Notes under the pieces: model-generated
Told to the model about the DNA's origin: nothing
What the model saw: the letters and a program-made list of their open reading frames with translations, nothing else
Database searches by the model: none
Part shown: in pieces, positions 1 through 64,000 of the stretch
How the letters are laid out: each line of letters starts with the position of its first letter
How positions within the stretch are numbered: position 1 is the first letter of the stretch
Translations under genes and position numbers: made by a program
Assembly: GCA_009838915.1 (NCBI GenBank)
Contig: VXQT01000003.1
Location: 1 to 64,000, forward strand
DNA length: 64,000 nucleotides
Direction: 5' to 3'
Origin: Chloroflexota bacterium
GTDB lineage: Bacteria > Chloroflexota > Dehalococcoidia > Bin125

Positions 1-144
<144 letters not shown>

Positions 145-165
145 GGGGAGATGGGGGAACGGCGG

Positions 166-1458
166 TTAGAAGGAGAGTGCGGCGGGCTGTACCTGTCCGC
201 CCTCGAGGCCTTGCGGCCACCAGTGGTCTTCCCAGCCTTCGTCGTCCCAGATGTGCTTGAGGTTGGGCAGCACCTGCTGGGCGGTCATCTCGATGTTGGG
301 GATGGCCAGTTCCTTCGGAATCGAGCCGAACTGGTTGAGGATCATCAGGTGTCCGACGTGGAGCGTCTTGATGACCTCTTCAAGCTGCTCGGTGACCTGG
401 CTCGGCGTGCCGGCGACGATGTTGCCCTCGCGAATCAGGTCGGCCCAGGTGATCTCCGAGTTGGCCTTGGATTCGACCATCTTCTCGGCGGTCTTTTCGC
501 CCTCGAACTTCTTCGAGTCGCCGAAGACGGGCTTGAGGCCCTGGCTTCGGGTGAAGCCCTGCTCGATGGTGCGGACGGTGCGGTAGCCGGGCGGGTCGGC
601 GTAGCGCGGGTCGATGTGGAGCATCTTGTTGTAGAAGTACTCCGCGTGCGGCCCGAACTTGTCGGCGACTTCCTGCTCGGTCTCGCCGACGGCGACGAGC
701 TGGAGGAATCCGGCGTGGTAGGGGTTGAGCGGCTTCTCGCGCTGTTGCATCGTGCGCCAGAATCCGTCGACGTTCTTCTGTCCGGCCTTGTAGCCGCCGT
801 ATGAGAGGTAGCAGTAGACGTAGTTGTGCTCGGCGCACCATTCCCAGGTCTCAACCGAGCCGCCGCCCGGGATCCAGACCGGCGGGTGCGGCTGCTGGAT
901 CGGTCGCGGCCAGATGTTGATGTAGCGGAGCTGGTTGTAGCGGCCGTTGTAGGAGAAGACCTCGGGCCGCGTCCAGGCCTGCGTGATCACGTCGGCGGCC
1001 TCGTAATACTTGTCGCGCAGGTGCGACGGGTTGGCGCCGTAGCAGAAGCAGTCGTCCATCGGCGTGCCGACGGGGAAGCCGGCGACCAATCGTCCGCCGG
1101 AGATGCAGTCGAGCATTGCGAACTCTTCGGCGACGCGAGTCGGCGGGTTGTAGAGCGCGATCGAGTTGCCGAGCACGACGATGGCGACGTCCTTGGTCCG
1201 CCGGCAGAGGTTGGCGGCCATCAGGTTGGGCGACGGCATCAGGCCGTAGGCGTTCTGATGGTGCTCGTTGATGCAGATGCCGTCATAGCCGGCGGCGGCG
1301 GCGGCCTCGAGCTCGTCCAGGCCGTCGTTGTACATCTGGTGGGCCTTGGCCGGGTCGAAGAGCTTGGAGTCAACGTCGACCCAGACCGAGTTGTTGGTCT
1401 CGGCGAAGTCGGGCGGCAGGTCCCGATAGGGCATCAGGTGGAAAAACTCAAACTTCAC
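166..1458 (-). CDS. LLM-class flavin-dependent oxidoreductase (luciferase-like monooxygenase)
   Basis: A 430-residue protein of the bacterial luciferase-like fold, which uses reduced FMN (or F420 in some members) to oxidise small substrates. Visible family features are an early GICINEHH segment (N-terminal third), the VVLGNSIALYNPPTRVAEE stretch followed by DCISGGRLVAGFPVG, and a central PPVWIPGGGS. The long C-terminal part is typical of the longer LLM proteins of Chloroflexota and Actinobacteria. The start is a GTG. It is the last gene of a minus-strand group that begins with menB and runs toward the window edge. The substrate cannot be told from sequence; a second LLM gene lies at 28967. 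Confidence 0.85.
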   Translation of the reverse strand: MKFEFFHLMPYRDLPPDFAETNNSVWVDVDSKLFDPAKAHQMYNDGLDELEAAAAAGYDGICINEHHQNAYGLMPSPNLMAANLCRRTKDVAIVVLGNSIALYNPPTRVAEEFAMLDCISGGRLVAGFPVGTPMDDCFCYGANPSHLRDKYYEAADVITQAWTRPEVFSYNGRYNQLRYINIWPRPIQQPHPPVWIPGGGSVETWEWCAEHNYVYCYLSYGGYKAGQKNVDGFWRTMQQREKPLNPYHAGFLQLVAVGETEQEVADKFGPHAEYFYNKMLHIDPRYADPPGYRTVRTIEQGFTRSQGLKPVFGDSKKFEGEKTAEKMVESKANSEITWADLIREGNIVAGTPSQVTEQLEEVIKTLHVGHLMILNQFGSIPKELAIPNIEMTAQQVLPNLKHIWDDEGWEDHWWPQGLEGGQVQPAALSF

Positions 1459-1560
1459 GGTCAGCTCCGTTCATCAACGCGGTCACGGCCTGCACAACGA
1501 CTCGATCGGCAGGCGGTCTCTGGGGCAAGGTATTGAACACGTGGCGTCAGTGTCAATCTG

Positions 1561-1582
1561 GGCCCGTGCGTGAAGCAAGGGC
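1561..1582. terminator. Imperfect hairpin after the SRPBCC gene
   Basis: GGCCCGTGC and GCAAGGGC are separated by the loop GTGAA, with one mismatch. It lies just past the stop of the minus-strand SRPBCC gene. The same stem and loop, in perfect form, recur at 11670-11692, so this is probably a small dispersed hairpin used as a terminator. There is no T-run. Confidence 0.35.
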
Positions 1583-1585
1583 TGA

Positions 1586-2089
1586 TTAGAGTGCGCGAAT
1601 GTTCAGAGTGGCCGAGAGCTGGTCGGTGTTGCCGAAGCGCTCACGCAAGACTTGCGCCCGATAGCGGAAGATGCGGCGGAGCTGGGGGATGACTGCGAGT
1701 TGGGCGATCGGCGTGGAGAGCGGATCGAGCGGCAGCGACCAGTGCACCTGATCGGTGGCCAGGACGCTGCCGTCCACTTCCCGGAAGCGGTGTTCGTGCC
1801 GCCACAGCGCGTATGGTCCTGCGATCTGATCGTCGGCGAAGTAGTGCGGCGCGTCGACCTGCGTGATTTCGGTGGCCCAGGAGACGCGCAAGGGCAGCAT
1901 CGGCAGCGGCGTGAGTCGGTACGTGATGATCAGGCCGGGATGCACATCAGGGGGTGGGTCGCCGGTGATCTCAAACTGCATCTCGGGCGGGGTGATCGCG
2001 GCGAGGTTGCGCGGGTCGGAGAAGAATGCCCAGGCGGTATCGATGTCGGTCGAGAGGGTCTGCGAGGCGTCGAGTCGGTAGATCGGCAT
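1586..2089 (-). CDS. SRPBCC (START-like) family protein
   Basis: A 167-residue single-domain protein. The opening strand ending in ISTDIDTAWAFFSDPRNLAAITPP and the central pattern LPLRVSWATEI...HYFADDQIAGPYALWRHEHRF match SRPBCC proteins resembling polyketide cyclase/ligand-binding proteins, which form a deep hydrophobic cavity. The exact ligand is unknown. It lies 16 bp downstream of the broken menA on the same strand, so it may belong to the menaquinone transcript. Length is normal for a single SRPBCC domain, and no signal peptide is visible. Confidence 0.75.
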   Translation of the reverse strand: MPIYRLDASQTLSTDIDTAWAFFSDPRNLAAITPPEMQFEITGDPPPDVHPGLIITYRLTPLPMLPLRVSWATEITQVDAPHYFADDQIAGPYALWRHEHRFREVDGSVLATDQVHWSLPLDPLSTPIAQLAVIPQLRRIFRYRAQVLRERFGNTDQLSATLNIRAL

Positions 2090-2105
2090 TGATTCGGGCT
2101 TCCCG

Positions 2106-2971
2106 TTACAACGTCGCCAGCACGCCGCCGAGACCGATTAGCGCACCGACCAGCAGGTGCAACTGCGCCGTCCGCTTGAGCATTGGATTGAGCGCAGCGC
2201 CTGAGCGGCCGTTCAGTATTTCACGCGTCAGCCTCATGCCAGGTGCTAGCGCGGCGAATGCGATGAAGCAGTAGTGGGGCAGCAGACCTACGGGCGTGAA
2301 TATGGCGATGCTGACGAACGCCCCAAGGACAAGCGTGGCGTACTCGATGCGAGTGTTCCGTTCGCCGATCAGCACGGCCAGCGTTCGCTTGCCGCTGGCG
2401 CGGTCGGTGCCGATGTCGCGCAGGTTGTTGACGACGAGGATCGCGGTGACCAGACAGCCGACCGGCACCGAGGCGGCGGCGAGCTCCCAGGTCAGTTCCT
2501 CGATCTGGACATAACCCGCGCCGATGACGGCGACGAAGCCGAAGAAGAGGAAGCAGATCGCGTCGCCGAGACCTCGGTAGCCGTAGGGCATGGGTCCGCC
2601 GGTATAGGTGACGGCGGCGATCAGGGCGGCCGCGCCGATGATCAGGATGGGCCAGCCGACGATTAGCGTCAGGACGACGCCTACGATCATTGCGGCGGCA
2701 GTTGCCAGGCTGATGCCGACGGTCATCTCCCTCTGCGAGAGCCAGCCCTGCGCGACCGCTCGAGGCGGGCCGAGGCGGTCCGGCGTGTCTGCGCCGCGGC
2801 GGAAGTCGGAGAGATCATTGGCGAAGTTGACGACGATCTGGATGAAGATCGCGCCGATCAGGGCGAGGAAGAATCGGCCGGCTTCGAAGTCGCCGCCGGC
2901 AGGGTCGGCGGCCGAACCGCGAGCAGCCAGGCTCGGCGTTTGCTGGGTGATTCAGGTTCTGACTGGGCCAT
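2106..2971 (-). pseudogene. menA: menA, 1,4-dihydroxy-2-naphthoate polyprenyltransferase, frameshifted
   Basis: MenA attaches the polyprenyl tail to DHNA in the membrane during menaquinone synthesis. The sequence reads in two frames. From the ATG at 2971 the product begins MAQSEPESPSKRRAWLLAVR and continues through PTLPAA, a MenA N-terminus, but that frame stops at 2858. The rest (FEAGRFFLALIGAIFIQIVV, then NFANDLSDFRRGADTPDRLGP with the Asp-rich prenyl-diphosphate motif, then several membrane helices) is in another frame and stops at 2106. The usual segment after PTLPAA, with a conserved PV..G, is absent, so a deletion of roughly 12-20 codons that is not a multiple of three is likely near 2893-2905. 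A real pseudogene and an assembly indel are both possible. menB lies immediately upstream. Confidence 0.8.
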
Positions 2972-2982
2972 TCGTTGTCGGC

Positions 2983-3030
2983 GCCCCCTCTGCCTTCGGC
3001 ATCTCCCCCCGCAGAGCGGGGGGAGAGAGG
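2983..3030 (+). repeat. Two-stem-loop palindromic repeat, copy 1
   Basis: Five copies of a ~50 bp element occur in the window: a C-run, a small TGCC-TTC-GGCA hairpin, then a larger CTCCCCCCGC-AGA-GCGGGGGGAG stem. This copy sits between the stop of menB and the start of menA. It could modulate read-through from menB into menA. Confidence 0.8.
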
Positions 3031-3036
3031 AGACGG

Positions 3037-3888
3037 CTAGGGGAAGCGCGGGTACTTGGAGAAGTCGGGCTTGCGCTTCTCGAGGAACGCGTTCTTGCCC
3101 TCCTTGGCTTCCTCGGAGAGGTAGTAGAGCAGGGTCGAGTCGCCGGCGAACATTTGCATGCCGGAGAGGCCGTCGGTGTCGGCGACCAGCGCGCGCTTGA
3201 TGAACCGCAGCGCGGTTGGCGACATGCAGAGGATCTCGCGGCAGCGGTTGACCACTTCGAGCTCGAGGTCGTCGACTGGGAAGACATCGCAGGCAAGTCC
3301 CATGTCGACGGCCTCGGCGCCGGAGTACTGGCGGCACTGCATCCAGATTTCGGCGGCCTTCTTGTGGCCGACGAGGCGGGCGAGCAGCATCGTGCCGTAG
3401 CCGGCATCGAACGAGCCGACCTTGGGTCCGGTCTGGCCGAACCAGGCGTTGTCGGCGGCGTAGGTCAGGTCGCAGACGGTGGCGAGCACGTTGCCGCCGC
3501 CGATCGCGTAACCGGCGACCATCGCGATCACGGGCTTGGGAATCGAGCGCATGTAGCGGTGTAGGTCGAGCACGTTGAGTCGCGGCACGCCGTCGTCGCC
3601 GACATAGCCGCCGTCGCCGCGGATGCGCTGGTCGCCGCCGGAGCAGAACGCCTCCTTGCCCTCGCCGGTGAGGATGATCACGCCGACCGTCATGTCCTCG
3701 TGGGCGCGTTTGAAGGCGTCCAGCAGCTCAAACAGGGTCTTGGGTCGGAAGGCATTGCGGACTTCGGGTCGGGCGATGGTGATCTTGGCGATGCCCTCGG
3801 CGACGTCGTAGTGGATGTCGCCGTAGTCGCCCGAGCGCTGCCAGTCGGGCAAGCCGGTCCGTTCGACGGTGACGGTGGGTCGGGACAT
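3037..3888 (-). CDS. menB: 1,4-dihydroxy-2-naphthoyl-CoA synthase
   Basis: MenB is a crotonase-fold enzyme that cyclises o-succinylbenzoyl-CoA to DHNA-CoA in the cytosol. The 283-residue product shows the MenB-specific pattern: [17 protein letters not shown], then [22 protein letters not shown] (oxyanion hole and flexible loop), then [15 protein letters not shown], then [20 protein letters not shown]. The C-terminus [11 protein letters not shown] is typical. The ATG at 3888 is chosen because AAGGAG sits 8 bases upstream; a GTG three codons earlier overlaps that ribosome-binding site. The tetR stop lies just upstream, so tetR-menB-menA may be one transcript. Confidence 0.95.
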
Positions 3889-3893
3889 GGAGT

Positions 3894-4547
3894 TCACTCC
3901 TTCGCGTGCGTGGCGAGGTGATTCGATTCAAGCGGGACGCCGGCGCTGCGCAGCATGAGCCGGCGGAGTTCGGGATAGATGCGGTCGAGCGGGGCCGACA
4001 CGCGACCGGCGGCCCAGGCGGTGAGCAGGGAGCGGACCATGCCAACCCAGGCTCGGGCGGTGAGCTCGGGATCGAGCGGAGCGTCAAGGTTGGACAGGCG
4101 TCCCGACGCGAGGGCTGACCGCAGTTCGTCGGCGATCAGCGCGACGTATTCGTCTTCGATTTTGGCCACAGATTCGCGGGCGGTGGTCGAGCTGCCGAGG
4201 CTCTCGGCGGCGAGGACCCGGGCCAACGAGCGATGCGCGGCGAGCGTGTTGACCAGCGTGGCGAGCGCGGCTTCGGCGCGAGCGACGGGATCGTCGCCGG
4301 CGGCGGTCATGGCGCGAGTCACGCGCCGCCGCAGGATGTCTCCGGCTCGGCCGATGACGGCGGCGATCAGCGCTTCCTTGTTGGGGAAGTGGAAGTAGAG
4401 GCCGCCCTTGGACGTGTCGGCGGCGGCCGCGATTTCGTCCATTTGGGCGTCCGAGTAACCGCGCTGGGCAAAGACCTGCGCGGCGGCGTCGAGCAGGTGC
4501 TCGCGTCGCTCAATCGCGCGGGCCTGTCGTGGCGCCGTGGTCGTCAT
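3894..4547 (-). CDS. TetR/AcrR family transcriptional regulator
   Basis: A 217-residue repressor. The N-terminal helix-turn-helix is clear: [20 protein letters not shown], then [26 protein letters not shown]. The C-terminal ligand/dimerisation half is variable, as in the family. The start MTTTAPRQ at 4547 matches the usual TetR N-terminal length. The gene is divergent from menG and precedes menB, with a 12 bp perfect palindrome between the divergent starts, so it may autoregulate and control menaquinone genes. The effector is unknown. Confidence 0.88.
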
Positions 4548-4571
4548 CGGCCGCTCCAAGACGAGAAAAAT

Positions 4572-4583
4572 CCGACGCGTCGG
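4572..4583. promoter_or_regulatory. Candidate TetR operator between tetR and menG
   Basis: CCGACGCGTCGG is a perfect 12 bp palindrome in the 58 bp gap between the tetR start (4547) and the menG start (4606). Position and symmetry fit an operator for the adjacent TetR protein. No binding data exist, and the palindrome is short for this family. Confidence 0.4.
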
Positions 4584-4605
4584 TCGGTTTAAGTACTGTA
4601 TCAGC

Positions 4606-5304
4606 ATGTCTGACCAGGCCAGAGCAGGGGAGCGCACGCGGACGATCGGGTCGATGTTCAGTCGGCTGGTGCCGCACTATGACCGCATGAATCGGCTGAT
4701 GACTGGCGGACGCGACGGTCACTGGCGCAGGCTGGCGGTGGAGGCGTCGCAGCCGCGGGCGGCGGCGGTGCTGGATCTGGGCGCGGGGACCGGCGACCTG
4801 AGCGCCGAGTTCCGACGCCAGGGCGCGGCGCGTGTGACCGGGCTCGATGTCTCGGCAGCGATGCTGGCGCGGGCCGAGCAAAAGTTCGGGTCGGACGGCA
4901 TCGACTGGCTGCAGGGCGACGCGCTGCAACTGCCCTTCGCCGACGCCTCGTTCGACGTGGTCGCCTCGGCGTTCGTGATGCGCAATCTGCCCGACCTCGC
5001 CGGCTCGTTCGTAGAGATGGCCCGCGTGCTGAGAGCTGGCGGCCGGCTGGTCGGCCTCGACATCACGCATCCGCCTGAGACCGCCTGGGGCAACGTCCTC
5101 AGGCTGGGATTCGAGCAGGGCGTGACGCGCGTGGCAGGCCTGCTCTCGGGTGACCGGTCGGCGTATCGCTACCTGCCGAACTCGCTCTCGGGCTATCCGT
5201 CGGCGGATGAGTTGTCGCGGATGTTGGAGTCAGCGGGACTGGTGGAGGTGTCGTACCGGAGGCTCTCGCTGGGCGCAGTGGCGCTGCATGTGGGACGCCG
5301 ATAG
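4606..5304 (+). CDS. menG: Demethylmenaquinone methyltransferase (UbiE/MenG family)
   Basis: MenG methylates demethylmenaquinone with S-adenosylmethionine, the last core step of menaquinone synthesis. The 232-residue product has the family signature: RTIGSMFSRLVPHYDRMNRL near the N-terminus, the SAM motif AVLDLGAGTGD, GLDVSAAMLA, FDVVASAFVMRNLPD and a C-terminal YRYLPNSLSGYP. The ATG at 4606 is preferred because upstream codons in this frame run into the shared promoter region. It lies divergently from tetR-menB-menA and so completes a small menaquinone locus. Confidence 0.92.
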   Translation: MSDQARAGERTRTIGSMFSRLVPHYDRMNRLMTGGRDGHWRRLAVEASQPRAAAVLDLGAGTGDLSAEFRRQGAARVTGLDVSAAMLARAEQKFGSDGIDWLQGDALQLPFADASFDVVASAFVMRNLPDLAGSFVEMARVLRAGGRLVGLDITHPPETAWGNVLRLGFEQGVTRVAGLLSGDRSAYRYLPNSLSGYPSADELSRMLESAGLVEVSYRRLSLGAVALHVGRR

Positions 5305-5459
5305 CGCGGTCGAGCCGAGGACTGCCGAGCCGGTGACGGATTCAATACGCATTGCGCAAGAGACGACCGCGGTCTGTGTCGGCGTGAGGGGTCGCGTGTA
5401 TCGTGGCGGGGAGTGCCTCGCGATTGGGGCATGAGGGTGAGCAAATCCGGGAGCGCGCG

Positions 5460-6401
5460 ATGTCCGGCACTGAGATGGCCTACCTCAGGGGAGAGGTGAT
5501 GCCCCTGGCCGATGCCAAGATCAGCATCATGACCCATGCCTTGCACTATGGGACGGCCGTATTCGAGGGCATCCGCGCGAACTGGAACGCCGAGCACGAG
5601 CAGCTCTACCTGTTCCGCATGCGCGAGCACTACGAGCGCCTGCGCAAGTCGGCCCACGCGCTGATGATGGACCTGCCGCTCTCGGACGACGAGCTCTGCG
5701 AAATCACCATCGATCTGGTGCGGCGCAGCGGATTCAAGCAGGATGTTTACATCCGGCCGATGGTCTACAAGTCGGCGGAAGTGCTCGGCGTGAGGCTGCA
5801 CGGCGTGGCCGAGGACTTTCTCTGTTTCCTGATTCCCTGGGGCGCGTACCTGGACACGACCGGCGGCGTGCACGTGGTCACGTCGTCGTGGCGGCGGACC
5901 GAAGACCAGTCGATCCCGGTGCGGGCCAAGGTGACGGGCGCGTACATCAACTCGGCGCTGGCCAAGACCGAGGCGGAGACGGCCGGTTTCGACGAGGCGA
6001 TCATGCTCAACGAAGACGGGCACGTCTCGGAGGGCTCGGGCGAGAACATCTTCATCGTCAACGACGGCGTGATCTACACGCCGCCCAGCTCGGACAACAT
6101 CCTGGTCGGGATCACGCGCAACACCGTGGTCGAGTTGGCCGAGCAGGAACTGGGCATCCCGACGGTCGAGCGCACGCTGGACCGCTCGGAGTTGTGGCTG
6201 GCGGATGAGGTGTTCATGACCGGCACGGCGGCACACGTGACGCCGATTTCTTCGGTCGACCGGCGGGTGATCAACGGCGGCGAGACGGGTCCGATCACGG
6301 CGCAGCTTGAGCGTCTGTACTTCGACGCGATCATCGGCAACCGCGATGCCTACGCGCAGTGGTTGACGCCCATCTACACAGACAGTTACACGAACGACTG
6401 A
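5460..6401 (+). CDS. ilvE: Branched-chain amino acid aminotransferase
   Basis: IlvE is a fold-type IV PLP enzyme that transfers amino groups between glutamate and the branched-chain 2-oxo acids. The 313-residue product contains ISIMTHALHYGTAVFEGIRA, the VRAKVTGAYINSALAKTEA segment carrying the PLP lysine, GFDEAIMLNEDGHVSEGSGENIF, and the C-terminal FMTGTAAHVTPI. The start at 5460 gives MSGTEMAYLRG, the normal IlvE opening; an in-frame upstream extension lacks family similarity. The ilvBNC operon is about 11 kb away, so the pathway is split. The stop is 14 bp before the plsY-like gene. Confidence 0.93.
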   Translation: MSGTEMAYLRGEVMPLADAKISIMTHALHYGTAVFEGIRANWNAEHEQLYLFRMREHYERLRKSAHALMMDLPLSDDELCEITIDLVRRSGFKQDVYIRPMVYKSAEVLGVRLHGVAEDFLCFLIPWGAYLDTTGGVHVVTSSWRRTEDQSIPVRAKVTGAYINSALAKTEAETAGFDEAIMLNEDGHVSEGSGENIFIVNDGVIYTPPSSDNILVGITRNTVVELAEQELGIPTVERTLDRSELWLADEVFMTGTAAHVTPISSVDRRVINGGETGPITAQLERLYFDAIIGNRDAYAQWLTPIYTDSYTND

Positions 6402-6415
6402 CTCGGGAGCGGCCG

Positions 6416-6997
6416 ATGGCCGAGGCGATCACGCTGGTCATCGCCTACCTGCTGGGATCGATCCCGGTGTCGTGGCTTGTCTTTCGCTGGCGTACGGGCC
6501 AGGATCTGCGGCAGGTCGGCGACGGCAACGTGGGCGCGGCGAACGCGGCGCGGATGGGCGCGGGCCATTTCTTCGGCGCGGCAATCATCGTGATCGACAT
6601 CGGCAAAGGGCTGCTGGCGGTCTCGGTCGCGCGCTGGTGGGGGCTCGAGCTGGGCTGGTGGATGGCGGCCGGGGGCCTTGTCATGGTTGGCCACATGTGG
6701 CCGATCTTCCTGCGTTTCAATGGCGGCCGGGCGGCGGCGACGGGTCTGGGCGCGGCGGGCGCGTTTCTGCCCTGGCAGTTCGGGGTGACGTTCGTCGTCG
6801 GCGGGTTGACCTACCTCGTCACGCGGATTGCCGAGCTGGGCATTATCCTCGTTGCCGCGCCGTTGCCCTTCCTGGCGATTGCGTTCGGCGAGCCGATTGA
6901 ATCGATCATTTTCTGCTTCGCGGCGCCGATCGCGGCCGGACTGAAGACCGTCTTCGACAAGGCATGGGACCGATGGCAAGACGCTGGGACGCCATAG
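6416..6997 (+). CDS. plsY: PlsY-like glycerol-3-phosphate acyltransferase
   Basis: PlsY is a membrane enzyme that acylates glycerol-3-phosphate from acyl-phosphate to begin phospholipid synthesis. The 193-residue product has about five hydrophobic segments, YLLGSIPVSWLVFRW, the motif GDGNVGAANAARMG (canonical GSGNxGATN) and GHMWPIFLRFNGGRAAATGLG (canonical GGKGVATxxG). The second motif has lost the usual lysine, so substrate handling may differ. It lies 14 bp after ilvE and overlaps the following reductase gene, suggesting co-transcription. A divergent PlsY paralogue is possible. Confidence 0.75.
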   Translation: MAEAITLVIAYLLGSIPVSWLVFRWRTGQDLRQVGDGNVGAANAARMGAGHFFGAAIIVIDIGKGLLAVSVARWWGLELGWWMAAGGLVMVGHMWPIFLRFNGGRAAATGLGAAGAFLPWQFGVTFVVGGLTYLVTRIAELGIILVAAPLPFLAIAFGEPIESIIFCFAAPIAAGLKTVFDKAWDRWQDAGTP

Positions 6998-8154
6998 TCG
7001 TCGGCGCCGGCCCGGGCGGGTCGACGGCGGCCTACGATCTCGCGGCGGCGGGCGCCGATGTGCTGTTGCTGGATCGAGCGCGCTTCCCGCGTGACAAGCC
7101 GTGCGGCGGCGGGGTGCTCGTGTCTGCGCTCAGGATGCTGCCGTATTCGCTCGACGCGGTCACCGAGCAGACGATTCACGCGTTCCGCGTGCGCTACAAG
7201 CGCCGCTGGGAGTTCGAACATCGGTATCCGGAACCGCTGGCGATCATGACCCAGCGGTCGCGGCTGGACGCGTACATGGCTGAGCAGGCCACAGCGCGTG
7301 GAGCAGACCTGCGCGACGCCTCGCCGGTGCGGAGGATTGAGGGCGGGACGGTGACGCTGGCCAACGGCGGCGCGCACGAGGGCGAAGCGATCATCGCGGC
7401 CGACGGCGCGAACGGCGTGGTCAGGCGCTCGCTGGGACTGCCGCGACTGCGCGGAGCGGTTGCGCTCGAGGGCAACGCCGATCGGGCCGCTCAGCCGGCC
7501 GGCGTGCGCTGGAGCGACGCGGTCGGGCTCGAACTGGGTTCGATGCCGGGTGGGTATGGCTGGGTGTTCCCCAAGGGCGACCACTGCAATGTTGGGTTGG
7601 GCGGATTCCCGGCTGCGGCGCCCACGCTGCGGGATGAGCTGTCGAGCTACGCGAGTTGCGAGTCGTTCGACGGCGCCTCGCTGACAGAGCTGCGGGGGCA
7701 CCATCTCCCGCTCCGCGATCCGGACAGCGCGCTGGTCAGCGGTCGGGTGGTGTTTGTCGGAGATGCGGCCGGGTTGATCGATCCGTTGTCGGGCGAGGGG
7801 ATCGGCAATGCGATTCGCAGCGGTCAGTTGGCGGCGGAGGCCGCGCTCGAGTTGCTATCAGGTAGGGCATCGGATCTGTCGGCCTATCGAGACCGCGTGG
7901 AGGCGGAGATCGAGCAGGAGTTGCGCGTGGCGCGTCAATTGCAGGCGCTGTTTCATCAGTGTCCGTGGCCGTATGTGCAGCTTTTGCGACGTTCGGACAG
8001 GTTCTGGACGGCGTTCTGCCGCATCGTGCGGGGGGAGTCTAGCTACACCCAGTTCCAGTCCCGATTGGGCCCGGCGAAGGTCCTTGTTGATGCTGCCGCA
8101 TCGTTTGCGGAACGCCGGGGCCGCCGCGCGGCTGACTGGCAGACCGACTCCTGA
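6973..8154 (+). CDS. Geranylgeranyl reductase family FAD-dependent oxidoreductase (MenJ-like)
   Basis: Members reduce double bonds in polyprenyl chains, including archaeal lipids, chlorophyll phytyl tails and, for MenJ, the menaquinone side chain. The ~393-residue product has the FAD-binding DAIVVGAGPGGSTAAYDLAA, the family motif DKPCGGGVL, and the later FVGDAAGLIDPLSGEGIGNAI. It overlaps the plsY-like gene by 25 bp. Proximity to menG and menB suggests partial saturation of the menaquinone tail, which is an inference. An ATG at 6964 three codons upstream is an alternative start. Confidence 0.85.
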   Translation: MARRWDAIVVGAGPGGSTAAYDLAAAGADVLLLDRARFPRDKPCGGGVLVSALRMLPYSLDAVTEQTIHAFRVRYKRRWEFEHRYPEPLAIMTQRSRLDAYMAEQATARGADLRDASPVRRIEGGTVTLANGGAHEGEAIIAADGANGVVRRSLGLPRLRGAVALEGNADRAAQPAGVRWSDAVGLELGSMPGGYGWVFPKGDHCNVGLGGFPAAAPTLRDELSSYASCESFDGASLTELRGHHLPLRDPDSALVSGRVVFVGDAAGLIDPLSGEGIGNAIRSGQLAAEAALELLSGRASDLSAYRDRVEAEIEQELRVARQLQALFHQCPWPYVQLLRRSDRFWTAFCRIVRGESSYTQFQSRLGPAKVLVDAAASFAERRGRRAADWQTDS

Positions 8155-8155
8155 G

Positions 8156-9391
8156 CTAGCGCTCGATTTCCGCCGCCGTCTCCAGCGCTTCCTCCCACGT
8201 CACCTGATCGCGGATCATCGCCTGGTAGCGGCGCAGCATCCTCGGCCAACCGACGGCGACGACGCCGGTCAGATAGCCGCGTAGCCCGTAGATGGCGGCG
8301 AAGCGGTTCGATTCCAACGTGCCGTGGACCAGGCGGAATTCGTCGCGTGGGGATGTGATGCCTGAGGCCATGATGCTCAGTCCGTGCTGATCGGACCAGA
8401 AGTAGGGCACGGGCGCGAAGGCCTCGAGCGGCTCGTCGCGGCTCTCCAGCAGCAGATTTCGGGCGGCGGCCATGCCCTGCTCGACGGCATTGGTCCAGTG
8501 CTCGATGCGCATCGTTCGTTGCGGATTCGCATAGCGGAAGTGCGCGACCAGACCGTTGGGCCAGCGGGCGACGTCGCCGGCGGCGTAGATCATCGGCGCG
8601 GCCCGACAGTATTGATCGCAGATCACGCCGTCGCCGATGGTGAGTCCGGAGTCCGCCAACCACTCCACGTTGGGTCGCACGCCTATCCCGACGACGACGG
8701 TGTCAGCCTCGATCCGCGAGCCGTCTTCGAGCAGCACGGCCTCGACGCGTCCGTCGCCGAGCAGATCGGCGACCCTGGCGTTGAAGCGCATGCGGACGCC
8801 GGCGTCGGCGTGGAGCGTCTTTGCCCACTCGGCTAGCTCTTCACCCAGCGGACCGAGCATGGGCGCGCTGAGCGCTTCGATCATGGTCACGTCGAGTCCC
8901 CGCGCTCGGGAAGATGACGCGACCTCTGCGCCGATGAACCCTGCGCCGATGACGGCGACGCGTTGGCTCGTCTCGAGTTCGCCGCGGATTCGTAAGGCAT
9001 CATCCTGGCTGCGAAGCGTGTGCACGCCTTCGAGATCGTTGCCGAACGGGAGTGAGATCGGCCGCGCGCCGGTCGCGATGATCAGGCCGTCGAACTCCAG
9101 CGACTCGCCCCGGTCGAAGCGCAGGACGCGGTCTGCGGCGTTGAGCCCAACCGCGCGGCATCCGGTTCGTAGGTCCAGGTTGAGGTCGGCGAGTTCGCCG
9201 GGTGAGCGCAACGGCAGGCGGTCTGCGTCCCACTCGCCGGTCAGGATCTGCTTGGAGAGCGGCGGCCGGTCGTAGGGGTCTTCCGGTTCTTCGCCGACCA
9301 TCGTAATCCGCCCGGCATAGCCCTCGGCGCGCAGGGTCTCGGCCGCGTTGAGTCCGGCCAATGAGGCGCCGATGATGACGACGTGTTGCAT
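8156..9391 (-). CDS. FAD-dependent NAD(P)H:ferredoxin reductase-type oxidoreductase
   Basis: A 411-residue pyridine-nucleotide-disulfide-fold reductase resembling rhodocoxin/putidaredoxin and dioxygenase ferredoxin reductases. It shows the N-terminal FAD motif VVIIGASLAGLNAAETLRAEGY, then DPYDRPPLSKQIL, the second nucleotide motif VAVIGAGFIGAEVA, and IYAAGDVARWPN near the C-terminal flavin contact. The ATG at 9391 has GGAG six bases upstream; in-frame ATGs at 9403 and 9415 lack this. No partner ferredoxin or oxygenase is adjacent. The gene converges on the geranylgeranyl-reductase gene with one base between stops. Confidence 0.85.
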   Translation of the reverse strand: MQHVVIIGASLAGLNAAETLRAEGYAGRITMVGEEPEDPYDRPPLSKQILTGEWDADRLPLRSPGELADLNLDLRTGCRAVGLNAADRVLRFDRGESLEFDGLIIATGARPISLPFGNDLEGVHTLRSQDDALRIRGELETSQRVAVIGAGFIGAEVASSSRARGLDVTMIEALSAPMLGPLGEELAEWAKTLHADAGVRMRFNARVADLLGDGRVEAVLLEDGSRIEADTVVVGIGVRPNVEWLADSGLTIGDGVICDQYCRAAPMIYAAGDVARWPNGLVAHFRYANPQRTMRIEHWTNAVEQGMAAARNLLLESRDEPLEAFAPVPYFWSDQHGLSIMASGITSPRDEFRLVHGTLESNRFAAIYGLRGYLTGVVAVGWPRMLRRYQAMIRDQVTWEEALETAAEIER

Positions 9392-9475
9392 GGGGTGCTC
9401 CATGCGGCGTTGCATGGGCAGAGGCTATCGCGACGCAATCTGGTCGAGTCGGGCTGGGTTTGTGAAATGCTTCGC

Positions 9476-9481
9476 TATGAT
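9476..9481 (+). promoter_or_regulatory. Possible -10 element of the SDR gene at 9530
   Basis: TATGAT, five of six matches to the sigma-70 -10 consensus, lies about 50 bases upstream of the SDR start in the 138 bp divergent gap. I see no convincing -35 hexamer at the right distance, so this is weak. Confidence 0.25.
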
Positions 9482-9529
9482 GCATTCGAATCCACTGACC
9501 AGACACCAAGCAGCAGACTGGAGACAGCC

Positions 9530-10399
9530 ATGGGCAAGTTGGACGGCAAGGTTGCCATCGTGACCGGGGCGAGCCGCGGCATTGGCGCGGCGATCGCCGA
9601 GTGCTTCGCGGCGGAGGGCGCCAGGGTGATCGCGACCGCGCGCACCGTGCAGGAGGGCACGCACCCGCTGCCCGGTTCGCTGGAGATGACGATCAAGAAC
9701 ATCCGAGACGCCGGCGGCGAGGCGACCGCGGTGGCCGGCAACGTCTCCGAGTACGAAGAGTGCGCCGGCATCGTCCAGCAGACGATCGACACCTACGGCC
9801 AGCCTGACGTGCTGGTCAACAACGCGGCGCTGACCTACTTCATCCCGGTCAAGGACTTCCCCGTCCGCCGCTGGCTGCGTTCGACCGCGGTCAACTTCCA
9901 CGGTCCGTTCTACATGAGCCAGCTCTGCCTCAATGAGGGCGGGATGATCGAGCGCGGCTCGGGAGCAATCGTCAATGTCTCATCAGCCGCGGCCATTGGC
10001 CCGGGCCGAGGCCCGTACGACGAGACCAACGGCCCTGCGGGCGGGGGCGGCACGCTGTACGGCGCGGAGAAGGCGGCGCTGGAGCGCTTCACGCAGGGCC
10101 TGGCATCCGAGGTCTACCAGTATGGCGTCTCCGTCACCTGCTACAGCCCGTCGCAGATCGTGCCGACGCCGGGCGTGGTGCACCACCGACTGATGGAAGG
10201 CCGCGACCCGACCGAGGCCGAGGGCGTCGAGATCATGGCGCAGGCCGCGCTGCTGCTCGCCACCGAGCCGCTTGACAAGGTCACCGGCCGGGTCACCTAC
10301 TCCCAGGAGATCCTCAAGGAGTTCGGCTGGGATATGGGCGAGAAGACGCCTGCAGGTACCGGCGTGACGACTCCGGGGTCCGGCTACTCTCAGATCTAG
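9530..10399 (+). CDS. Short-chain dehydrogenase/reductase
   Basis: A 289-residue classical-type SDR. It has the cofactor motif [28 protein letters not shown], the Ser of IVNVSSAAAIG and a YGAEKAALERF active-site YxxxK. An insertion PYDETNGPAGGGG precedes the catalytic Tyr, and the C-terminal tail is longer than usual. GGAGAC lies 6-8 bases upstream of the ATG at 9530. The substrate is not predictable. It is divergent from the ferredoxin-reductase-like gene. Confidence 0.85.
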   Translation: MGKLDGKVAIVTGASRGIGAAIAECFAAEGARVIATARTVQEGTHPLPGSLEMTIKNIRDAGGEATAVAGNVSEYEECAGIVQQTIDTYGQPDVLVNNAALTYFIPVKDFPVRRWLRSTAVNFHGPFYMSQLCLNEGGMIERGSGAIVNVSSAAAIGPGRGPYDETNGPAGGGGTLYGAEKAALERFTQGLASEVYQYGVSVTCYSPSQIVPTPGVVHHRLMEGRDPTEAEGVEIMAQAALLLATEPLDKVTGRVTYSQEILKEFGWDMGEKTPAGTGVTTPGSGYSQI

Positions 10400-10448
10400 C
10401 GGCCGTCGGCCGCCCCGGCAGGCCGCAGCCGGCTAGCAAGGCGTTGTC

Positions 10449-11657
10449 GTGGCCTCCGCAGATGTTGAACGCGTAGAACGCTGGTTCCTCGACGGCGAGT
10501 TGTTGCATCCGTGTGAGGGCGACGCGCCGCCGTCAACGGTCGATCTGTCTCGCGCGATTGCGTCGATCGGCGGCGTACCGCTCTCGGATCACGACAGCAG
10601 GGCGCAAGAACTGGCGGAGCGCATCGGTCGCGATCGGCCCTTGCTGTTCGTGATGGTCGACGGTCTCGGGTGCGTCTTCGATGAGCTTGCCAGCCCGGGC
10701 GGGTTGCTGGCGGAGGCCGAGGGCATTCAGCTTCGCTCGGTCTTTCCCTCGACGACCGCCGCGGCGCTGACCACGCTCGCGACGGGCGCGTGGCCCTCGC
10801 AGCACGGCGTGCCCGCCTGGTACACGCATCTGCATCGCAACGACCTGACCGCGACCATTCTCCCCTTCGTCGAGCGCGATTCCGAGCGCAAGCTCCAGGA
10901 GTTCGGCATTCGACCGAGCGAGGCGTTCACCTATCCGTCGCGCATGGCGGCGATCGAAGGTCGGTTCCGTACCTATCATCCGCGGGCGATCTCCAACAGC
11001 GAGTTCACCAGCTACCAGCGAGGCTCCGCGCCCACGGATCCATACGACCACCTGCGCGACGCTGCCGCAACGGTTGTTTCACGGATTGTCGAAGAGGACG
11101 AACCGGGGATCCACTACCTCTACCTGCCAATGGTCGACTCCGCTTCCCATCGGGACGGACCCAATGCGTCGACCACGAGACGGGCGCTCGAGGCCGTGGA
11201 CACGGCGCTGGGCGCAATCGCGGAGCAGTTGGACGGACGCGCGCGCATCGCGGTGAGCGCGGATCATGGTGAGCTGTACGTTTCGGCGAGGGAGAAGGCG
11301 CTGTTTCTGCCCGATGATCCGCTGCTGGACCACCTGCACACGCCGCCGCATGGCGAGCCGCGGGTGCCAATGTTCTGCGTGCAGCGAGGTCGGGAGGCCG
11401 CATTCGAGGGAGAGTTTCGCGAGCGCTGGGGACGCGACTGGGCGTTGATCACGCGCGCCGAGGCCGAGGAGATGCGGCTCTTCGGTCCAGAGCCGATGAC
11501 CTCGTTGGCGGCGGAACGGATTGGCAGTCACCTGGCGCTGACGGCGACCAAGAATGTGATCGTCTACGGCGAGGCGGGCAACAAGGTCTCAGCGCTCAAC
11601 GGGTATCACGCCGGGCTTCGGGCGGAGGAGATGGAGATTCCGCTGCTGCTGGCCTAG
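10449..11657 (+). CDS. Type I phosphodiesterase/nucleotide pyrophosphatase family protein
   Basis: A 402-residue alkaline-phosphatase-superfamily protein. Metal and nucleophile motifs are visible: LLFVMVDGLGC (metal Asp), SVFPSTTAAALTTLATGAWP with the Thr nucleophile, HYLYLPMVDSASHRDGP, and AVSADHGE (Asp-His metal ligands). Members hydrolyse phosphodiester or phosphomonoester bonds; the precise substrate is unknown. No signal peptide is evident, so it may act in the cytosol. The start is a GTG without a clear ribosome-binding site. It ends facing the alcohol dehydrogenase, with a strong hairpin in between. Confidence 0.85.
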   Translation: MASADVERVERWFLDGELLHPCEGDAPPSTVDLSRAIASIGGVPLSDHDSRAQELAERIGRDRPLLFVMVDGLGCVFDELASPGGLLAEAEGIQLRSVFPSTTAAALTTLATGAWPSQHGVPAWYTHLHRNDLTATILPFVERDSERKLQEFGIRPSEAFTYPSRMAAIEGRFRTYHPRAISNSEFTSYQRGSAPTDPYDHLRDAAATVVSRIVEEDEPGIHYLYLPMVDSASHRDGPNASTTRRALEAVDTALGAIAEQLDGRARIAVSADHGELYVSAREKALFLPDDPLLDHLHTPPHGEPRVPMFCVQRGREAAFEGEFRERWGRDWALITRAEAEEMRLFGPEPMTSLAAERIGSHLALTATKNVIVYGEAGNKVSALNGYHAGLRAEEMEIPLLLA

Positions 11658-11669
11658 CGGAGCCGAACG

Positions 11670-11692
11670 GGCCCCTGCGTGAAGCAGGGGCC
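11670..11692. terminator. Perfect hairpin between convergent genes
   Basis: GGCCCCTGC and GCAGGGGCC form a perfect 9 bp stem with loop GTGAA, between the stops of the phosphodiesterase gene (11657, plus) and the alcohol dehydrogenase gene (11737, minus). There is no T-run, so it would be a bidirectional, U-poor terminator or a transcript-stabilising hairpin. A degenerate copy lies at 1561-1582. Confidence 0.55.
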
Positions 11693-11736
11693 GGGGCAGC
11701 CGAGCGGGCACACACGTGGAGCAGCGGCTGGGGCGC

Positions 11737-12843
11737 CTAGTCGTCGAACTCCATGATCGCTCGACCGAAGATCTCGCCATGTTCGAGGGCGGTGGTGGCC
11801 TCGTTGATCTGGCCGATCGTGAAGCGCTCGGTTACCATGGCGTCGAGGTCAAGCGCGCCGTCCTCGGCCCAGGCGAGGAACATCGGGAAATCGCGGTCGG
11901 GATGGCAACTGCCGCCGATCGAGCCGATGTACTTCTTTTCATTGATCAGCATGCCGCGCATGTCGACCTCGCTAAAGGTCACGCCCGATTGCGGCACGCC
12001 GACCAACACCGCCGTGCCGCCGGTCTCGGCGCCCAGGATGCCCGGACGTACAGCGCGGAGGATTTGACCCATTGTGACCTCGCGGCCGATGCAGTCGAAG
12101 GCGAAATCGGCTCCCGAGATCGGCTCGCCGAAGCTGGTCAGCCCTTCGCCCTGGGTCAGCGCGTGGACCTGCTCGATGGCGTCGCCGCCCGAGGCGTTGA
12201 CGCCGTGGGTCGCGCCGAAGCGCTTAGCGAACTCGAGCTTCTCGTCATCCAGGTCGACGGCGATGATCGGGTCGGCGTTGACGACCGAGGCCGCGACCAC
12301 AGCCGAGAGTCCCACCCCGCCGACGCCGAAGATCACCACGCTGTCGCCCTCGCGCACGGCCGCGGTGTTGTAGACAGCGCCGGAGCCGGTCAGCACGGCG
12401 CAGCCGATGATCGAGGTGACATCGCGGCGCGTGTCCTGCGGGACCTTGACGATGTACTTCTCGTCGGCGATCGTCGTGTCTGCCCAGGTGAAGACGTTGC
12501 GTGTGGTCGCTGTGCGGCCGTTCGGGCGCTCGACGACGACCGGGTCGACTTCTCGGGTCGCGGTGTCGGGATTGCGCGGAACCCAGGTGACGAAGACGAT
12601 GTCGCCGACCTGCACGTTGGTCACCTGCGAGCCGACCTTGATCACCTCGCCGGTCGCCTCGTGACCGAGAATCTGGTCGCCGTTGCGCGGATTGTGCATC
12701 TGGTGCAACTGCGAGTGGCAGATGCCAGACGCGAACTGGCGCACGACTACCTGGAAGTCGCTGGGGTCTGGCAGGTCGACGCGTTCGACGGCCAGGGGCT
12801 CGTCTGCTTCGGGGAGAAAGACCACGCGTGCGGGAGTTGGCAT
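11737..12843 (-). CDS. Zinc-type alcohol dehydrogenase (NDMA/mycothiol-type subfamily)
   Basis: A 368-residue medium-chain dehydrogenase. It shows SGICHSQLHQMHNP (catalytic zinc Cys region), ILGHEATGEVIKVG, the NAD(P) motif VVIFGVGGVGLSAVVAA, and a C-terminal REVTMGQILRAVRPG. The proximal segment lacks the four-Cys structural zinc lobe in its usual form. The subfamily is close to NDMA-dependent alcohol and mycothiol-dependent formaldehyde dehydrogenases, but the substrate is not certain. MPTPARVVFLPEA at 12843 is the start; the open frame further upstream is not protein-like. Confidence 0.82.
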   Translation of the reverse strand: MPTPARVVFLPEADEPLAVERVDLPDPSDFQVVVRQFASGICHSQLHQMHNPRNGDQILGHEATGEVIKVGSQVTNVQVGDIVFVTWVPRNPDTATREVDPVVVERPNGRTATTRNVFTWADTTIADEKYIVKVPQDTRRDVTSIIGCAVLTGSGAVYNTAAVREGDSVVIFGVGGVGLSAVVAASVVNADPIIAVDLDDEKLEFAKRFGATHGVNASGGDAIEQVHALTQGEGLTSFGEPISGADFAFDCIGREVTMGQILRAVRPGILGAETGGTAVLVGVPQSGVTFSEVDMRGMLINEKKYIGSIGGSCHPDRDFPMFLAWAEDGALDLDAMVTERFTIGQINEATTALEHGEIFGRAIMEFDD

Positions 12844-12871
12844 GAGAGGCTCCTGTTCGTCAACACTCACG

Positions 12872-12915
12872 CTCCCCCTTCCAGGGGGAGCTGTCGCGGA
12901 ACGACTGAGGGGGTT
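12872..12915 (+). repeat. Palindromic repeat of the CTCCCCCT...AGGGGGAG type
   Basis: CTCCCCCT and AGGGGGAG pair around TCC, followed by CTGTCGCGGAACGACTGAGG, a second short GTCG/CGAC palindrome. The arrangement resembles a repeat seen in many bacterial genomes. It lies upstream of both divergent genes, the alcohol dehydrogenase and the rRNA-methyltransferase-like gene. Confidence 0.55.
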
Positions 12916-12949
12916 CCGCCGAGAGTCTACCTTGCGCAAACATGTGGCT

Positions 12950-13570
12950 ATGGAGATCATCACCCGGCGCGGGCTGCGAACCATGGAAGCGGCGGAGTTC
13001 GACGAGCTGCGCGCTCGGTACGCATCGACGTTGGTGGACCTGGGCACCGGCGACGGCGCCTGGCCGCGTCGGTTTGCGCGCGAGCATGACAATGTGCTGG
13101 CGGTCGGCGTCGACGCCGACCGCGAGGCGCTGCGCGAGGCGGCCAAGCTGGCCGAGCGCAAGCCCGCGCGCGGCGGCGCGCCCAACGCGCTCTACGTCGC
13201 GGCGAGCGCCGAGTCGTTGCCGCCGGAGCTGCGCGAATCGGCCGATTGGGTCACTGTGTACTTCCCCTGGTCGGCGCTGCTGCGGATGATCCTCGTGGGG
13301 GACAATCTGCTTGCCGAGATGTTGTCCTTTCTCTGTCGACCGAGGTCGCGAGTAAGCTTCGTGCTCAACGCGGATGCGCCTCCGGAGGGCGTCGATCCGC
13401 CGACGCCGGCATCGGTTCGCAGTTCGCTGAGTGTCCCGCTATCGTCGGCAGGCTTCAGGATTACGAAGTCCGAGTGGCTGGACGCTTCGCAGGCGCCGCC
13501 GACGACCTGGGGCGGGCGCCTGGTCAAGGGCAGCGGCCGGGCAATGATTGGTCTTGACGCGACGCGATGA
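12950..13570 (+). CDS. KamB/NpmA-like 16S rRNA (adenine-1408-N1)-methyltransferase homologue
   Basis: A 206-residue Rossmann methyltransferase. Family NpmA/KamB methylates N1 of A1408 in the 30S decoding site and confers aminoglycoside resistance in producers and pathogens. Matching features in order are the SAM motif VDLGTGDG (about residue 30), AVGVDAD, RKPARGGAPNALYVAASAES followed by LPPEL, the FPW motif (the Trp that stacks on the flipped adenine in NpmA), GFRI, and a C-terminal TTWGGRL that supplies the second conserved Trp. Length matches NpmA (219 aa). The ATG at 12950 is in frame. Whether it modifies rRNA here is unknown. Confidence 0.78.
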   Translation: MEIITRRGLRTMEAAEFDELRARYASTLVDLGTGDGAWPRRFAREHDNVLAVGVDADREALREAAKLAERKPARGGAPNALYVAASAESLPPELRESADWVTVYFPWSALLRMILVGDNLLAEMLSFLCRPRSRVSFVLNADAPPEGVDPPTPASVRSSLSVPLSSAGFRITKSEWLDASQAPPTTWGGRLVKGSGRAMIGLDATR

Positions 13571-13596
13571 TGCGGCGCACCGAACTGTGCGCGGAG

Positions 13597-14598
13597 CTAG
13601 CGCATCGCAACTGCGGGATCAGTCGGTCTGGGGATCTGGAACCAGGGCTGGTCGCAGAACTCGAGGTCTTCGGCGGTCAGTTCGACTTCTGCATAGCGCA
13701 GCGAGTCCTCGATCTGCTCGGTCCGGGACGCGCCCACGATGGCCGACGTGATGCCATCCTGCGCCAGCACCCAGGAGATGGCCGCGTGGGTGATGCTCTG
13801 GTCGCGCTCGGCGAAGTAGTCTTGCAGCCGCGCGACCTGTTCTCGCTGGATGTCGTCCCAGTAGCGGCCTTGGTAGAGCTGCGAGGTCCGGCTGTTGGTG
13901 AACCAGTTGTCGCCTTGCAGCTCCGACATGTCTCGGTAGCGCCCGGTGAGGAAGCCGCCCGCGAGCGGGTTGAAGCAGATCACGCCGACGCCCTGGTCGC
14001 GGCAGAGCGGCAGCAGGTCGCTCTCGATGTCGCGCCAGAGGATGTTGTAGCGCGGCTGATCGCAAACGAATCGCGTGATCCCCAGCTTGTCTGATGCGCC
14101 GAGCGCCAGCCCGAGCTGCCAGGCGCGGAAGTTTGAGGCTCCGACGTAACGCACCTTGCCCCAGCGCACGAGGTCGTCGAGCGCCTGCATCGTCTCTTCG
14201 ATCGGTGTCGAGCGATCAGGTCCATGCAGCTGATAGAGGTCGATGTAATCGGTACCCAGCCGCCGCAGCGAGTCGTCAACCGCCGAGAGCAGGTGCTGCC
14301 TCGAATTGCCGCGCTGGTGCGGCAAGGGGCCGGTGGGCCCGAACCCCTTGGTCGCCACGATGACCTGATCGCGCGGCCGGCCGGCGAGCCACTTGCCGAT
14401 GATCTCTTCGGTGCCGCCGACATCCGCCTTGCCTGCGGGATAGGCGTCGGAAGTGTCGAGGAAAGTGACGCCGCCGTCGAATGCGGTATCGAGGATGCGG
14501 TGCGCCTCGTCCATCTCGGTGCGGGACCCGAAGGTCATCGTGCCCAGGCAGATCTCGGAGACCCGAAGTCCCGTGTTTCCCAGCTTGCGATAGCGCAT
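13597..14598 (-). CDS. Aldo/keto reductase
   Basis: A 333-residue NADPH-dependent TIM-barrel reductase. It opens MRYRKLGNTGLRVSEICLG, has FLDTSDAYPAG (catalytic Asp and Tyr), VIVATKGFGPTG (Lys), DYIDLYQLHGPDRSTPIEE (His) and SAIVGASRTEQIEDSL near the cofactor site. This looks like the family that reduces sugars or simple carbonyls. The ATG at 14598 gives the expected N-terminus; upstream frame is noise. It follows the thioesterase on the same strand across a 65 bp gap with a hairpin. Confidence 0.92.
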   Translation of the reverse strand: MRYRKLGNTGLRVSEICLGTMTFGSRTEMDEAHRILDTAFDGGVTFLDTSDAYPAGKADVGGTEEIIGKWLAGRPRDQVIVATKGFGPTGPLPHQRGNSRQHLLSAVDDSLRRLGTDYIDLYQLHGPDRSTPIEETMQALDDLVRWGKVRYVGASNFRAWQLGLALGASDKLGITRFVCDQPRYNILWRDIESDLLPLCRDQGVGVICFNPLAGGFLTGRYRDMSELQGDNWFTNSRTSQLYQGRYWDDIQREQVARLQDYFAERDQSITHAAISWVLAQDGITSAIVGASRTEQIEDSLRYAEVELTAEDLEFCDQPWFQIPRPTDPAVAMR

Positions 14599-14629
14599 GT
14601 GCTCACCCTTTCTCGCAGACTGATGTGCA

Positions 14630-14659
14630 GTCGGGCAGCATATCGCGCTGCAGCCCGAC
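14630..14659 (-). terminator. Stem-loop between thioesterase and aldo/keto reductase genes
   Basis: GTCGGGC (14630-14636) and GCCCGAC (14653-14659) pair, with further partial pairing inside. It follows the minus-strand thioesterase stop and precedes the reductase start. No T-run follows, so it may attenuate rather than end transcription. Confidence 0.35.
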
Positions 14660-14663
14660 GGAA

Positions 14664-15077
14664 CTACAGCACCATCTGGGTCTGGGTGACCTGGGCGACG
14701 AGCTTGCCCTCTGGATTGAGGATGGTGGTCTGCCAGACCTGGGTGCGGCGTCCACGATGCATCGGGCGGCACTCGCCCCTGAGCGTGGTGCCCTCGACGC
14801 CGCCGCGGAAGAAGTTGGTCTTCGACTCGATCGTGGTGGTGCCCGATTGATCGTCGAGGTTGGCCATCGTCCCGAGCGCGCCGAGGGTGTCGGCAAACGC
14901 CATGATCGCGCCTCCGTGCATCAAGCCGGGGGCGGTGCAGAGTTCGCGGGTGACATCAATCTCTCCGATCATCAGCTCGGGAGATGCGTGAATGAGTCGG
15001 ATGCCGAGATGATCGGGCAAGAGTCCGCGCATGCGCAGGCGGAACGGTTCCAGCTCCAACGAGGTCGAATCGGGCAT
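14664..15077 (-). CDS. PaaI-type hotdog-fold thioesterase
   Basis: A 137-residue hotdog protein, probably hydrolysing an acyl-CoA or aryl-CoA thioester. The diagnostic segment is APGLMHGGAIMAFADTLGALG, where the HGG motif and the following acidic residue form the active site; SKTNFFRGGVEG and VWQTTILNPEGKLVAQVTQT give the last strands. The start MPDSTSLELEPF at 15077 gives normal length. It is divergent from the metallo-beta-lactamase-fold gene with 63 bp between starts. No substrate is implied by context. Confidence 0.85.
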   Translation of the reverse strand: MPDSTSLELEPFRLRMRGLLPDHLGIRLIHASPELMIGEIDVTRELCTAPGLMHGGAIMAFADTLGALGTMANLDDQSGTTTIESKTNFFRGGVEGTTLRGECRPMHRGRRTQVWQTTILNPEGKLVAQVTQTQMVL

Positions 15078-15140
15078 TGGCGTTCCCTTCGCGGCGTGCG
15101 GTCGTAGAGTGTCGGCGCGGTTGCGTGATAACGTCACGCC

Positions 15141-16046
15141 ATGAGTGCCACGCCAATCTATCAGGTCGGATCGCGCGAGGTTCGCGTGCTGTCGGACGGC
15201 GTGATCTGGCTCGACGCCGGGGCTGTGTTTGGGCTCGTGCCCAAGGTCATGTGGCAGCGCGTGACCGGCGAGACGAATGATCTCAACCAGATACCGCTGG
15301 CGCTCAATTGCCTACTGCTGGAGTCGGACGGCAAAACAGTGTTGATCGAGACCGGCCAGGGCAACAAGGACTTCGAGCAGACTCGGCGTCGAGGCTGGGA
15401 ACCGGACCATGGCAAGCTGATCGATGACCTGGCTCGCAACGGCGTCCGTCCGGCGGATGTTGACATCGTGATCAACACGCATTTGCACAACGACCACACT
15501 GGATGGAACACCATCGAGAACGGCGAAGGAGAGCTGGCGGTCACATTCCCCAACGCGCGTTACTACATTCAGCGCGGCGAGTGGGAAGATGCGATGCATC
15601 CAAACGAGCGGACGCGCGCCACCTATCTGCCGGAGAATCTGCTGCCGGTTGAAGCGGCGGGACAGATCGAGTTCATCGAGGGTGAGACACAGGTCACCTC
15701 CGATATCACCGTGATCGAGACGCCCGGGCACACGGCGGAGCACGCGTCAGTCGTGATTGCCAACGGCGGCGAGTCAGCGGTGTACCTGGGCGACATGATC
15801 CAGCATCAGGTGCAGTTGGAGCGCGCGGCCTGGTTGTCGGCGTTCGATGTGCTGCCGTTGGTCAATCTGGAAACAAAGAAGCGTGTGGTCGCCGATGCGA
15901 TCAAGAACCGCTCGCTGTTGGTCGCGGTGCACAATCCATTTCCCGGCGTTGGGCGGATGAGCGCGGGGGAGCGCGGGCGCAACGTGTGGACGTCGGAGGC
16001 GCCGCACGCTGTCGCCAACACTGAGACTGCGGCCTCTAGAGGCTGA
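15141..16046 (+). CDS. Metallo-beta-lactamase-fold hydrolase (lactonase-like)
   Basis: A 301-residue cytosolic MBL-fold protein with two zinc sites. Metal ligands are visible as NTHLHNDHTGWN (HxHxDH), IETPGHTAEHASVVI (His) and VYLGDMIQ (Asp). The overall layout, with an N-terminal strand pair and a WEDAMHPNERTRATY lid region, is like the AHL-lactonase/AttM group, but these names cover many esterases and lactonases. No signal peptide. It is divergent from the thioesterase gene and 34 bp before the next gene. Confidence 0.85.
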   Translation: MSATPIYQVGSREVRVLSDGVIWLDAGAVFGLVPKVMWQRVTGETNDLNQIPLALNCLLLESDGKTVLIETGQGNKDFEQTRRRGWEPDHGKLIDDLARNGVRPADVDIVINTHLHNDHTGWNTIENGEGELAVTFPNARYYIQRGEWEDAMHPNERTRATYLPENLLPVEAAGQIEFIEGETQVTSDITVIETPGHTAEHASVVIANGGESAVYLGDMIQHQVQLERAAWLSAFDVLPLVNLETKKRVVADAIKNRSLLVAVHNPFPGVGRMSAGERGRNVWTSEAPHAVANTETAASRG

Positions 16047-16080
16047 AGTTCAAGACCGAGAAATCGCGGAAGGCAAGAAC

Positions 16081-16728
16081 ATGGCACTTGGAGGAGGTAT
16101 CGGCGGCGCCGGCGATCCGATGATGGATCCAGCCGAGATGGCGAAGCTCATTCCCAAACCGCGCCGCATGATGTGGAAGCAGGAGAAGCTAGTCGACGAG
16201 GCGTATCTGCAGTACCGGGATCGCACCGAGGAGTTGCCGGAGCCGGATCTGGTCGAACGCATTTTCCTGATCATCATGCGGGGCGATCGCTGTCTGCTAG
16301 TGCGCCATGGGGATCGTCATCAACCCTGGGTGCTGCCGATTCTTGAGTTCGAGATCGAGCCGCGCCCGGAGCCTCTGGATCCGGAATTGGATCAGGCAGC
16401 GCGCCGGGCCTCGCTGACGCAGACGATTGGCGCAGTGGTTGAGGACACCTGGCAAGTGCCGGTCGGCAACTGGTCTCAACACACGCAAGTACAGATGACC
16501 GCCAAGGAGTTGCAGGACAAGGTTGAGCCCGGATCGCGGCGCTACGAGATGATTGTCACCGCTGAGGCTGGCGAGCCGAACGACCTGCGAGACGACAGCG
16601 AGTGGGCGAGGCGGTTCTTCCCCTCACGCGAAGTGGTCAAGCTACTGCGGGAACGCTACAACGACTACGAAGAACTTGAGCTGGCATACGATCAGATGCT
16701 GATCGAGGCAGCCAAGACCGGCGCCTGA
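16081..16728 (+). CDS. Hypothetical protein, possible degenerate Nudix fold
   Basis: A 215-residue protein with no confident family. A central stretch, VERIFLIIMRGDRCLLVRHG followed by QPWVLPILEFE and LTQTIGAVVEDTWQVPVGNW, follows the strand-loop-helix order of a Nudix domain, but the catalytic box GX5EX7REUXEEXGU is not intact. The C-terminal part is acidic and helical (REVVKLLRERYNDYEELELA). The gene lies 34 bp after the MBL-fold gene, perhaps on the same transcript. If it is Nudix-derived it is probably non-catalytic. Confidence 0.5.
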   Translation: MALGGGIGGAGDPMMDPAEMAKLIPKPRRMMWKQEKLVDEAYLQYRDRTEELPEPDLVERIFLIIMRGDRCLLVRHGDRHQPWVLPILEFEIEPRPEPLDPELDQAARRASLTQTIGAVVEDTWQVPVGNWSQHTQVQMTAKELQDKVEPGSRRYEMIVTAEAGEPNDLRDDSEWARRFFPSREVVKLLRERYNDYEELELAYDQMLIEAAKTGA

Positions 16729-16793
16729 TTGACCAGTGTGATCATTGAGGTAACAGACTGCCGGCGCTCGACATAGTAGGCTCGTGCTCAACC

Positions 16794-16925
16794 ATGATGG
16801 ACATGGACACACGCGACATCCCAGCAGCGCGCACACTGGTGCGTCCCATCGGCATTAGCCGGGGATTGCGGCTGCTTTGCCGGGTACCTGTCGTTGTATC
16901 CGGCGGCCGCGCGTTCCGCGCCTGA
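16794..16925 (+). CDS. Possible ilv leader peptide
   Basis: A 43-codon open frame upstream of ilvB, beginning with two ATGs. Its product has three Ile, four Leu and five Val, including RLLCRVPVVVSGG near the end. The stop codon lies inside the left arm of a perfect 8 bp hairpin (16921-16941). Peptide and hairpin are placed as expected for a ribosome-mediated attenuator of a branched-chain amino acid operon. Against this, there is no strong ribosome-binding site, no T-run after the hairpin, and the enrichment is only moderate. Confidence 0.3.
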   Translation: MMDMDTRDIPAARTLVRPIGISRGLRLLCRVPVVVSGGRAFRA

Positions 16926-16941
16926 GCGACCGGCGCTCAGG
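16921..16941 (+). promoter_or_regulatory. Hairpin in the ilvB leader
   Basis: CCTGAGCG pairs perfectly with CGCTCAGG around the loop ACCGG. The stop codon of the small upstream frame lies in the left arm, so translation of that frame would disrupt the hairpin. There is no U-tract, so termination would need a factor or another structure. Confidence 0.4.
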
Positions 16942-17083
16942 GCACGGGCACGGAGCCAGCGCCGCCGACATCGCCGGACATCCAAGCGCCGAATGACCCA
17001 GACCACTCAGACACCGGACCCAGCCAGCACCGTGAGCAGACAATGCTTGAAGACTGGGCCGAGCCACGGTTGAGGAGACCGAC

Positions 17084-18763
<1,680 letters not shown>

Positions 18764-18785
18764 GGAAACAGAGGAGTATCCCCTG

Positions 18786-19373
18786 ATGGCTTCCAGAAAC
18801 ACCATCGTTGCGCACGTTGAAGACCGGCCGGGCGTGCTGGCTCGCGTTGCTTCGCTGTTTCGGCGGCGCGGATTCAACATCGAGTCGCTGACCGTCGGTC
18901 ACTGCGAGGAGCCGGGCCTCAGCCGGATGACGATCGTCGTTGACGGCGACGACCACCAGGTCGACCAGGTCTGCCGACAACTGTTCAAGCTGATCGACGT
19001 GGTCTCGGTGCAGGACATCACCTACGCGCCGATGCTCGACCGCGAGCTTGCGCTGATCAAGGTTTCGGCGAGCAACTTCAATCGGCGTGAGGTCCTGGAC
19101 GTTGTCGAAGTGTTCCGCGCCGATGTCGTTGACGTGCATGCAGAGGCGCTGATCATCCAGGTGCTTGGCGATGAAGGCAAGGTTGACGCAGCCGTGAGGA
19201 TGTTCGAGCAGTTCGGCATTCTCGAAATGGTGCGCACCGGTCGCGTCGCGATGCGGCGCGGCACGGAAACGACGAAGCCGCCCGCGATCTCGGACTCGCA
19301 GCAGGCGGCGGCTGCGATTCGGGCGATGCTCGGTCGGCGCCCTGAAGGCGTCCTGCCCTTCGCCAGCGACTAG
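18786..19373 (+). CDS. ilvN: Acetolactate synthase small (regulatory) subunit
   Basis: IlvN binds valine and controls IlvB. The 195-residue product has an N-terminal ACT domain (NTIVAHVEDRPGVLARVASL, then FRRRGFNIESLTVGHCE) and a C-terminal ALS_ss domain (LALIKVSASNFNRREVLDV, then IIQVLGDEGKVDAAVRMFEQFGI). The C-terminal ~35 residues are longer than the minimal form. AGAGGAG precedes the ATG. It lies between ilvB and ilvC in the classical order. Confidence 0.96.
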   Translation: MASRNTIVAHVEDRPGVLARVASLFRRRGFNIESLTVGHCEEPGLSRMTIVVDGDDHQVDQVCRQLFKLIDVVSVQDITYAPMLDRELALIKVSASNFNRREVLDVVEVFRADVVDVHAEALIIQVLGDEGKVDAAVRMFEQFGILEMVRTGRVAMRRGTETTKPPAISDSQQAAAAIRAMLGRRPEGVLPFASD

Positions 19374-19443
19374 CTGATACGAACCGCGCGCCTACACTCA
19401 GTCGAGAACACAGAAGTCTGATTCCCAAACGCAGGAGTTCCGC

Positions 19444-20448
19444 ATGCCCGCCCAGATGTACTACGACGCCGACGCCGACCTTGATCTGCTCAAGGACAAG
19501 AAGATCGCCGTGATCGGATTCGGATCGCAGGGTCACGCGCACGCGCTGAACCTGCGCGATTCCGGTTGCGATGTGGTCGTCGGTCTCTACCCCGGCTCGC
19601 GAAGCTGGAACAAGGTGCAGGACTCGGGCATGCAGGTCGACACGGTCGCCGACGCAGCGGCGGCGGCGGACATCGTCATGGTGCTGACGCCCGACCACGT
19701 GCAGAAGCAGATCTACGACCAGCACATCGCGCCTTCGATGACCGAAGGCAAGACGTTGATGTTTGCGCACGGATTCGCGATTCACTTCAACCAGGTCATG
19801 CCCCCGCCCGAGGTCGACGTGACGATGATCGCGCCCAAGGGACCGGGACACCTCGTCCGCCGCGTCTTTGAGGAAGGCGGCGGCGTGCCGGCGCTGCTGG
19901 CAATCCACCAGGACGCCTCGGAGACGGCCACGGAGGTTGCACTGGCCTACGCCAAGGGCATCGGCGGCACCCGTGCCGGCGTACTTGAGACCACATTCCT
20001 TGAGGAAACCGAGACCGACCTGTTCGGCGAGCAGTCCGTCCTCTGCGGCGGGATCACGGCGCTGATGCAGGCGGGCTTTGAGACGCTTGTCGAGGCCGGC
20101 TACCAGCCCGAATCGGCGTACTTCGAGACGATCCACGAGGTCAAGCTGATCGTCGACCTGATCTACGAGGGCGGCTTCGCCAACATGCGCTACTCAGTCT
20201 CCGACACGGCCGAGTACGGGGACCTGACGCGCGGGCCGAAGATTATCGACGACTCGGTCAAGCAGCGGATGAAGCAGATCCTCTCCGATATCCAGGACGG
20301 CACGTTCGCGCGCGAGTGGATCATGGAGAACCAGACCGGCCGCCCCGGCTTCGACAAGCTCCGCGCCCGCGCCGCGCGTCACGAGAGCGAAGAGGTCGGC
20401 GCCGAGCTGCGCGGGATGATGTCCTGGCTCAACGAAGAGGCGGACTGA
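19444..20448 (+). CDS. ilvC: Ketol-acid reductoisomerase
   Basis: IlvC performs the Mg-dependent alkyl migration and NADPH reduction of acetolactate. The 334-residue class I enzyme shows [22 protein letters not shown] (cofactor motif), [20 protein letters not shown], and the metal-binding [19 protein letters not shown] and [22 protein letters not shown] lies just upstream of the ATG. It completes the ilvB-ilvN-ilvC operon; ilvD and leu genes are not in the window. It converges with the protease-like gene. Confidence 0.97.
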
Positions 20449-20482
20449 GCGCTGTCTCGCCGTACAATCCGAAACTTCGCGC

Positions 20483-20908
20483 TCAGTCCGTCACGGCACT
20501 GCGAGGAAGCAGGCGCTCCCTCGCTGGATCGATCAAGAAGCCCATTGATTCCAGCACGGTCAACCCGAGGATCGGCTCGACGCTGTCGTCGGCGAAGAAG
20601 ACTGAAGCGTAGTCCGTCTGCTCGAGGACGGTGAATCCAGCAAAGCTAAACAAGCGGCGAACTGGTCGATTGTCTGCGAGCCAGACTTCGCGCACGCCGG
20701 TTGGCTGGATGCCGATCGACTCAAGCACAGTCGTCGGCACATGGGAACTGGTCGCGCCGCTGTCGACGAGGAACGTGCCATCCCAGAAGCGAGTCGGATC
20801 ATACGGATTGGTGATCCTGACCGGCACGTGAACCTCACCCATCGGCATGTCCTCCAATAGGCGCAGCCAGCTCGCCTGTACGTCCGACTTGGCCCTGTTG
20901 AGCAACAT
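20483..20908 (-). CDS. Retropepsin-like (clan AA) aspartic protease domain protein
   Basis: A 141-residue protein with one aspartic-protease half-domain. The active-site motif is FLVDSGATSSHVPTTVLESI (DSGA), followed by the flap-like ...WLADNRPVRRLFSFAGFTVL region and the hydrophobic ILGLTVLESMGFLIDPARERL that closes the fold, as in retropepsin-like bacterial proteins that work as dimers. No signal peptide is visible. It is convergent with ilvC and opens the accessory stretch. An internal start at MPMGEVHVPV is possible. Confidence 0.75.
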   Translation of the reverse strand: MLLNRAKSDVQASWLRLLEDMPMGEVHVPVRITNPYDPTRFWDGTFLVDSGATSSHVPTTVLESIGIQPTGVREVWLADNRPVRRLFSFAGFTVLEQTDYASVFFADDSVEPILGLTVLESMGFLIDPARERLLPRSAVTD

Positions 20909-20963
20909 TCAATCGGCATTCTCAGATTGGTGGGTCATGGAGGTCATCGTACTGCCACGAAGG

Positions 20964-21260
20964 CTAGATGCCGCCGATCCCGCCGATGTCACCGCCGAAC
21001 CCGCCGCCGTCGAAGCCGCCTCCGGCATCGTGCCCGCCGTCGAAGTGACCGTGGTCGAGACCGCTGATGCTCTGTCCGCCGTCGCCGGTGTAGTGGTCAC
21101 TGGCCATGTAGCCGACCGCCGCCGCGCCTAGCCACCAGGTCCAGGTGTTGTCCTGCCATTCGCGCACGCGGGCGTTGGCCCGCCGACCGAACAGCCGCGA
21201 GACGATCCGCAGCGGCCAGAACACGACCAGCGTGATGATTTCCATGATCAGTGTTTTCAC
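20964..21260 (-). CDS. Small membrane-anchored protein with Gly/Asp/His-rich tail
   Basis: A 98-residue protein of unknown family. Residues 1-23 are a hydrophobic segment (TLIMEIITLVVFWPLRIVSR), followed by a basic stretch FGRRANARVRE, a second short hydrophobic segment WTWWLGAAAVGYMA, and from about residue 55 a tail dominated by Gly, Asp and His. AAGGAG precedes the GTG start at 21260. The His/Asp-rich tail could bind metal, but this is speculation. It lies between the protease-like gene and the Panacea gene. Confidence 0.55.
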   Translation of the reverse strand: MKTLIMEIITLVVFWPLRIVSRLFGRRANARVREWQDNTWTWWLGAAAVGYMASDHYTGDGGQSISGLDHGHFDGGHDAGGGFDGGGFGGDIGGIGGI

Positions 21261-21329
21261 GAGGTGCTCCTTGCCGGCGCAATGCCATTTACTGAGACGG
21301 GTTGCTTAGCGAAGCTTACCGATCTCGCG

Positions 21330-21821
21330 TCAGTCGCCGACTGCCAGATCGTAGGGCAGCGGTGAGCCGAGGTCGCCGTCTCGCCAATGCGTGAGCGAGT
21401 GGGCGAGGTCGCCGAGTTCGGATGCGGATTGACCCTCGGTGGCGCGCAGGATCTGCTCGGCGGACGCGATCTCCGCGCCGTTGAAGCCGAACAGGTCCGC
21501 GCTGGCGAGCGCCATCGGGCGGTACTGCGTGTAGCCGCCCAGGTCGGACGGCTGGATCACGATGCTGCCGTCGTCGAGCAGCGGGTCCAGGTAGAGCTCA
21601 AACTTGACCAGCCAGGGTCCGTGCTCGGCGACGACATAATCGGCCCCGGTGATCGACTCGCCGTGGCGGCGGTAGTGCAGGAAGTCGCTCAGGCAGAGCA
21701 GCGTGTTCAACTGGCTGGTTCCGAACGAGCGGGCCGTGATCCGGCGTTCGCAGAGATAGATGATCAGCTCGCGCAGCTTGGCGTCGACGAGGCCGGAGGT
21801 ATACCTGCTGATGGTGGTCAC
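21330..21821 (-). CDS. Panacea-domain (DUF4065/SocA-like) protein, antitoxin-like
   Basis: A 163-residue protein. The central block QLNTLLCLSDFLHYRRHGES, then ITGADYVVAEHGPWLVKFEL, matches the Panacea/SocA-like domain, known as an antitoxin domain paired with very different toxin partners. It starts with GTG overlapping the stop of the upstream gene (GTGA), so the two are almost certainly co-translated. The final 60 residues (AEIASAEQILRATEGQSASE) are helical. In an antitoxin role its partner would be the upstream CaiB-like fragment; this is inferred from family behaviour and overlap only. Confidence 0.72.
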   Translation of the reverse strand: MTTISRYTSGLVDAKLRELIIYLCERRITARSFGTSQLNTLLCLSDFLHYRRHGESITGADYVVAEHGPWLVKFELYLDPLLDDGSIVIQPSDLGGYTQYRPMALASADLFGFNGAEIASAEQILRATEGQSASELGDLAHSLTHWRDGDLGSPLPYDLAVGD

Positions 21822-22210
21822 GCGCCGCCTCCTCGCGCCAATGATGCCGACGGCTGCGCCGGTTTGCGGACTTCATGGGGGACGCCGCGAGCGGTGAACA
21901 GGTCGGCCCACTCCCGCTGGGTGCGGTTGCGCAACGCCTCGGTGATGACGGTGGAGAGTTCCGCCGCGTGCTCCCTGCGCAGTTCGGCAGTGGCGAAGCG
22001 GGGATCGTCCTCGACCTGGAGCTGGAACTGGGGCAGGTAGGCCTCGCCGTCGGCCGGGTGACGCTCGTGGTGGTCCCACATGTGGTCGGCCAGCGCCGCC
22101 TCGCCCAGCGTGTCGCGCAGACGCCGCCATTCCTCGTCGGTCGTGATCGTGAGATGGAGCCAACCGTCGGTAGCTCGATAGGCGCGTTGCAGCGCGTCGA
22201 AGTCGGCCAT
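21818..22210 (-). CDS. Standalone C-terminal CaiB/BaiF CoA-transferase-like domain
   Basis: A 130-residue protein. RAYRATDGWLHLTITTDEEW and RRLRDTLGEAAL, then DDPRFATAELRREHAAELST and RTQREWADLFTARGVPHEV, follow the order and motifs of the C-terminal third of family III CoA-transferases. The N-terminal domain with the catalytic Asp is missing and no matching sequence precedes it. An insertion of about 25 residues (DHHERHPADGEAYLPQFQLQ) is unusual. It overlaps the Panacea gene by four bases. It may be a decayed transferase or a domain recruited as a toxin-like partner. Confidence 0.65.
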   Translation of the reverse strand: MADFDALQRAYRATDGWLHLTITTDEEWRRLRDTLGEAALADHMWDHHERHPADGEAYLPQFQLQVEDDPRFATAELRREHAAELSTVITEALRNRTQREWADLFTARGVPHEVRKPAQPSASLARGGGA

Positions 22211-22311
22211 CGTTGTACCCCCTGCTTCTCTTCGGCCTGTGGTCAGGCTAGCGGCTAGCCTTTGTCCGAGACGCACCACACCAGAGTGCTGAACCTGGAG
22301 AGGAGCCGGTC

Positions 22312-23340
22312 ATGCGAGCAGTGGCGGCGCGCAGCGGACAACTACGAATGGTCGAGATCGCACGACCGGAACCGGCCGAGGGCGAGGTGCTGGTCAAGAA
22401 CCTGGCCTGCGGCATCTGCGGGTCGGACCTGCACTTCATGCTCTACGGCGAGGAGATGATGCGGGGATCATCGCAGTCGGGCAACGCGCAGTTCGCGCCC
22501 GACTTCTTGCGCGACATCGTGATGGGCCACGAGTTCTGCTGCGAGATCGTCGGCTACGGCCCGAACACGCCCGAACGCCTGCCGGTCGGCTCGCGGATCA
22601 CGTCGGTGCCCAGCAAGGGCGCGTACAGCAACGTCTATCCGGGCGGCTACAGCGAGTACATGGTGCTCGACGCGGGGATGGTGCTGCCTGTGCCGGACCA
22701 CGTCTCGACCGAGGAAGCGGCGACGACCGAGCCGATGGCCGTCGGTCTGCACGCGGTGCGCGCGGGGCAGTTCACGGGCGGCGAGCCGGCCGTGGTCTAT
22801 GGCTGCGGACCGGTCGGCCTGGCGACGATCGCCAGCCTGCGCAACGAGGGCGCGGGCACGATTATCGCCTCCGACTTCTCGCCGCGCCGCCGCGAGCTGG
22901 CCGGGATCATGGGCGCCGACATCGTGGTCGACCCGCGCGAGACGCCGCCGATGGAGGCGCTGCGCGGTCAGGGCTACCAGGACGGCTCGGACGTCGTGAT
23001 GTTCGACGCGATCGGCGTCCGTGGGACGATCGCGATGACGATGCGCGAAGCGCCGCAGCGCGGCGGCCGTATCGTGGTGGTCGGGGTCTGCATGCAGGAC
23101 GACACGATCACGCCGATGGCCGGTATCGAGAAGGAGTTGGCGCTCAAGTTCGTGCTCGGCTACACGCCTCAGGAGTTCGCGGAGGCGCTGGACGGCATCG
23201 CCGGCGGCTCAATCGACCCGAAGCCAATCATCACCGGAAAGGTCAGTCTCGACGGTGTCGAGGCCGCCTTCGAGACCCTCGGCCAGCCCGAGGAGCACTG
23301 CAAGATCATCGTCACCCCGCACGAGAAGAACGCGATTTAG
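22312..23340 (+). CDS. Zinc-dependent alcohol/polyol dehydrogenase
   Basis: A 342-residue medium-chain dehydrogenase. It contains ACGICGSDLHFML (zinc Cys), MGHEFCCEIVGYGPNT (His-Glu), AVVYGCGPVGLATIASLRNE for NAD(P), and a C-terminal KVSLDGVEAAFETL. A loop with EEMMRGSSQSGNAQFAPDF between the zinc residues is longer than average. A GGAG-type ribosome-binding site precedes the ATG. It is divergent from the CaiB-fragment/Panacea pair. The substrate is unknown. Confidence 0.87.
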   Translation: MRAVAARSGQLRMVEIARPEPAEGEVLVKNLACGICGSDLHFMLYGEEMMRGSSQSGNAQFAPDFLRDIVMGHEFCCEIVGYGPNTPERLPVGSRITSVPSKGAYSNVYPGGYSEYMVLDAGMVLPVPDHVSTEEAATTEPMAVGLHAVRAGQFTGGEPAVVYGCGPVGLATIASLRNEGAGTIIASDFSPRRRELAGIMGADIVVDPRETPPMEALRGQGYQDGSDVVMFDAIGVRGTIAMTMREAPQRGGRIVVVGVCMQDDTITPMAGIEKELALKFVLGYTPQEFAEALDGIAGGSIDPKPIITGKVSLDGVEAAFETLGQPEEHCKIIVTPHEKNAI

Positions 23341-23539
23341 GCGAAGGCGATGATCAATCCGTAGCGATGGCGAGTCCGGCGAGGATGATTGCGGTAGCCA
23401 GGCGGATGGTCTGCGGCATCCGAGATAGTCGGTCTGTGTCGTCGAGCGTTAACTAAGCCACGGCGAGGTGGCACGCTCGCACTGTCTGTGCAGCCTCAGC
23501 CAGGCGCCTCGGCGATTCGTTTGGAGTCAAACAGTGCAG

Positions 23540-23719
23540 CTAGGGATTGGGCGGTCCCGTCCACTTCCACTTCCATCCCGTTTGCTGCGTCGGGGGCAAC
23601 TTCTTGCTTCCCCGCTTCACTGTTGCATCCCGCGCACTCGGCACCCTGCCCCCACGGGGTCCGACCTCGCGATATTCGCCAGGCCTGTTCGGCTTCTCAC
23701 CGGGATTCTGTGTGGCCAT
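23540..23719 (-). CDS. YjzC-like small protein
   Basis: A 59-residue protein MATQNPGEKPNRPGEYREVG followed by PRGGRVPSARD and KLPPTQQTGWKWKW. The pattern PNRPGEY-EVGPRGG-LPPTQ resembles the YjzC-like family, small proteins of unknown function. GGAGAA eight bases upstream of the ATG at 23719 decides this start over a longer frame to 23851. It lies just downstream of the large methylase gene on the same strand. The region 23341-23539 before it holds no gene I can support, only a possible 21-residue hydrophobic frame at 23354-23419. Confidence 0.6.
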   Translation of the reverse strand: MATQNPGEKPNRPGEYREVGPRGGRVPSARDATVKRGSKKLPPTQQTGWKWKWTGPPNP

Positions 23720-23840
23720 CTCAGTTCTCCGTGCCTGAAACGTATGTTTCATGTGCCAGTCTACTCGCCATAACGGACGCTCGGCAATGACTTCAGCCAG
23801 TAAAGGAGAAAAAGCAGAGGCCCGGTTGACGAACTGTTGC

Positions 23841-26570
23841 CTAGGTTCCAAAGCGCCGATTCGTCACGGATGGTTCCTCTGAGAGGGCCTGGCGGATTTT
23901 GGCGACCCATTCGGGGTCAAGGTCTTGAGCTGCGATTACGGCGTCGTCCAACTGCTTGCGCACGGGATCTTCGTTCATCTGTGGGAGTGGGAGCAGGACT
24001 TCGTCCTGGAGTCGGTCGTAGGTCGCGGCGAGCGCATCTCGGGCGTCGTTGCCGAGCGCGGCGAAGTCGGGGACCCGCAGGGAGCGCAGGGTGTCGAGCG
24101 AGAACTGCGGGTAAGACGGCTTGCGGTTGTCGCGGCCTCCGAGCAGGCTGAGGATGCCGACGGTGGAGTTGAGATAGACGGCTAGCGCCTTCATCGTAGA
24201 TAGGTTTCCGTCGTGTGTGCGGCACGGTGTCCATAGCGAACCCAATACGGCGTAATCGAGCAGTACTGCTCCGACTCGCGCTGAAGGGAGCCAAAGCCGG
24301 TTCGCGATCAGAAGTCGGCTTCGCTGCTCCCAATAGCGATCCGCCATGCTCCGTTTGCCCTCCTTCTGTTCCAAGTGTGAGTCGGGTTTGGCCCTCATCG
24401 ACTGGGTGATGTCCGTTTTGTGAAACCACAGTGCCTGGCGACCTGACGAAGTCGGCAAGTCAGATCGACTGAATGCCTCGTGAGGACGACGCCGGTGCGG
24501 TCCGATTTCTGCGATATCCGACAGAGTCAAAAGAGGGGTTGCGGCGTCCGCCAGGGAGCGGAAGGCGTCGGTGAGAAACGGCGACAGGAAATTGACGGCA
24601 TTCCAATCGCCGATCCCCATTCGCACCGCGTCGACGAGCTGCTCGGTCAAGTCGCTGCTCGCTCCGCCCCGCATCTGGCTCAGGACATTGAGTGCTTCAA
24701 TCGGTGTGCTCGGATTCCGAACAAGATTGACCACACGGGTTGGCGGCTTTGGAGTATTGGAGTCGGATCGCCGGCAGACGATCAGGACCTCTCCTATATC
24801 TGTGTTCTCAGAGAAGTAGATGCGCTGCGGATCATGAGAGCTAACGATTGTGTCGATGTGAAAGCGATCTGCGAGATACTTCCGGATTCCAGCCCCAGAT
24901 GGTGCAGTGGGGATCATGCCAGGCATCACCATCGCAATGCTCCCACTCTTGGCCTTCAACAGGTGCTCGGCAAGAACGGCAAACGCGCCGCTACTCGCGG
25001 TCATATCGACAACACTGCCCGCCTCGAGTGAGTCGAAGAGTCTGCGTTCGCGCTCGCCCATCGATTTCTTCTCATTGGGCCCGAGCTGGTTGTGTCGCAA
25101 GCGATCCACTGTAAACGGCGGATTCATGATTACCAGGTCCATTGCCGGCGGCTGTTCTGGTGGTTGGGCAGCACTGTCGTCGTCTACCTGTGAGGACAGT
25201 TGCGGCCAGTCGATCAGGCGGGCCTGGCCTTCGAGGAACTCCAGCGAGCCGAGGTAGGGGACCCCGCCATAGACGCCGAGATAGGTTCGGTAGATGCGCA
25301 TCTTGTTGAACTGCGTCCGAGGCGAGAGCATGCCCAAAGCGCTGGCGGCCATGTGCGTGGCGGTGAGGTTGATGTCATAGCCCCAGAGCACATCTTCAAC
25401 CAGGCAAAGGGCTAATGCCGCTTCGTCATCTTCATCGTGCGAAGTTGGGGGGGGGGTAGCAGTCGAGCGCAACGCGCGAATACGGTCGGCGGCGGCCATG
25501 AGCAAGGTGCCTGTGCCGCAGGCGGGATCGCAGATGCGGAGTTTGGCGACGGCGTCGACATCGGACCAGTCGCAGTCTTCTTCGCGGATCGCGAGCGCGG
25601 CCAGCAGGGTCGCGGCAGCGGTGGAGGTGTAGAAGGAGCCGTCGTAGCGGGCGGTGTCGAGGACGCGGTGGAAGACGCGGCCCAGGAGGTCGTGACGCAT
25701 ACCGTGCAGACTGGAGGCGATGCCCTCGATCACTTTCGCCAGCTGGAAGATCACCAGCGCCGAATCCGGCGTTGTCGGAAGGGCGAAGAGCGCGACACGG
25801 GCAGTCTCGAAGACCGGCTTGTAGTCGACCTTGAGGATCGCGGCCCATGCGTCGCCGAAACGCTGGGGCGTCCCCTGGGGCTCGAGTGCGCACTCGGCGG
25901 CGCTCAGTGGCGGCCAGTCGCCGGGGTGTTCCTCAGGGCGAAGCGGCGGCAAGTGCTCGTGGACGCGGTGATGAAAGAGCATCGCCATCGCCACGACCAG
26001 CATTCCGCGCTTGGCGGCGGTGAAGTATCCGTCGTCCTGGGCTGTTTGCTTGCCTCGCGGCAGGTCCAGCTTCTGGGCAAGCGCCATGCGCACCGGAGTT
26101 CCGAGTCCCTGTACTGCGGCATCGAGCCCCTCGGAGAGCATCTGTGCGGCCCTGTCTGCGTCGGCAACAGAGTTGGGCGCCTGACGTACGGCCTCGGCGA
26201 GCTGCCGTACCGAGCCGCCGGACCAGTCGCCGCTTGGCGCGGGCTTGCCGGAGGACTCAGCGGTTCGCGGCAACCATTGCAGTTCAGCGTCGCCGAGGCT
26301 GTCGACGGTCGCGCCAGCCGGATAGCAGACGGCGAATGCAAGCGTGGTCAAGCCCTGCTTGAAACGGGCGTCGGCGTCTTTGATCGCCTGGGCTTGCTTG
26401 TCGAACCCGGTCTCGGCTTCGAGCACCACGCGGAGGCCGTCCACGTCGGCGAGGATGTCGAGTCGGCGGTTGCCCTGCTTGACCTCGGCCTCGGCGGGGA
26501 CACCGGCGTCGGTGAGCAGTTTGGACAGTTCGCCGTTGAGCAGGTGTTCGAGGTCGTGCTTGGTTGGCAT
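23841..26570 (-). CDS. Single-chain N6-adenine DNA methyltransferase, restriction-modification type (Type IIG/I-like)
   Basis: A 909-residue protein. Residues ~1-80 (RRLDILADVDGLRVVLEAET) look like a PD-(D/E)xK-type nuclease domain, but the expected Lys after the acidic pair is absent. A helical region follows, then the N6-methylase domain: RYDGSFYTSTAAATLLAALA, CDPACGTGTLLMAAADR (motif I), LVIMNPPFTVDRLR (motif IV NPPF). The C-terminal ~300 residues (RVVNLVRN, SRLLIANRLWLPSA, SLDTLRSLRVPDFAAL) resemble a target-recognition domain. Ten consecutive C (minus strand) at 25447-25456 encode PPP shortly after motif I. No separate HsdR or HsdS genes are nearby. Confidence 0.8.
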   Translation of the reverse strand: MPTKHDLEHLLNGELSKLLTDAGVPAEAEVKQGNRRLDILADVDGLRVVLEAETGFDKQAQAIKDADARFKQGLTTLAFAVCYPAGATVDSLGDAELQWLPRTAESSGKPAPSGDWSGGSVRQLAEAVRQAPNSVADADRAAQMLSEGLDAAVQGLGTPVRMALAQKLDLPRGKQTAQDDGYFTAAKRGMLVVAMAMLFHHRVHEHLPPLRPEEHPGDWPPLSAAECALEPQGTPQRFGDAWAAILKVDYKPVFETARVALFALPTTPDSALVIFQLAKVIEGIASSLHGMRHDLLGRVFHRVLDTARYDGSFYTSTAAATLLAALAIREEDCDWSDVDAVAKLRICDPACGTGTLLMAAADRIRALRSTATPPPTSHDEDDEAALALCLVEDVLWGYDINLTATHMAASALGMLSPRTQFNKMRIYRTYLGVYGGVPYLGSLEFLEGQARLIDWPQLSSQVDDDSAAQPPEQPPAMDLVIMNPPFTVDRLRHNQLGPNEKKSMGERERRLFDSLEAGSVVDMTASSGAFAVLAEHLLKAKSGSIAMVMPGMIPTAPSGAGIRKYLADRFHIDTIVSSHDPQRIYFSENTDIGEVLIVCRRSDSNTPKPPTRVVNLVRNPSTPIEALNVLSQMRGGASSDLTEQLVDAVRMGIGDWNAVNFLSPFLTDAFRSLADAATPLLTLSDIAEIGPHRRRPHEAFSRSDLPTSSGRQALWFHKTDITQSMRAKPDSHLEQKEGKRSMADRYWEQRSRLLIANRLWLPSARVGAVLLDYAVLGSLWTPCRTHDGNLSTMKALAVYLNSTVGILSLLGGRDNRKPSYPQFSLDTLRSLRVPDFAALGNDARDALAATYDRLQDEVLLPLPQMNEDPVRKQLDDAVIAAQDLDPEWVAKIRQALSEEPSVTNRRFGT
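25447..25456 (-). repeat. Ten-base C tract inside the methylase gene
   Basis: The coding strand has ten successive C, read as Pro codons in the linker after methylase motif I. It is the longest homopolymer outside the edge artefact and of the kind that slips during replication. A change of one base would truncate the protein before the NPPF motif. Confidence 0.75.
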
Positions 26571-26592
26571 TCGGATCTCTGGTGCTGAATGG

Positions 26593-26612
26593 GTCCCCGC
26601 CTTCGCGGGGAC
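26593..26612. repeat. Perfect hairpin GTCCCCGC-CTTC-GCGGGGAC
   Basis: An 8 bp perfect stem between the small gene at 26650 and the methylase gene at 26570, both minus strand. The sequence is like a palindromic repeat common across many bacterial genomes. It could limit read-through between the two genes. Confidence 0.6.
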
Positions 26613-26649
26613 GACGATCTTGGAGGGCTAGCGGCGCGCCGGCACTTCG

Positions 26650-27036
26650 CTAATCGGACTGCTCGGCCTCTGCAGCGTCGGTGATGAAGCCGAAGCGGCG
26701 GAGGTCGGGGCTGAGGTCGGGGTGGATCTCGACTCGGATGATGGTGACGTAGGGGATAAAGACCTGGACCGGCTCCTCGTTCGCCTCTTCTTGGGTGTGC
26801 AGTGCGACCCACTGGTCGCTGACGCCGGAGATCGCTCGGATGTAGTGGCGCGCGCTGTCGGCGGTGAAGACCTGGACCAGCGGCATCGTGCAGGCGACCT
26901 GGGTGCAGTAGGACTGGATCGCGCTGGGCAGCACTGACTCGAAGAAGTTGCGGTCGAAGGGCGGGCCGGATGGCGAGGGTGTCGGCGCGGATGGGACGGC
27001 GCCGGGCGGCAGGATCAGGGGTGAGCGGTTGACCAT
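26650..27036 (-). CDS. Hypothetical protein, possible LSm/SH3-like barrel
   Basis: A 128-residue protein of no recognised family. After a Pro-rich N-terminal ~30 residues, the core VQVFTADSARHYIRAISGVS followed by DQWVALHTQEEANEEPVQVF and IPYVTIIRVEI has the strand-turn-strand pattern of small LSm/Hfq- or SH3-like barrels that end in IPY..I..VE. This fold guess is from pattern only. It lies 79 bp upstream of the methylase gene on the same strand. The start MVNRSPLILPP at 27036 is chosen because upstream codons are Arg-rich noise. Confidence 0.5.
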   Translation of the reverse strand: MVNRSPLILPPGAVPSAPTPSPSGPPFDRNFFESVLPSAIQSYCTQVACTMPLVQVFTADSARHYIRAISGVSDQWVALHTQEEANEEPVQVFIPYVTIIRVEIHPDLSPDLRRFGFITDAAEAEQSD

Positions 27037-27104
27037 GGGGCGGCTCTCCTCCCGTGGTGGTGGTCTGTCGTGACGGAGGGTAGCTGAGCGTTTGCGTGGG
27101 GCGT

Positions 27105-27156
27105 GCCCCCCTCTGTCACTACGTGACATCTCCCCCCGCGGAGCGGGGGGAGAGGG
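27105..27156 (+). repeat. Two-stem-loop palindromic repeat, copy 2
   Basis: In this copy the first hairpin is TGTCAC-TAC-GTGACA instead of TGCC-TTC-GGCA, so pairing is kept and extended although the bases differ. The second stem is CTCCCCCCGC-GGA-GCGGGGGGAG. A further hairpin, CTCCCGC-GTA-GCGGGGAG, follows at 27168-27185. It lies in the gap between two divergent genes. Confidence 0.8.
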
Positions 27157-27250
27157 AAGAGCTGCCGCTCCCGCGTAGCGGGGGAGATGGTGTTTGGGCG
27201 GGATTGGTTAGCATGGGCTGAACCTGAGCGTTGGATGGATTGAGTTGAGC

Positions 27251-28960
27251 ATGACCTACGACATCGTGATCCGGGGCGGGACCATTGTGGATGGTTCGGG
27301 GGCTCCTCGGTACCAGGCGGACATTGCCATTGAGGGCGACCGGATTGCCTCGATTGGGCGGATTCCGGAGCGGGGCGCAGAGGAGGTCGATGCCCGCGGG
27401 CTGATCGTCTCGCCGGGCTTCATCGACGGACACACGCACTTCGACGCGCAGATCTCCTGGGATCCGTACGGCACCTCGAGCTGCTACCACGGCGTGACCT
27501 CGGTGATCATGGGCAACTGCGGATTCACGCTGGCGCCCTGTCATCCCGACGACCAGGACATCCTGATGCGCACGCTGGAGGCGGTCGAGGATATTCCCGC
27601 CGCAGCACAGCGGGTGGGCGTCGACTGGACCTGGCAAACGTTCCCTGAGTTCATGCAGTTCCTGCAGGACAAGCCCAAGGGGCTGAACTACGGCGGCTAT
27701 GTGGGTCACACGGCGCTGCGCACCTACGTGATGCGCGAGCGGGCGTTTACGGACCCGGCCTCGGACGATGAGATTGGTCAGATGGCCGAGATCCTCAAGG
27801 AGGGCGTGCAGGCCGGCGGGATGGGACTCTCGACGACTCGCTCGCCGGCGCACAAGACGCGCGAGGGCGCGCCGGTGCCGTCGCGGCTGGCGAGCTGGGA
27901 CGAGGTTCGGCAACTGGTCATGGCCCTCAGCGAGATTAATCGCGGGGTGGTGGAGATCAGCGGCGAGCCGACGATGGGCCAGGACCCGGACGATCCGAAC
28001 CACTACGAGCGCCGCTTCCGCGACCTGGCGATCGATTCGGGCCGGCCGATGTTCTTCCCGGCGCTGCACAGTCGCCGGGCGGAGCCGGGCACCTGGAAAC
28101 GCTTCTTCGATCGTGCCCGGGAAGCCGCGGGCGAAGGCGGTAGGATGTTCGGCCAGGCCCACTCGCGCGAGCTCTGCACGAACTGGTCGTGGCGCACGGA
28201 GATGCCCTTCGACCGGCTCTCGATGTGGCGCGACATCCGCAAGCTGCCGCTGGACGAGCAGATGACGCTGCTGCAGGACCCGGATGTCGTGGAGCAGCTC
28301 GTGCACATCGCCAACACCGAGGAAGAGGACTTCTCGACGGTGATGCCGGCGCAGGCGCGCAAGCCGTCGGACTGGGACTGGGTGTTCATCCTTGATCACG
28401 TCGACGGCACGCCCAACCGGCGGCTGGGCGAGGTCGCTCGCGAGCGCGAAGAAGACCCGGTCAAGACGATGATCGACGTCGGCGTCGAGCAGGCGCTGGA
28501 CACGCTCTACATGGTGCCGCTGGCCAACGAGAACCAGGACACGGTGCTCGAGATCATGCGTGAGCCGCGATCGCTGGTGACCTTCTCCGACGGCGGCGCG
28601 CACGTGTCGCAGATCATGGACTCGTCGCTGCAGACGCACGTGCTGTCGCACTGGGTGCGCAACTCCGGCGAGGTCACGCTCGAACAGGGCGTCAAGTATC
28701 TGACCTGGGACATGGCGACGGCATGGGAGCTGCCCGACCGCGGCTTGCTGCGTCGCGGCTACAAGGCCGACATGATCCTGTTCGACCTGGACACGGTAGG
28801 GCCGGAGCGTCCGACGGTCGAGCACGACCTGCCCGCCGGACAGCGCCGCCTGGTGCAGAAGGCCCGGGGCTACCACATGTCGATCGTCAACGGCGGCATT
28901 ACGATGCGCGACGGGGAACCGACGGGTGTGACGTCGGGCCAGGTGCTGACCTCGGTCTAA
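27251..28960 (+). CDS. N-acyl-D-amino-acid deacylase/amidohydrolase-3 family protein
   Basis: A 569-residue metal-dependent amidohydrolase. It has IVIRGGTIVDGSGAPRYQAD (composite domain strand), IVSPGFIDGHTHFDAQ (metal HxH), VGHTALRTYVM, GGMGLSTTRSPAH, and VTFSDGGAHVSQIMD (metal Asp). This is the D-aminoacylase-like group that cleaves N-acyl or dihydropyrimidine-like amides, but the natural substrate is unclear. The ATG at 27251 gives MTYDIVIRGG. An LLM monooxygenase gene begins 7 bp after the stop. Confidence 0.85.
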   Translation: MTYDIVIRGGTIVDGSGAPRYQADIAIEGDRIASIGRIPERGAEEVDARGLIVSPGFIDGHTHFDAQISWDPYGTSSCYHGVTSVIMGNCGFTLAPCHPDDQDILMRTLEAVEDIPAAAQRVGVDWTWQTFPEFMQFLQDKPKGLNYGGYVGHTALRTYVMRERAFTDPASDDEIGQMAEILKEGVQAGGMGLSTTRSPAHKTREGAPVPSRLASWDEVRQLVMALSEINRGVVEISGEPTMGQDPDDPNHYERRFRDLAIDSGRPMFFPALHSRRAEPGTWKRFFDRAREAAGEGGRMFGQAHSRELCTNWSWRTEMPFDRLSMWRDIRKLPLDEQMTLLQDPDVVEQLVHIANTEEEDFSTVMPAQARKPSDWDWVFILDHVDGTPNRRLGEVAREREEDPVKTMIDVGVEQALDTLYMVPLANENQDTVLEIMREPRSLVTFSDGGAHVSQIMDSSLQTHVLSHWVRNSGEVTLEQGVKYLTWDMATAWELPDRGLLRRGYKADMILFDLDTVGPERPTVEHDLPAGQRRLVQKARGYHMSIVNGGITMRDGEPTGVTSGQVLTSV

Positions 28961-28966
28961 CCCAAC

Positions 28967-30034
28967 GTGCGCATTCCCAAGTTCGGCATCAACCGACAGG
29001 ACGCCGAGTCGGTCGCGCGGTTTGCGACGGATGCCGCCCGCATTGAGGAGTTGGGTTGGGACTGCGTCTGGCTGCCGGACTCGCAGCTGCGGCGCCGGGA
29101 CACGTACGTGTTGCTGGCCGCGGCGGCGCAGGCGACCGAGTCAATCCAACTGGGCACGCTGCTGGTCAATCCGGTCACGCGGCATCCGTCGGTGACGGCG
29201 TCGTCGATTGCGACGGTCGAGGAACTCGCTCCAGGTCGCGTGGCGCTCGGGTTCGGCGCGGGCGACACGGCGGTCCGGCTCAGCGGCCTGCGGCCCGCGC
29301 GCGTCGCTGAGATGGAGGACGCGATTGTCCTGATGCGCTCGCTGTTGGCCGGCGAGCGAGTCGAAGTGGGCGCGGAGCGTCCGTCGTACCTACCGTTTCA
29401 CCGACCCGTGCCGGTCTGGCTGACGGCGGGCGGTCCGCGCACGCTGGAGATGGGCGGCCGCGTCGCGGACGGCGTCTTCATGCGGGTGGGAACGCACCAG
29501 GCGACGATTGCGGACACGGTCGCGAAGATCAGGCGCGGCGCGGAGAGTGCCGGGCGTGATCCGTTGTCGATTCCGCTGGGGATCATCTTTCATACCGTGC
29601 TCTTCGACGACCCGGACGAGGCCCTGCTGATGGGCAAGGCGATGGCGGCGGGCTACTACGAATACTCGCCAATGCTGTTCGAGCCGCCGGGTCTGCGCTG
29701 GGACGGTCCCGATCCTGAGGCGCTCAAGCACGAACGCGGTGTCTGGCCCGACTTCCACCACGATCCGGACCTGCTCAAGGCCGGACGCGCGGTCGACTTC
29801 CTGGATGAGTTCCACGCTGACGCATTCTCCCTGCATGGAACAGCCAAGCAGGTGGCCGAGCAGTTGGTGTCGGTGCTGGCTGAGGCTGCACGCAATGGGA
29901 TCGAGTTCGAGCACGTCGTACTGCATCCGATCCCGAATCCACCGGCGCCGGACGACGCGTCAGACGGATACACCGTCCGCGTCGCGCAGGAGATTCTGCC
30001 CTGGGTGCGGGAGCGGCTAGCCTCGAAGTCCTAA
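28967..30034 (+). CDS. LLM-class flavin-dependent oxidoreductase
   Basis: A 355-residue luciferase-like protein of the shorter F420/FMN type. It opens with MRIPKFGINRQDAES, has ELGWDCVWLPDSQL, LGTLLVNPVTRHPSVTASSI, ELAPGRVALGFGAGDTAVR and a central PVPVWLTAGGPRTLEMGGRVADG typical of flavin or F420 binding. The GTG start is 7 bp after the amidohydrolase stop, so the two are probably co-expressed in one catabolic step. Substrate not known. Confidence 0.88.
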   Translation: MRIPKFGINRQDAESVARFATDAARIEELGWDCVWLPDSQLRRRDTYVLLAAAAQATESIQLGTLLVNPVTRHPSVTASSIATVEELAPGRVALGFGAGDTAVRLSGLRPARVAEMEDAIVLMRSLLAGERVEVGAERPSYLPFHRPVPVWLTAGGPRTLEMGGRVADGVFMRVGTHQATIADTVAKIRRGAESAGRDPLSIPLGIIFHTVLFDDPDEALLMGKAMAAGYYEYSPMLFEPPGLRWDGPDPEALKHERGVWPDFHHDPDLLKAGRAVDFLDEFHADAFSLHGTAKQVAEQLVSVLAEAARNGIEFEHVVLHPIPNPPAPDDASDGYTVRVAQEILPWVRERLASKS

Positions 30035-30062
30035 GCGACGCGCACTGGAAGTGGAGCTGGGT

Positions 30063-30779
30063 ATGACCGACCTGAGCAACGTGAAGGCGCTGGCCTGGGA
30101 TGTCGGCGGGACGATCTTCGACTGGCACCACACGATCAAGGGCGAGGTCTCGGCGATCGCCGAGGCGCAGGGCGTCGAATTGGACGCCGCCGCCTTCACG
30201 AACATGTGGCGCTTCACGATGTTCAAGCGGTTGCAGTTGGTGCGTCGCGGCGACCTGCCCTGGCTGAACGCGGATCAACTGCATCGGCGCGTGTTGGATG
30301 AGGTAATGGACGCGCATCCACAGGTCACGCTCGACCCGAGCGAACGCGATGAGCTCAATCAGGTCTGGCACCGGATGGACTGCTGGCCGGGCTCGGCCGA
30401 GTGCCTGGAGGCGTTGAGGTCGCGTTACAGGGTGACGGTGCTGACCGTGATGTCCTGGGCGATCGCGGTCGACTGCAGCAAGCACAATGGGATTAGCTGG
30501 GATGGCATCCTGTCGTGCGAGTTCCTGGGTCACTACAAGCCCGAGCCGGAGGCCTACCAGGCCAGCGCCCGGTTGCTGGGTCTGGACATCTCCGAGGTGA
30601 TGATGTGCGCCGCCCACAAGGGCGACCTACAGGCGGCGGCGCGAGCCGGCATGCCGACCGCATACGTCCCGGTCGTCGGCGAGCGCGGCGAAGGCAACGA
30701 CCCGGATCTCTCGCCCGACCCCTCCTTCACCGTCAACGCCACCGACTTCGCCGACCTCAGTCGGCAGTTGCTGGCCTGA
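30063..30779 (+). CDS. HAD-superfamily hydrolase (haloacid-dehalogenase type II-like)
   Basis: A 238-residue HAD protein. The nucleophile loop is LAWDVGGTIFDWHH; the single Asp followed by GGT matches dehalogenase-type enzymes rather than phosphatases with DxDGT. The remaining motifs are LTVMSWAIAVDCS (motif II), HYKPEPEAYQAS (Lys) and MMCAAHKGDLQAAARAGM (acidic loop). GGAG at 30053 fits the ATG at 30063 better than the GTG at 30051. It follows the LLM gene by 28 bp. Substrate unknown. Confidence 0.8.
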   Translation: MTDLSNVKALAWDVGGTIFDWHHTIKGEVSAIAEAQGVELDAAAFTNMWRFTMFKRLQLVRRGDLPWLNADQLHRRVLDEVMDAHPQVTLDPSERDELNQVWHRMDCWPGSAECLEALRSRYRVTVLTVMSWAIAVDCSKHNGISWDGILSCEFLGHYKPEPEAYQASARLLGLDISEVMMCAAHKGDLQAAARAGMPTAYVPVVGERGEGNDPDLSPDPSFTVNATDFADLSRQLLA

Positions 30780-30788
30780 ACAGGAAAG

Positions 30789-31532
30789 TCAGGCCAGGCC
30801 GCCGCCGTCGACGATGAACTCGGCTCCGGTGCTGAAGCTGGACTCGTCGGAGGCGAGGTAGAGGGCCAGGTAGGCGACCTCGGACGGGTCGGCTGCTCGC
30901 CTCAGCGGGGTGTTGCGGAGGAATCGTTCGCTGTCGGCCTCGAAGCCGGGCACCTGGTGCAGCATCATCGTGTCGATTGGGCCGGGATGAATGCTGTTGA
31001 CGCGGATGTTGTAGCGCCCCCACTCGCGGGCGGCGACCTTGGTCATGCCGCGCACGGCGAACTTGCTGGCGGTGTAGGCGATTGATCCCGGTCCGCCGCG
31101 GAAGCCGGCGGTCGAGGAGATGTTGACGACCGAGCCGGCCTGTTGCGCCATCATCTGCGGTCCGACCGCCTTCATCCCCAGCCAGACGCCGATCTGGTTG
31201 ATTTCAATCACCTGGCGGTACATGTCCTGGGTCATCTCGACGATCGGGGCGTTGCGGTAGATGCCGGCGTTGTTGACGAGCGCGTCGAGGCGACCATGCT
31301 GGTCGACGATATCGGCGACGAGCGCGTGCCAGGCATCCTCGTCGGTGACGTCGAGATGGTGATAGCTCGCCGCGTCGCCGATTGCGGCAGCAGTCTGCGC
31401 GCCGTCGTCGTCCAGCACGTCGGCGATGATCACGCGCGCGCCCTCGGCGGCGAAGAGCTCTGCCTCGGCGGCTCCCTGGCCTCGCGATCCGCCCGTGACG
31501 AGCGTGACCTTGTCCTTGAGTCGGTCGACCAT
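30789..31532 (-). CDS. Short-chain dehydrogenase/reductase
   Basis: A 247-residue classical SDR, resembling 3-alpha-(20-beta)-hydroxysteroid and levodione-type enzymes. It shows VTLVTGGSRGQGAAEAELFA, a LDALVNNAGIYRN motif, the catalytic VVNISSTAGFRG Ser and AYTASKFAVRGMT (YxxxK). AAGGAG precedes the ATG at 31532. It is convergent with the HAD gene and divergent from the next SDR, with repeat copy 3 in between. Confidence 0.9.
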   Translation of the reverse strand: MVDRLKDKVTLVTGGSRGQGAAEAELFAAEGARVIIADVLDDDGAQTAAAIGDAASYHHLDVTDEDAWHALVADIVDQHGRLDALVNNAGIYRNAPIVEMTQDMYRQVIEINQIGVWLGMKAVGPQMMAQQAGSVVNISSTAGFRGGPGSIAYTASKFAVRGMTKVAAREWGRYNIRVNSIHPGPIDTMMLHQVPGFEADSERFLRNTPLRRAADPSEVAYLALYLASDESSFSTGAEFIVDGGGLA

Positions 31533-31564
31533 GTGTCAGCTCCTTTGCTGTGGCGGTTGCGGCG

Positions 31565-31614
31565 TGCCCCCCTCTGCCTTCGGCATCTCCCCCCAACCGA
31601 GTTGGGGGGAGAAG
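31565..31614 (+). repeat. Two-stem-loop palindromic repeat, copy 3
   Basis: The first hairpin is TGCC-TTC-GGCA. The second stem is CTCCCCCCAAC-CGA-GTTGGGGGGAG, where both arms differ from the CGC/GCG of other copies and still pair. This compensatory change supports selection on RNA or DNA folding. The copy lies between two divergent SDR genes. Confidence 0.85.
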
Positions 31615-31717
31615 GATCGGAAGAGGAGTGATGGGCGAAGTCTAGAGAGTCGCCGACTGGCGGCCCCTGCGTATCCTACGAATTGGCGAATCAAACTCAG
31701 TCTTAGGAGGACGACAT

Positions 31718-32572
31718 ATGGCAGGACGAATCGACGGCAAGGTGGCGGTGATTACGGGCGGCGCGAGCGGGATTGGCGAAGGCTCGGTGCGGCTGTTCGC
31801 AGAGGAAGGCGGACGGGTGGTCGTGTCCGACATCCAGGACGAGCGCGGACATGCCCTGGTGGAGTCGATCGGCGGCGATACGAGTTACGTCCACGCCGAT
31901 GTCTCGGTCGAGTCCGATGTGCAGGGCGCGGTGGCCCACGCAATCGATCGTTTCGGCCGGATCGACGCAATCTTCAACAACGCCGGATACGCGGGTGCAC
32001 TGGGTGGCCTGACCGAGGTCGAAGAGGACGAGTACGACCAGACGATGGACGGGCTGCTCAAGGGCGTGTTCTTCGGGATCAAGCACGCCGCGCGGGCGAT
32101 GCAGGCGCAGGGCGACGGCGGTTCAATCGTGTCGACCGCATCGATCGCAGGCGTAGGCGCGGGCAATGGACCTGCCGTCTACAGCGTCGCCAAGGCGGCG
32201 GTGATGCATCTGACCAAGGTCGCCGCGTACGACCTGGGCGAGTTCGGCATCCGCGTCAACTGCATCTGCCCGGGCGGAATCGCGACGCCGATCTTCGCCA
32301 AGTCGCTTGGACTCTCGGCGGAGGAAGCGGACAAGACGGTGGAAGCGGTCGGGCAGATAATGGGTCGGTTCCAGCCAATCCAGCGCTCGGGTCAACCGGC
32401 CGACATCGCGCACGCGGCGCTCTGGTTGTCGAGCGACGATGCGTCGTTCGTGACCGGCCATGCACTCGTGGTCGACGGCGGCGCAACGCTGGGGCGTCCG
32501 CGCGATGGCAGCTTCGGCGAAGGCATGGAGCAGATGTTCGCTGCGCTGGGCCTCGAAGTCCCGACGCAGTAG
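31718..32572 (+). CDS. Short-chain dehydrogenase/reductase
   Basis: A 284-residue classical SDR with VAVITGGASGIGEGSVRLFA, IDAIFNNAGYAGA, the catalytic Ser in IVSTASIAGVGAGN, and AVYSVAKAAVMHLTK (YxxxK). The C-terminal 30 residues after VVDGGATLGRP are longer than in the minimal fold. TTAGGAGG before the ATG is a strong ribosome-binding site. It is followed 42 bp later by an MFS transporter, and so may act on a substrate taken up by it. Confidence 0.9.
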   Translation: MAGRIDGKVAVITGGASGIGEGSVRLFAEEGGRVVVSDIQDERGHALVESIGGDTSYVHADVSVESDVQGAVAHAIDRFGRIDAIFNNAGYAGALGGLTEVEEDEYDQTMDGLLKGVFFGIKHAARAMQAQGDGGSIVSTASIAGVGAGNGPAVYSVAKAAVMHLTKVAAYDLGEFGIRVNCICPGGIATPIFAKSLGLSAEEADKTVEAVGQIMGRFQPIQRSGQPADIAHAALWLSSDDASFVTGHALVVDGGATLGRPRDGSFGEGMEQMFAALGLEVPTQ

Positions 32573-32614
32573 CCGGCTTCCCTGCGTCGTCATTCCCGCG
32601 AATCGCGCCAGCGC

Positions 32615-33970
32615 ATGACCATTTTCGGCCGACCGGTGTTCTATGGCTGGGTGATCGTCGTCGCTGCGTTCATGGCGCAGTTTGTCGCGGTGGGGGTGCA
32701 AACGTCGGTCGCTGCGGTGTTTGCGCCGGAAATGGTTGCCGAGTTCGGCTGGTCCCGCTTCCAGTTTTTCTTCGCAGACACGATCGGCCAACTGCTGTTG
32801 ATGGTGATCGGGTTCATGCTTGGGCCTCGAGTGGATCGCTTCGGGGCAAGGCCGATCATGCTGGGCGCGGCGGTGGTCTGCATTCCGGCCCTGGTGCTGA
32901 TGAGCCAGGTCGACGAGTACTGGCAGTACATCGTGGTGCGCGGGGTGTTCCTGGTCACCGCGGCGTCCGTGTCGGGCTTCCTGGTGGTGTCGATCGCTGT
33001 CTCGAAGTGGTTCGTGGTGAAACGCGGTCAGGCGCTTGGCTGGACCTCAATGGGCGTCTCCATGGCCGGACTGTTCTGGCCGACCTTTACGGCTGCGATT
33101 CTGATTGAGCCGCTCGGTTGGCGCACGGCGTGGGTCGTGCTCGCCCTTTGCTATGCGGTGATCTTCTTGCCCTCGGCGCTACTCATGCGGCGTCGGCCCG
33201 AGGACCACGGGTTGCTGCCAGACGGCGGTCCGACGCAGCTCAGTCCGGAACAGATTCAACAGGCCGCGCATGACGAATCAACGTCGTTGACCCGATCAGA
33301 GGCGCTCAGGTCGAGCAGCTTCTACCTGATCGTGCTGATCTTCGGGATTTCCGTTGTCGGAATCTTCGCCATTCTGTTGAACGGCGTGTTCTTTCTCAGA
33401 GAACACGGATTGAGCGCGGCCCAGGCGCCGCTTGCAGTAGGCGCCTTCTCGCTGTTCTCCATGTTGACCAAGCCGCCCTGGGGTTGGGCGCTGGATCGCT
33501 GGGATACACGCGTGGTGGGTTTTGTCTCGTTCGCGCTGGGCGCCATTGGATTCGTGTTGGTGATCAATGCCGGACCGACAGGCAGCTTCGCCATCATCGC
33601 GGGAGCGCTAGCGATCATGGGCGCGGGCATCGGCGGCAACATCCCGATCCAGGACATGTTCTGGGCCGAGTACTTCGGCCGCCGCTACCTGGGCGCGGTA
33701 CGGGCGGTCGGCTTTCCAGTGGCGATGGGCATCAGTGCCCTGACACCCTCGCTCGTCGCGCTGGCGTATGACGTCATCGGATCGTACGACTACGCCTTCT
33801 ACGTGTGCTCGGGGCTGTGGGCGGCGTCCGCGCTGCTCTGCCTGCTGTTGCGGCTGCCGGCCAAGCGGCGGACTCCGTTGCAGGCATTGGTGCGGGCGGT
33901 GGCGGCATGGATCACGCCGTCGACGAATCCTGCAGCCCGACCGGCAGAACAGAAGCGGGGTGTCGGTTAA
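32615..33970 (+). CDS. MFS transporter (monocarboxylate/oxalate-formate antiporter-like)
   Basis: A 451-residue membrane protein with 12 predicted hydrophobic segments. It opens FGRPVFYGWVIVVAAFMAQF, as in many bacterial MCT-like carriers, with the loop GPRVDRFGARPIML, a charged mid-loop (DESTSLTRSEALRSSSFY), and WAEYFGRRYLGAVRAVGFPV. Such proteins move monocarboxylates or related anions. The preceding SDR and nearby catabolic genes fit uptake of an organic acid, but the substrate is unknown. Its stop is followed by a strong hairpin. Confidence 0.87.
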   Translation: MTIFGRPVFYGWVIVVAAFMAQFVAVGVQTSVAAVFAPEMVAEFGWSRFQFFFADTIGQLLLMVIGFMLGPRVDRFGARPIMLGAAVVCIPALVLMSQVDEYWQYIVVRGVFLVTAASVSGFLVVSIAVSKWFVVKRGQALGWTSMGVSMAGLFWPTFTAAILIEPLGWRTAWVVLALCYAVIFLPSALLMRRRPEDHGLLPDGGPTQLSPEQIQQAAHDESTSLTRSEALRSSSFYLIVLIFGISVVGIFAILLNGVFFLREHGLSAAQAPLAVGAFSLFSMLTKPPWGWALDRWDTRVVGFVSFALGAIGFVLVINAGPTGSFAIIAGALAIMGAGIGGNIPIQDMFWAEYFGRRYLGAVRAVGFPVAMGISALTPSLVALAYDVIGSYDYAFYVCSGLWAASALLCLLLRLPAKRRTPLQALVRAVAAWITPSTNPAARPAEQKRGVG

Positions 33971-33975
33971 CGCAA

Positions 33976-34006
33976 CGAGTCCGTCGCCTCCCGGGCGACG
34001 GACTCG
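33976..34006. terminator. Strong bidirectional terminator-like hairpin
   Basis: CGAGTCCGTCGCC and GGCGACGGACTCG form a perfect 13 bp stem around TCCCG. It is exactly between the convergent stops of the MFS gene (33970) and the secreted protein gene (34037). A bidirectional terminator is the simplest reading despite the absence of a long T-run. Confidence 0.7.
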
Positions 34007-34036
34007 CAGTGAATCGGTCGACTTGGTTGGTCTCGA

Positions 34037-34837
34037 TTAGGGAGTGTCGTCGCAGCCCGGATCACGCCCCAGTCGAACGACACTCTGGCTGCTGCCAGGC
34101 CGCTCGATCTCAATCGGAGTGCTTGGCAGCCAACGATTGTGCGTGACGGATGAGCGGAACACCCTGCCCCTGGGCAGGAAGTCGTCGTGACCATCGACGC
34201 GGACCCCGAAGATGACGCTGCCATTATCCCGTTTGCAGGCGATGACTCGCACCCAGAACCCATCCCCGGCATCTATCGGACTACTTTGCAGCCAACTGTT
34301 GCTCCGCTCGTTTGGGCCCAGGTATCTGGCCCTCGGTGGCGGATCGATATCGACGCCGCCGACGCGGATGTTGAACTCCAGGGTGCGCAGCGCTCGAGTC
34401 GGGTGCAATCGAGCGATCACGCGGATTTCCTTGGTGAGTACAGGCCTGAAGTCGGCGATCGAGAGGCCTTCGTCCGGGAACTCCGCCTCAATCACATCGA
34501 GAGGATTGGTCTCGCGGATTGTGGCGCCAAGGGTCAATCGGAGCACCACTGTTCGCGCGTCGTCGGGACTGATCGCCAAGCTCCACGATCCGTCGGGATT
34601 GACCAGCCCGCCACCCTCGATGGCGGGCAGCACCTCCACACCGTCCTGGTTTACGGCTGTGATCGTGGCTCCGCTGTACTGTCCGGCGTCCCGGCCCCAG
34701 AAGAGGTGCGGCAACTTCGGTTGCCCCTGGGCGTCGACGACAGCGGCGAACATGGCGAGCACGACCACGGCGCCGAACAGCGCCGCGAGGCCGGCCACTC
34801 GGCGCCGTGTCAGGACTGCGAACAGTTGACTCTTCAT
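34037..34837 (-). CDS. Secreted protein of unknown function
   Basis: A 266-residue protein with a signal peptide: basic SQLFAVLTRRRVAG, hydrophobic LAALFGAVVVLAMFAAVV, then a probable cleavage after DA-Q. The mature part has an IPR-like strand-rich segment (YSGATITAVNQDGVEVLPAI) resembling carboxypeptidase-regulatory or Ig-like repeats seen in exported proteins, but I do not recognise a family. GGAGGAG seven bases upstream decides the ATG at 34837. No anchor is visible. It is likely released to the envelope or the medium. Confidence 0.65.
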   Translation of the reverse strand: MKSQLFAVLTRRRVAGLAALFGAVVVLAMFAAVVDAQGQPKLPHLFWGRDAGQYSGATITAVNQDGVEVLPAIEGGGLVNPDGSWSLAISPDDARTVVLRLTLGATIRETNPLDVIEAEFPDEGLSIADFRPVLTKEIRVIARLHPTRALRTLEFNIRVGGVDIDPPPRARYLGPNERSNSWLQSSPIDAGDGFWVRVIACKRDNGSVIFGVRVDGHDDFLPRGRVFRSSVTHNRWLPSTPIEIERPGSSQSVVRLGRDPGCDDTP

Positions 34838-34982
34838 TCTCGGCTCCTCCTTGCCCGCACCCGCCGTGCTTGGAGTTAGTTGACGATAGTTTATCGCGAG
34901 GCTGCCGCTCAAACGGCTGAGGCACGCAGAGGCTCGTCGATTTTGCGCTCAGCTAACGCAGGTGGAGCCGTCGTCTCGACGA

Positions 34983-35744
34983 TCAGCGGGCGAGGAACCC
35001 GCCATCGATCTTGAGCTCGGCGCCGGTGACATAAGAGGACTCATCGGAGGCGAGGAAGAGCACGCCGTAGGCGACCTCATCGACCTCACCGGTGCGTCGA
35101 AGCGGGATCGCGCGCCGCAGTCTCGCTCGCGCCTCGTCGCTGACGGCGACACCGGAACGCATCGGTGGCATGAACCCGGGATGGACGGTGTTCACGCGGA
35201 TGCCCTCGGGACCGAGCCGGACGGCCATCGCCTTGGAGTAGTTGCGCACGGCGGCCTTGGAGGCGTGGTACGCAGGGTGTCCGCCGTCGGAGCCGACGAA
35301 GCCGTAGATCGAGGAGATGTTGACGATTGAGCCGCCGTTGCCGGCGACCCGCATCGCGGCCGAGCCGAGCTTGGTGCCGAGAAAGACGCCAGTCGCGTTG
35401 ACGTTCATGATTCGGTGCCAGCCCTCGGTCGATTCGGGATCGTCCACTGAGGTCGAGGACAGTCCGGCGTTGTTGACCAGGACGTCGAGCCGCCCGCCGT
35501 GCTGCTCCAATGTCGATGAAAGCAGCGCATTCCATTCTTCTTCAGCGGTCACGTCCATGCTGACGAAGCTGGCGACGCCGCCGGCCGAGCGGATCTGTTC
35601 CTCGACTTCGCGCCCGCCTTCCTCATAGAGGTCGGCGATCACGACGGCCGCGCCCTCGCGGGCGAAAAGTCGGCACTCGGCCGCTCCCATGCCGGCGCCG
35701 CCTCCGGTGACGATCGCAACCTTGCCTTCGAGTCGTCCGGGCAT
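34983..35744 (-). CDS. Short-chain dehydrogenase/reductase
   Basis: A 253-residue SDR: VAIVTGGGAGMGAAECRLFA, LDVLVNNAGLSST, a Ser in IVNISSIYGFVG, AYHASKAAVRNYSKAMAVRL (YxxxK), and VTGAELKIDGGFLAR at the C-terminus. MPGRLEGKVAIV at 35744 is the start; upstream in-frame sequence is not homologous. It is close to the cyclohexanol/steroid dehydrogenase type. It lies 110 bp from the amidohydrolase gene, both minus strand. Confidence 0.9.
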   Translation of the reverse strand: MPGRLEGKVAIVTGGGAGMGAAECRLFAREGAAVVIADLYEEGGREVEEQIRSAGGVASFVSMDVTAEEEWNALLSSTLEQHGGRLDVLVNNAGLSSTSVDDPESTEGWHRIMNVNATGVFLGTKLGSAAMRVAGNGGSIVNISSIYGFVGSDGGHPAYHASKAAVRNYSKAMAVRLGPEGIRVNTVHPGFMPPMRSGVAVSDEARARLRRAIPLRRTGEVDEVAYGVLFLASDESSYVTGAELKIDGGFLAR

Positions 35745-35800
35745 GTGGGGCCTCCAGGTTCCAGCACTAGCAGTTCGGCTTGCCGCGAAGCTACGCGAAA

Positions 35801-35821
35801 GGGCGACCACGAGGGTCGCCC
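35801..35821. repeat. Hairpin GGGCGACC-ACGAG-GGTCGCCC
   Basis: A perfect 8 bp inverted repeat in the gap between the amidohydrolase gene (stop 35855) and the SDR gene (start 35744). It is of the short intergenic palindromic type. It may reduce read-through from the amidohydrolase gene. Confidence 0.55.
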
Positions 35822-35854
35822 CTGCACGCGCGCGATGGCCAGGTGATTCGACGC

Positions 35855-37051
35855 CTAGCCGCCGGCGGCCGCCGACTCATAGATCGAGGCCGGGGCCGGT
35901 GGGAGGTGGTAGATGCGCTCGGCGGTGGTGCGCAGGACCTTCTCGCGGATGCCCTCGTCGAGATCGGTCAGCACCTCGGTAACGTGCTCCTGGGCTCTCG
36001 GGTAGAGGCAGGTCGGGTGCGGGAAGTCGGTCTCGAACATCACGTTGTCCTCGCCGATCGCCGAGATCGTGGCGCGCGGACCGAAGTCCTCGAACCAGAA
36101 CGAGGCGAAGATCTGGCGGCGGAAGTACTCCGACGGCTTCATCGTCAGGCCTTCGCGCTCGGTCGGCACGGTCTCCTCGAACTGGTAGTCCATCGCTTCG
36201 AGCAAGAACGGCACCCAGCCGATGCCGGACTCCACAGAGACGAAGTTGATCTTCGGGTAGCGCTCGCAGAGGCCGGAGAAGATCAGGTTCATGATCACCT
36301 TGAAGTTGGTGATGAACAGGCTGATCGAGGTGAGGGCGAGGCGGCGCTGCGGCCCGTAGCCTGGCCAGAGCAGCTTGTCGGCCACGCCGGCGCCCGCGCC
36401 GATGTGGAAGTTGACCGGCATCTCCATGTCCTGGCAGGCGTCCCAGAACGGGTCCCAGGCGGCGTCGCCGAGGTGCGGCAGCCCGAAGGCCTCGGGCGTG
36501 TCGCACATCGTGATCCCGGTCATGCCGAGGTCCTTGATCCGCTGCAGCTCCTCGACCGACGCCGGGATGTCCCAGAACGGCACCAGGCCCTGCGGATAGA
36601 GACGGCCTTCGCCCTCGGCCTGGAACTCGGCGATTGCGTCGTTGTAGACCGTGCAGCAAATGTTGCGCAGCTCGGAGTCCTCGATCTTGACGAAGTTCTG
36701 CGAGCCGAATCCGGCCACGTTGGGGTAGACGATCTGCTGGGCGACGCCGAGGCTGTCCATCATCTTCAGCCGCGCTTTGGGCTCGGTCGCGGCCTTGGAC
36801 ATGTTCTCGAAGCTGTCCAGCGAGATCGTGCCGTACTCCTTCTTGCCGTCGTCGCGGACGACGGTGAATCCGGGCGGGCCGAAGTCGATGTCGTCAAGCA
36901 CGGTCCAGCGCTGCTGACCCTCGTCGTTGAGCGTGATGTGTGGGACGGCGTCCTTGTACTTGGCGGGCGCGCGCGAGGTCCAGAGGTCGGGCGGCTCGGT
37001 GTAGTGCGAGTCGATGTCGATGACGGGAATGCCATGAACGGTGAGTGACAT
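35855..37051 (-). CDS. Amidohydrolase-2 (ACMSD-like) family protein
   Basis: A 398-residue TIM-barrel metal hydrolase. It opens VIDIDSHYTEPPDLWTSRAP, a metal-binding DSHxxEP typical of this family, and has IVYPNVAGFGSQNF, MEMPVNFHIGAGAG (His), and GEDNVMFETDFPHPTCLYP near the catalytic Asp/His. Such enzymes decarboxylate or hydrolyse aromatic and diketo acids. MSLTVHGIPVI at 37051 is the start. It is downstream of the leucine-dehydrogenase-type gene on the same strand. Natural substrate unknown. Confidence 0.87.
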   Translation of the reverse strand: MSLTVHGIPVIDIDSHYTEPPDLWTSRAPAKYKDAVPHITLNDEGQQRWTVLDDIDFGPPGFTVVRDDGKKEYGTISLDSFENMSKAATEPKARLKMMDSLGVAQQIVYPNVAGFGSQNFVKIEDSELRNICCTVYNDAIAEFQAEGEGRLYPQGLVPFWDIPASVEELQRIKDLGMTGITMCDTPEAFGLPHLGDAAWDPFWDACQDMEMPVNFHIGAGAGVADKLLWPGYGPQRRLALTSISLFITNFKVIMNLIFSGLCERYPKINFVSVESGIGWVPFLLEAMDYQFEETVPTEREGLTMKPSEYFRRQIFASFWFEDFGPRATISAIGEDNVMFETDFPHPTCLYPRAQEHVTEVLTDLDEGIREKVLRTTAERIYHLPPAPASIYESAAAGG

Positions 37052-37116
37052 GTTGGGGCTCCTGCTGGTGCGATCCACGCGTTACAGGTGCATGGTATCG
37101 GCTGGCGTCGCGAGCT

Positions 37117-38163
37117 TCAGCTTGCGCCGACCGGCAACTGTGCGAGCGCGTATGCGCGGGCAGCCTCGGCGGTGCTTACGCGGCGCCGACCTGCGAGTTC
37201 GAAGATCTCCCGCGCTGTTTCGTAGACGCCTTCGGCGTGCTCGACCGCTTCCTCGTAGCTCCAGCCGGCCACTTCCTGGGCGACGGAGATGACGCCGCCG
37301 GAATTGACGACATAATCGGGCGCGTAGAGGATGCCGCGCTCGGCGATCAGGGCGGCGTCCTCGGGATCGCGGACGAGCTGGTTGTTCGCGCCTCCGCAGA
37401 TGCTTCGGCATTGCAGCGCCGGTATGGTCGCTTCGCCGAAAACGCCGCCGAGCGCGTTGGGCGAGAGCAGGTCGCAGGGGATGACGAACGCGTCGTCAAC
37501 CGAGACCGTCTCGGCGCCGAGTTCGGCGGCCAAGGCTGCGGCGGCGATCGCGCGGAGGTCGGCGAGCATCACCCGCGCTCCGTCCTCGGCGAGCGAGCGG
37601 GCCACTTTTGATCCGACCTTGCCGACGCCGACGACGACAATGGTCTTGCCGGCGGGACTCGGATCGCCGTCGAGCGCTTCGAGCGACGCGTGGATGCCGT
37701 TGAGCACCGTCACCGCTGTCAGCGCCGAGGTGTCGCCGGAGCCGCCTAGCTCCGACGACTTGCCCACGACGTGCTGAGTCCACTGGGAAAGACGGTCAAT
37801 CTCCTCGGTCGTCGTACCGACGTCGGTCGTGGTCAGGTAGCGGCCTTCGAACCGGTTGACGAACTCGGCGTAGCTGCGCAGCTGAGCCTCAGTCTTGACC
37901 GCCGGATCGCCGATCACCACCGCCTTGCCGCCGCCGAACGGGAGGCGCGCGGCGGCAGACTTGAGAGTCATGGCCTCGGAGAGGCGCAGCACGTCGTTGA
38001 GTGCGATATCAACATCGCCGTAGGGCTGCCAGCGGGTGCCGCCGATCGCGGGGCCGTTGGCGGTCGAGTGAATCGCGCAGATTGCTTCGAGACCCGCCTC
38101 GGGGTCATTCCACATGGCGACTTCTTCGTAACCATCGAACTGGATCGTGCTGAACTCAGCCAT
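37117..38163 (-). CDS. Leucine/valine dehydrogenase (Glu/Leu/Phe/Val dehydrogenase family)
   Basis: A 348-residue NAD-dependent oxidative deaminase of branched-chain amino acids. It has GPAIGGTRWQPYGDVDIALN, the catalytic Lys in LPFGGGKAVVIGDP, TTTDVGTTTEEIDRLSQ, VVVGVGKVGSKVARSLAEDG (Rossmann), and APDYVVNSGGVISVAQE. It could supply 2-oxo acids for degradation, or, with IlvE, balance branched-chain pools. It lies beside the amidohydrolase and TlpA genes but with gaps, so an operon is uncertain. Confidence 0.9.
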   Translation of the reverse strand: MAEFSTIQFDGYEEVAMWNDPEAGLEAICAIHSTANGPAIGGTRWQPYGDVDIALNDVLRLSEAMTLKSAAARLPFGGGKAVVIGDPAVKTEAQLRSYAEFVNRFEGRYLTTTDVGTTTEEIDRLSQWTQHVVGKSSELGGSGDTSALTAVTVLNGIHASLEALDGDPSPAGKTIVVVGVGKVGSKVARSLAEDGARVMLADLRAIAAAALAAELGAETVSVDDAFVIPCDLLSPNALGGVFGEATIPALQCRSICGGANNQLVRDPEDAALIAERGILYAPDYVVNSGGVISVAQEVAGWSYEEAVEHAEGVYETAREIFELAGRRRVSTAEAARAYALAQLPVGAS

Positions 38164-38250
38164 CCGTTCCCTCCTCGCCGTCCGTGCGGCTTCAATGTAC
38201 GCCGTTCGCGACGGGGCCAGAGGTTGCCGACTGCGCAGCTGTCCGCTGGA

Positions 38251-38928
38251 TTACTCAGACGGTGCGTAGGCTTCGACGAACTCGTGTGCATGCTCGGCGA
38301 TCAACTCGTCGGGCGCCTGTCCTGCGTAGATGCGGACGATCACGCCGTCGGGAGCGACAAAGAAGCTGCGCGGCGGTCCGTTGATCCCGCCGCCGCCGTA
38401 GGCGCGGAAGACCTCGCCGCGGTAGTCCATCGGCACGGCGTAGTTGATCCCGAATTCGTCCGCAAAGTCCAACGCCTGACCGTCCGACTCCTCGATGTTG
38501 ACGCCGACCACGATGAGTCCGTGATCGCCCCAACGCTCCTGGGCACGAATCAGCGCCGGCACCTCGCGACGGCAGGGGCCGCACCAGGAGGCCCAGAAGT
38601 TGATCAGCACCGGACGACCCCGCATGTCAGACAGTCGCAGTGACTCTCCGTCGAGGGTGCGCAGCTCGAAGTCGGGTGCGAGGTTGTCGATCCGCTCGCC
38701 GACGGCGCGGCCGTCGACGACCAGCTCGGCCGGCAGATCAACGACGCCGCCCGTGTCGTCGCCGCCGTCGGGGCCGGGTTGGAGCAGCGTCAGCCAGAGC
38801 GCCGCGGCGACCGCCAGCACGACGCCTGCGCCGGCGATGACCGTGCGCACGCCGTGGTACTCGCGCGGGCGGTTCGGGTTCTCGTCGGGCAGGTCGGCGC
38901 GATCCTGGGCGTCGTCGGTATCATTCAT
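38251..38928 (-). CDS. TlpA/ResA-type thiol-disulfide oxidoreductase
   Basis: A 225-residue membrane-anchored thioredoxin-fold protein. An N-terminal ~30-residue cytosolic part is followed by one membrane helix (TVIAGAGVVLAVAAALWLTL), then the exported thioredoxin domain APDFELRTLDGESLRLSDMR with INFWASWCGPCRREVPALIR (CGPC active site) and a cis-Pro in INGPPRSFFVAPDG. It would keep envelope cysteines reduced, for example in cytochrome c maturation; no ccm genes are in the window. It is divergent from the ThDP decarboxylase pair. Confidence 0.88.
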   Translation of the reverse strand: MNDTDDAQDRADLPDENPNRPREYHGVRTVIAGAGVVLAVAAALWLTLLQPGPDGGDDTGGVVDLPAELVVDGRAVGERIDNLAPDFELRTLDGESLRLSDMRGRPVLINFWASWCGPCRREVPALIRAQERWGDHGLIVVGVNIEESDGQALDFADEFGINYAVPMDYRGEVFRAYGGGGINGPPRSFFVAPDGVIVRIYAGQAPDELIAEHAHEFVEAYAPSE

Positions 38929-38990
38929 GGCGGTTGAGCGCGCCTCAACGGTGCGATGGCTGAGTTCTGTGATTCGGTTGGAGGCAGCCT

Positions 38991-39497
38991 ATGACGGCGC
39001 AGTCGATTCCGGCGGACCTGCTGCTCTCGGCGATCCGCGACGCTGGTGTGCAGGACGTGGTGCTCGTGCCCGACACGCACCAGCGTACGGTGCTCGATCT
39101 GTTGATGGACGACGACGAGATTCGCACGATCCACTGCTCGACCGAAGACGAGGCGATCGCCGTCTCTGCCGGTCTGATCATCGGCGGGCGACGACCGATG
39201 ATGCAGATTCAGCACGCCGGGCTGTACGCCTCGGTCAACAATCTGCGCGGCGTCGGGTTGGACGGGCAGTTTCCGATCGTCATGCTGATCGGCCTGCTGG
39301 GACGCGATCCGGAGCTGGATCCCGAGGATGACGACTCTTCGATGGTCAGGCTCTGCCGTCCGCTGCTGGAGACGCTCGACATCCCGTCCCATTTGCTCGA
39401 CGGACCCGACGAACTGCATCGCATTGCCGAAGCCTTCGACGAGGCCGCCGAACGCCATGGCCCCGTCGCCCTGCTGGTAGGAACGACCACATCATGA
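38991..39497 (+). CDS. ThDP decarboxylase alpha subunit (sulfopyruvate/phosphonopyruvate type)
   Basis: A 168-residue subunit equivalent to the N-terminal Pyr domain of ThDP enzymes. Conserved segments are VVLVPDTHQRTVLDLL and CSTEDEAIAVSAGLIIGGRR with the catalytic-type Glu, then QIQHAGLYASVNNLRGVGLD. It is like ComD and phosphonopyruvate-decarboxylase alpha proteins. The stop overlaps the beta gene by ATGA, so the two subunits are co-translated. No CoM or phosphonate genes are adjacent, so the real 2-oxo acid is unknown. Confidence 0.82.
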   Translation: MTAQSIPADLLLSAIRDAGVQDVVLVPDTHQRTVLDLLMDDDEIRTIHCSTEDEAIAVSAGLIIGGRRPMMQIQHAGLYASVNNLRGVGLDGQFPIVMLIGLLGRDPELDPEDDDSSMVRLCRPLLETLDIPSHLLDGPDELHRIAEAFDEAAERHGPVALLVGTTTS

Positions 39498-40099
39498 CCG
39501 ACAACACCCAGGTACAACGAATGTCCCTCGACGCTGCGCTCGACGTGCTTGCGCGGAGACGCGAGGAGCAGGTGGTCGTCGGCACGATGACCGCCAACGG
39601 CGTCTGGCGGCAGAAGTCCCCACACGATCTGAATCTCGCCTGCATCGGCTTCATGGGCGGCGCATCGACTCTGGCGCTGGGGGTAGCGCTGTCGCAACCA
39701 GAGCGCGATGTCTGGGTGATTGACGGCGACGGTTCGCTGATGATGCAGCTCGGCTCGTTGGGCACGATCGCGGGCGCCGCGCCCAGGAACCTGCTCCATA
39801 TCGTGATCCACAACGGCGTCTATGAGACCAGCGGCTCGCAACCGCTGCCCTCGCAGCAGCAGGTCGATTTCGCCAGGATGGCGGAGGGCGCCGGTTACGC
39901 CCAGACCGCCTCGTTCGGCGATGCCGAGGAGTTCGACTCGGCGATCGATGAGTTGCTGGTAACCGACGGCCCCACGCTGGTCCAGCTCTACACGAGGCCG
40001 GCGGACCGCTTCTACAGCGCTCGCCCGACCCCGCCCGGCAGCACGCCGGCCCTCGCCAGGATGTGGCCACCCGTCGCGGAGGCGCTGGCTAAGGAGTAG
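39494..40099 (+). CDS. ThDP decarboxylase beta subunit (sulfopyruvate/phosphonopyruvate type)
   Basis: A 201-residue subunit with the ThDP-binding PP domain. GFMGGASTLALGVALSQPER, then VWVIDGDGSLMMQLGSLGTI and HIVIHNGVYETSGSQPLPS give the GDG...N diphosphate/Mg motif and match ComE-like beta subunits closely. It pairs with the upstream alpha subunit to form the active site. It is followed by a small hairpin before the FAH-family gene. Confidence 0.83.
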   Translation: MTDNTQVQRMSLDAALDVLARRREEQVVVGTMTANGVWRQKSPHDLNLACIGFMGGASTLALGVALSQPERDVWVIDGDGSLMMQLGSLGTIAGAAPRNLLHIVIHNGVYETSGSQPLPSQQQVDFARMAEGAGYAQTASFGDAEEFDSAIDELLVTDGPTLVQLYTRPADRFYSARPTPPGSTPALARMWPPVAEALAKE

Positions 40100-40110
40100 G
40101 TCGGACAACA

Positions 40111-40127
40111 CCCTCGCAGTAAGAGGG
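40111..40127. terminator. Weak hairpin terminator between convergent genes
   Basis: CCCTC-GCAGTAA-GAGGG followed by CTTTGCT in the plus direction, between the ThDP beta gene (stop 40099) and the FAH-family gene (stop 40142). The stem is short, with a partial T-run for the plus strand. Confidence 0.5.
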
Positions 40128-40141
40128 CTTTGCTCCCGAGC

Positions 40142-41026
40142 TCAGTGATGGTCGTCGTCGCCCGACGCCTCAGGCTCCACGACACATGGGTTGGTGAGCG
40201 TGCCGATACCGGAGATCGTGATGCTCACTGTGTCGCCGGAGACCAGCCAGCGCTGAGGATTCATCGCGGCTGCGACGCCTGAGGGCGTGCCGGTGGCGAT
40301 GATGTCGCCCGGCTCGAGCGTCATCGCCTGCGTGACGTACTCGATGATGTCGTAGCAATTGAAGATCAGGTGCTTGGTGTTCGAATCCTGGCGCAGCTCG
40401 CCGTTGACCCGGGTCTGGATGTTGAGCGCGTGCGGGTCTCCCAGTTCGTCCGGCGTGACGATTACCGGACCGACCGGGCCGTGCGTATCGAACGATTTGC
40501 CCATGGTGAACTGCGGCGTGTGACGCTGGAAATCGCGCACCGAGACGTCGTTGACGATTGTGAATCCGGCGATCACCGAGGACGCGTCAGCCGCCGATAC
40601 GTGGCGGCAGGTCTCGCCGATCACGACGCCCAACTCGCCCTCATAATCGACCATCTTCGAGGCGTGCGGAATCTGGATGCCGCCGCCGGGACGCTGCACG
40701 CAGCTCACCTGCTTGGTGAAGATCGTCGGCATGCGCGGCGTCTGCGCGCCGGTCTCGGCGATGTGGTCGCCGTAATTGAGTCCGACCGCAAGAAACTTCT
40801 GCGGATGCGGCACCGGTGCGAGCAGGGTCACGTCGGACAGCGGACGCCGATTGCCGCCGCGCTCGACCGCGAATTCGGCCATCACGCGCCCCTCTTCGCC
40901 CAGTGCGAGGAATTCGCGCATGTCCGTTGGCGCCTCGGGCTCGGCGAGATAGAGATCGACGATCTCGTCGTCAACCACGACGCCGACGCGAACGGTGTCT
41001 TCAAAGGAAAAGCTGGCAAGTCGCAT
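40142..41026 (-). CDS. Fumarylacetoacetate hydrolase family protein
   Basis: A 294-residue FAH-fold hydrolase or decarboxylase of 2-oxo acid type substrates. It has KFLAVGLNYGDHIAE, KMVDYEGELGVVIG (metal Glu), FTIVNDVSVRDFQR (metal Asp), MGKSFDTHGPVGPVIV and GDIIATGTPSGVAAAMNPQR. Similar proteins process hydroxypyruvate-type, oxaloacetate and 2-hydroxyhepta-diene-dioate products of aromatic degradation. MRLASFSFEDTVRVG at 41026 is the start. It is 38 bp after the CoA-transferase stop on the same strand, so likely the same catabolic unit. Confidence 0.9.
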   Translation of the reverse strand: MRLASFSFEDTVRVGVVVDDEIVDLYLAEPEAPTDMREFLALGEEGRVMAEFAVERGGNRRPLSDVTLLAPVPHPQKFLAVGLNYGDHIAETGAQTPRMPTIFTKQVSCVQRPGGGIQIPHASKMVDYEGELGVVIGETCRHVSAADASSVIAGFTIVNDVSVRDFQRHTPQFTMGKSFDTHGPVGPVIVTPDELGDPHALNIQTRVNGELRQDSNTKHLIFNCYDIIEYVTQAMTLEPGDIIATGTPSGVAAAMNPQRWLVSGDTVSITISGIGTLTNPCVVEPEASGDDDHH

Positions 41027-41064
41027 CAAGGGTCCTCTCGATATGCGCCGCAATCGGACCTAGC

Positions 41065-43548
41065 CTAATCGCCGCGCGCGGCCAGCGGAATCGTGCCGAT
41101 CACGTCGTCTGCTTCCATCTGATCGATCTGGTCGGCGGTGAGCGCAGTCAGGCGCGCCAACACTTCGCGGGAGTCCCGACCCAGCGTTGGCGACGGGCGA
41201 GCCGTCTCCGGTCCGGCCCAGTTGCGGAAGCGGTAGGGCTGCAGCGGATAGCGGTGCTCGCCCGCGTAGGTGTGGTGCTGGGTGATGAAGAACTCCCGCG
41301 CGGCAAGGTGCTCATCCTCGAGCAGATCGCGGCCCGTGTAGACCACGCCGGCAGGGATCCGCAGGTCCTGCAACTCGCGCATCAACTCACCGGCGTCGCG
41401 GGACAACGTCCATTGGGCGATGGCCGCGTCGATCGCCTCGCGCGCGGCGTCGCGGTGGACGAAGTCCGATGCCATCTGAAGCCAATCGTCCCGCCCCATG
41501 AGCCGCGCCAGGTCGGCGAACTGTGCGTTCGTCTCGCAGACGATCGCGATCCACTGGTTGTCGCGGCAGGGATACGTGCCGTGCGGCGCCATCCGCGGGT
41601 GGATGTTGCCCACCCGTCCGGGATCGTCGCCAGAGATCGAGTACGCCGTGACCGCCTCGCCGGTGAAGCAGGTCGCGGTTTCGGTCTGCGACAGATCGAT
41701 ATGGCAGCCGCCCGGCTGACCCTGGGCGTTGAGATGACGCTTGCGCTCCAGCGCCGAGAGCAGGGCGAGCGCGCCCATCACACCCGCCAGCGGATCTCCG
41801 CCGGTCGTACCGCTGAAGATCGGCTGGTCATCCGCGTAGCCGGTCAGGTGCGGCAGGCCCGACATCTGCTCGGTCGTGTTGGCGAAGGCGGTGTAGTGCG
41901 ACCACGATCCGGTCAGTCCGAAGCCGGGCATCGAGATCATGATCAGCTCGGGATTGATCTCGCGGAGCTGCTCGTAGCTCAGTCCGAAGTTGCCCATCAC
42001 CCGGGGCGTGTAGTTCTCAACCAGGATGTCCGCCTCGCGGACCATGTGACGCACGACGTCTGAGCCGCGCTGGTCATTCAGATTCAGCGTGATCCCGTGC
42101 TTGTTGCGGTTGACCCAGTTGAACTGCGGCGCCCACTCCCACCAGAAGTCATCGGTTGATCCGCCCGCGCGCCAGCCGTCAATCCGCTGGACCGATTCGA
42201 TCTTGATCACGTCCGCGCCGCCGTCGGCGAAGATCAGCGAGGTCATCGGTCCGGACATGAACATCGAGAGATCGATGACGCGCAGGTCTTCGAGGGGACG
42301 GTCGGGGAGCCCCCCTCTGCCTTCGGCATCTCCCCCCGCGGAGCGGGGGGAGAGGGGAGCCGGATCGGCTTCTCCCTGTGCGGAGTGAGTGGAGAGGGAT
42401 GCGGAGCGAACTTCCTCCGTGTGCTCGCCCAGCAACGGCGGGCGCGTCCCTGTCGGCCGGTCGTCGCCGAACAACCAGGGCACGCCGGGCATCCGCACGC
42501 GGCCGGCGCGCGGATGCTCAAACTCGAAGATGAACTCTCGCTCCCGATGCGGCAGCAGATTGAGCACCTCCGCCATGTCGGGAATCAGGCCGAAGGGAAT
42601 CCGCCAGGCCTGGGCATCATGGAAGACCTCTTCGGATGTGCGATCCAGAGTCTGATTGGCCAGTTGACCGGCGAGTTCGCGAGAGTTGGCCATCCGAGAC
42701 CACCCGTCGGCGAAGAGTGGATCCGCGATCAGTTCGGTGCGCCCGAAGAACTGGCACATCATCTCCCATTGGGCCTGGGTGAGGACATTGGCGCCGACGA
42801 AGCCGTCGGAGGTGGGCAGGATGAACGAGGGTGAGGGGCCGATGTCGGCGCTTCGCGTGCCGACGACGCCGGTGTAGTCGTAACGCTGCACGGGAAGCAG
42901 CGCGGCGTTGACTGCCGTCTCAATCGCAGAGACATCGACATGGTCCCCGCGGCCGTGCTCGCGCGCCGCGCGCATGGCGATCAGTGCTGCGACTGCGGCG
43001 TATGCGCCGGTCAATGTTTCGGTCACGCTCGCGCCCAGTTGAATTGGCTCGCGCTCGGCACGTCCACAGAGGTGCGTGAATCCACCCAACGCGCCGGCGA
43101 TCAAGTGATTCCACTGCCACTCGGCGTAGGGACCGTGGGAGCCGAATCCGGTCACCGTGACGAGCACGACCGCGGCATTCCGCTCCCGCAGATGCTCGTA
43201 GCCGAGCCCCCGTGCGGCGAGCGCCGGTTCTGTCTCGTGGGAAATGACTACATCGGCCTCGACGAGCAGGCGTTGTTGCAGTTCCAGGTCATCGGGGTTC
43301 GACGGGTCGATTACGACGCTGCGCTTGGACGTGTTGGCGTAGAGGAAGGAGGCGGATGTCTCGATGTCCTCAACGCCCGCGAACGGTCCTCGGCGACGCG
43401 CGGAGTCGCCCTCGGTCGGCTCCAGCTTGATCACGTCCGCCCCGAGGTCCCCGAGCAGTTTCGCCGCATACGGCGCGGCGAGGCCTTCCGAGATGTCGAG
43501 AACGCGCAACCCCTCGAGCGCAGTGATCACAGTCCCCGCTCCCGTCAT
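41065..43548 (-). CDS. Double-domain CaiB/BaiF (family III) CoA-transferase with a repeat-encoded linker
   Basis: An 827-residue protein, twice the usual size. Domain 1 (~1-385): LEGLRVLDISEGLAAPYAAK, ADVIKLEP, TGFGSHGPYAEWQWN, SVTETLTGAYAAVAALIAMR. Domain 2 (~415-827): EDLRVIDLSMFMSGPMTSLI, ADVIKIES, MISMPGFGLTGSWSHYTAFA, TGGDPLAGVMGALALLSALE, CHIDLSQTE. Family III enzymes move CoA between carboxylic acids through a catalytic Asp. Residues ~397-414 (PAPLSPRSAGGDAEGRGG) are the translation of repeat copy 4 in an open frame. The gene may be a fusion of two tandem CoA-transferase genes. A FAH-family gene follows. Confidence 0.9.
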   Translation of the reverse strand: MTGAGTVITALEGLRVLDISEGLAAPYAAKLLGDLGADVIKLEPTEGDSARRRGPFAGVEDIETSASFLYANTSKRSVVIDPSNPDDLELQQRLLVEADVVISHETEPALAARGLGYEHLRERNAAVVLVTVTGFGSHGPYAEWQWNHLIAGALGGFTHLCGRAEREPIQLGASVTETLTGAYAAVAALIAMRAAREHGRGDHVDVSAIETAVNAALLPVQRYDYTGVVGTRSADIGPSPSFILPTSDGFVGANVLTQAQWEMMCQFFGRTELIADPLFADGWSRMANSRELAGQLANQTLDRTSEEVFHDAQAWRIPFGLIPDMAEVLNLLPHREREFIFEFEHPRAGRVRMPGVPWLFGDDRPTGTRPPLLGEHTEEVRSASLSTHSAQGEADPAPLSPRSAGGDAEGRGGLPDRPLEDLRVIDLSMFMSGPMTSLIFADGGADVIKIESVQRIDGWRAGGSTDDFWWEWAPQFNWVNRNKHGITLNLNDQRGSDVVRHMVREADILVENYTPRVMGNFGLSYEQLREINPELIMISMPGFGLTGSWSHYTAFANTTEQMSGLPHLTGYADDQPIFSGTTGGDPLAGVMGALALLSALERKRHLNAQGQPGGCHIDLSQTETATCFTGEAVTAYSISGDDPGRVGNIHPRMAPHGTYPCRDNQWIAIVCETNAQFADLARLMGRDDWLQMASDFVHRDAAREAIDAAIAQWTLSRDAGELMRELQDLRIPAGVVYTGRDLLEDEHLAAREFFITQHHTYAGEHRYPLQPYRFRNWAGPETARPSPTLGRDSREVLARLTALTADQIDQMEADDVIGTIPLAARGD
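42309..42397 (+). repeat. Two-stem-loop palindromic repeat, copy 4, plus second palindromic part, inside a CDS
   Basis: Copy 4 (42309-42357) has TGCC-TTC-GGCA and CTCCCCCCGC-GGA-GCGGGGGGAG. A second palindromic part, CTCCCTGTGCGGAGTGAG, follows to about 42397. Both are read in frame on the minus strand as the interdomain linker of the double CoA-transferase. Confidence 0.85.
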
Positions 43549-43580
43549 GCGAGCAGAGTAGTCGTCGTTGCCGGAGACGG

Positions 43581-43826
43581 TCAGCGCTGCTCGCGAAGCG
43601 CTCGCTGCTGTTCGATCGTGATGTTCGTGGCGCGGCGGTACTCAGCCGACTTGTAATGCGCCTCCAACTGCGCGCGCAGGTCGGCCTCGTCAGACGACGT
43701 GAACGAGACATCCGTCACGTCGCAGTGGACGGTTACGACCGCTGCATCAGGTCCTGCTTCGCGGAATGCGTCTCGTGCCGTACGGCGCGCCAGCTGTTCG
43801 TGCAGTCGATTCTTGAATCCCGCCAT
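43581..43826 (-). CDS. Small hypothetical protein
   Basis: An 81-residue protein, MAGFKNRLHEQLARRTARDA with a charged C-terminal helix (EADLRAQLEAHYKSAEYRRA). It has no signal peptide or hydrophobic segment and no family I can name. It lies 33 bp upstream of the double CoA-transferase gene on the same strand and diverges from the carboxylase gene. It could be an unrelated small gene of the same transcript. Confidence 0.5.
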   Translation of the reverse strand: MAGFKNRLHEQLARRTARDAFREAGPDAAVVTVHCDVTDVSFTSSDEADLRAQLEAHYKSAEYRRATNITIEQQRALREQR

Positions 43827-43890
43827 GTCCCGACCTTCGCAGTGTCCGACCTAGACTCAGCTCAGCGTAGATGAGTGTCTGGAGTCGAGC

Positions 43891-45468
43891 ATGGTCTGGG
43901 AACCTGAGGTGGAGGAACTGCAGCGGCGGATCGCGCTATCGAATCGCGGCGGCACGCCCGACCGGATTGAGCGGCAGCATCGGCTGGGCCGGCTGACCGT
44001 GCGCGAGCGTATCCATAAGTTGCTCGACGACGGCTCATTCCACGAGGTCGGCGCCCTGGCCGGGCTGGGCGAGTACGAGGACGGCGATCTGGTCGACTTC
44101 TCGCCCGCCTCCTATGTGATGGGCATCGGCAAGATTGACGGACGCGCGGTCGCGGTCGGCGGCGAGGACTTCACGATCCAGGGCGGCTCGGCGCTGTATC
44201 CGATGCAGCGCTCCAAAGGCGGGCTGGGCGGATTCTGTGAGGAACTGGCCCTCGAGTATCGGATTCCGCTGATCCTGCTGATCGACGGCGCGGGCGCGAA
44301 CGTCGGCGCGACCAAGAAGATGGGCACGACCTACCTGCCCAACGGCTCGGGCACGGGCCGCTCCTTCGTCACCTCAATCGAAGCGATGCAGAACGTGCCG
44401 GTGCTGGGAGCGGTGCTCGGAGCCATCGCCGGCGGACCGTCGGGCCGGGCGATGATGGTCCACTGGAGCGTGATGACCAAGGGCCGCTCGGCGATGTTCG
44501 CCGCCGGGCCGCCGGTGGTCAAGCGCGGTATCGGCCACGACGTGACCAACGAATCGCTGGGCGGATCGCAGGTCCACGTGCACACGTCGGGCTGCATCGA
44601 CAACGAGGCCGAGGACGAGCAGGACGCCTTCCGCCAGATTCGGGCGATGCTCTCCTACCTGCCCGACAACGTGAACGAGCTGCCCCCGGCTGCGCCGAGC
44701 GCCGACCCGCCCGAGGGCGCGGGCGAGGCGCTGATAAATCTCGTCCCGCGCAACACGCGCCGCCCGTACTCGATGCAAAAGCTAATCTGTTCGGTCGTCG
44801 ACGGCGGCGATTTCTTCGAGGTCAAGCCCCACTGGGGCACCGCCGTGATCACCGGATTCGCGCGCGTCGACGGCATGCCGATCGGCATTGTCGCAAACAA
44901 TCCGCGCAAGAACGGCGGCGCGCTCGACCGCGACGGCTCGGACAAGCAGACGCACTTCCTAGAGCTGTGCAACTACTTCCACATTCCGATCGTCTACCTG
45001 GTCGATGTACCCGGTTTCATGATCGGCGAACAGGCCGAACGCGAAGGCACATTGCGGGCGGGTATGCGTGCCATGTGGGTCGGCCTGCAGGCGACCGTGC
45101 CGCAGCTCACGATTGTGATCCGCAAGTGCTACGGCATGGCCGGCATGGCGACCGGCAACCCGACACGGCTCAACTACCGGCTCGGCTGGCCCTCGGGTGA
45201 ATGGGGTTCGATCCCGATCGAGGGCGGAGTCGATGCCGCGTACCGGCGGGAGATTGCCGAGGCGGAGGATCCGGAGGCGAAACGCGAAGCGATTGAAGCC
45301 GAGCTACGCCAGCTTCGCAGCGTCTTCCGCACGGCGGAAACGTTCGGGATCGAGGAGGTTATCGATCCGCGCGAGACGCGCCGCTATCTGCAGGAGTTCG
45401 TCGAGCGCGCCTACAAGGTGCTGCCCTACGAGCTGGAACGCAAACCGCTCTACGGCGTGCGGCCCTAA
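43891..45468 (+). CDS. Acyl-CoA carboxylase carboxyltransferase (beta) subunit
   Basis: A 525-residue carboxyltransferase of the propionyl/methylcrotonyl-CoA carboxylase or glutaconyl-CoA decarboxylase group. It has DRIERQHRLGRLTVRERIHK, two crotonase-like halves, VNDVAVGGEDFTIQGG-type segment AVAVGGEDFTIQGGSALYPM, LIDGAGANVG, and YLVDVPGFMIGEQAEREGT in the second half. The biotin carboxylase partner is not nearby, so the substrate and complex are unclear. GGAG precedes the ATG. The stop overlaps the convergent uppP stop by four bases. Confidence 0.85.
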   Translation: MVWEPEVEELQRRIALSNRGGTPDRIERQHRLGRLTVRERIHKLLDDGSFHEVGALAGLGEYEDGDLVDFSPASYVMGIGKIDGRAVAVGGEDFTIQGGSALYPMQRSKGGLGGFCEELALEYRIPLILLIDGAGANVGATKKMGTTYLPNGSGTGRSFVTSIEAMQNVPVLGAVLGAIAGGPSGRAMMVHWSVMTKGRSAMFAAGPPVVKRGIGHDVTNESLGGSQVHVHTSGCIDNEAEDEQDAFRQIRAMLSYLPDNVNELPPAAPSADPPEGAGEALINLVPRNTRRPYSMQKLICSVVDGGDFFEVKPHWGTAVITGFARVDGMPIGIVANNPRKNGGALDRDGSDKQTHFLELCNYFHIPIVYLVDVPGFMIGEQAEREGTLRAGMRAMWVGLQATVPQLTIVIRKCYGMAGMATGNPTRLNYRLGWPSGEWGSIPIEGGVDAAYRREIAEAEDPEAKREAIEAELRQLRSVFRTAETFGIEEVIDPRETRRYLQEFVERAYKVLPYELERKPLYGVRP

Positions 45469-46280
45469 GCGCCGGCCGCGCGCGCGATCAGGACGGCAAC
45501 TCCGGCGATCAGGCAGTATCCGGCGAACGGGAGGAGCGACCGTCCGCGCACGAGCCAGAGCAAGGTCCGAATTGCCACGAGCGCCGTCGCAAACGAAACC
45601 AATGCTCCGATCACCAGCGCCGACACCTCGACAGTCTCGGAGGACTCGGCCGCGTCAATCACGGCCAGTAGCCCTGCCCCAGCGAGCGCAGGCATCGACA
45701 GCCAGAAGGCCCACCTCGCCGCAGCCTCGCGACTCTGGCCCAACGACATCCCGGCGACCAGGCACATACCCGCTCGTGAAATGCCGGGAATGATTGCCAG
45801 GCACTGGGCCAGGCCAATCGCCATCGTGCGCCGGCTGCCCAGCTCGGCCAGTGGGGCCGGGTTTCTCGCTCGCCGCACCCGCCACTCCGCGACGCCAATC
45901 AGTCCTCCGGTGGCCACGAGGAACGCACCGGCAGAGGACGCGTCGCGCAGTTCGTCCTGCAGGGTCTCGTAGAACAGACCGCCGACGACCACGATCGGAA
46001 TCGTTCCAATCAGACCGAGCACGACGAGCCGTCGCGGTTTGAGTCCTTCCACCGTGTCCTGGTCGTTGCGTAACCCCCACAGCACGCCCCGGACTTCGCG
46101 CCGGAAGGCAAACAGGATCGCGGCAAGCGTGCCGACGTGCACCGCGACGTCGAAGTCGAGTCCCGGGTCCTCCCAGCCGAACAGCCAGCGGGCGAGGACC
46201 AGATGCCCGCTCGAGGAGACGGGCAGGAACTCGGTCAATCCCTGGACCACGGCGAGGACGATTGCTTCGAGGATGCTCAC
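45465..46280 (-). CDS. uppP: Undecaprenyl-diphosphatase
   Basis: UppP (BacA) dephosphorylates undecaprenyl pyrophosphate to recycle the lipid carrier for cell-wall and glycan synthesis. The 271-residue integral membrane protein has the motifs VQGLTEFLPVSSSGHLVLAR (residues ~13-32) and IIPGISRAGMCLVAGMSLG, both family signatures, and about eight hydrophobic segments. It is divergent from the nitroreductase gene with a short gap. Its presence points to a lipid-linked envelope glycan. Confidence 0.95.
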   Translation of the reverse strand: MSILEAIVLAVVQGLTEFLPVSSSGHLVLARWLFGWEDPGLDFDVAVHVGTLAAILFAFRREVRGVLWGLRNDQDTVEGLKPRRLVVLGLIGTIPIVVVGGLFYETLQDELRDASSAGAFLVATGGLIGVAEWRVRRARNPAPLAELGSRRTMAIGLAQCLAIIPGISRAGMCLVAGMSLGQSREAAARWAFWLSMPALAGAGLLAVIDAAESSETVEVSALVIGALVSFATALVAIRTLLWLVRGRSLLPFAGYCLIAGVAVLIARAAGA

Positions 46281-46315
46281 GTAGACTCCGCTCCAAAGTC
46301 ACTGTAGGAGCCGAC

Positions 46316-46981
46316 ATGGACATTTCCGAGGTCATCCGCACCACGTTTGCTGCGCGACAGTTCACAGACGATCCGGTGCCCGATTCTGTGATCGAGCGGA
46401 TGCTCGAACACGCTCGCTTCGCGCCGTCGGGGGGCAACCGCCAGGGCTGGCACGTGATCGTCGTGCGCGACCCGGAAACTCGCGCCGCGATTGCTCAAGC
46501 CGCCGAGCGGCCGGCCAAGCGCTACGTCGCCATGCAGCAGGCGGGAGAGGGTCCCTGGAACGCCGCGTTCCCCTCGACGGTCACCGATGAGTCTGCCGCC
46601 AGCGTGCCCACGCCAAGACGCCTGATGGACCCGTACATCGAGGCGCCGGTGCTGCTCGCTGTATGCGTCGACCTGGGCGTGGTCGCTTCGGTCGACAAGG
46701 AACTGGACCGCGTCGGCGTGATCTCCGGCGGCTCGATCTATCCTTTCGTCTGGAGCCTGCTGCTCATGGCTCGTGACCAGGGCTACGGCGGCACCCTGAC
46801 CACGATCCCGATCGCCAACGAGCCCGAGCTCAAGCCAATCCTTGGCCTGCCCGATCACTACGCGATCGCGGCATTCCTGCCAATCGGCAAACCAGTCAAG
46901 CAGTTGACCAGGCTGAAGCGCGGTCCGGTCGAGGAGTTTGCGACCATCGATCGCTTCGACGGTGAGCCCTTCGGCGATTGA
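46316..46981 (+). CDS. Nitroreductase family protein
   Basis: A 221-residue FMN-dependent nitroreductase-fold protein. It has VIRTTFAARQFTDDPVPDSV, EHARFAPSGGNRQGWHVIVV (FMN contact), AFPSTVTDESAASVPTPRR and GLPDHYAIAAFLPIGKP near the C-terminus. Such enzymes reduce nitro, quinone or enone compounds with NAD(P)H. GGAG precedes the ATG at 46316. It overlaps nothing but is 26 bp before the next start, so co-transcription is possible. Confidence 0.88.
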   Translation: MDISEVIRTTFAARQFTDDPVPDSVIERMLEHARFAPSGGNRQGWHVIVVRDPETRAAIAQAAERPAKRYVAMQQAGEGPWNAAFPSTVTDESAASVPTPRRLMDPYIEAPVLLAVCVDLGVVASVDKELDRVGVISGGSIYPFVWSLLLMARDQGYGGTLTTIPIANEPELKPILGLPDHYAIAAFLPIGKPVKQLTRLKRGPVEEFATIDRFDGEPFGD

Positions 46982-47007
46982 TCGGCGGGATCTGGGCCGT
47001 GACACGG

Positions 47008-47976
47008 ATGCGCCTGCCGGTTCTGCTGTCTGCCTTAGCGGTCTCGCTGTGCGCCGCAGGGATCATTGGCGTCGCTTCGGCCGCCGACCCGGTACCGAGC
47101 TTCTCGCTGGCGGTGCGGGCGCGACTACACAACAGCGGACAACTTGAGCTCGGGATTCTCACGGAGCAGGGTGTTCGCCTGCCCAGAGCGCGCTTTGTCC
47201 CCGCCGAGGTCGAACATCGCCAGTGGATTGTCAGTTCGGCAGTCGACATCAGTGGATTCGAGACGCGGCTGATCGCACGCCGATTGGCTGACCAACGCAC
47301 CCAGGTCGCCTTGCGACTGGAGGGGTTCGTGGTCAAGCCTCGACGCGCCATCTTGCCCTCGAACGCTGCACCCGGTCGCTGGTATCGAACCAACGCGGTG
47401 GTGGTAGAGCATATGGACGATGCGGACACCTCCGAAGCGCGGAGCCTTCTTGCGGAGGCCGCTGCCATTCGCGCAGCGGCGACAACGCCGGACCTGATCG
47501 GTCTGGTCGGCTGGCTCAACGGCGAGCCGACGACAATTGCCCGCGAACTGGCCAAAGGCAACGTGGTGCTGATCGATTTCTGGACGTTCGGCTGTTACAA
47601 CTGCAGGAACACACTGCCCTATCTCACCGCCTGGGACGAGAAGTACCGTGAGCACGGGCTCGTGATCCTGGGCGTGCATCGACCGGAGTTCGCGTACGAG
47701 GAAGACCCTGCGCGGATTGGGGAGGCCATTGTCCAACACGGGATCGAGTACTCGGTGCCATTGGATACCGATGCCCGCACCTGGCGCGCATATCGCAACC
47801 GCTTCTGGCCGGCCAAGTACCTGATCGGTCCGACCGACGAGGCGCAGATGGGTGTGCGCTACCGACACTTCGGCGAGGGCCGTTACGAACGCACGGAACG
47901 CGAGATCCGAGCGGCGCTGCAGGCCGTCGGACGGGACCTAAGCGGTGTGCCGTTCGGCGTTGACATGGACAGCTGA
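47008..47976 (+). CDS. Exported DipZ/TlpA-like thioredoxin-fold protein
   Basis: A 322-residue protein with a signal peptide (RLPVLLSALAVSLCAAGIIG). Residues ~30-180 have no clear family. The C-terminal half carries a redoxin domain: VVLIDFWTFGCYNCRNTLPY with a CYNC active site, as in DipZ-like proteins with FWTYSCINC, then VILGVHRPEFAYEEDPARIG and RNRFWPAKYLIGPT with the cis-Pro. It probably acts in the cell envelope on thiol-disulfide exchange. It is convergent with ispG. Confidence 0.8.
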   Translation: MRLPVLLSALAVSLCAAGIIGVASAADPVPSFSLAVRARLHNSGQLELGILTEQGVRLPRARFVPAEVEHRQWIVSSAVDISGFETRLIARRLADQRTQVALRLEGFVVKPRRAILPSNAAPGRWYRTNAVVVEHMDDADTSEARSLLAEAAAIRAAATTPDLIGLVGWLNGEPTTIARELAKGNVVLIDFWTFGCYNCRNTLPYLTAWDEKYREHGLVILGVHRPEFAYEEDPARIGEAIVQHGIEYSVPLDTDARTWRAYRNRFWPAKYLIGPTDEAQMGVRYRHFGEGRYERTEREIRAALQAVGRDLSGVPFGVDMDS

Positions 47977-47990
47977 TCCCGCTGCCGGCG

Positions 47991-49151
47991 CTAACGATCC
48001 TGACCGGCGATGATTTTGTCGAGTTCCTGCTTCAGGCGCGGGAGGATTTCGTCGTAGGGATAGTGACCCAGCGATTCTTCGCCGCGCTTGAGGTTGACGG
48101 CCAGCGGGCCGCACCAGAGACCGAGGTCGGCGTCGTCGGTCTCGCCGGGGCCGTTGACTCGGCAGCCCATCACGGCGATCGTGACGTCGTACTCGGAGGC
48201 GTACTCGGTCATTTGCTTGACGTCCTGGGCGAGGTCGACGAACTTCTCGTTCTCGACCCGCGAGCAGGACGGGCAGGAGATGATGTTCAGGCCTTCGTCG
48301 AACTTCGGCGGAACGGAGCGGAAGCGCCCGCCGGCGATATCGGCGAGGATTTCGCGGGCGACGCTGATCTCCATGCCCTTGTCGTCGAACGGGACTGTGA
48401 GCGAGACGCGGACGGTATCGCCGATGCCCTGCGAGACGAGCTGCTCGAACGCGACGCGTGTCTTGATCACGCCCTCGGGCGGCATACCCGCTTCGGTCAC
48501 GCCCAGGTGCAGCGGCACGTCGGGTCGTTCCGAGGCGAACTTCTCATTGACCTCGACGACCTGCTTCCAGTCTGAATCCTTGAGCGAGACCACATAGCGA
48601 TCGAATCCCAGATCATCGAGCAAGCTGCAGTGCTCGGTTGCGGAGGCGACGATGGCGGACACGTGATCGTCAGGAAAGCGATCCAGCATTCTCGGATCGA
48701 TCGAGCCGCAGTTCACGCCAACGCGTATGGCGCAGTCGTGCTGCGCAGCGGTTTCGGCGATGAACGCGACCTTGTCGCGGACCGACTTGGACTTTTCATG
48801 GTGATGCAGGTGCCCGGGGTTGTAGCGGATCTTGTCCACGTACGGTGCGACCTGCGTGCAGAGCCGATAGTTCTCCTGCAGGTCGACGGAGAGCGGCGCA
48901 GATGTCTGCTCGCGCACGGCGGCGAGAGCCTCGACATCCTTGCGCGAGTCAACCGCGACGCGGACGAGGTCGGCGCCGGCGGCTTCGAGCAGCTTGACCT
49001 GGCGGACGGTCGCATCAATGTCCTGGGTGCGCGTGGCCGCCATTGACTGCACGACGATCGGGTTGCCGCCGCCAATGGTCACATCGCCAACCTGAACGGA
49101 CCGAGTCGGATTGCGGCGCAGGTCGCCGGTCAACTGAATCGTTTCCGCCAT
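47991..49151 (-). CDS. ispG: 4-hydroxy-3-methylbut-2-enyl-diphosphate synthase (ferredoxin/flavodoxin)
   Basis: IspG (GcpE) is an iron-sulfur enzyme of the MEP pathway that converts MEcPP to HMBPP. The 386-residue product has [54 protein letters not shown] and the cluster ligands in [14 protein letters not shown] and [19 protein letters not shown] (Cys and Glu). The MEP pathway makes the isoprenoids needed for menaquinone tails and undecaprenol. The ATG at 49151 is chosen; the open frame continues much further upstream without homology. Confidence 0.96.
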
Positions 49152-49198
49152 CGTGTTCGTCCTCCCACCGCTGGACACCTGCATCGTACCGTTGATGC

Positions 49199-49510
49199 GT
49201 GCTCTTCGATGCGATCTTCCTGATCCTGTTTGTGGCGACCTGGCTGCTGATCTCGTCGTTGAGCTGGATCGCGCTGAGTCTGCGGCGGCGCGCGCGCGGC
49301 TCGCTCTGGGCTGCGCCGTTCGCGGCGGCAGGCGGAGTTGGCGGCGCGGTGCTGGTGCCGGTCGCGGGACTGTCGAATGAGCTCGGCGTGGGCGTGTCGA
49401 TGCTCGCAGCTCTGGCCGGTTCAGGGCTCGCGTGCTGGCTGGGATTCCGCTGCTGGGACCGATTCGGTCTCGATCGGCGGTTTGCAGGATGGTCGCGCCG
49501 GCGCCGCTGA
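49199..49510 (+). CDS. Small integral membrane protein
   Basis: A 103-residue protein with three hydrophobic segments ([60 protein letters not shown]) and a very basic C-terminus ([11 protein letters not shown]). The family is not recognised. The GTG start has no strong ribosome-binding site. It is divergent from ispG and 46 bp before proS. Confidence 0.5.
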
Positions 49511-49556
49511 TATCGTCGCAGCATAAGTTCCGCCCAACGACCCGAGGGTTCGCGAT

Positions 49557-51266
49557 ATGCCCGTTACCCGTATGTCCCGATTGTTTGGCCGCACGCTGCG
49601 CGAGGCGCCGGCCGACGCCGACTCGGCCAATCATCAGTTGTTGCTGCGCAGCGGTCTGATCGTCCAGCTTGCGGCCGGCGTGTACTCGTTCCTACCGCCG
49701 GCCTGGCGCACCTTGCGCAAGATTGAACAGATCGTCCGCGAGGAGATGGAAGCCGCCGGTTCGCAAGAGATGCGGATGCCCGCGATTCAGCCGCGTGAGC
49801 TGTGGGAAGAGTCGGGCCGGGCCGACTCCTACGGGCCGGTGCTGTTCAATCTCAAGGATCGCCGTGAGCGCACCATGGTCCTTGCGCCGACCCATGAGGA
49901 GTCGGTCACTGACCTGTTCCGTAAGATCGTGCAGTCCTACCGCGATCTGCCCCAGAGCGTGTTTCAGATGCAGACCAAATTCCGCGACGAGCCGCGGCCG
50001 CGAGGCGGGCTGGTGCGGGTGCGCGAGTTCATCATGAAGGACGCCTACACCTTCGATGTGGACGACGATGCGTTCCAACTCACGTACAACGCGATGCGCC
50101 AGGCCTACTACAACACTTTTGAGCGCTGCGGCGTGCCGGTTGTGGCCGTGCAGGCAGACTCGGGAGCGATCGGCGGAAAGCAGTCGGAGGAGTTCATCTT
50201 TCTCACCGAGATTGGCGAGGACAACATCATCCTGTGTTCCTGTTGCGGCTATGCGGCCAACCAGGAGCGGGCCGAGTTCACGCGCGGCCAGCCCGCCGGA
50301 ACGGTCGGCGAGCTGGAGGAAGTCGAAACGCCCGGCGTCACGACGATCGAGGGACTGGCCGAGTTCCTTGACATTCCCGCGCAATCCACGGCCAAGGCAG
50401 CCTTCTTTCTGGTTGACGGCCAACCGACGTTCGCGGTCATCCGCGGTGATCTGGAAGTCAACGAGCTCAAGTTGATCAACGCGCTGGACGCGCTTGAGGC
50501 CCGGCCGTTGCTGCCGGAGGAAGTGGAAGCGGCCGGCTGGGTCGCTGGCTATGCCTCTCCGATCGGCGTCGATCCCGCACGAGTGATCGCTGATCCCAGC
50601 GTCGTGGAAGCGGGCGGCCTGGTCGCCGGGGCGAATCGTGTCGGGATGCACGCGCGGAATGTCACCTACGGCCGCGACTGGACGGCCGCGACCGTGGCCG
50701 ATATTGGCATGGCTCAGCCCGGAGATGCCTGCACGGAATGTGACGACGCGCTGAAGATGCAGCGCGGTATCGAGCTAGGCCACATCTTCAAGCTCGGAAC
50801 ACGCTACGCCGACCCGATGGAGGCGACCTTCCTCGACGCCGACGGCGAACGACGCACGCCGATCATGGGTTGCTACGGCATCGGCATCGAGCGCCTGATG
50901 GCGGCGGTTGTGCAGGCCAATCACGACGAGTTGGGCATCGTCTGGCCGCGCTCGGTCGCCCCGTTTGATGTGCATGTCGTGCCGCTCGGCGGCGGCGACG
51001 ACGTGACCGCCGCGCTCTCGCAGATTGAGTCGCAACTGTCCGAAGCCGGGCTCCAGGTGCTGAGCGATGACCGCGATGAGCGCGCGGGCGTTAAGTTCAA
51101 CGACGCCGATCTGCTCGGCGCACCGCTGCGGGTCACGATTGGATCGCGCGGGCTGACACAGGGCCAGATCGAGCTGAAGCTCCGGCGCGACGCCGAACCG
51201 ACTCCGGTGCCCTTGGACAGCGCGGCCGAAGCCGCGCTGGCCGCACTGGCGTCGCTGGACGGCTGA
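49557..51266 (+). CDS. proS: Prolyl-tRNA synthetase, bacterial type with editing domain
   Basis: ProS joins proline to tRNA-Pro. The 569-residue product has the class II catalytic core (motif 1 region [19 protein letters not shown], motif 2 [19 protein letters not shown]), an inserted editing domain ([10 protein letters not shown] region with [20 protein letters not shown]), motif 3 ([20 protein letters not shown]) and the C-terminal anticodon domain ([20 protein letters not shown]). Motif 2 differs from the usual RPRFGVMRSREF. The ATG at 49557 or the one at 49572 may be used. Confidence 0.95.
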
Positions 51267-51308
51267 CTACCGCTTGATAGTTTGGTTCGATTCGCCGGGT
51301 TGTCGGTG

Positions 51309-51314
51309 TATAGT
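51309..51314 (+). promoter_or_regulatory. Candidate -10 element of the nusA operon
   Basis: TATAGT lies about 100 bp upstream of nusA in the 146 bp gap after proS. TTCGAT at 51286-51291 is at the right distance for a weak -35. The rest of the leader (51320-51412) has pairable GTGCGG/CCGCAC segments. Confidence 0.35.
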
Positions 51315-51412
51315 CAAGTGGTGCGGATGACGGGTGCGGGTCGGGCGGCCCTGTCTGATCCTGCGCCAGCCGCACGGATCATTGAGCGCGACATCGACCA
51401 GGCTCTCCAGAG

Positions 51413-52870
51413 ATGAAAACCGACTTCCTGCTGGCCATCAAACAGCTGCATTCGGACAAGAACCTCGACGACGAGGTGATTTTCGGCGCCGTGGAGCGCG
51501 GCATGGCTGCGGCCGTCAAGCGGCGCTATGAGCTGCCAGGCAATGTGCTGGTCAGCATCGACCGCTACGACGGCAGCATGTCGGTCGCCTCAGAGCTTGA
51601 GGTCGTGGAGATCGAAGAGGACATCGAAGATCCCGATCTGCAGATTGAGTTGGATCGCGCACGCAAGATTGATCCCCAGGCCAATATCGGGTCGACGCTA
51701 CGCCAGGACCACGACATCGAAGGTGTGGGCGGCCGGATCGAGGCGCAGACTGCCAAACAGGTGGTCCTCCAGGCGCTGCGCGAGGCGGAGCGCGAGGCCG
51801 TCTTCGCCAAGTACTCCGGTGAAGAAGGCGGGATCATCAGCGGCGATGTTCAGCGGGTTGAACCGCACCAGGTAATCGTCGAACTGGCAGACCACACCGA
51901 GACGGTGATGCCGGCACCAGAACAGGTGCGGATGGAGCGTTACCGATCAGGCCAGCGGGTCAAGGCGATCATGGTGGAGGTGCTCCGCGCCAATAAGGGG
52001 CCGCAGATCGTGATTTCGAGATCGCGCCCCGAGTTTGTGCGCCGGCTGTTCGAGCTGGAAGTGCCCGAAATCATGCGCGGGGTCGTAGAGATCCGGGGTG
52101 TCGCCCGAGAACCGGGACATCGCACCAAGATCGCGGTCTGGTCGCGGCAGTCGGGAGTCGACCCGATCGGGAGTTGTATCGGCATGCGCGCCATGCGCAT
52201 TCAGAACATTGTCAACGAACTGCATGGCGAGCGCGTTGACGTGATCCAGTGGGATCGCGATCCGCGCCTGTTCGTTGAGCATGCGCTCAGTCCGGCGCAG
52301 ATTCTTGCGGTCCGCATCGACCGCGAAACGAACACGGCAGAGTGTGCCGTGCCGGACATGCAGCTCAGTCTGGCGATCGGGCGCGAGGGGCAGAACGCCC
52401 GTCTTGCCGCTCGACTGACCGGATTCCGTATCGACATCAAGCCGCAAACCGTCGCCGAGCGGATGCAGCAGGAGGGTCGGGGACCGTTCGCGCCGCAGGA
52501 AGAGATCGAGATTGAGCCGGAGCCGCTGCCCGAGCCTGAGCCGGTGCGCGCGGCGCCGCAGCCCGAGCGACCGGCCGCCGAAGCGCCGGCGCCTCAGCCA
52601 GTCGAGATTCCGACTCCCTCGGCGCCGAGCGAGGAACCGGAGCTGGTCGAGGAAGAACCAGAACTCGAACCGGCCCTACAGGCGACCGAACTCGCGCCTG
52701 CCGCGCGAGACGAGGGTCAGATTCGCTTCGGTGAAGAACTGCTCCGCCGCGAGGAAGAGCAGCAGGCGCAGCGCGATCGTCGCCGCAGGCGGCCGCGTTA
52801 CCACGAAGTGGACGAGGGTCTCGAGGACGATCCCTACGCCGAGTACATGGAGTACGAGGAAGAGTTTTAG
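51413..52870 (+). CDS. nusA: Transcription termination/antitermination factor NusA
   Basis: NusA binds RNA polymerase and RNA to influence pausing and termination. The 485-residue product has the N-terminal polymerase-binding region (LAIKQLHSDKNLDDEVIFGA), an S1 domain (GGIISGDVQRVEPHQVIVEL), and two KH domains (GSCIGMRAMRIQNIVNELHG; SLAIGREGQNARLAARLTGF). After about residue 365 a Pro/Glu-rich low-complexity tail ends in a basic RDRRRRRPR and an acidic YMEYEEEF. A rimP gene is not found upstream. It heads the nusA-ylxR-infB-rbfA-truB group. Confidence 0.95.
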   Translation: MKTDFLLAIKQLHSDKNLDDEVIFGAVERGMAAAVKRRYELPGNVLVSIDRYDGSMSVASELEVVEIEEDIEDPDLQIELDRARKIDPQANIGSTLRQDHDIEGVGGRIEAQTAKQVVLQALREAEREAVFAKYSGEEGGIISGDVQRVEPHQVIVELADHTETVMPAPEQVRMERYRSGQRVKAIMVEVLRANKGPQIVISRSRPEFVRRLFELEVPEIMRGVVEIRGVAREPGHRTKIAVWSRQSGVDPIGSCIGMRAMRIQNIVNELHGERVDVIQWDRDPRLFVEHALSPAQILAVRIDRETNTAECAVPDMQLSLAIGREGQNARLAARLTGFRIDIKPQTVAERMQQEGRGPFAPQEEIEIEPEPLPEPEPVRAAPQPERPAAEAPAPQPVEIPTPSAPSEEPELVEEEPELEPALQATELAPAARDEGQIRFGEELLRREEEQQAQRDRRRRRPRYHEVDEGLEDDPYAEYMEYEEEF

Positions 52871-52939
52871 GAGCACACGCGCTCAGCCGCTTCGACCGTC
52901 GGACGACGACGCGGGTTCCAGCCCCGCGCAGCACGAAGG

Positions 52940-53230
52940 ATGTCAATGTCCGCCCGGAGTTCGACACCTATCTCATCGCGCTCACCGCTCCGCCGCTGCG
53001 TGAGTTGCCGCGAACTGGCGCCCGGAAGTGCGCTGATCCGCATCGCGCGCAGACCGGACGGGGAGATCGTGATCGACTCTTCGGCCGACGGACGCGGCGC
53101 GTACCTGCATCGGGATTCGCAGTGCGTCGCTGAAGCGGCATCCGATGCGCAACGGCTCGCACGGGCGCTGCGGCACCCAGTTTCCGAATCAACCCTGAGC
53201 TCGCTCGCCGAGCTCGCCGATCTACCCTGA
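52940..53230 (+). CDS. ylxR: YlxR (DUF448) family RNA-binding protein
   Basis: A 96-residue protein of the YlxR family, usual neighbour of nusA and infB. The pattern RRCVSCRELAPGSALIRIAR then ADGRGAYLHRDSQCVAEA matches the RRCVxCR and GRGAYLH motifs. A nucleoid- or RNA-binding role has been proposed for the family. The N-terminal 15 residues vary. It lies 69 bp after nusA and 16 bp before infB. Confidence 0.9.
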   Translation: MSMSARSSTPISSRSPLRRCVSCRELAPGSALIRIARRPDGEIVIDSSADGRGAYLHRDSQCVAEAASDAQRLARALRHPVSESTLSSLAELADLP

Positions 53231-53246
53231 CACCGCGGAGCAGCAC

Positions 53247-55115
53247 ATGGCGACACAACAGACCATCTCACAGCCACAGTCGGCAGCACAGCCGGCATCC
53301 GACTCAACCGTGCTGATTCCCCGCACGCTCACGGTCCGCGAACTCGCCGATTTGCTCGGAGACACCCCCGTGTCGATCATCAAGACGCTGATGACCAACG
53401 GCGTGATGGCCGACGTCTCGAAGACGCTGGATTACGGCACGGCGGCGATCGTGGCGATGGATCGCGGCTTTGATCCGGAGGAGGCGGGCGATGTCGTCGA
53501 AGAGGAAGGAGCGCCGACCACGATCGACATCCTGGGACTGGGCGCGGAGGAAGCGGACGACGACCCTGCCGATCTGGTCAGCCGTCCTCCGGTGATTGCG
53601 GTACTGGGACACGTCGACCATGGCAAGACTTCTCTGCTCGACTACATTCGCGACGCCAACGTCGCCGAAGGAGAAGCGGGCGGCATCACCCAGCGGGTCG
53701 GCGCGTACCAGGCCAGTGCCAACGATCGGCTGATCACCTTTATCGACACACCCGGCCACGCGGCCTTTACCGAGATGCGCGCGCGCGGCGCACAGGCAAC
53801 CGACATTGCGATTCTCGTCGTCGCCGCCAACGACGGCGTCATGCCGCAGACGCGAGAGGCGATCGATCACATCGTCGCCGCCGGAGTGCCGTTCATCGTC
53901 GCACTGAACAAGATGGACCTCGAAAACATCAATCCCGACCGGGTCAAGGCGGCACTCGCCGACGCCGGGGTGCAGATCGAGGAGTACGGCGGCGAGATTC
54001 CGCTGGTGCCAGTGTCGGCGACGACCGGCGACGGCATGTCTGACCTGCTCGACACGATCCTGCTGGTGGCCGACATCGCAGAGTTCACGGCGAATCCCAG
54101 CCGAGCCGCGTCGGGGGTCGTGTTGGAGGCCGAACTTGACCGCCGGCAGGGCTCGCGAACGACCCTGCTCGTGCAGCGCGGCACGCTGCGCCAAGGAGAC
54201 GCGGTGCTCGTCGGCCAGACCTGGGGGCGAATCAAGGCGATGACCGACTTTGCCGGCAGTCGCATCGAAGAGGCCGGCCCGTCGATGCCGGTCGTCGTGC
54301 TGGGGCTCCAGGAAGTCGCTGAGGCCGGCGACGCCTTCCGCGCCGTCGGCAGCGGCCGCGAAGCAAAGCGCATCTACGAGGAGGCCCGACGCGAACGAGA
54401 AGCGCGCGACGCACAGATTCAACACTCGGCCACGCTCGATGCGCTCTTCGGCGAGATCTCTCGCGGCAACGTGTCGGCGCTCAACCTGATCGTCAAGACC
54501 GATGTAGTCGGCTCGTACGAGGCGTTGCGGGACGAGCTAGAGCGCATGTCGAACGAAGAGGTCGCGGTCAAAGTGATTCACGCGGCCGCCGGCCCGGTCA
54601 CGGTGGCCGATGTAAACCTCGCCCTCGCTTCGCAGGGACTCGTGATCGCATTCAGCACGCCAATCGAGCCGGGCGCAGAGCGCTTGGCCGAGCTGGAGGG
54701 AGTCGAGATTCGGCGCTACTCGATCATCTACGAGGTGATTGAGCAGGTCGAAGCGGCAATCAGCGGATTGCTCGAGCCGGTGCAGATGCAAGTCGTCGAC
54801 GGCCACGCCGAGGTCTTGCAGGTCTTCCCGATTCGCGGGCTGGGCAATATCGCCGGTTGCCGTTCGCTGGACGGCAACATCCGCAGCGACGCCCAGGTTC
54901 ACGTGTATCGCGGCGGCGAGCAGATCGCCGAGTCGCAGATCTCCAGTCTGCGCCGCTTCCAGGACTCGGTACAGGAAGTGGAGGCCGGTCAGGAGTTCGG
55001 GGTCGCGCTGGACCGCTTCGACGAGTTCGAGGCAGGCGATCAGCTGGAGTTCTTCCACATCGAAACACAGTCGCGGGTCGTCCAAGGTGGCGAGATCCGC
55101 AACGTGACGCGTTGA
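53247..55115 (+). CDS. infB: Translation initiation factor IF-2
   Basis: IF-2 is the GTPase that delivers initiator tRNA to the 30S subunit. The 622-residue product has a short N-terminal IF2_N-like region ([20 protein letters not shown]), the G domain [20 protein letters not shown] (G1), [20 protein letters not shown] (G3), [17 protein letters not shown] (G4 NKMD), and the C-terminal domains ending [12 protein letters not shown]. The long N-terminal extension of many IF-2 proteins is missing. It lies between ylxR and rbfA. Confidence 0.97.
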
Positions 55116-55129
55116 TCGCGGCCCCGATC

Positions 55130-55564
55130 ATGGCGCGATCCGAGCGGAGTTCCCGAAGCGCGCGGCCATTCGCCGCGCCGCGAGATCGCGGTGGCGTGGA
55201 TCGAATGGAGAAGGTCAACGATCTGCTGCGCGATACGATCGCCGAAGTGGTCGCGCGCGAACTCAAGGATCCGAGGTTGGAGATTCCTCTGCTCAGCGTG
55301 ACCGAGGTGCGTGCCTCACGTGATCTGAGCCGTGCCGTTGTATTCGTCTCGGCGATGGCCGCGCCAGGACATGATGAGACGGAGCAGGCGCAGGCTGTCT
55401 CCGGCGCGATCGATGCACTGACCCACGCGGCGCCCTTCATCCATCGCACGATTCGCCGGCAGTTGCACCTAAAACGCGTGCCCTGGCCCAGCTTCGAGCT
55501 TGACCCGCGGATCGCCGGCGCCGCCGATGTGCAGGAACGGCTGCGCTCATTGGGCACAACATGA
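55130..55564 (+). CDS. rbfA: 30S ribosome-binding factor RbfA
   Basis: RbfA helps mature the 5' end of 16S rRNA and 30S subunits. The 144-residue product has the KH-like fold: MEKVNDLLRDTIAEVVAREL, KDPRLEIPLLSVTEVRASRD, LSRAVVFVSAM, and the C-terminal RQLHLKRVPWPSFELDPRI. A basic ~25-residue N-terminal extension precedes the domain. The ATG at 55130 is used; the domain itself could start at the inner Met. The stop overlaps truB (ATGA). Confidence 0.92.
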   Translation: MARSERSSRSARPFAAPRDRGGVDRMEKVNDLLRDTIAEVVARELKDPRLEIPLLSVTEVRASRDLSRAVVFVSAMAAPGHDETEQAQAVSGAIDALTHAAPFIHRTIRRQLHLKRVPWPSFELDPRIAGAADVQERLRSLGTT

Positions 55565-56481
55565 GCCGCCGACGCCGCGAACCGCATCACCCAGGCACAG
55601 TCTTCCTGGTCGACAAGCCAACCGGACCGACTTCGCATGATGTGGTGCGCGACATCCGGCGCTGGACCGGTCTGCGCCGAGTCGGACACGGCGGCACGCT
55701 CGATCCGCTGGCCAGCGGCCTGCTGCCGATCTTCGTCGGCGCGGCCACGCGGCTGAACGAGTATCTCGCGCCATATCGCAAGCACTACGAGGCGACGGTT
55801 CGGCTGGGTCAATCAACGGCGACCGATGACAGCGAGGGCGAGGTGATCGCCAGCGCGCCAGTTCCCGCTCTGACGCAGGCCCAGATTGACGCGGCCCTGG
55901 ACCAGTTTCGCGGCGAGATTGAGCAGGTGCCGCCGCAGTACAGCGCGGTCAAGCGCGACGGCGTCGCCGCCTATCGCTCGGCACGGGCCGGTGAGCCTGT
56001 CGAGATCGAGGCGCGGGCCGTAACTGTCCACGAGCTGGCAGTCGTGGACGCTTCAGCCGACCAGGTGAAACTGACGATGTCGGTCAGTACCGGCACGTAC
56101 GTCCGCGCGATCGCCCGAGACCTGGGCGACGCGCTCGGCTGCGGCGCGCACGTGGTCGAGATGCGTCGCACTCGGATTGGACAGGTTTTCGCCAACGACG
56201 CTCACAGCCTGGACGAGTTGCACGCCGCCGCCGAGCGTGGCGAGATTTGGTCGCTGGCAGTTTCGCCCGCCGATCTCTTCCCCGACTGGCCTCGGTTCCT
56301 GCTCGAGGGTGAGCAGCTTGAGCGGATCAAGCGGGGACAGCAGATTCGCCACGCGCCCGTGGACGGCTGCGACAGGGCGCTCGCCGTTACGCCCGAGCAG
56401 CACGTCGCCGCCGTATTGCGCCGCGACGAGTTGAGCGCAGCTACCTGGCAGCCCGAGAAGGTCCTGGCGCGAGGCGCGTAA
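55561..56481 (+). CDS. truB: tRNA pseudouridine-55 synthase
   Basis: TruB makes pseudouridine 55 in tRNA T-loops. The 306-residue product has the KPTGPTSHDVVRDIRRWTGL opening, the catalytic Asp in VGHGGTLDPLASGLLPIFVG, QVPPQYSAVKRDGVAAYRSA and SVSTGTYVRAIARDLGDALG, all TruB motifs, plus a C-terminal PUA-like region (EQLERIKRGQQIRH). It overlaps the rbfA stop and ends the translation cluster. It converges with the cupin-like gene with 3 bp between stops. Confidence 0.96.
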   Translation: MSRRRREPHHPGTVFLVDKPTGPTSHDVVRDIRRWTGLRRVGHGGTLDPLASGLLPIFVGAATRLNEYLAPYRKHYEATVRLGQSTATDDSEGEVIASAPVPALTQAQIDAALDQFRGEIEQVPPQYSAVKRDGVAAYRSARAGEPVEIEARAVTVHELAVVDASADQVKLTMSVSTGTYVRAIARDLGDALGCGAHVVEMRRTRIGQVFANDAHSLDELHAAAERGEIWSLAVSPADLFPDWPRFLLEGEQLERIKRGQQIRHAPVDGCDRALAVTPEQHVAAVLRRDELSAATWQPEKVLARGA

Positions 56482-56484
56482 CGA

Positions 56485-56775
56485 TCAGTCGGGCACCGAA
56501 AACAACAATGTCAACGAGTCGCTCTCTGCGACTAGCGAGTAGGGCGCCTGCGCCTCGAGCAGGACTCCCTCGCCGACGCCAAGCGTGGCGTCATCGTCGA
56601 GCGTGCCGATCGCGACGGCGCCCTCGGCGACGATCAGGGCGGTCGGTCCCGACGTCTTGCGATTGAGGGCGCTGCGCCCGGCAGGCAGGCGAATCGCCTC
56701 GGAAGCGAGCCTCGACGCGTTAGGACTGATGGCGCCGCTTGCGCTGGCGGCGATGCGGCGCAGCGGCATGGTCAC
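56485..56775 (-). CDS. Small cupin-like protein coupled to acpP
   Basis: A 96-residue protein whose C-terminal half (VAEGAVAIGTLDDDATLGVG followed by EGVLLEAQAPYSLVAESDSL) is like the glycine-containing strands of a cupin barrel; the first half is less clear. It overlaps the acpP stop by four bases (ATGA), so it is co-translated with acyl carrier protein. No known metal site is obvious, and a catalytic role is not implied. It is the last gene of the fatty-acid operon. Confidence 0.5.
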   Translation of the reverse strand: MTMPLRRIAASASGAISPNASRLASEAIRLPAGRSALNRKTSGPTALIVAEGAVAIGTLDDDATLGVGEGVLLEAQAPYSLVAESDSLTLLFSVPD

Positions 56776-57035
56776 TCGATTCCGGCGTTGGTCAGGTAGT
56801 CCAGCAAGTCCTGCACCGTGCGAATCTCGGCGGCGTCTTCTTCGGGGATTTCGAGTTGGATGTCGTCGGTCGAGAACTCTTCCTCAACGGCAATCGTCAG
56901 GTCGACGATGTCGAGCGAGTCTGCTTCGAGGTCGTCGATCAGATGCGCATCGGCGGTGACCTTGTCGAGCGGTTGGCGCAGTTGGTCGGCGACGAGCTGG
57001 GCGACACGGGCGAGCAGGCTGTGGTCGTCGGACAT
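56772..57035 (-). CDS. acpP: Acyl carrier protein
   Basis: AcpP carries growing fatty-acyl chains on phosphopantetheine. The 87-residue acidic protein has DKVTADAHLIDDLEADSLDI with the attachment Ser in DSLD, followed by IVDLTIAVEEEFSTDDIQLE and the last helix EIRTVQDLLDYLTNAG. A strongly acidic composition is as expected. It lies 59 bp downstream of the second KAS gene and overlaps the cupin-like gene. Confidence 0.95.
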   Translation of the reverse strand: MSDDHSLLARVAQLVADQLRQPLDKVTADAHLIDDLEADSLDIVDLTIAVEEEFSTDDIQLEIPEEDAAEIRTVQDLLDYLTNAGIE

Positions 57036-57094
57036 GTGGCGGCTCCTGCCTGGGCGTTCGGATGTCTGCCGGTTGTAGAGCTGAGGGTAAAAGG

Positions 57095-58369
57095 TCAGCC
57101 ATCAACCCGCGAGAGCGCGACGACGCCGTTCTGTCCACCGAAGCCAAAGCCATTGACGAGCGCCGCCTGCAGGCTGCAGTCGCGCGCGTCATTGGGGACA
57201 TAGTCGAGATCGCATTCCGGGTCGGGCGTTTCCTGGTTGATCGTCGGCGGCAGCACGCCGTGATAGAGCGCCAGGGCCGTGGCCGCGCCGGAGAGCGCCC
57301 CGGCGGCGCCCATCAGGTGCCCGGACATGGACTTGACCGAAGAGACCGCCAGTCGGTCCGCGTGGTCGCCGAACACGGTGCGGATCGCCCGAGTCTCGAT
57401 CGCATCGTTGAGCGGCGTCGACGTGCCGTGCGCGCAGATGTAGCCGATTTCGTCGGGATTCAGTCCGGAATTGCGCAACGCGGTCGACATTGCGCGCGCT
57501 GCGCCGTCGCCGGCGGGATCGGGCGCGGTGATGTGGTAGGCGTCGGCGGTGCGACCGCCGCCCAGCACTTCGGCGTAAATGCGCGCGCCGCGACTGCGGG
57601 CGTCAGCTAGCGACTCGGTGACGCAAACGATCGCGCCCTCGCCGAACACGAAGCCGTCGCGGTCCGCATCGAACGGACGGGAGGCGGCCTCGGGTGATTC
57701 GTTGCGCCGAGAGAGCGCTTGCATGTTGGCGAGCCCGGAGATGCCGAGCGCGGAGACGTTGGATTCGGTGCCGCCGGTCAGGGCCACATCGGCCTCACCA
57801 CCAAGCAGGACCTGTCGGCTGTCGATGAAGGCGTAGATGCTGGCAGCGCAGGCGGCCAGCGAGGTCAGCGCCGGTCCGCGCAGGCCGAGTTCGATCGAGA
57901 CCTGGCAGGACGCCATGTTGCCGGCCATCATCGGTACGAACATCGCCGAGACCCGGCCGGGACCCCGGCTGTTCAGCACCTCGGTCTGCTGGGAGATGGT
58001 CGTCACCCCCCCACCGCCCGTGTTGATCACGGCAGCCACGCGTTCCGAATCATAAGCCTCCAGGTCAAGTCCCGCGTCCTCGACGGCCAGACGAGAGGCC
58101 GCAACGCCTAGCTGTGCAAAGCGCGCCATCCGGCGCGCCGACTTCGGATCCATGTAGTCCGCGGGATCGAACTCGGGAATATCGGCCGCGATCTGCACCT
58201 TGAGACCGGCATCGATCAGTTCCGGAACGCGGCGAGCGCCCGATCTGCCATGCGTGAGCGAGTCCCAGAAGGCGTCTACCCCAACGCCGATCGGAGTCAC
58301 GGGACCGATTCCCGTGATCACGATCCGCTCTTCGGGCGGGCGCTCGGACGATCGGATCGGGTCGCTCAC
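57095..58369 (-). CDS. fabF: Beta-ketoacyl-ACP synthase II (second of a tandem pair)
   Basis: KAS II elongates acyl-ACP by condensing malonyl-ACP. The 424-residue product has RIVITGIGPVTPIGVGVDAFW, the nucleophile region LTSLAACAASIYAFIDSRQ (Cys present), GYICAHGTSTPLNDAIETRA (His) and VKSMSGHLMGAAGALSGA (His), so the Cys-His-His triad is complete. The GTG start overlaps the preceding KAS stop by GTGA. A tandem pair is not the norm; one copy may serve a specialised chain. Confidence 0.92.
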   Translation of the reverse strand: MSDPIRSSERPPEERIVITGIGPVTPIGVGVDAFWDSLTHGRSGARRVPELIDAGLKVQIAADIPEFDPADYMDPKSARRMARFAQLGVAASRLAVEDAGLDLEAYDSERVAAVINTGGGGVTTISQQTEVLNSRGPGRVSAMFVPMMAGNMASCQVSIELGLRGPALTSLAACAASIYAFIDSRQVLLGGEADVALTGGTESNVSALGISGLANMQALSRRNESPEAASRPFDADRDGFVFGEGAIVCVTESLADARSRGARIYAEVLGGGRTADAYHITAPDPAGDGAARAMSTALRNSGLNPDEIGYICAHGTSTPLNDAIETRAIRTVFGDHADRLAVSSVKSMSGHLMGAAGALSGAATALALYHGVLPPTINQETPDPECDLDYVPNDARDCSLQAALVNGFGFGGQNGVVALSRVDG

Positions 58370-59649
58370 TCGTCGAAACGCTTCAACAGTACGGCGGCGT
58401 TGTGACCGCCGAGGCCGACCGAGAATGAAAGCGCCGATTCAACGCGTAACTCTCTCGCCTCGTTGGGGATCACGTCGACGTCCAGGTCCGGATCAGGAGT
58501 CTGGTAGTTCAGCGTCGGCGGCGCGATGCCCTTCTTGATGACCATGGCCGAGACGATCACCTCCAGCGCGCCCGATGCGCCCATCATGTGGCCTGTCGCC
58601 GGCTTGATCGACGACAGCGCCAGGTCATCGGCGTGGGAGCCGAACATCCGCTTCAGAGCCGTCACCTCGACCTGGTCTCCGAGCTTGGTCGCGGTTCCAT
58701 GGGTAGAAACATATCCAATACTGGTCGGATCAATCTGCGCCTCGTCCACCGCCTGTTGGACGCTGACCATGAGTCCTCGGCCGTGCGGCTCCGGTTGCGC
58801 GATGTCATGGCCGTCGTTGGCGGAGCCTCCGCCGACCACCTCGGCATAGATCGGCGCGCCGCGGTCGAGCGCGTGATCGAGATCCTCAATCATCATCGCC
58901 GCGGCGCCCTCGCCCGGCACGAATCCGTTGCGGTGCAGGTCGTAGGGCGCGCAGGAGGCGCTGAGCGGCTCGGACGGAGTCGCGAGCACCCCCATTCGCT
59001 CGAAGCAGATGTGGAACAGCGGCAGGATGATCGCCTCGGAGCCGCCGACCAGTAGGGCATCGGCGCGTCCCGCGCGAATATGCAACAGGCCGTCGGCGAC
59101 CGCGTTCGCGCCGGTCGCACAGGCCGAGGTGGGTGAGAAGTTGGGACCGGTGGCGCCGGTGGCGATCGACAAGTGCCCGGAAGCGGCGTCGGCGATCAGG
59201 TTCGGCATCGCAAAGGGAGATACTCTGCGGGCGCCGCGACTGACCAGCGTGTCCTGCCAGCGAGTGACCAGTTCCATCCCGCCGCCGCCGGAGCCGAAGA
59301 TGATGCCCACGCGGTGTTGATTATCTTCGCTGATCTCGAGCCCGGAGTCGTCGAGCGCCTCGAGTCCGGCGATCATGCCGTACTGGGTGTTCAGGTCCAT
59401 GTGCCGCAACGCCTTGGCGTCGGGCAGTTTCGGCTCGGGGTTCCAGTCCTTGACCTCGGCCGCAATCGGAATCTTGACGCCCCACTCCTCCGGATCGAAG
59501 CGGCGGATCGGTCCCACCCCGCTCACTCCTTCGACGAGGTTTTGCCAGGTGGCCGGCATGTCATTGCCAACGGGAGTAACCGCGCCGACGCCGGTGATCA
59601 CCACGCGGCGATCGGGGCGGCGATTGGCCGAAGCGCTGCTGGAGGCCAC
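58366..59649 (-). CDS. fabF: Beta-ketoacyl-ACP synthase II (first of a tandem pair)
   Basis: A 427-residue KAS II paralogue. VVITGVGAVTPVGNDMPATW, the nucleophile in PTSACATGANAVADGLLHIR, GYVSTHGTATKLGDQVEVTA and IKPATGHMMGASGALEVIVS give a full catalytic triad. It begins with GTG that shares one base with the fabD stop (TAGTG), which defines its start better than the longer open frame. It overlaps the second KAS gene by four bases. Confidence 0.93.
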   Translation of the reverse strand: MASSSASANRRPDRRVVITGVGAVTPVGNDMPATWQNLVEGVSGVGPIRRFDPEEWGVKIPIAAEVKDWNPEPKLPDAKALRHMDLNTQYGMIAGLEALDDSGLEISEDNQHRVGIIFGSGGGGMELVTRWQDTLVSRGARRVSPFAMPNLIADAASGHLSIATGATGPNFSPTSACATGANAVADGLLHIRAGRADALLVGGSEAIILPLFHICFERMGVLATPSEPLSASCAPYDLHRNGFVPGEGAAAMMIEDLDHALDRGAPIYAEVVGGGSANDGHDIAQPEPHGRGLMVSVQQAVDEAQIDPTSIGYVSTHGTATKLGDQVEVTALKRMFGSHADDLALSSIKPATGHMMGASGALEVIVSAMVIKKGIAPPTLNYQTPDPDLDVDVIPNEARELRVESALSFSVGLGGHNAAVLLKRFDE

Positions 59650-60689
59650 TACTTGGGAATCCCGTCGCTCTTGTCGGGGTAGTCGCGGGTCGAGAGCCCG
59701 TTGTCGTCGTCCGAGAGCGGGAATGTCCACGACGTCCGCGAGATGCGCCGCACCAGCTTGGAGAGCACGTCACCCGGTCCGGCTTCGACGAACAGGGTCG
59801 ATCCCTGCGCGGCCATGGTCTTGACCGCCTGTTGCCACTGCACCGGCGCGGTGAGCGCTTCGGAGAGCTCGCTCGAGAGTTGATCCCTGGTGTGCATCAG
59901 GCCGCCGGAAATGTTGCTGACCACCGGGACCACGGGGTCGCGCCAGGGAATTGCATGCACGGCTTCGCTGAAGTGGGCTTGCGCTCCCGCCATCAATGGC
60001 GAGTGCGAGGCGATCGAGATCGGCAATCGAACCACACGCCTCGCGCCATGTTCGTCGGCCAAACGCATGATCTTGCGTAGCGGCGCTTCGTCCCCCGAAA
60101 CCACGGTTTGCCCCGGGCAATTGTCATTGGCGACGACCAGCGTGCCCTCGTCCGACGCCTCGCCGACCAGTCGGCGCAAGACGCGGTCGCGAAGGCCGAT
60201 GATCGACGCCATGCCGCCAGGCCTCAGCGAATCCGCGGCGTGCATGATCTCGGCGCGCTTGCGCACGAGGCGTAGGGCTTCGTCGAAGTCAACCGCCCGC
60301 GCGGCGAGCATGGCCGTGATCTGGCCCATGCTGTGTCCCGAGACGACGCTGGGCGCCAGCGTGCGCCCGGCGCGGTCCCAGGTGTCTCGCAGCGCTTCAA
60401 GCCAGGCGACCGAAGCGACGAAGATTGCCGGCTGTGAGTGCGTCGTTTCGTTGAGCTGACCCTCAGGTCCGTGCTCAATCAAGTGCAACAGGTCGTAGTC
60501 CAGTACTTCGTTCGCGCGAGTGAACCACTGCTCGGCATTCGGATAGACACGCAGGACCTTGCCGGCCATGCCGACCGACTGCGATCCCTGTCCGGGGAAG
60601 AGCAGCGCGTATTCGTCGTCCGACAGAGCGGGATGCTCACCCGATGGCGGTTCTTCCGCGGTTTCGTCGTTCAACGTGAGCGTGTCCAT
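59649..60689 (-). CDS. fabD: Malonyl-CoA:ACP transacylase
   Basis: FabD moves malonyl groups from CoA to ACP. The 346-residue product has LLFPGQGSQSVGMAGKVLRV, the nucleophile in VSGHSMGQITAMLAARAVDF, ANDNCPGQTVVSG, and the catalytic-type His in ISIASHSPLMAGAQAHF. An N-terminal ~20-residue acidic extension is slightly longer than usual. AGGAG before the ATG at 60689 decides the start. It lies in the operon between fabG and the KAS genes; the 159 bp gap after fabG has no gene. Confidence 0.95.
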   Translation of the reverse strand: MDTLTLNDETAEEPPSGEHPALSDDEYALLFPGQGSQSVGMAGKVLRVYPNAEQWFTRANEVLDYDLLHLIEHGPEGQLNETTHSQPAIFVASVAWLEALRDTWDRAGRTLAPSVVSGHSMGQITAMLAARAVDFDEALRLVRKRAEIMHAADSLRPGGMASIIGLRDRVLRRLVGEASDEGTLVVANDNCPGQTVVSGDEAPLRKIMRLADEHGARRVVRLPISIASHSPLMAGAQAHFSEAVHAIPWRDPVVPVVSNISGGLMHTRDQLSSELSEALTAPVQWQQAVKTMAAQGSTLFVEAGPGDVLSKLVRRISRTSWTFPLSDDDNGLSTRDYPDKSDGIPK

Positions 60690-60848
60690 CTCGGCTCCTG
60701 CTTTCCGGCGTAATCGACGCTGCATGGCCGCGCCGGAGGTTGGTCACCAATTCTATCTGCTTTGCAACGCGTGTTGGCGGTAACGCCCATGTCAAGTGCG
60801 GATTGGCGAACAATACGTCACCAGAAATGGTCCCAAGGCGTTAGCCCA

Positions 60849-61613
60849 TCAGCCCATCACCATGCCGCCATCAACGTGGATCACCTGTCCGGTGATGTAT
60901 GCGCCGCCGGGACCGGCGAGGAACGCGACCAGCGGCGCGACATCGGCGGGCTCTCCCAGCCGCTCCAACGGGATTCGCTGCATCACGCTGCCAATCACCT
61001 CCTCCGACAGATCGGCCGTGATGTCGGTCTGGATGAAGCCCGGAGCGACGAGATTTACAGTAATCCCGCGAGAGCCAAGCTCGTGCGCCAGCGAGCGGGT
61101 CATGCCCGCCAATCCCGCCTTGGCCGCGGCGTAGTTGGCCTGTCCCGCGTTGCCGACCGTGCCGATCACCGAGCCGATGGTGATGATCCGCCCCTTGCGC
61201 GCGCGCAGCATGCCGCGCAGCACCGACTGGGTGGTCAGAAACGAGCCGGTCAGGTTGGTCCCGACCACGGCGTCCCAGTCCGCCGACTTCATACGCATCG
61301 CCAGCATGTCGCGGGTGATTCCGGCGTTGTTGACCAGGATGGTCGGCGCACCCAACTCGGCCGTTACCGTCTTGTTCATTGCGCCGACCGCGTCCGCGTC
61401 GGAGATGTCGGCCTGGACCACGAGGGCACTCCGACCCATGCCGCGAATCAGCCCAGCGACTTCCTCGGCGGCGTCGGACGAGGAGTTGTAGTTGACGCCG
61501 ACATCTGAGCCCTGCGCGGCCAACTCGAGCGCGATTTCGCGTCCGATGCCTCGCGACGCGCCGGTCACCAGCGCGACCTCGCCGGAGAGCGGCAGTGAGT
61601 CGGAATCCACCAT
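60849..61613 (-). CDS. fabG: 3-oxoacyl-ACP reductase
   Basis: FabG reduces 3-oxoacyl-ACP with NADPH. The 254-residue SDR has [40 protein letters not shown], the catalytic Ser in [20 protein letters not shown] with the [11 protein letters not shown] (YxxxK) and [20 protein letters not shown]. The NAGITRD pattern is typical of FabG. It is the first gene of the minus-strand fatty-acid operon, divergent from amt with 152 bp between starts. Confidence 0.95.
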
Positions 61614-61765
61614 GCGGCGAGGCTATCACCGATCTTCGATGCGAATTCATATGTCCGTAACCAGTCTCTCGACTCGGTAGGCGACACTCGTTGCACTGGT
61701 TCAGCGGACGGCGGGGTTGATCGTACCTGCGGGGCGATTGGCCTCGACGTGAAGGGGAGACGCCC

Positions 61766-63088
61766 ATGTTGGAAGTCGGTGAAGCCGGGAACAATGCCTG
61801 GCTGCTAACCTCCGCCGCGCTCGTGCTGCTAATGACGCCGGGCCTGGCATTCTTCTATTCCGGACTGGTCCGGACCAAGTCAGCGGCGGCGACGATCATG
61901 CAGTCGTTCGCCATGGCCGGCGTGGCAACGATCGTCTGGGTCATGTGGGGCTACTCGCTGGCCTTCGGCACCGACATTGGCGGATTCGTCGGGAACCTGA
62001 CGAACTTCGGCCTGCGCGGGCTGGAGCCGACCGCCGACGGTCTCGCCTTCATGGTCTTCCAGATGATGTTCGCGATCATCACGCCCGCCCTGATTACCGG
62101 CGCCTTCGTCGAGCGCATCTCGTTCAAGGCGCTGCTGGTCTTCACGGTGCTCTGGATTTCGTTCGTCTACGCGCCAATCTGTCACTGGGTCTGGCACGGC
62201 GACGGCTGGCTGTTCCAGCTCGACGCGCTTGACTTCGCCGGCGGCACGGTGGTCCACATCAACGCTGGAGCGGCCGCCCTCGCCGGGGCGCTGTTCGTCG
62301 GACGCCGCCGCGACTCAGTCGCGGAGACGCGGCCGCACGACGTGTCCAAGGTTGTGATCGGCGCAGGGCTGCTCTGGTTCGGCTGGTTCGGCTTCAACGC
62401 AGGTTCGGCACTTGCCGCAGATGGAGCGGCGATCAACGCCTTCGTGCAAACCCAGATCTCTGCTGCGGGCGGCCTGGTCGCCTGGACGCTGCTGACCTGG
62501 AAGTACACCGGGCACCCGTCGATCATCGGCGCGGCCACGGGCGCGGTCGCCGGATTGGTCGCGATCACCCCTGCCGCCGGTTCCGTAGGACAGTGGCCCG
62601 CAACCGACGGCTACCTGAACTTCTTCCCGGCCCTGTGCATTGGCGCAGTCGCCTCGATCCTCGGCTTCTACGCGATCCGCGCCATGCACCGCTGGCGCGA
62701 CATGGACGACACGCTCGACGTCTTCGCCGTGCACGGCGTCGGGGGAATCTGGGGCGCGCTGGCGATTGGCATCTTCGCCGTCTCCGAGGTGACCGGCGGC
62801 GCTAACGGGTTCATCGGCGGCAGCGCCGACTTGATCTGGCGGCAGTTCGTGGGCGTAATCGCCGCGCTGGCCTGGTCACTGGCGGTGTCTTCGATCCTGT
62901 TCATCGTCGTGCAGAAGCTCATGCCGCTCCGAGTCGACGAGACTGAGGAGATGATCGGACTCGACCGCAGCACGCACAACGAACCGGCATACGAGTTTGA
63001 CGAAATCGGATTCGGTTGGGACGCCAGCGAGGCGATCGACGAGCCGATTCCCAGCGGAGCCGAAGCGCTGAAGAGGTTGGTGTCATGA
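61766..63088 (+). CDS. amt: Ammonium transporter
   Basis: Amt is a membrane trimer that moves ammonium. The 440-residue product has about eleven hydrophobic segments, with MTPGLAFFYSGLVRTKSAAA, VMWGYSLAFGTDIGGFVGNL, a conserved pore His in GGTVVHINAGAAALAGALFV and FFPALCIGAVASILGFYAIR. The stop overlaps the glnB start (ATGA), the usual amt-glnB arrangement in which PII blocks the pore. The upstream 152 bp gap shows no clear sigma-54 site. Confidence 0.95.
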   Translation: MLEVGEAGNNAWLLTSAALVLLMTPGLAFFYSGLVRTKSAAATIMQSFAMAGVATIVWVMWGYSLAFGTDIGGFVGNLTNFGLRGLEPTADGLAFMVFQMMFAIITPALITGAFVERISFKALLVFTVLWISFVYAPICHWVWHGDGWLFQLDALDFAGGTVVHINAGAAALAGALFVGRRRDSVAETRPHDVSKVVIGAGLLWFGWFGFNAGSALAADGAAINAFVQTQISAAGGLVAWTLLTWKYTGHPSIIGAATGAVAGLVAITPAAGSVGQWPATDGYLNFFPALCIGAVASILGFYAIRAMHRWRDMDDTLDVFAVHGVGGIWGALAIGIFAVSEVTGGANGFIGGSADLIWRQFVGVIAALAWSLAVSSILFIVVQKLMPLRVDETEEMIGLDRSTHNEPAYEFDEIGFGWDASEAIDEPIPSGAEALKRLVS

Positions 63089-63426
63089 AGAAGATCGAAG
63101 CAATCGTCCGGCCCGAGTCACTGGAACCGGTCAAGCGCAAGCTGATCGAGGCCGGGATCACCGGACTGCACGTCGAGCGGGTGGCCGGACACGGCTACCA
63201 GGGCGGCGTCGTGCAGGCCGGCCGCGGGGGGCAGTTCTACACCGTCGACATGATCCCCAAGGTGAAGATCATCACCGTGATCTCGGACTTCAACGTGGAG
63301 CCGGCGATCGAGGCGATCATCGAGGGCGCTCGCTCCGACCGCACCGGCGACGGCAAGATCTTCGTCATGGACGTCGAAGAAGCCGTCCGAGTCCGCACCG
63401 GAGAACGCGGCCGCGAGGTGCTCTAG
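63085..63426 (+). CDS. glnB: Nitrogen regulatory protein PII
   Basis: PII senses 2-oxoglutarate and ATP/ADP and controls Amt and other targets. The 113-residue product has MKKIEAIVRPESLEPVKRKL, GITGLHVERVAGHGYQGGVV, FYTVDMIPKVKIITVISDFN and GDGKIFVMDVEEAVRVRTGE. The T-loop is QAGRGGQFYTVD instead of the TELYRGAEYMVD of E. coli GlnB, so the uridylylated Tyr is replaced. Regulation may then be by ligand alone. Overlap with amt by four bases. Confidence 0.95.
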   Translation: MKKIEAIVRPESLEPVKRKLIEAGITGLHVERVAGHGYQGGVVQAGRGGQFYTVDMIPKVKIITVISDFNVEPAIEAIIEGARSDRTGDGKIFVMDVEEAVRVRTGERGREVL

Positions 63427-63432
63427 CGGCCT

Positions 63433-63480
63433 GCCCCCCTCTGACTTCGGCATCTCCCCCCGCGGAGCGGGGGGAGAAGG
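63433..63480 (+). repeat. Two-stem-loop palindromic repeat, copy 5
   Basis: The first hairpin is TGAC-TTC-GGCA with one mismatch, the second stem CTCCCCCCGC-GGA-GCGGGGGGAG is intact. It lies just after glnB and before the convergent cyclase-family gene, where it could act as a terminator. Confidence 0.8.
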
Positions 63481-63507
63481 GACCTGGGATGTAAGCGCCT
63501 TCGCCGT

Positions 63508-64000
63508 CTAGAACATTGCGATCGGGTTGATCGGCGAGGCGGTGCCTCCGACCAGGCGCAGCGGGGCGATGGTCAGCAGGAACTCCCAGCGATTGCGCTC
63601 GGCGCAGGCCTCGCCCAGCGGGCCGAGCCGGGCGTTGTCGATCAGGTGGACGCCCATGTAGGTGATGATGATGTGGTGGATGGGCAGCGGCGAGCCCTCG
63701 ACGTTCGAGGGAATCACGTCCGATACGCCGTCGCAGCCCAGAATCGCCACTTCCCGCTCGCGGATCCAGGGCAGCGTTTCCATCAGCAGGCCCGCCATGC
63801 CGGCGAACGGCGGCGTCGCGCCCTCAACCTCACGACGGTTGTCGCGGCCCGTGCGCACGAGGAGAATGTCGCCCGAACGGACCGTCACGCCCTGCGCCGC
63901 CTCCGCCGCTTCGAGGTCGTCGACCGTGATGCCGTAACCCGGCTCCAACCAGCCATTGCCGCGCGCCCGCGCGATGTCGAGCAGCACGCCGCGCGTGGCA
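63508..64000 (-). CDS. Cyclase family protein (kynurenine-formamidase-like), partial
   Basis: Only the C-terminal ~164 residues are in the window; the gene continues past the right edge. TRGVLLDIARARGNGWL, SGDILLVRTGRDNRREVEG, IREREVAILGCDGVSDVIPS, PIHHIIITYMGVHLIDNARL and APLRLVGGTASPINPIAMF match the cyclase/kynurenine-formamidase family, metal-dependent hydrolases with many substrates. The HxGTHxDxP metal motif would lie upstream, outside the window. It converges with glnB. Confidence 0.85.
   Translation of the reverse strand, partial: ATRGVLLDIARARGNGWLEPGYGITVDDLEAAEAAQGVTVRSGDILLVRTGRDNRREVEGATPPFAGMAGLLMETLPWIREREVAILGCDGVSDVIPSNVEGSPLPIHHIIITYMGVHLIDNARLGPLGEACAERNRWEFLLTIAPLRLVGGTASPINPIAMF

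Follow-up and report, generated by a model that had tools for sequence, protein, structure and literature searches.

The closest described relatives of the gene analysed here are enzymes that methylate A1408 of 16S rRNA. KamB of Streptoalloteichus tenebrarius (PDB 3mq2) protects a tobramycin producer, NpmA and NpmB1 (3mte and 7ehf) come from clinical E. coli, Kmr (4rwz and 4rx1) belongs to Sorangium cellulosum, and UncKam (7jlz) is likewise the A1408 methyltransferase of an uncultured bacterium; CacKam is a further member. WarA of Nocardia wallacei is an A1408 enzyme giving aminoglycoside resistance in Nocardia, according to the title of the 2024 paper by Hershko that is cited in PMC12406665. 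What individual residues do in binding SAM, flipping the base, and docking on the 30S subunit has been described (PMC4705659). A homologue of these enzymes, which we term kam, is encoded in the window, that is, the whole stretch of 64,000 nucleotides of Chloroflexota DNA that was analysed:

12950 to 13570, + strand: kam, KamB/NpmA-type 16S rRNA (adenine-1408 N1) methyltransferase homologue of 206 amino acids, recognized by reading frame, profile, and fold.

The reading frame runs on the + strand for 206 codons from an ATG at 12950 to a TGA at 13568-13570, just where the original prediction had placed it. The kam product matched PF24675, the Pfam family of 16S rRNA adenine-1408 N1 methyltransferases, over residues 7-201 with 167 bits (E 4.6e-49; curated cut-off 60 bits), and the runner-up was a generic methyltransferase family at 31 bits. 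A PADLOC match to mad2 (37 bits) reflected merely the common methyltransferase core and was set aside. Among the NCBIfam models, kam ranked closest to KamB (133 bits, against a naming cut-off of 350 for NF000363), followed by WarA (91 of 305, NF051863), NpmB (86, also under its cut-off), and NpmA (67 of 470, NF000030). Falling under all of the naming cut-offs, kam is therefore a member of the family yet none of the named enzymes. The best matches in a sequence search of the PDB were Kmr (6e-29), KamB (8e-27), and NpmA (3.5e-20), with NpmB1 and CacKam also found, and identity to the characterised enzymes was about 28-35%. The gene is a fresh inherited member of the already known KamB/NpmA family.

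The motifs and residues on which this comparison turns are located as follows:

12953 to 12982, + strand: N-terminal beta hairpin (model strands 2-5 and 8-11), which precedes the in-frame stop of the interrupted relatives described below.
12995 to 12997, + strand: codon 16, GAG (Glu); the homologous codon is TAA, TAG, or TGA in 44 other Chloroflexota genomes.
13034 to 13057, + strand: SAM-binding motif I, VDLGTGDG, with D30 equivalent to NpmA D30.
13112 to 13114, + strand: D55, the ribose-binding Asp of the SAM pocket.
13145 to 13174, + strand: beta2/3 linker KLAERKPARG, a basic surface for 30S docking (K66, R70, K71, R74; role from PMC4705659).
13262 to 13270, + strand: FPW, with W107, the first clamping Trp.
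13502 to 13540, + strand: beta6/7 linker TTWGGRLVKGSGR, with T185, W187 (NpmA W197), R190 (R200), and R197 (R207; roles from PMC4705659).

An AlphaFold2 model of the kam product, built on an alignment of 35 loci, had a pLDDT of 95.2 and the class I SAM fold, with the N-terminal beta hairpin and the beta2/3, beta5/6, and beta6/7 linkers all present. When overlaid with VIA-align, the model matched NpmA (3mte) best, with Z 27.0 and 1.9 A across 206 residues, and then KamB (Z 26.6), CacKam, NpmB1, and Kmr (25-26), and UncKam (21), TrmB being the next family at 17.6. Each motif in the order that had been read from the sequence could be located, namely VDLGTGDG (residues 29-36), KP-RGG-N (KPARGG.N, 71-79), AAS-ES-LP-EL (AASAESLPPEL, 84-94), FPW (105-107), GFRI, and W-RL (W187..R190L), an arrangement that the PF24675 E value of 4.6e-49 shows not to be due to chance. 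Residues D30, D55, E88, P106, and W107 have the same numbers in NpmA, and T185, W187, R190, and R197 correspond to NpmA S195, W197, R200, and R207; all nine are invariant or almost so across family f1. The SAM pocket (D30, D55, E88, and the GxGxG motif) is complete, and the two Trp residues said to clamp the adenosine are indeed those aligned with NpmA W107 and W197. Profile, fold, tree, and functional residues thus all back the KamB/NpmA-type assignment made by the original prediction.

Each of the described enzymes differs from kam in particular ways. With NpmA and NpmB1 (Z 27.0 and 25.5; 28-32% identity), kam has in common the equivalents of R200 and R207 and the basic docking loop, but it lacks their mobile context, its beta5/6 linker is shorter, the position of NpmA R153 is missing, and NpmA R205 is replaced by Ser. 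Kmr (34-35% identity, Z 25) resembles kam in fold and in W107/W197, whereas its beta5/6 linker is longer and His takes the place of R200. KamB and CacKam have the SAM pocket in common with kam, and KamB, like kam, has Thr at S195. UncKam is only 22% identical. As an observation on the docking loop in the wider family, PF24675 members at loci L150-L156, L160, and L161 (families f90, f118, and others) have lost most of the beta2/3 loop, with KPARGG deleted and the catalytic residues kept, and their products may dock differently.

The short beta5/6 linker and the missing R153 region, together with TrmB being the nearest other fold, might suggest a related N-methyltransferase of TrmB-like ancestry that uses the same fold on a different rRNA or tRNA base. 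We regard this as quite unlikely, given that the flipping and clamping residues for A1408 (NpmA W107, W197, R200, and R207) are kept in 19 of 19 f1 members and that a Z gap of about 10 separates NpmA and KamB from TrmB. The target base itself is present: the 16S rRNA of the same genome (locus L063) reads CCGCCCGTCACG, with a matching target site in nine relatives, and the wider stretch, ...CCGCCCGTCACGTC..., contains C1407, A1408, and C1409.

We estimate a probability of roughly 0.8 that the kam product is a SAM-dependent 16S rRNA m1A1408 methyltransferase, encoded by a fixed chromosomal gene and most likely serving constitutive, intrinsic protection of the decoding site. By analogy with the characterised enzymes, the kam product is probably an active methyltransferase that is specific for this position and that, where expressed, would confer kanamycin/apramycin resistance. 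As shown for NpmA, the basic beta2/3 linker would serve to dock the enzyme on the assembled 30S subunit. R197 would then flip A1408 out of helix 44, the flipped base would be clamped between W107 and W187, and methylation of its N1 would block most of the 2-deoxystreptamine aminoglycosides.

The distribution of kam was that of an inherited gene. It was carried by 19 of the 20 genomes of its own family, the sole exception being G005 (94% complete), and the f1 proteins formed a single clade (SH-aLRT 99) whose closest pairs had dN/dS values of 0.16-0.23, indicative of purifying selection. Named relatives at 75-85% identity were Chloroflexi/Dehalococcoidia MAGs; certain of their bin names hint at sponge samples, which is a lead only. 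Beyond the family, members above the Pfam cut-off occurred in 31 of the 294 genomes of the class and in 40 of the 400 of the phylum sample. Two further features lie immediately 5' of the gene:

11737 to 12843, - strand: zinc-type alcohol dehydrogenase, divergent from and adjoining kam.
12866 to 12928, no strand assigned: dispersed repeat copy within the promoter region of kam and the dehydrogenase.

In the cases tested, G010 and G015 retain the dehydrogenase gene next to kam, and G005 lacks both genes. The neighbourhood, which consists of dehydrogenases, a phosphatase, and ilv genes, is conserved across the genus with respect to the phosphatase, SDR, and FAD enzymes. The promoter GGATTCTAGTCTG, found in most congeners, is replaced here by the dispersed repeat and diverged sequence, and expression of kam in this particular genome is therefore uncertain. 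The repeat itself, GGGGGAGCTGTCGCGGAACGACTGAGGGGG, occurs only once in the window; G005 contains some 20 similar pieces, and such pieces are found in G010 too.

Because NpmA and NpmB occur in clinical E. coli (PMC9311965), a recently acquired mobile resistance gene might have been considered, and the original prediction had raised the idea of a reservoir of resistance. Searches of plasmid and viral sequences for relatives of kam found none, and nothing else spoke positively for a reservoir. Recent mobile acquisition is contradicted by the tree and by synteny, with one vertical clade and a conserved neighbourhood, and we consider it highly improbable. Carriage by 19 of 20 genomes, a single clade, purifying selection, a kept neighbourhood, and the lack of plasmid or viral relatives identify kam instead as an inherited core gene within a larger, patchy family, in keeping with the suggestion that it might be ancestral or housekeeping insofar as it passes by descent and nearly every genome of its own family has it. 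A gene likely to protect the ribosome at A1408, known from antibiotic producers and clinical isolates, here belongs to the normal inheritance of an entire family of uncultured bacteria, which bears on the origin of such resistance genes.

KamB is of the self-protecting type, and the same role in an aminoglycoside producer could be imagined for kam. The genome (95% complete) has one DHQ-synthase-family gene, as expected for aroB alone, and therefore gives no sign of 2-deoxy-scyllo-inosose synthase or of deoxystreptamine synthesis, in which it differs from the KamB producer; the neighbours of kam are likewise of other kinds, and producer self-protection is accordingly a very improbable role. As far as tested, then, the earlier statement that nothing nearby indicates aminoglycoside synthesis holds. 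A G1405-type FmrO enzyme was also sought in this genome and was not found.

A single copy, near-universal carriage within the family, purifying selection, and a context unlike a resistance island would all suit a housekeeping role, in which constitutive m1A1408 would adjust decoding in this lineage and resistance to drugs would come as a side effect. We think this rather unlikely. The gene family is patchy in the class, G005 does without kam, expression of NpmA or KamB carries a fitness cost in E. coli (PMC12406665), and an in-frame stop inside the same gene elsewhere in the phylum ill suits constant modification of the ribosome. Inheritance by descent and the uninterrupted reading frame make constitutive intrinsic protection the most likely use of kam, and we moderately favour it as first choice over housekeeping.

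That in-frame stop, within the PF24675 gene, was found at 45 loci in 44 other Chloroflexota genomes of nine families (L100, L102-L106, L108, L031, L040, L050, L148, L163-L168, L179-L208, and L214). It is TAA at 24 loci, TAG at 20, and TGA at one, and in 39 of the 45 it lies exactly 14 codons 5' of the motif-I Asp30, where the window gene has GAG for Glu16. Within the class to which G605 belongs, 40 genomes have a match, and 37 of them show exactly one stop inside the matched domain. The peptide before the stop is a conserved leader, MRxVxGRRLxEVDVG-stop, equivalent to the N-terminal hairpin of the enzyme, and the frame then carries on into the remainder of the protein. The codons leading up to the stop show synonymous constraint: that at -2 was GTC in 39 of 39 (background 0.56, p 1.6e-10) and that at -3 was GAC in 40 of 41 (p 1e-5), although the sequences share ancestry and do not count as independent, so that these p values are too small. 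At 33 of 45 loci a TANNNT box precedes the start codon of the leader by exactly 6-7 nt, against 0-2 at other offsets, which points to a leaderless mRNA starting at the leader ATG. Leaky TGA was used internally in one of 39 and at gene ends in 11 of 39, whereas tight TAA was enriched internally (24, versus 3 at gene ends). A1408 is present in those stop-bearing genomes whose 16S region is readable.

Several ordinary explanations of the stop were considered and rejected. The interrupted genes do not look like pseudogenes: there is a single stop at a fixed codon, the sequence after it evolves under purifying selection (dN/dS 0.13-0.47 for the pairs that have diverged least), and the catalytic residues are kept, with P106 and W107 in 43 of 43 aligned stop-bearing copies and W187 and R190 in 42 of 43; L166 and perhaps f132 are exceptional in carrying further damage. 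Sequencing error does not account for a stop seen in 44 genomes. Reassignment of the codon is at odds with the use of TAA, TAG, and TGA alike and with several genes that have the same codon both internally and as the final stop. An RNA switch was not apparent, there being no stable common structure among five sequences (z -1.3 to +1.2). Nor is the stop a general trait of aminoglycoside-resistance methyltransferases, for it was absent among the listed G1405-type matches (FmrO, PF07091; 76 genomes).

Translation might instead restart downstream. In 17 of the 45 loci there is no ATG, GTG, or TTG before D30, which makes restart ahead of that residue impossible, and in 13 of the 45 none appears until more than three codons past D30, by which point motif I is lost. 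Candidate restart codons were found in 28 of 45 stop-bearing genes compared to 21 of 44 stop-free ones, so that they were little more frequent, and their positions were no more favourable. Restart may possibly serve in the remaining stop-bearing loci. For the many copies that have no usable restart codon, and with no common RNA fold found, readthrough is the simplest route to the enzyme, and readthrough-controlled expression is, on the sequences, the likeliest reading of the stop-bearing genes. Modelled with Gln in place of the stop, the readthrough product took the same fold (pLDDT 94.6), and that residue lay in the first turn of helix 14-22.

On the tree, the stop-bearing rows gather in a main clade with strong support, from which some outliers stand apart; L148, the row with TGA, pairs with the stop-free L027 as its sister in f50 (SH-aLRT 99), and L040 and L050 lie apart, from which it follows that the trait changed at least twice. 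By parsimony, TAA and TAG were swapped about 10 times, at least 4 of these over well-supported branches, and the codon remained a stop. L040 (G174) and L166 (G357), of unrelated families, have tandem stops, TAG-NTC-TGA, at the same site, as if doubly locked, and L166 is further damaged downstream. Within the main clade, an in-frame deletion of about 12 codons has removed the stop from L196 (G709). The stop-free gene of G451 seemingly lacks the hairpin, which warns that some members may do without it. L167 and L168 (G422 and G436, of one genus) have, besides the leader TAG, a second in-frame TGA 97 codons past D30.

Speculatively, readthrough is possibly induced by the very aminoglycosides that the enzyme blocks. 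Aminoglycosides that bind at A1408 increase readthrough, amikacin doing so about twofold in E. coli, most strongly at TAA (PMC10959953). A drug bound at A1408 would lead ribosomes through the leader stop and allow the enzyme to be made; methylation of A1408 would then abolish drug binding, readthrough would drop, and the switch would close. The resistance gene would thereby sense the drug via its own mistranslation, with no regulator required, and the family of the window gene, with its GAG codon for Glu16, would be the unswitched, constitutive branch. We hold only tentatively, at somewhat below even odds, that the Chloroflexota m1A1408 gene is commonly kept off behind a conserved stop, switched on by aminoglycosides through readthrough, and closed again by methylation. 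Within this model readthrough per se is better supported than drug induction; a sensing loop would follow naturally from readthrough, though a twofold effect is modest. A limited literature search turned up no earlier case of a resistance gene under readthrough control; a distant precedent is the frameshifting induced by ketolides, cited in PMC10959953, by which ermC expression goes up. Should readthrough be confirmed for the interrupted genes, expression of a resistance gene would hinge on it, and genes of this type would be overlooked or cut short by gene callers and resistance databases. The stop-bearing relatives matter more than the window gene.

The stop-interrupted genes, and not kam, are also the nearest kin of WarA seen here. 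WarA was their best NCBIfam match, at 160-164 bits, and its model starts at window residue 27-28, that is, after the site of the stop and without the N-terminal hairpin. A separate observation concerns family f119 (G386, G442, G470, G548, G566, G594, and G604), in which several genomes have two FmrO (PF07091, G1405-type) genes close together.

Follow-up and report, generated by a model that had tools for sequence, protein, structure and literature searches.

Can a run of ten cytosines within a restriction-modification gene of an uncultured Dehalococcoidia genus act as an on-off switch? The window, a stretch of 64,000 nucleotides from a Chloroflexota assembly (contig VXQT01000003.1), carries such a run (C10) on its minus strand, and we put the probability at about two in three that it is a slippage-prone contingency tract in a single-chain Type IIG-like restriction-modification gene.

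Results

Architecture of the encoded protein

The open reading frame (23841–26570, minus strand) starts with ATG and encodes 909 amino acids, in which Pfam detects N6_Mtase (42.3 bits; cut-off 20.4). In the full-length structural model (mean pLDDT 69), an N-terminal domain of the order alpha-beta-beta-beta-alpha-beta is followed by a helical region, then by the methyltransferase core and finally by a C-terminal region; the model is poor in part of the catalytic core, and the residues that follow the tract belong to that part. Its top PDB match by Foldseek was the Type IIG enzyme BpuSI (E 4.3e-14; Z 16.0, 593 residues, rmsd 6.4, ~12–13% identity), and CamA, M.BseCI, BrxX/PglX and DrdV ranked close to it. 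The sequence DPACGTG (residues 348–354; 25509–25529, minus strand), whose core is invariant in alignment A1, we take to be motif I, the S-adenosylmethionine site; NPPF (residues 483–486; 25113–25124, minus strand), found in the sequence and the alignment, is presumably motif IV of an N6-adenine methyltransferase. The C-terminal part, approximately residues 640–909 (23844–24653, minus strand), is a probable target-recognition region, as judged from the fold matches that cover it. Together, the models, the fold matches and the two motifs place a nuclease, a gamma-class methyltransferase and a recognition region on one chain, which is the Type IIG/IIC layout. The product is thus built, as modelled, like a single-chain Type IIG-like restriction-modification enzyme with a PD-(D/E)XK domain, a gamma-class adenine methyltransferase and a recognition region.

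Among profile searches, PADLOC REase_MTase_IIG gave a best E of 1.5e-4 with part of the profile covered, and all NCBIfam models scored far below their cut-offs for the 909-residue protein. Assignment to BREX PglX was rejected (22.5 bits against a cut-off of 900; none of the six scanned neighbouring ORFs is a BREX gene), although the model shows fold similarity to BrxX. Type I HsdM, the top sequence match among solved structures with an E of only 0.018, was also set aside.

The N-terminal nuclease domain

The putative PD-(D/E)XK-type domain (residues 1–103; 26262–26570, minus strand; order a-b-b-b-a-b) reached a mean pLDDT of 90.6 when modelled alone. Its Foldseek matches were mostly PD-(D/E)XK nucleases such as Hjc, Cas4-like proteins and HincII, a fold class that we take from their names; most had E values of 0.001–0.05, and the first match, AF1548, was the sole one with E below 0.001. 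The acidic pair E51-A-E53 (26412–26420, minus strand) lies downstream of D38 and puts Glu at the usual Lys position. D38 and E51 were invariant in all 16 aligned N-termini, and the third signature position was Glu in 10 of 10 members of the subfamily, some belonging to the genus itself and others to further families of the class. L021 also has Glu there, whereas 5 of 5 members of a sister subfamily have Lys. Lysine is likewise replaced by E in BamHI, by Q in BglII and NotI, and by N in MspI (PMC4081073). Since E-x-E is kept across the subfamily and these enzymes also replace the lysine, its absence here points to an ancestral difference and not to fresh decay.

The preliminary description had noted the missing lysine, correctly, and had suggested on that ground that the protein may act in modification only. 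That suggestion fared less well, given E-x-E in 10 of 10 subfamily members, Glu in active BamHI and a domain that is predicted to fold. That the protein is a lone methyltransferase whose nuclease domain has degenerated, so that any switching would touch methylation only, is possible but doubtful: the usual Lys position indeed lacks Lys, and none of the six scanned neighbouring ORFs is an annotated restriction partner, but the conservation of E-x-E (10/10) and of D38 and E51 (16/16), the Glu of BamHI and the confident fold of the domain in the model argue against decay. Prediction gives the nuclease domain a PD-(D/E)XK fold with confidence, and the protein may cut DNA.

The C10 tract and the effect of frame shifts

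The tract (25447–25456, minus strand; G10 on the plus strand) occupies codons 372–375, in a loop between predicted helices at residues 353–371 and 380–394, where model confidence is low. It covers coding nucleotides 1115–1124, begins in codon 372 within the context A-T-P-P-P-T, and sits 18 residues past DPACGTG and ~108 residues ahead of NPPF. The preliminary description had placed a C10 run in the linker just after motif I, and the run is there. Setting the tract length to 9, 11, 8 or 12 in silico gave products of 385, 379, 378 and 386 amino acids, respectively. A gain or loss of one base in this simple in-frame repeat therefore truncates the product before NPPF and the recognition region, which bears out the earlier proposal that a shift would cause this loss.

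If the tract is a switch, replication slippage would change the length of the run in living populations. Ten cytosines, or any length equal to 1 modulo 3 (one third of lengths), would give the full enzyme; other lengths would give a chain of 378–386 residues that keeps the nuclease domain and loses NPPF and the recognition region. Methylation and targeted cleavage would then be switched off together, because the nuclease and the methyltransferase rely on one recognition region, and the switch would be safe for the cell and might be favoured by selection.

Homologues of the gene

We compared ten distinct loci of at least ~42% identity (L009, L034, L010/L035, L011, L012, L013, L115, L116, L117, L118; L038 aligns as L009 and was taken as the same gene), with relatives sampled at one genome per species. 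The linker is kept in all of these except L010/L035, and none of the nine informative homologues has a C or G run of at least 7 in it; the C10 tract is therefore lineage-specific. The preliminary description had counted absence of the tract from close relatives as one half of a case against switching, the other half being uniform tract length in deep reads; on the first half, no close homologue carries it (0/9). L118, the homologue in G107, has a frameshift with no C or G tract at it.

The same-genus homologue in G006 (54% identity) contains (ACAG)16 near residue 677, and the 226 residues that remain are read in a different frame; among 15 genus genomes, a CAGA pattern of 23 bases turned up at this place only. 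C10 here and (ACAG)16 in G006 give two members of one subfamily two unlike simple repeats in two places.

This is an accessory gene undergoing turnover. Residues 221–378 are gone from the G001 copy, which has lost the linker and contains TAG; the syntenic sites in G002 and G009 keep the flanking genes and only a C-terminal remnant of the gene; and four paralogues, more distant ones, occur in the window's own genome. Near the accessory site, the window encodes a Panacea (SocA-like antitoxin) domain protein (21330–21821) without an obvious toxin. A small ORF at L097 2998–3240 (G001, contig C10:51867–52106) joins ~26 residues from the start of this methyltransferase to ~54 from its end, and is either an internal-deletion remnant or a small gene.

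The linker differs in sequence and length among the aligned homologues, and a C run there could therefore be neutral. C10 would then be a chance run in the variable linker of an active enzyme, its slips unselected, and the gene subject to ordinary gain and loss of restriction genes. The absence of the tract from every homologue and the dispensability of the gene (remnants in G002 and G009, the deleted, TAG-containing copy in G001) fit this explanation, which we consider unlikely in view of the higher-order base statistics and of the other genus genes described below.

Chance expectation and assembly reliability

Outside the contig start, C or G runs other than C10 reach at most 7 in the window. 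With Markov models of orders 1–5 fitted to the window, the tract left out, the expected numbers of C/G runs of at least 10 per 2.87-Mb genome were 6.35, 0.60, 0.27, 1.27 and 4.75. The window's genome has 45 such runs, mostly at contig ends or beside N10 gaps, and six that are clean and interior, C10 included. The first-order expectation speaks for a neutral run, whereas orders 2–4 predict 0.27–1.27 and order 5 predicts 4.75 against the six observed. Because the expectation ranges from 0.27 to 6.35 with model order, tract length alone is suggestive but not decisive.

Where C/G runs fall at contig ends or gaps, the lengths given by this assembly are not to be relied on. At the contig start (window 1–142), four C runs of 18–39 lie beside a CCCCCC/GGGGGG hairpin-like repeat. 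The idea that long C/G runs at contig ends are two-colour sequencing artefacts was dropped: in three of five comparisons, one side of the run proved to be an error-rich copy of the other (L087, z 5.9; L091 against L094, z 5.2; L090, z 6.1), a signal not seen in L080 (z 1.6) or L088 (z −0.2). Error-rich copies past the runs indicate that some contig ends, at the least, coincide with real tracts in which sequencing failed. The gaps in L087, L090 and L091/L094, where gaps or contig ends fall on C/G tracts, are not real sequence; tract lengths at such places are not usable, and the gaps L088 and L079 were left out of interpretation.

The length of C10 might itself be an assembly error, the true sequence having another in-frame length or no long run. 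The error-rich copies (3/5) make this conceivable for runs at contig ends and gaps, but C10 is interior, both its flanks are clean and the frame is intact across it, and a wrong length would be in frame just one time in three; we regard such an error as very improbable.

Further restriction-modification genes with tracts in the genus

Tracts were located in eight genomes and called clean if they were not at a contig end, near an N gap or in a cluster, which gave 53 clean tracts, the window's included. Those left out comprise 20 edge and 15 gap runs in G000, eight cluster runs in G008, and edge runs in G005 (2), G006 (2), G013 (1) and G014 (5); G009 stands outside the clean count (5 of its 33 runs examined: three edge, two gap, none interior), and further edge runs lie outside the tables (four in G006, two in G014, one in G005).

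Eight of the 53 clean tracts lie in, or at most ~200 bp upstream of, restriction-modification genes identified by Pfam: the window gene; Eco57I-like genes in G005 and G006; a C5 methyltransferase in G007; a HEAT plus N6_N4_Mtase gene in G006; and a BsaWI-nuclease/methyltransferase gene in G006 (with two tracts) and in G007. The restriction-modification share of the genome was estimated at 1–3%, from 54 and 109 matches to two methyltransferase families in 15 genomes; at a base rate of 3%, the binomial probability of 8/53 is 1.7e-4, and the excess is weaker with orthologues collapsed (6/51, p 0.004).

Several of these tracts occupy the same position in different species with different lengths. 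The Eco57I/DrmMI-like gene has C10 in frame in G006 and C17 out of frame in G005, and in G001 the contig stops exactly at the base before the tract. At the nuclease/methyltransferase junction of the BsaWI-methyltransferase gene, G006, G007 and G010 have G16, G16 and G12. The HEAT-methyltransferase gene has G14, G9 and G15 in the same three genomes, and an assembly gap falls inside the same tract in the window's own genome; none of these lengths brings the two parts of the gene into a common frame, which leaves a fused single product hypothetical as the ON state. In G007 a C16 run interrupts the C5 methyltransferase, and in the window's genome a tract at a contig end lies upstream of a further methyltransferase gene. 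A tract near a methyltransferase in G012 (L162) was not counted, having no reading frame placement. Beside the window gene, then, two methyltransferase genes of the window's genome have tracts at assembly breaks, one of these tracts inside a HEAT-methyltransferase gene (L080, G000, contig C24:51077–51232; L081, G000, contig C24:67677).

Same-position tracts of other lengths are thus present in relatives for three other restriction-modification genes, against none of nine homologues of the window gene. Such length differences between species, each genome being one snapshot, are of the kind expected of contingency tracts. As several methyltransferase genes of related species have runs of this sort that vary in length, methyltransferase genes of the genus are probably switched at random by slips. 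The same-position tracts and the 16-unit tetranucleotide repeat of the G006 homologue also speak against a neutral origin of C10. The slippage switching proposed in the preliminary description for the methyltransferase gains strength from outside the window, namely from C/G tracts in four other restriction-modification families (Eco57I-like, BsaWI-methyltransferase, HEAT-methyltransferase and C5 methyltransferase), some in frame and some out, and from the tetranucleotide repeat in the homologue.

Tracts at secreted-protein genes

A signal-like hydrophobic stretch in an open frame at most 75 codons after the tract was found for 13 of 52 clean tracts, compared with 67 of 4000 random window positions (binomial 2.8e-12) and none of 15 shorter runs. 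The signal-peptide test was a home-made hydrophobicity rule, which failed to pick up L085 and L133, although both look coding on inspection. In several genomes of the genus, poly-C tracts lie where large genes for secreted proteins begin (L070, L129, L130, L133, L134, L137, L142 and L146), either ahead of the signal sequence or within it. In L129, L130, L134, L137 and L070 the start codon is in frame with both the tract and the signal sequence, whereas L133 and L146 have their upstream ATG in another frame. The secreted-protein genes with poly-C starts probably encode switchable surface proteins. L161, L165 and L175 are similar lipoprotein-like genes (MxxRNYWQRMRR...GCGDDDD) with G/C tracts inside them or 63 bp upstream.

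Discussion

On balance, we favour the wider picture of an uncultured Dehalococcoidia genus with genus-wide poly-C/G contingency loci, Campylobacter-like, in five restriction-modification families and at secreted-protein gene starts, the C10 gene being a young, species-specific member. Counted against switching at C10 are its position in mid-gene, where the secreted-protein tracts stand at gene starts; the nine informative homologues, from relatives with one genome per species, that have no tract, with no length variation seen at the C10 locus itself; and the approximately six such runs per genome expected by chance from first-order base statistics.

A literature search without preprints and with few subscription journals turned up no account of phase variation from Dehalococcoidia or Chloroflexota; in the parts consulted, PMC10924106 and PMC3711429 name Chloroflexota just in passing. 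Phase-variable methyltransferases are known mostly from host-adapted pathogens. If the reading proposed here is true, random on-off switching of several restriction-modification and secreted-protein genes reaches a deep-branching uncultured lineage, and its role in phage defence becomes testable outside infection biology. With a genus-wide set of contingency loci, single cells would differ in methylome and surface coat. Part of the assembly fragmentation would also be explained, since such tracts coincide with several of the contig ends and gaps.

Comparison with known systems

The closest parallel, and the precedent studied best, is cj0031 of Campylobacter jejuni, a phase-variable Type IIG gene in which G9 is ON and G10 is OFF (PMC4889913). 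Both proteins combine a nuclease and an adenine methyltransferase on one chain; both genes have an in-frame mid-gene poly-G/C tract (9–10 in cj0031) at which a one-base shift removes the C-terminal part; and in both cases homologues are often without the tract. As many cj0031 homologues lack it (PMC4889913), its absence from relatives here is no refutation of switching. Similar reasoning on both activities going off together has been given for cj0031 (PMC4889913). The two differ in phylum, in protein length (1243 amino acids in cj0031, 909 here) and in tract position (nt 2573 of 3732 there, nt 1115 of 2730 here), and switching and a methylation motif were measured for cj0031; here, switching is proposed from sequence.

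For the tetranucleotide repeat of the G006 homologue, the parallel is the Haemophilus influenzae mod gene with its AGTC repeats (PMC3711429), likewise a methyltransferase gene, but a different one, in a pathogen and with more than 30 repeat units. For the protein itself it is RM.BpuSI (PDB 3s1s), with an N-terminal nuclease, a central gamma methyltransferase and a C-terminal specificity domain (PMC4081073). The passages of that source describing BpuSI mention no tract, and identity to it is low (~12–13%); the likeness is one of layout and fold, the 909-residue protein having the same three parts in the same order.
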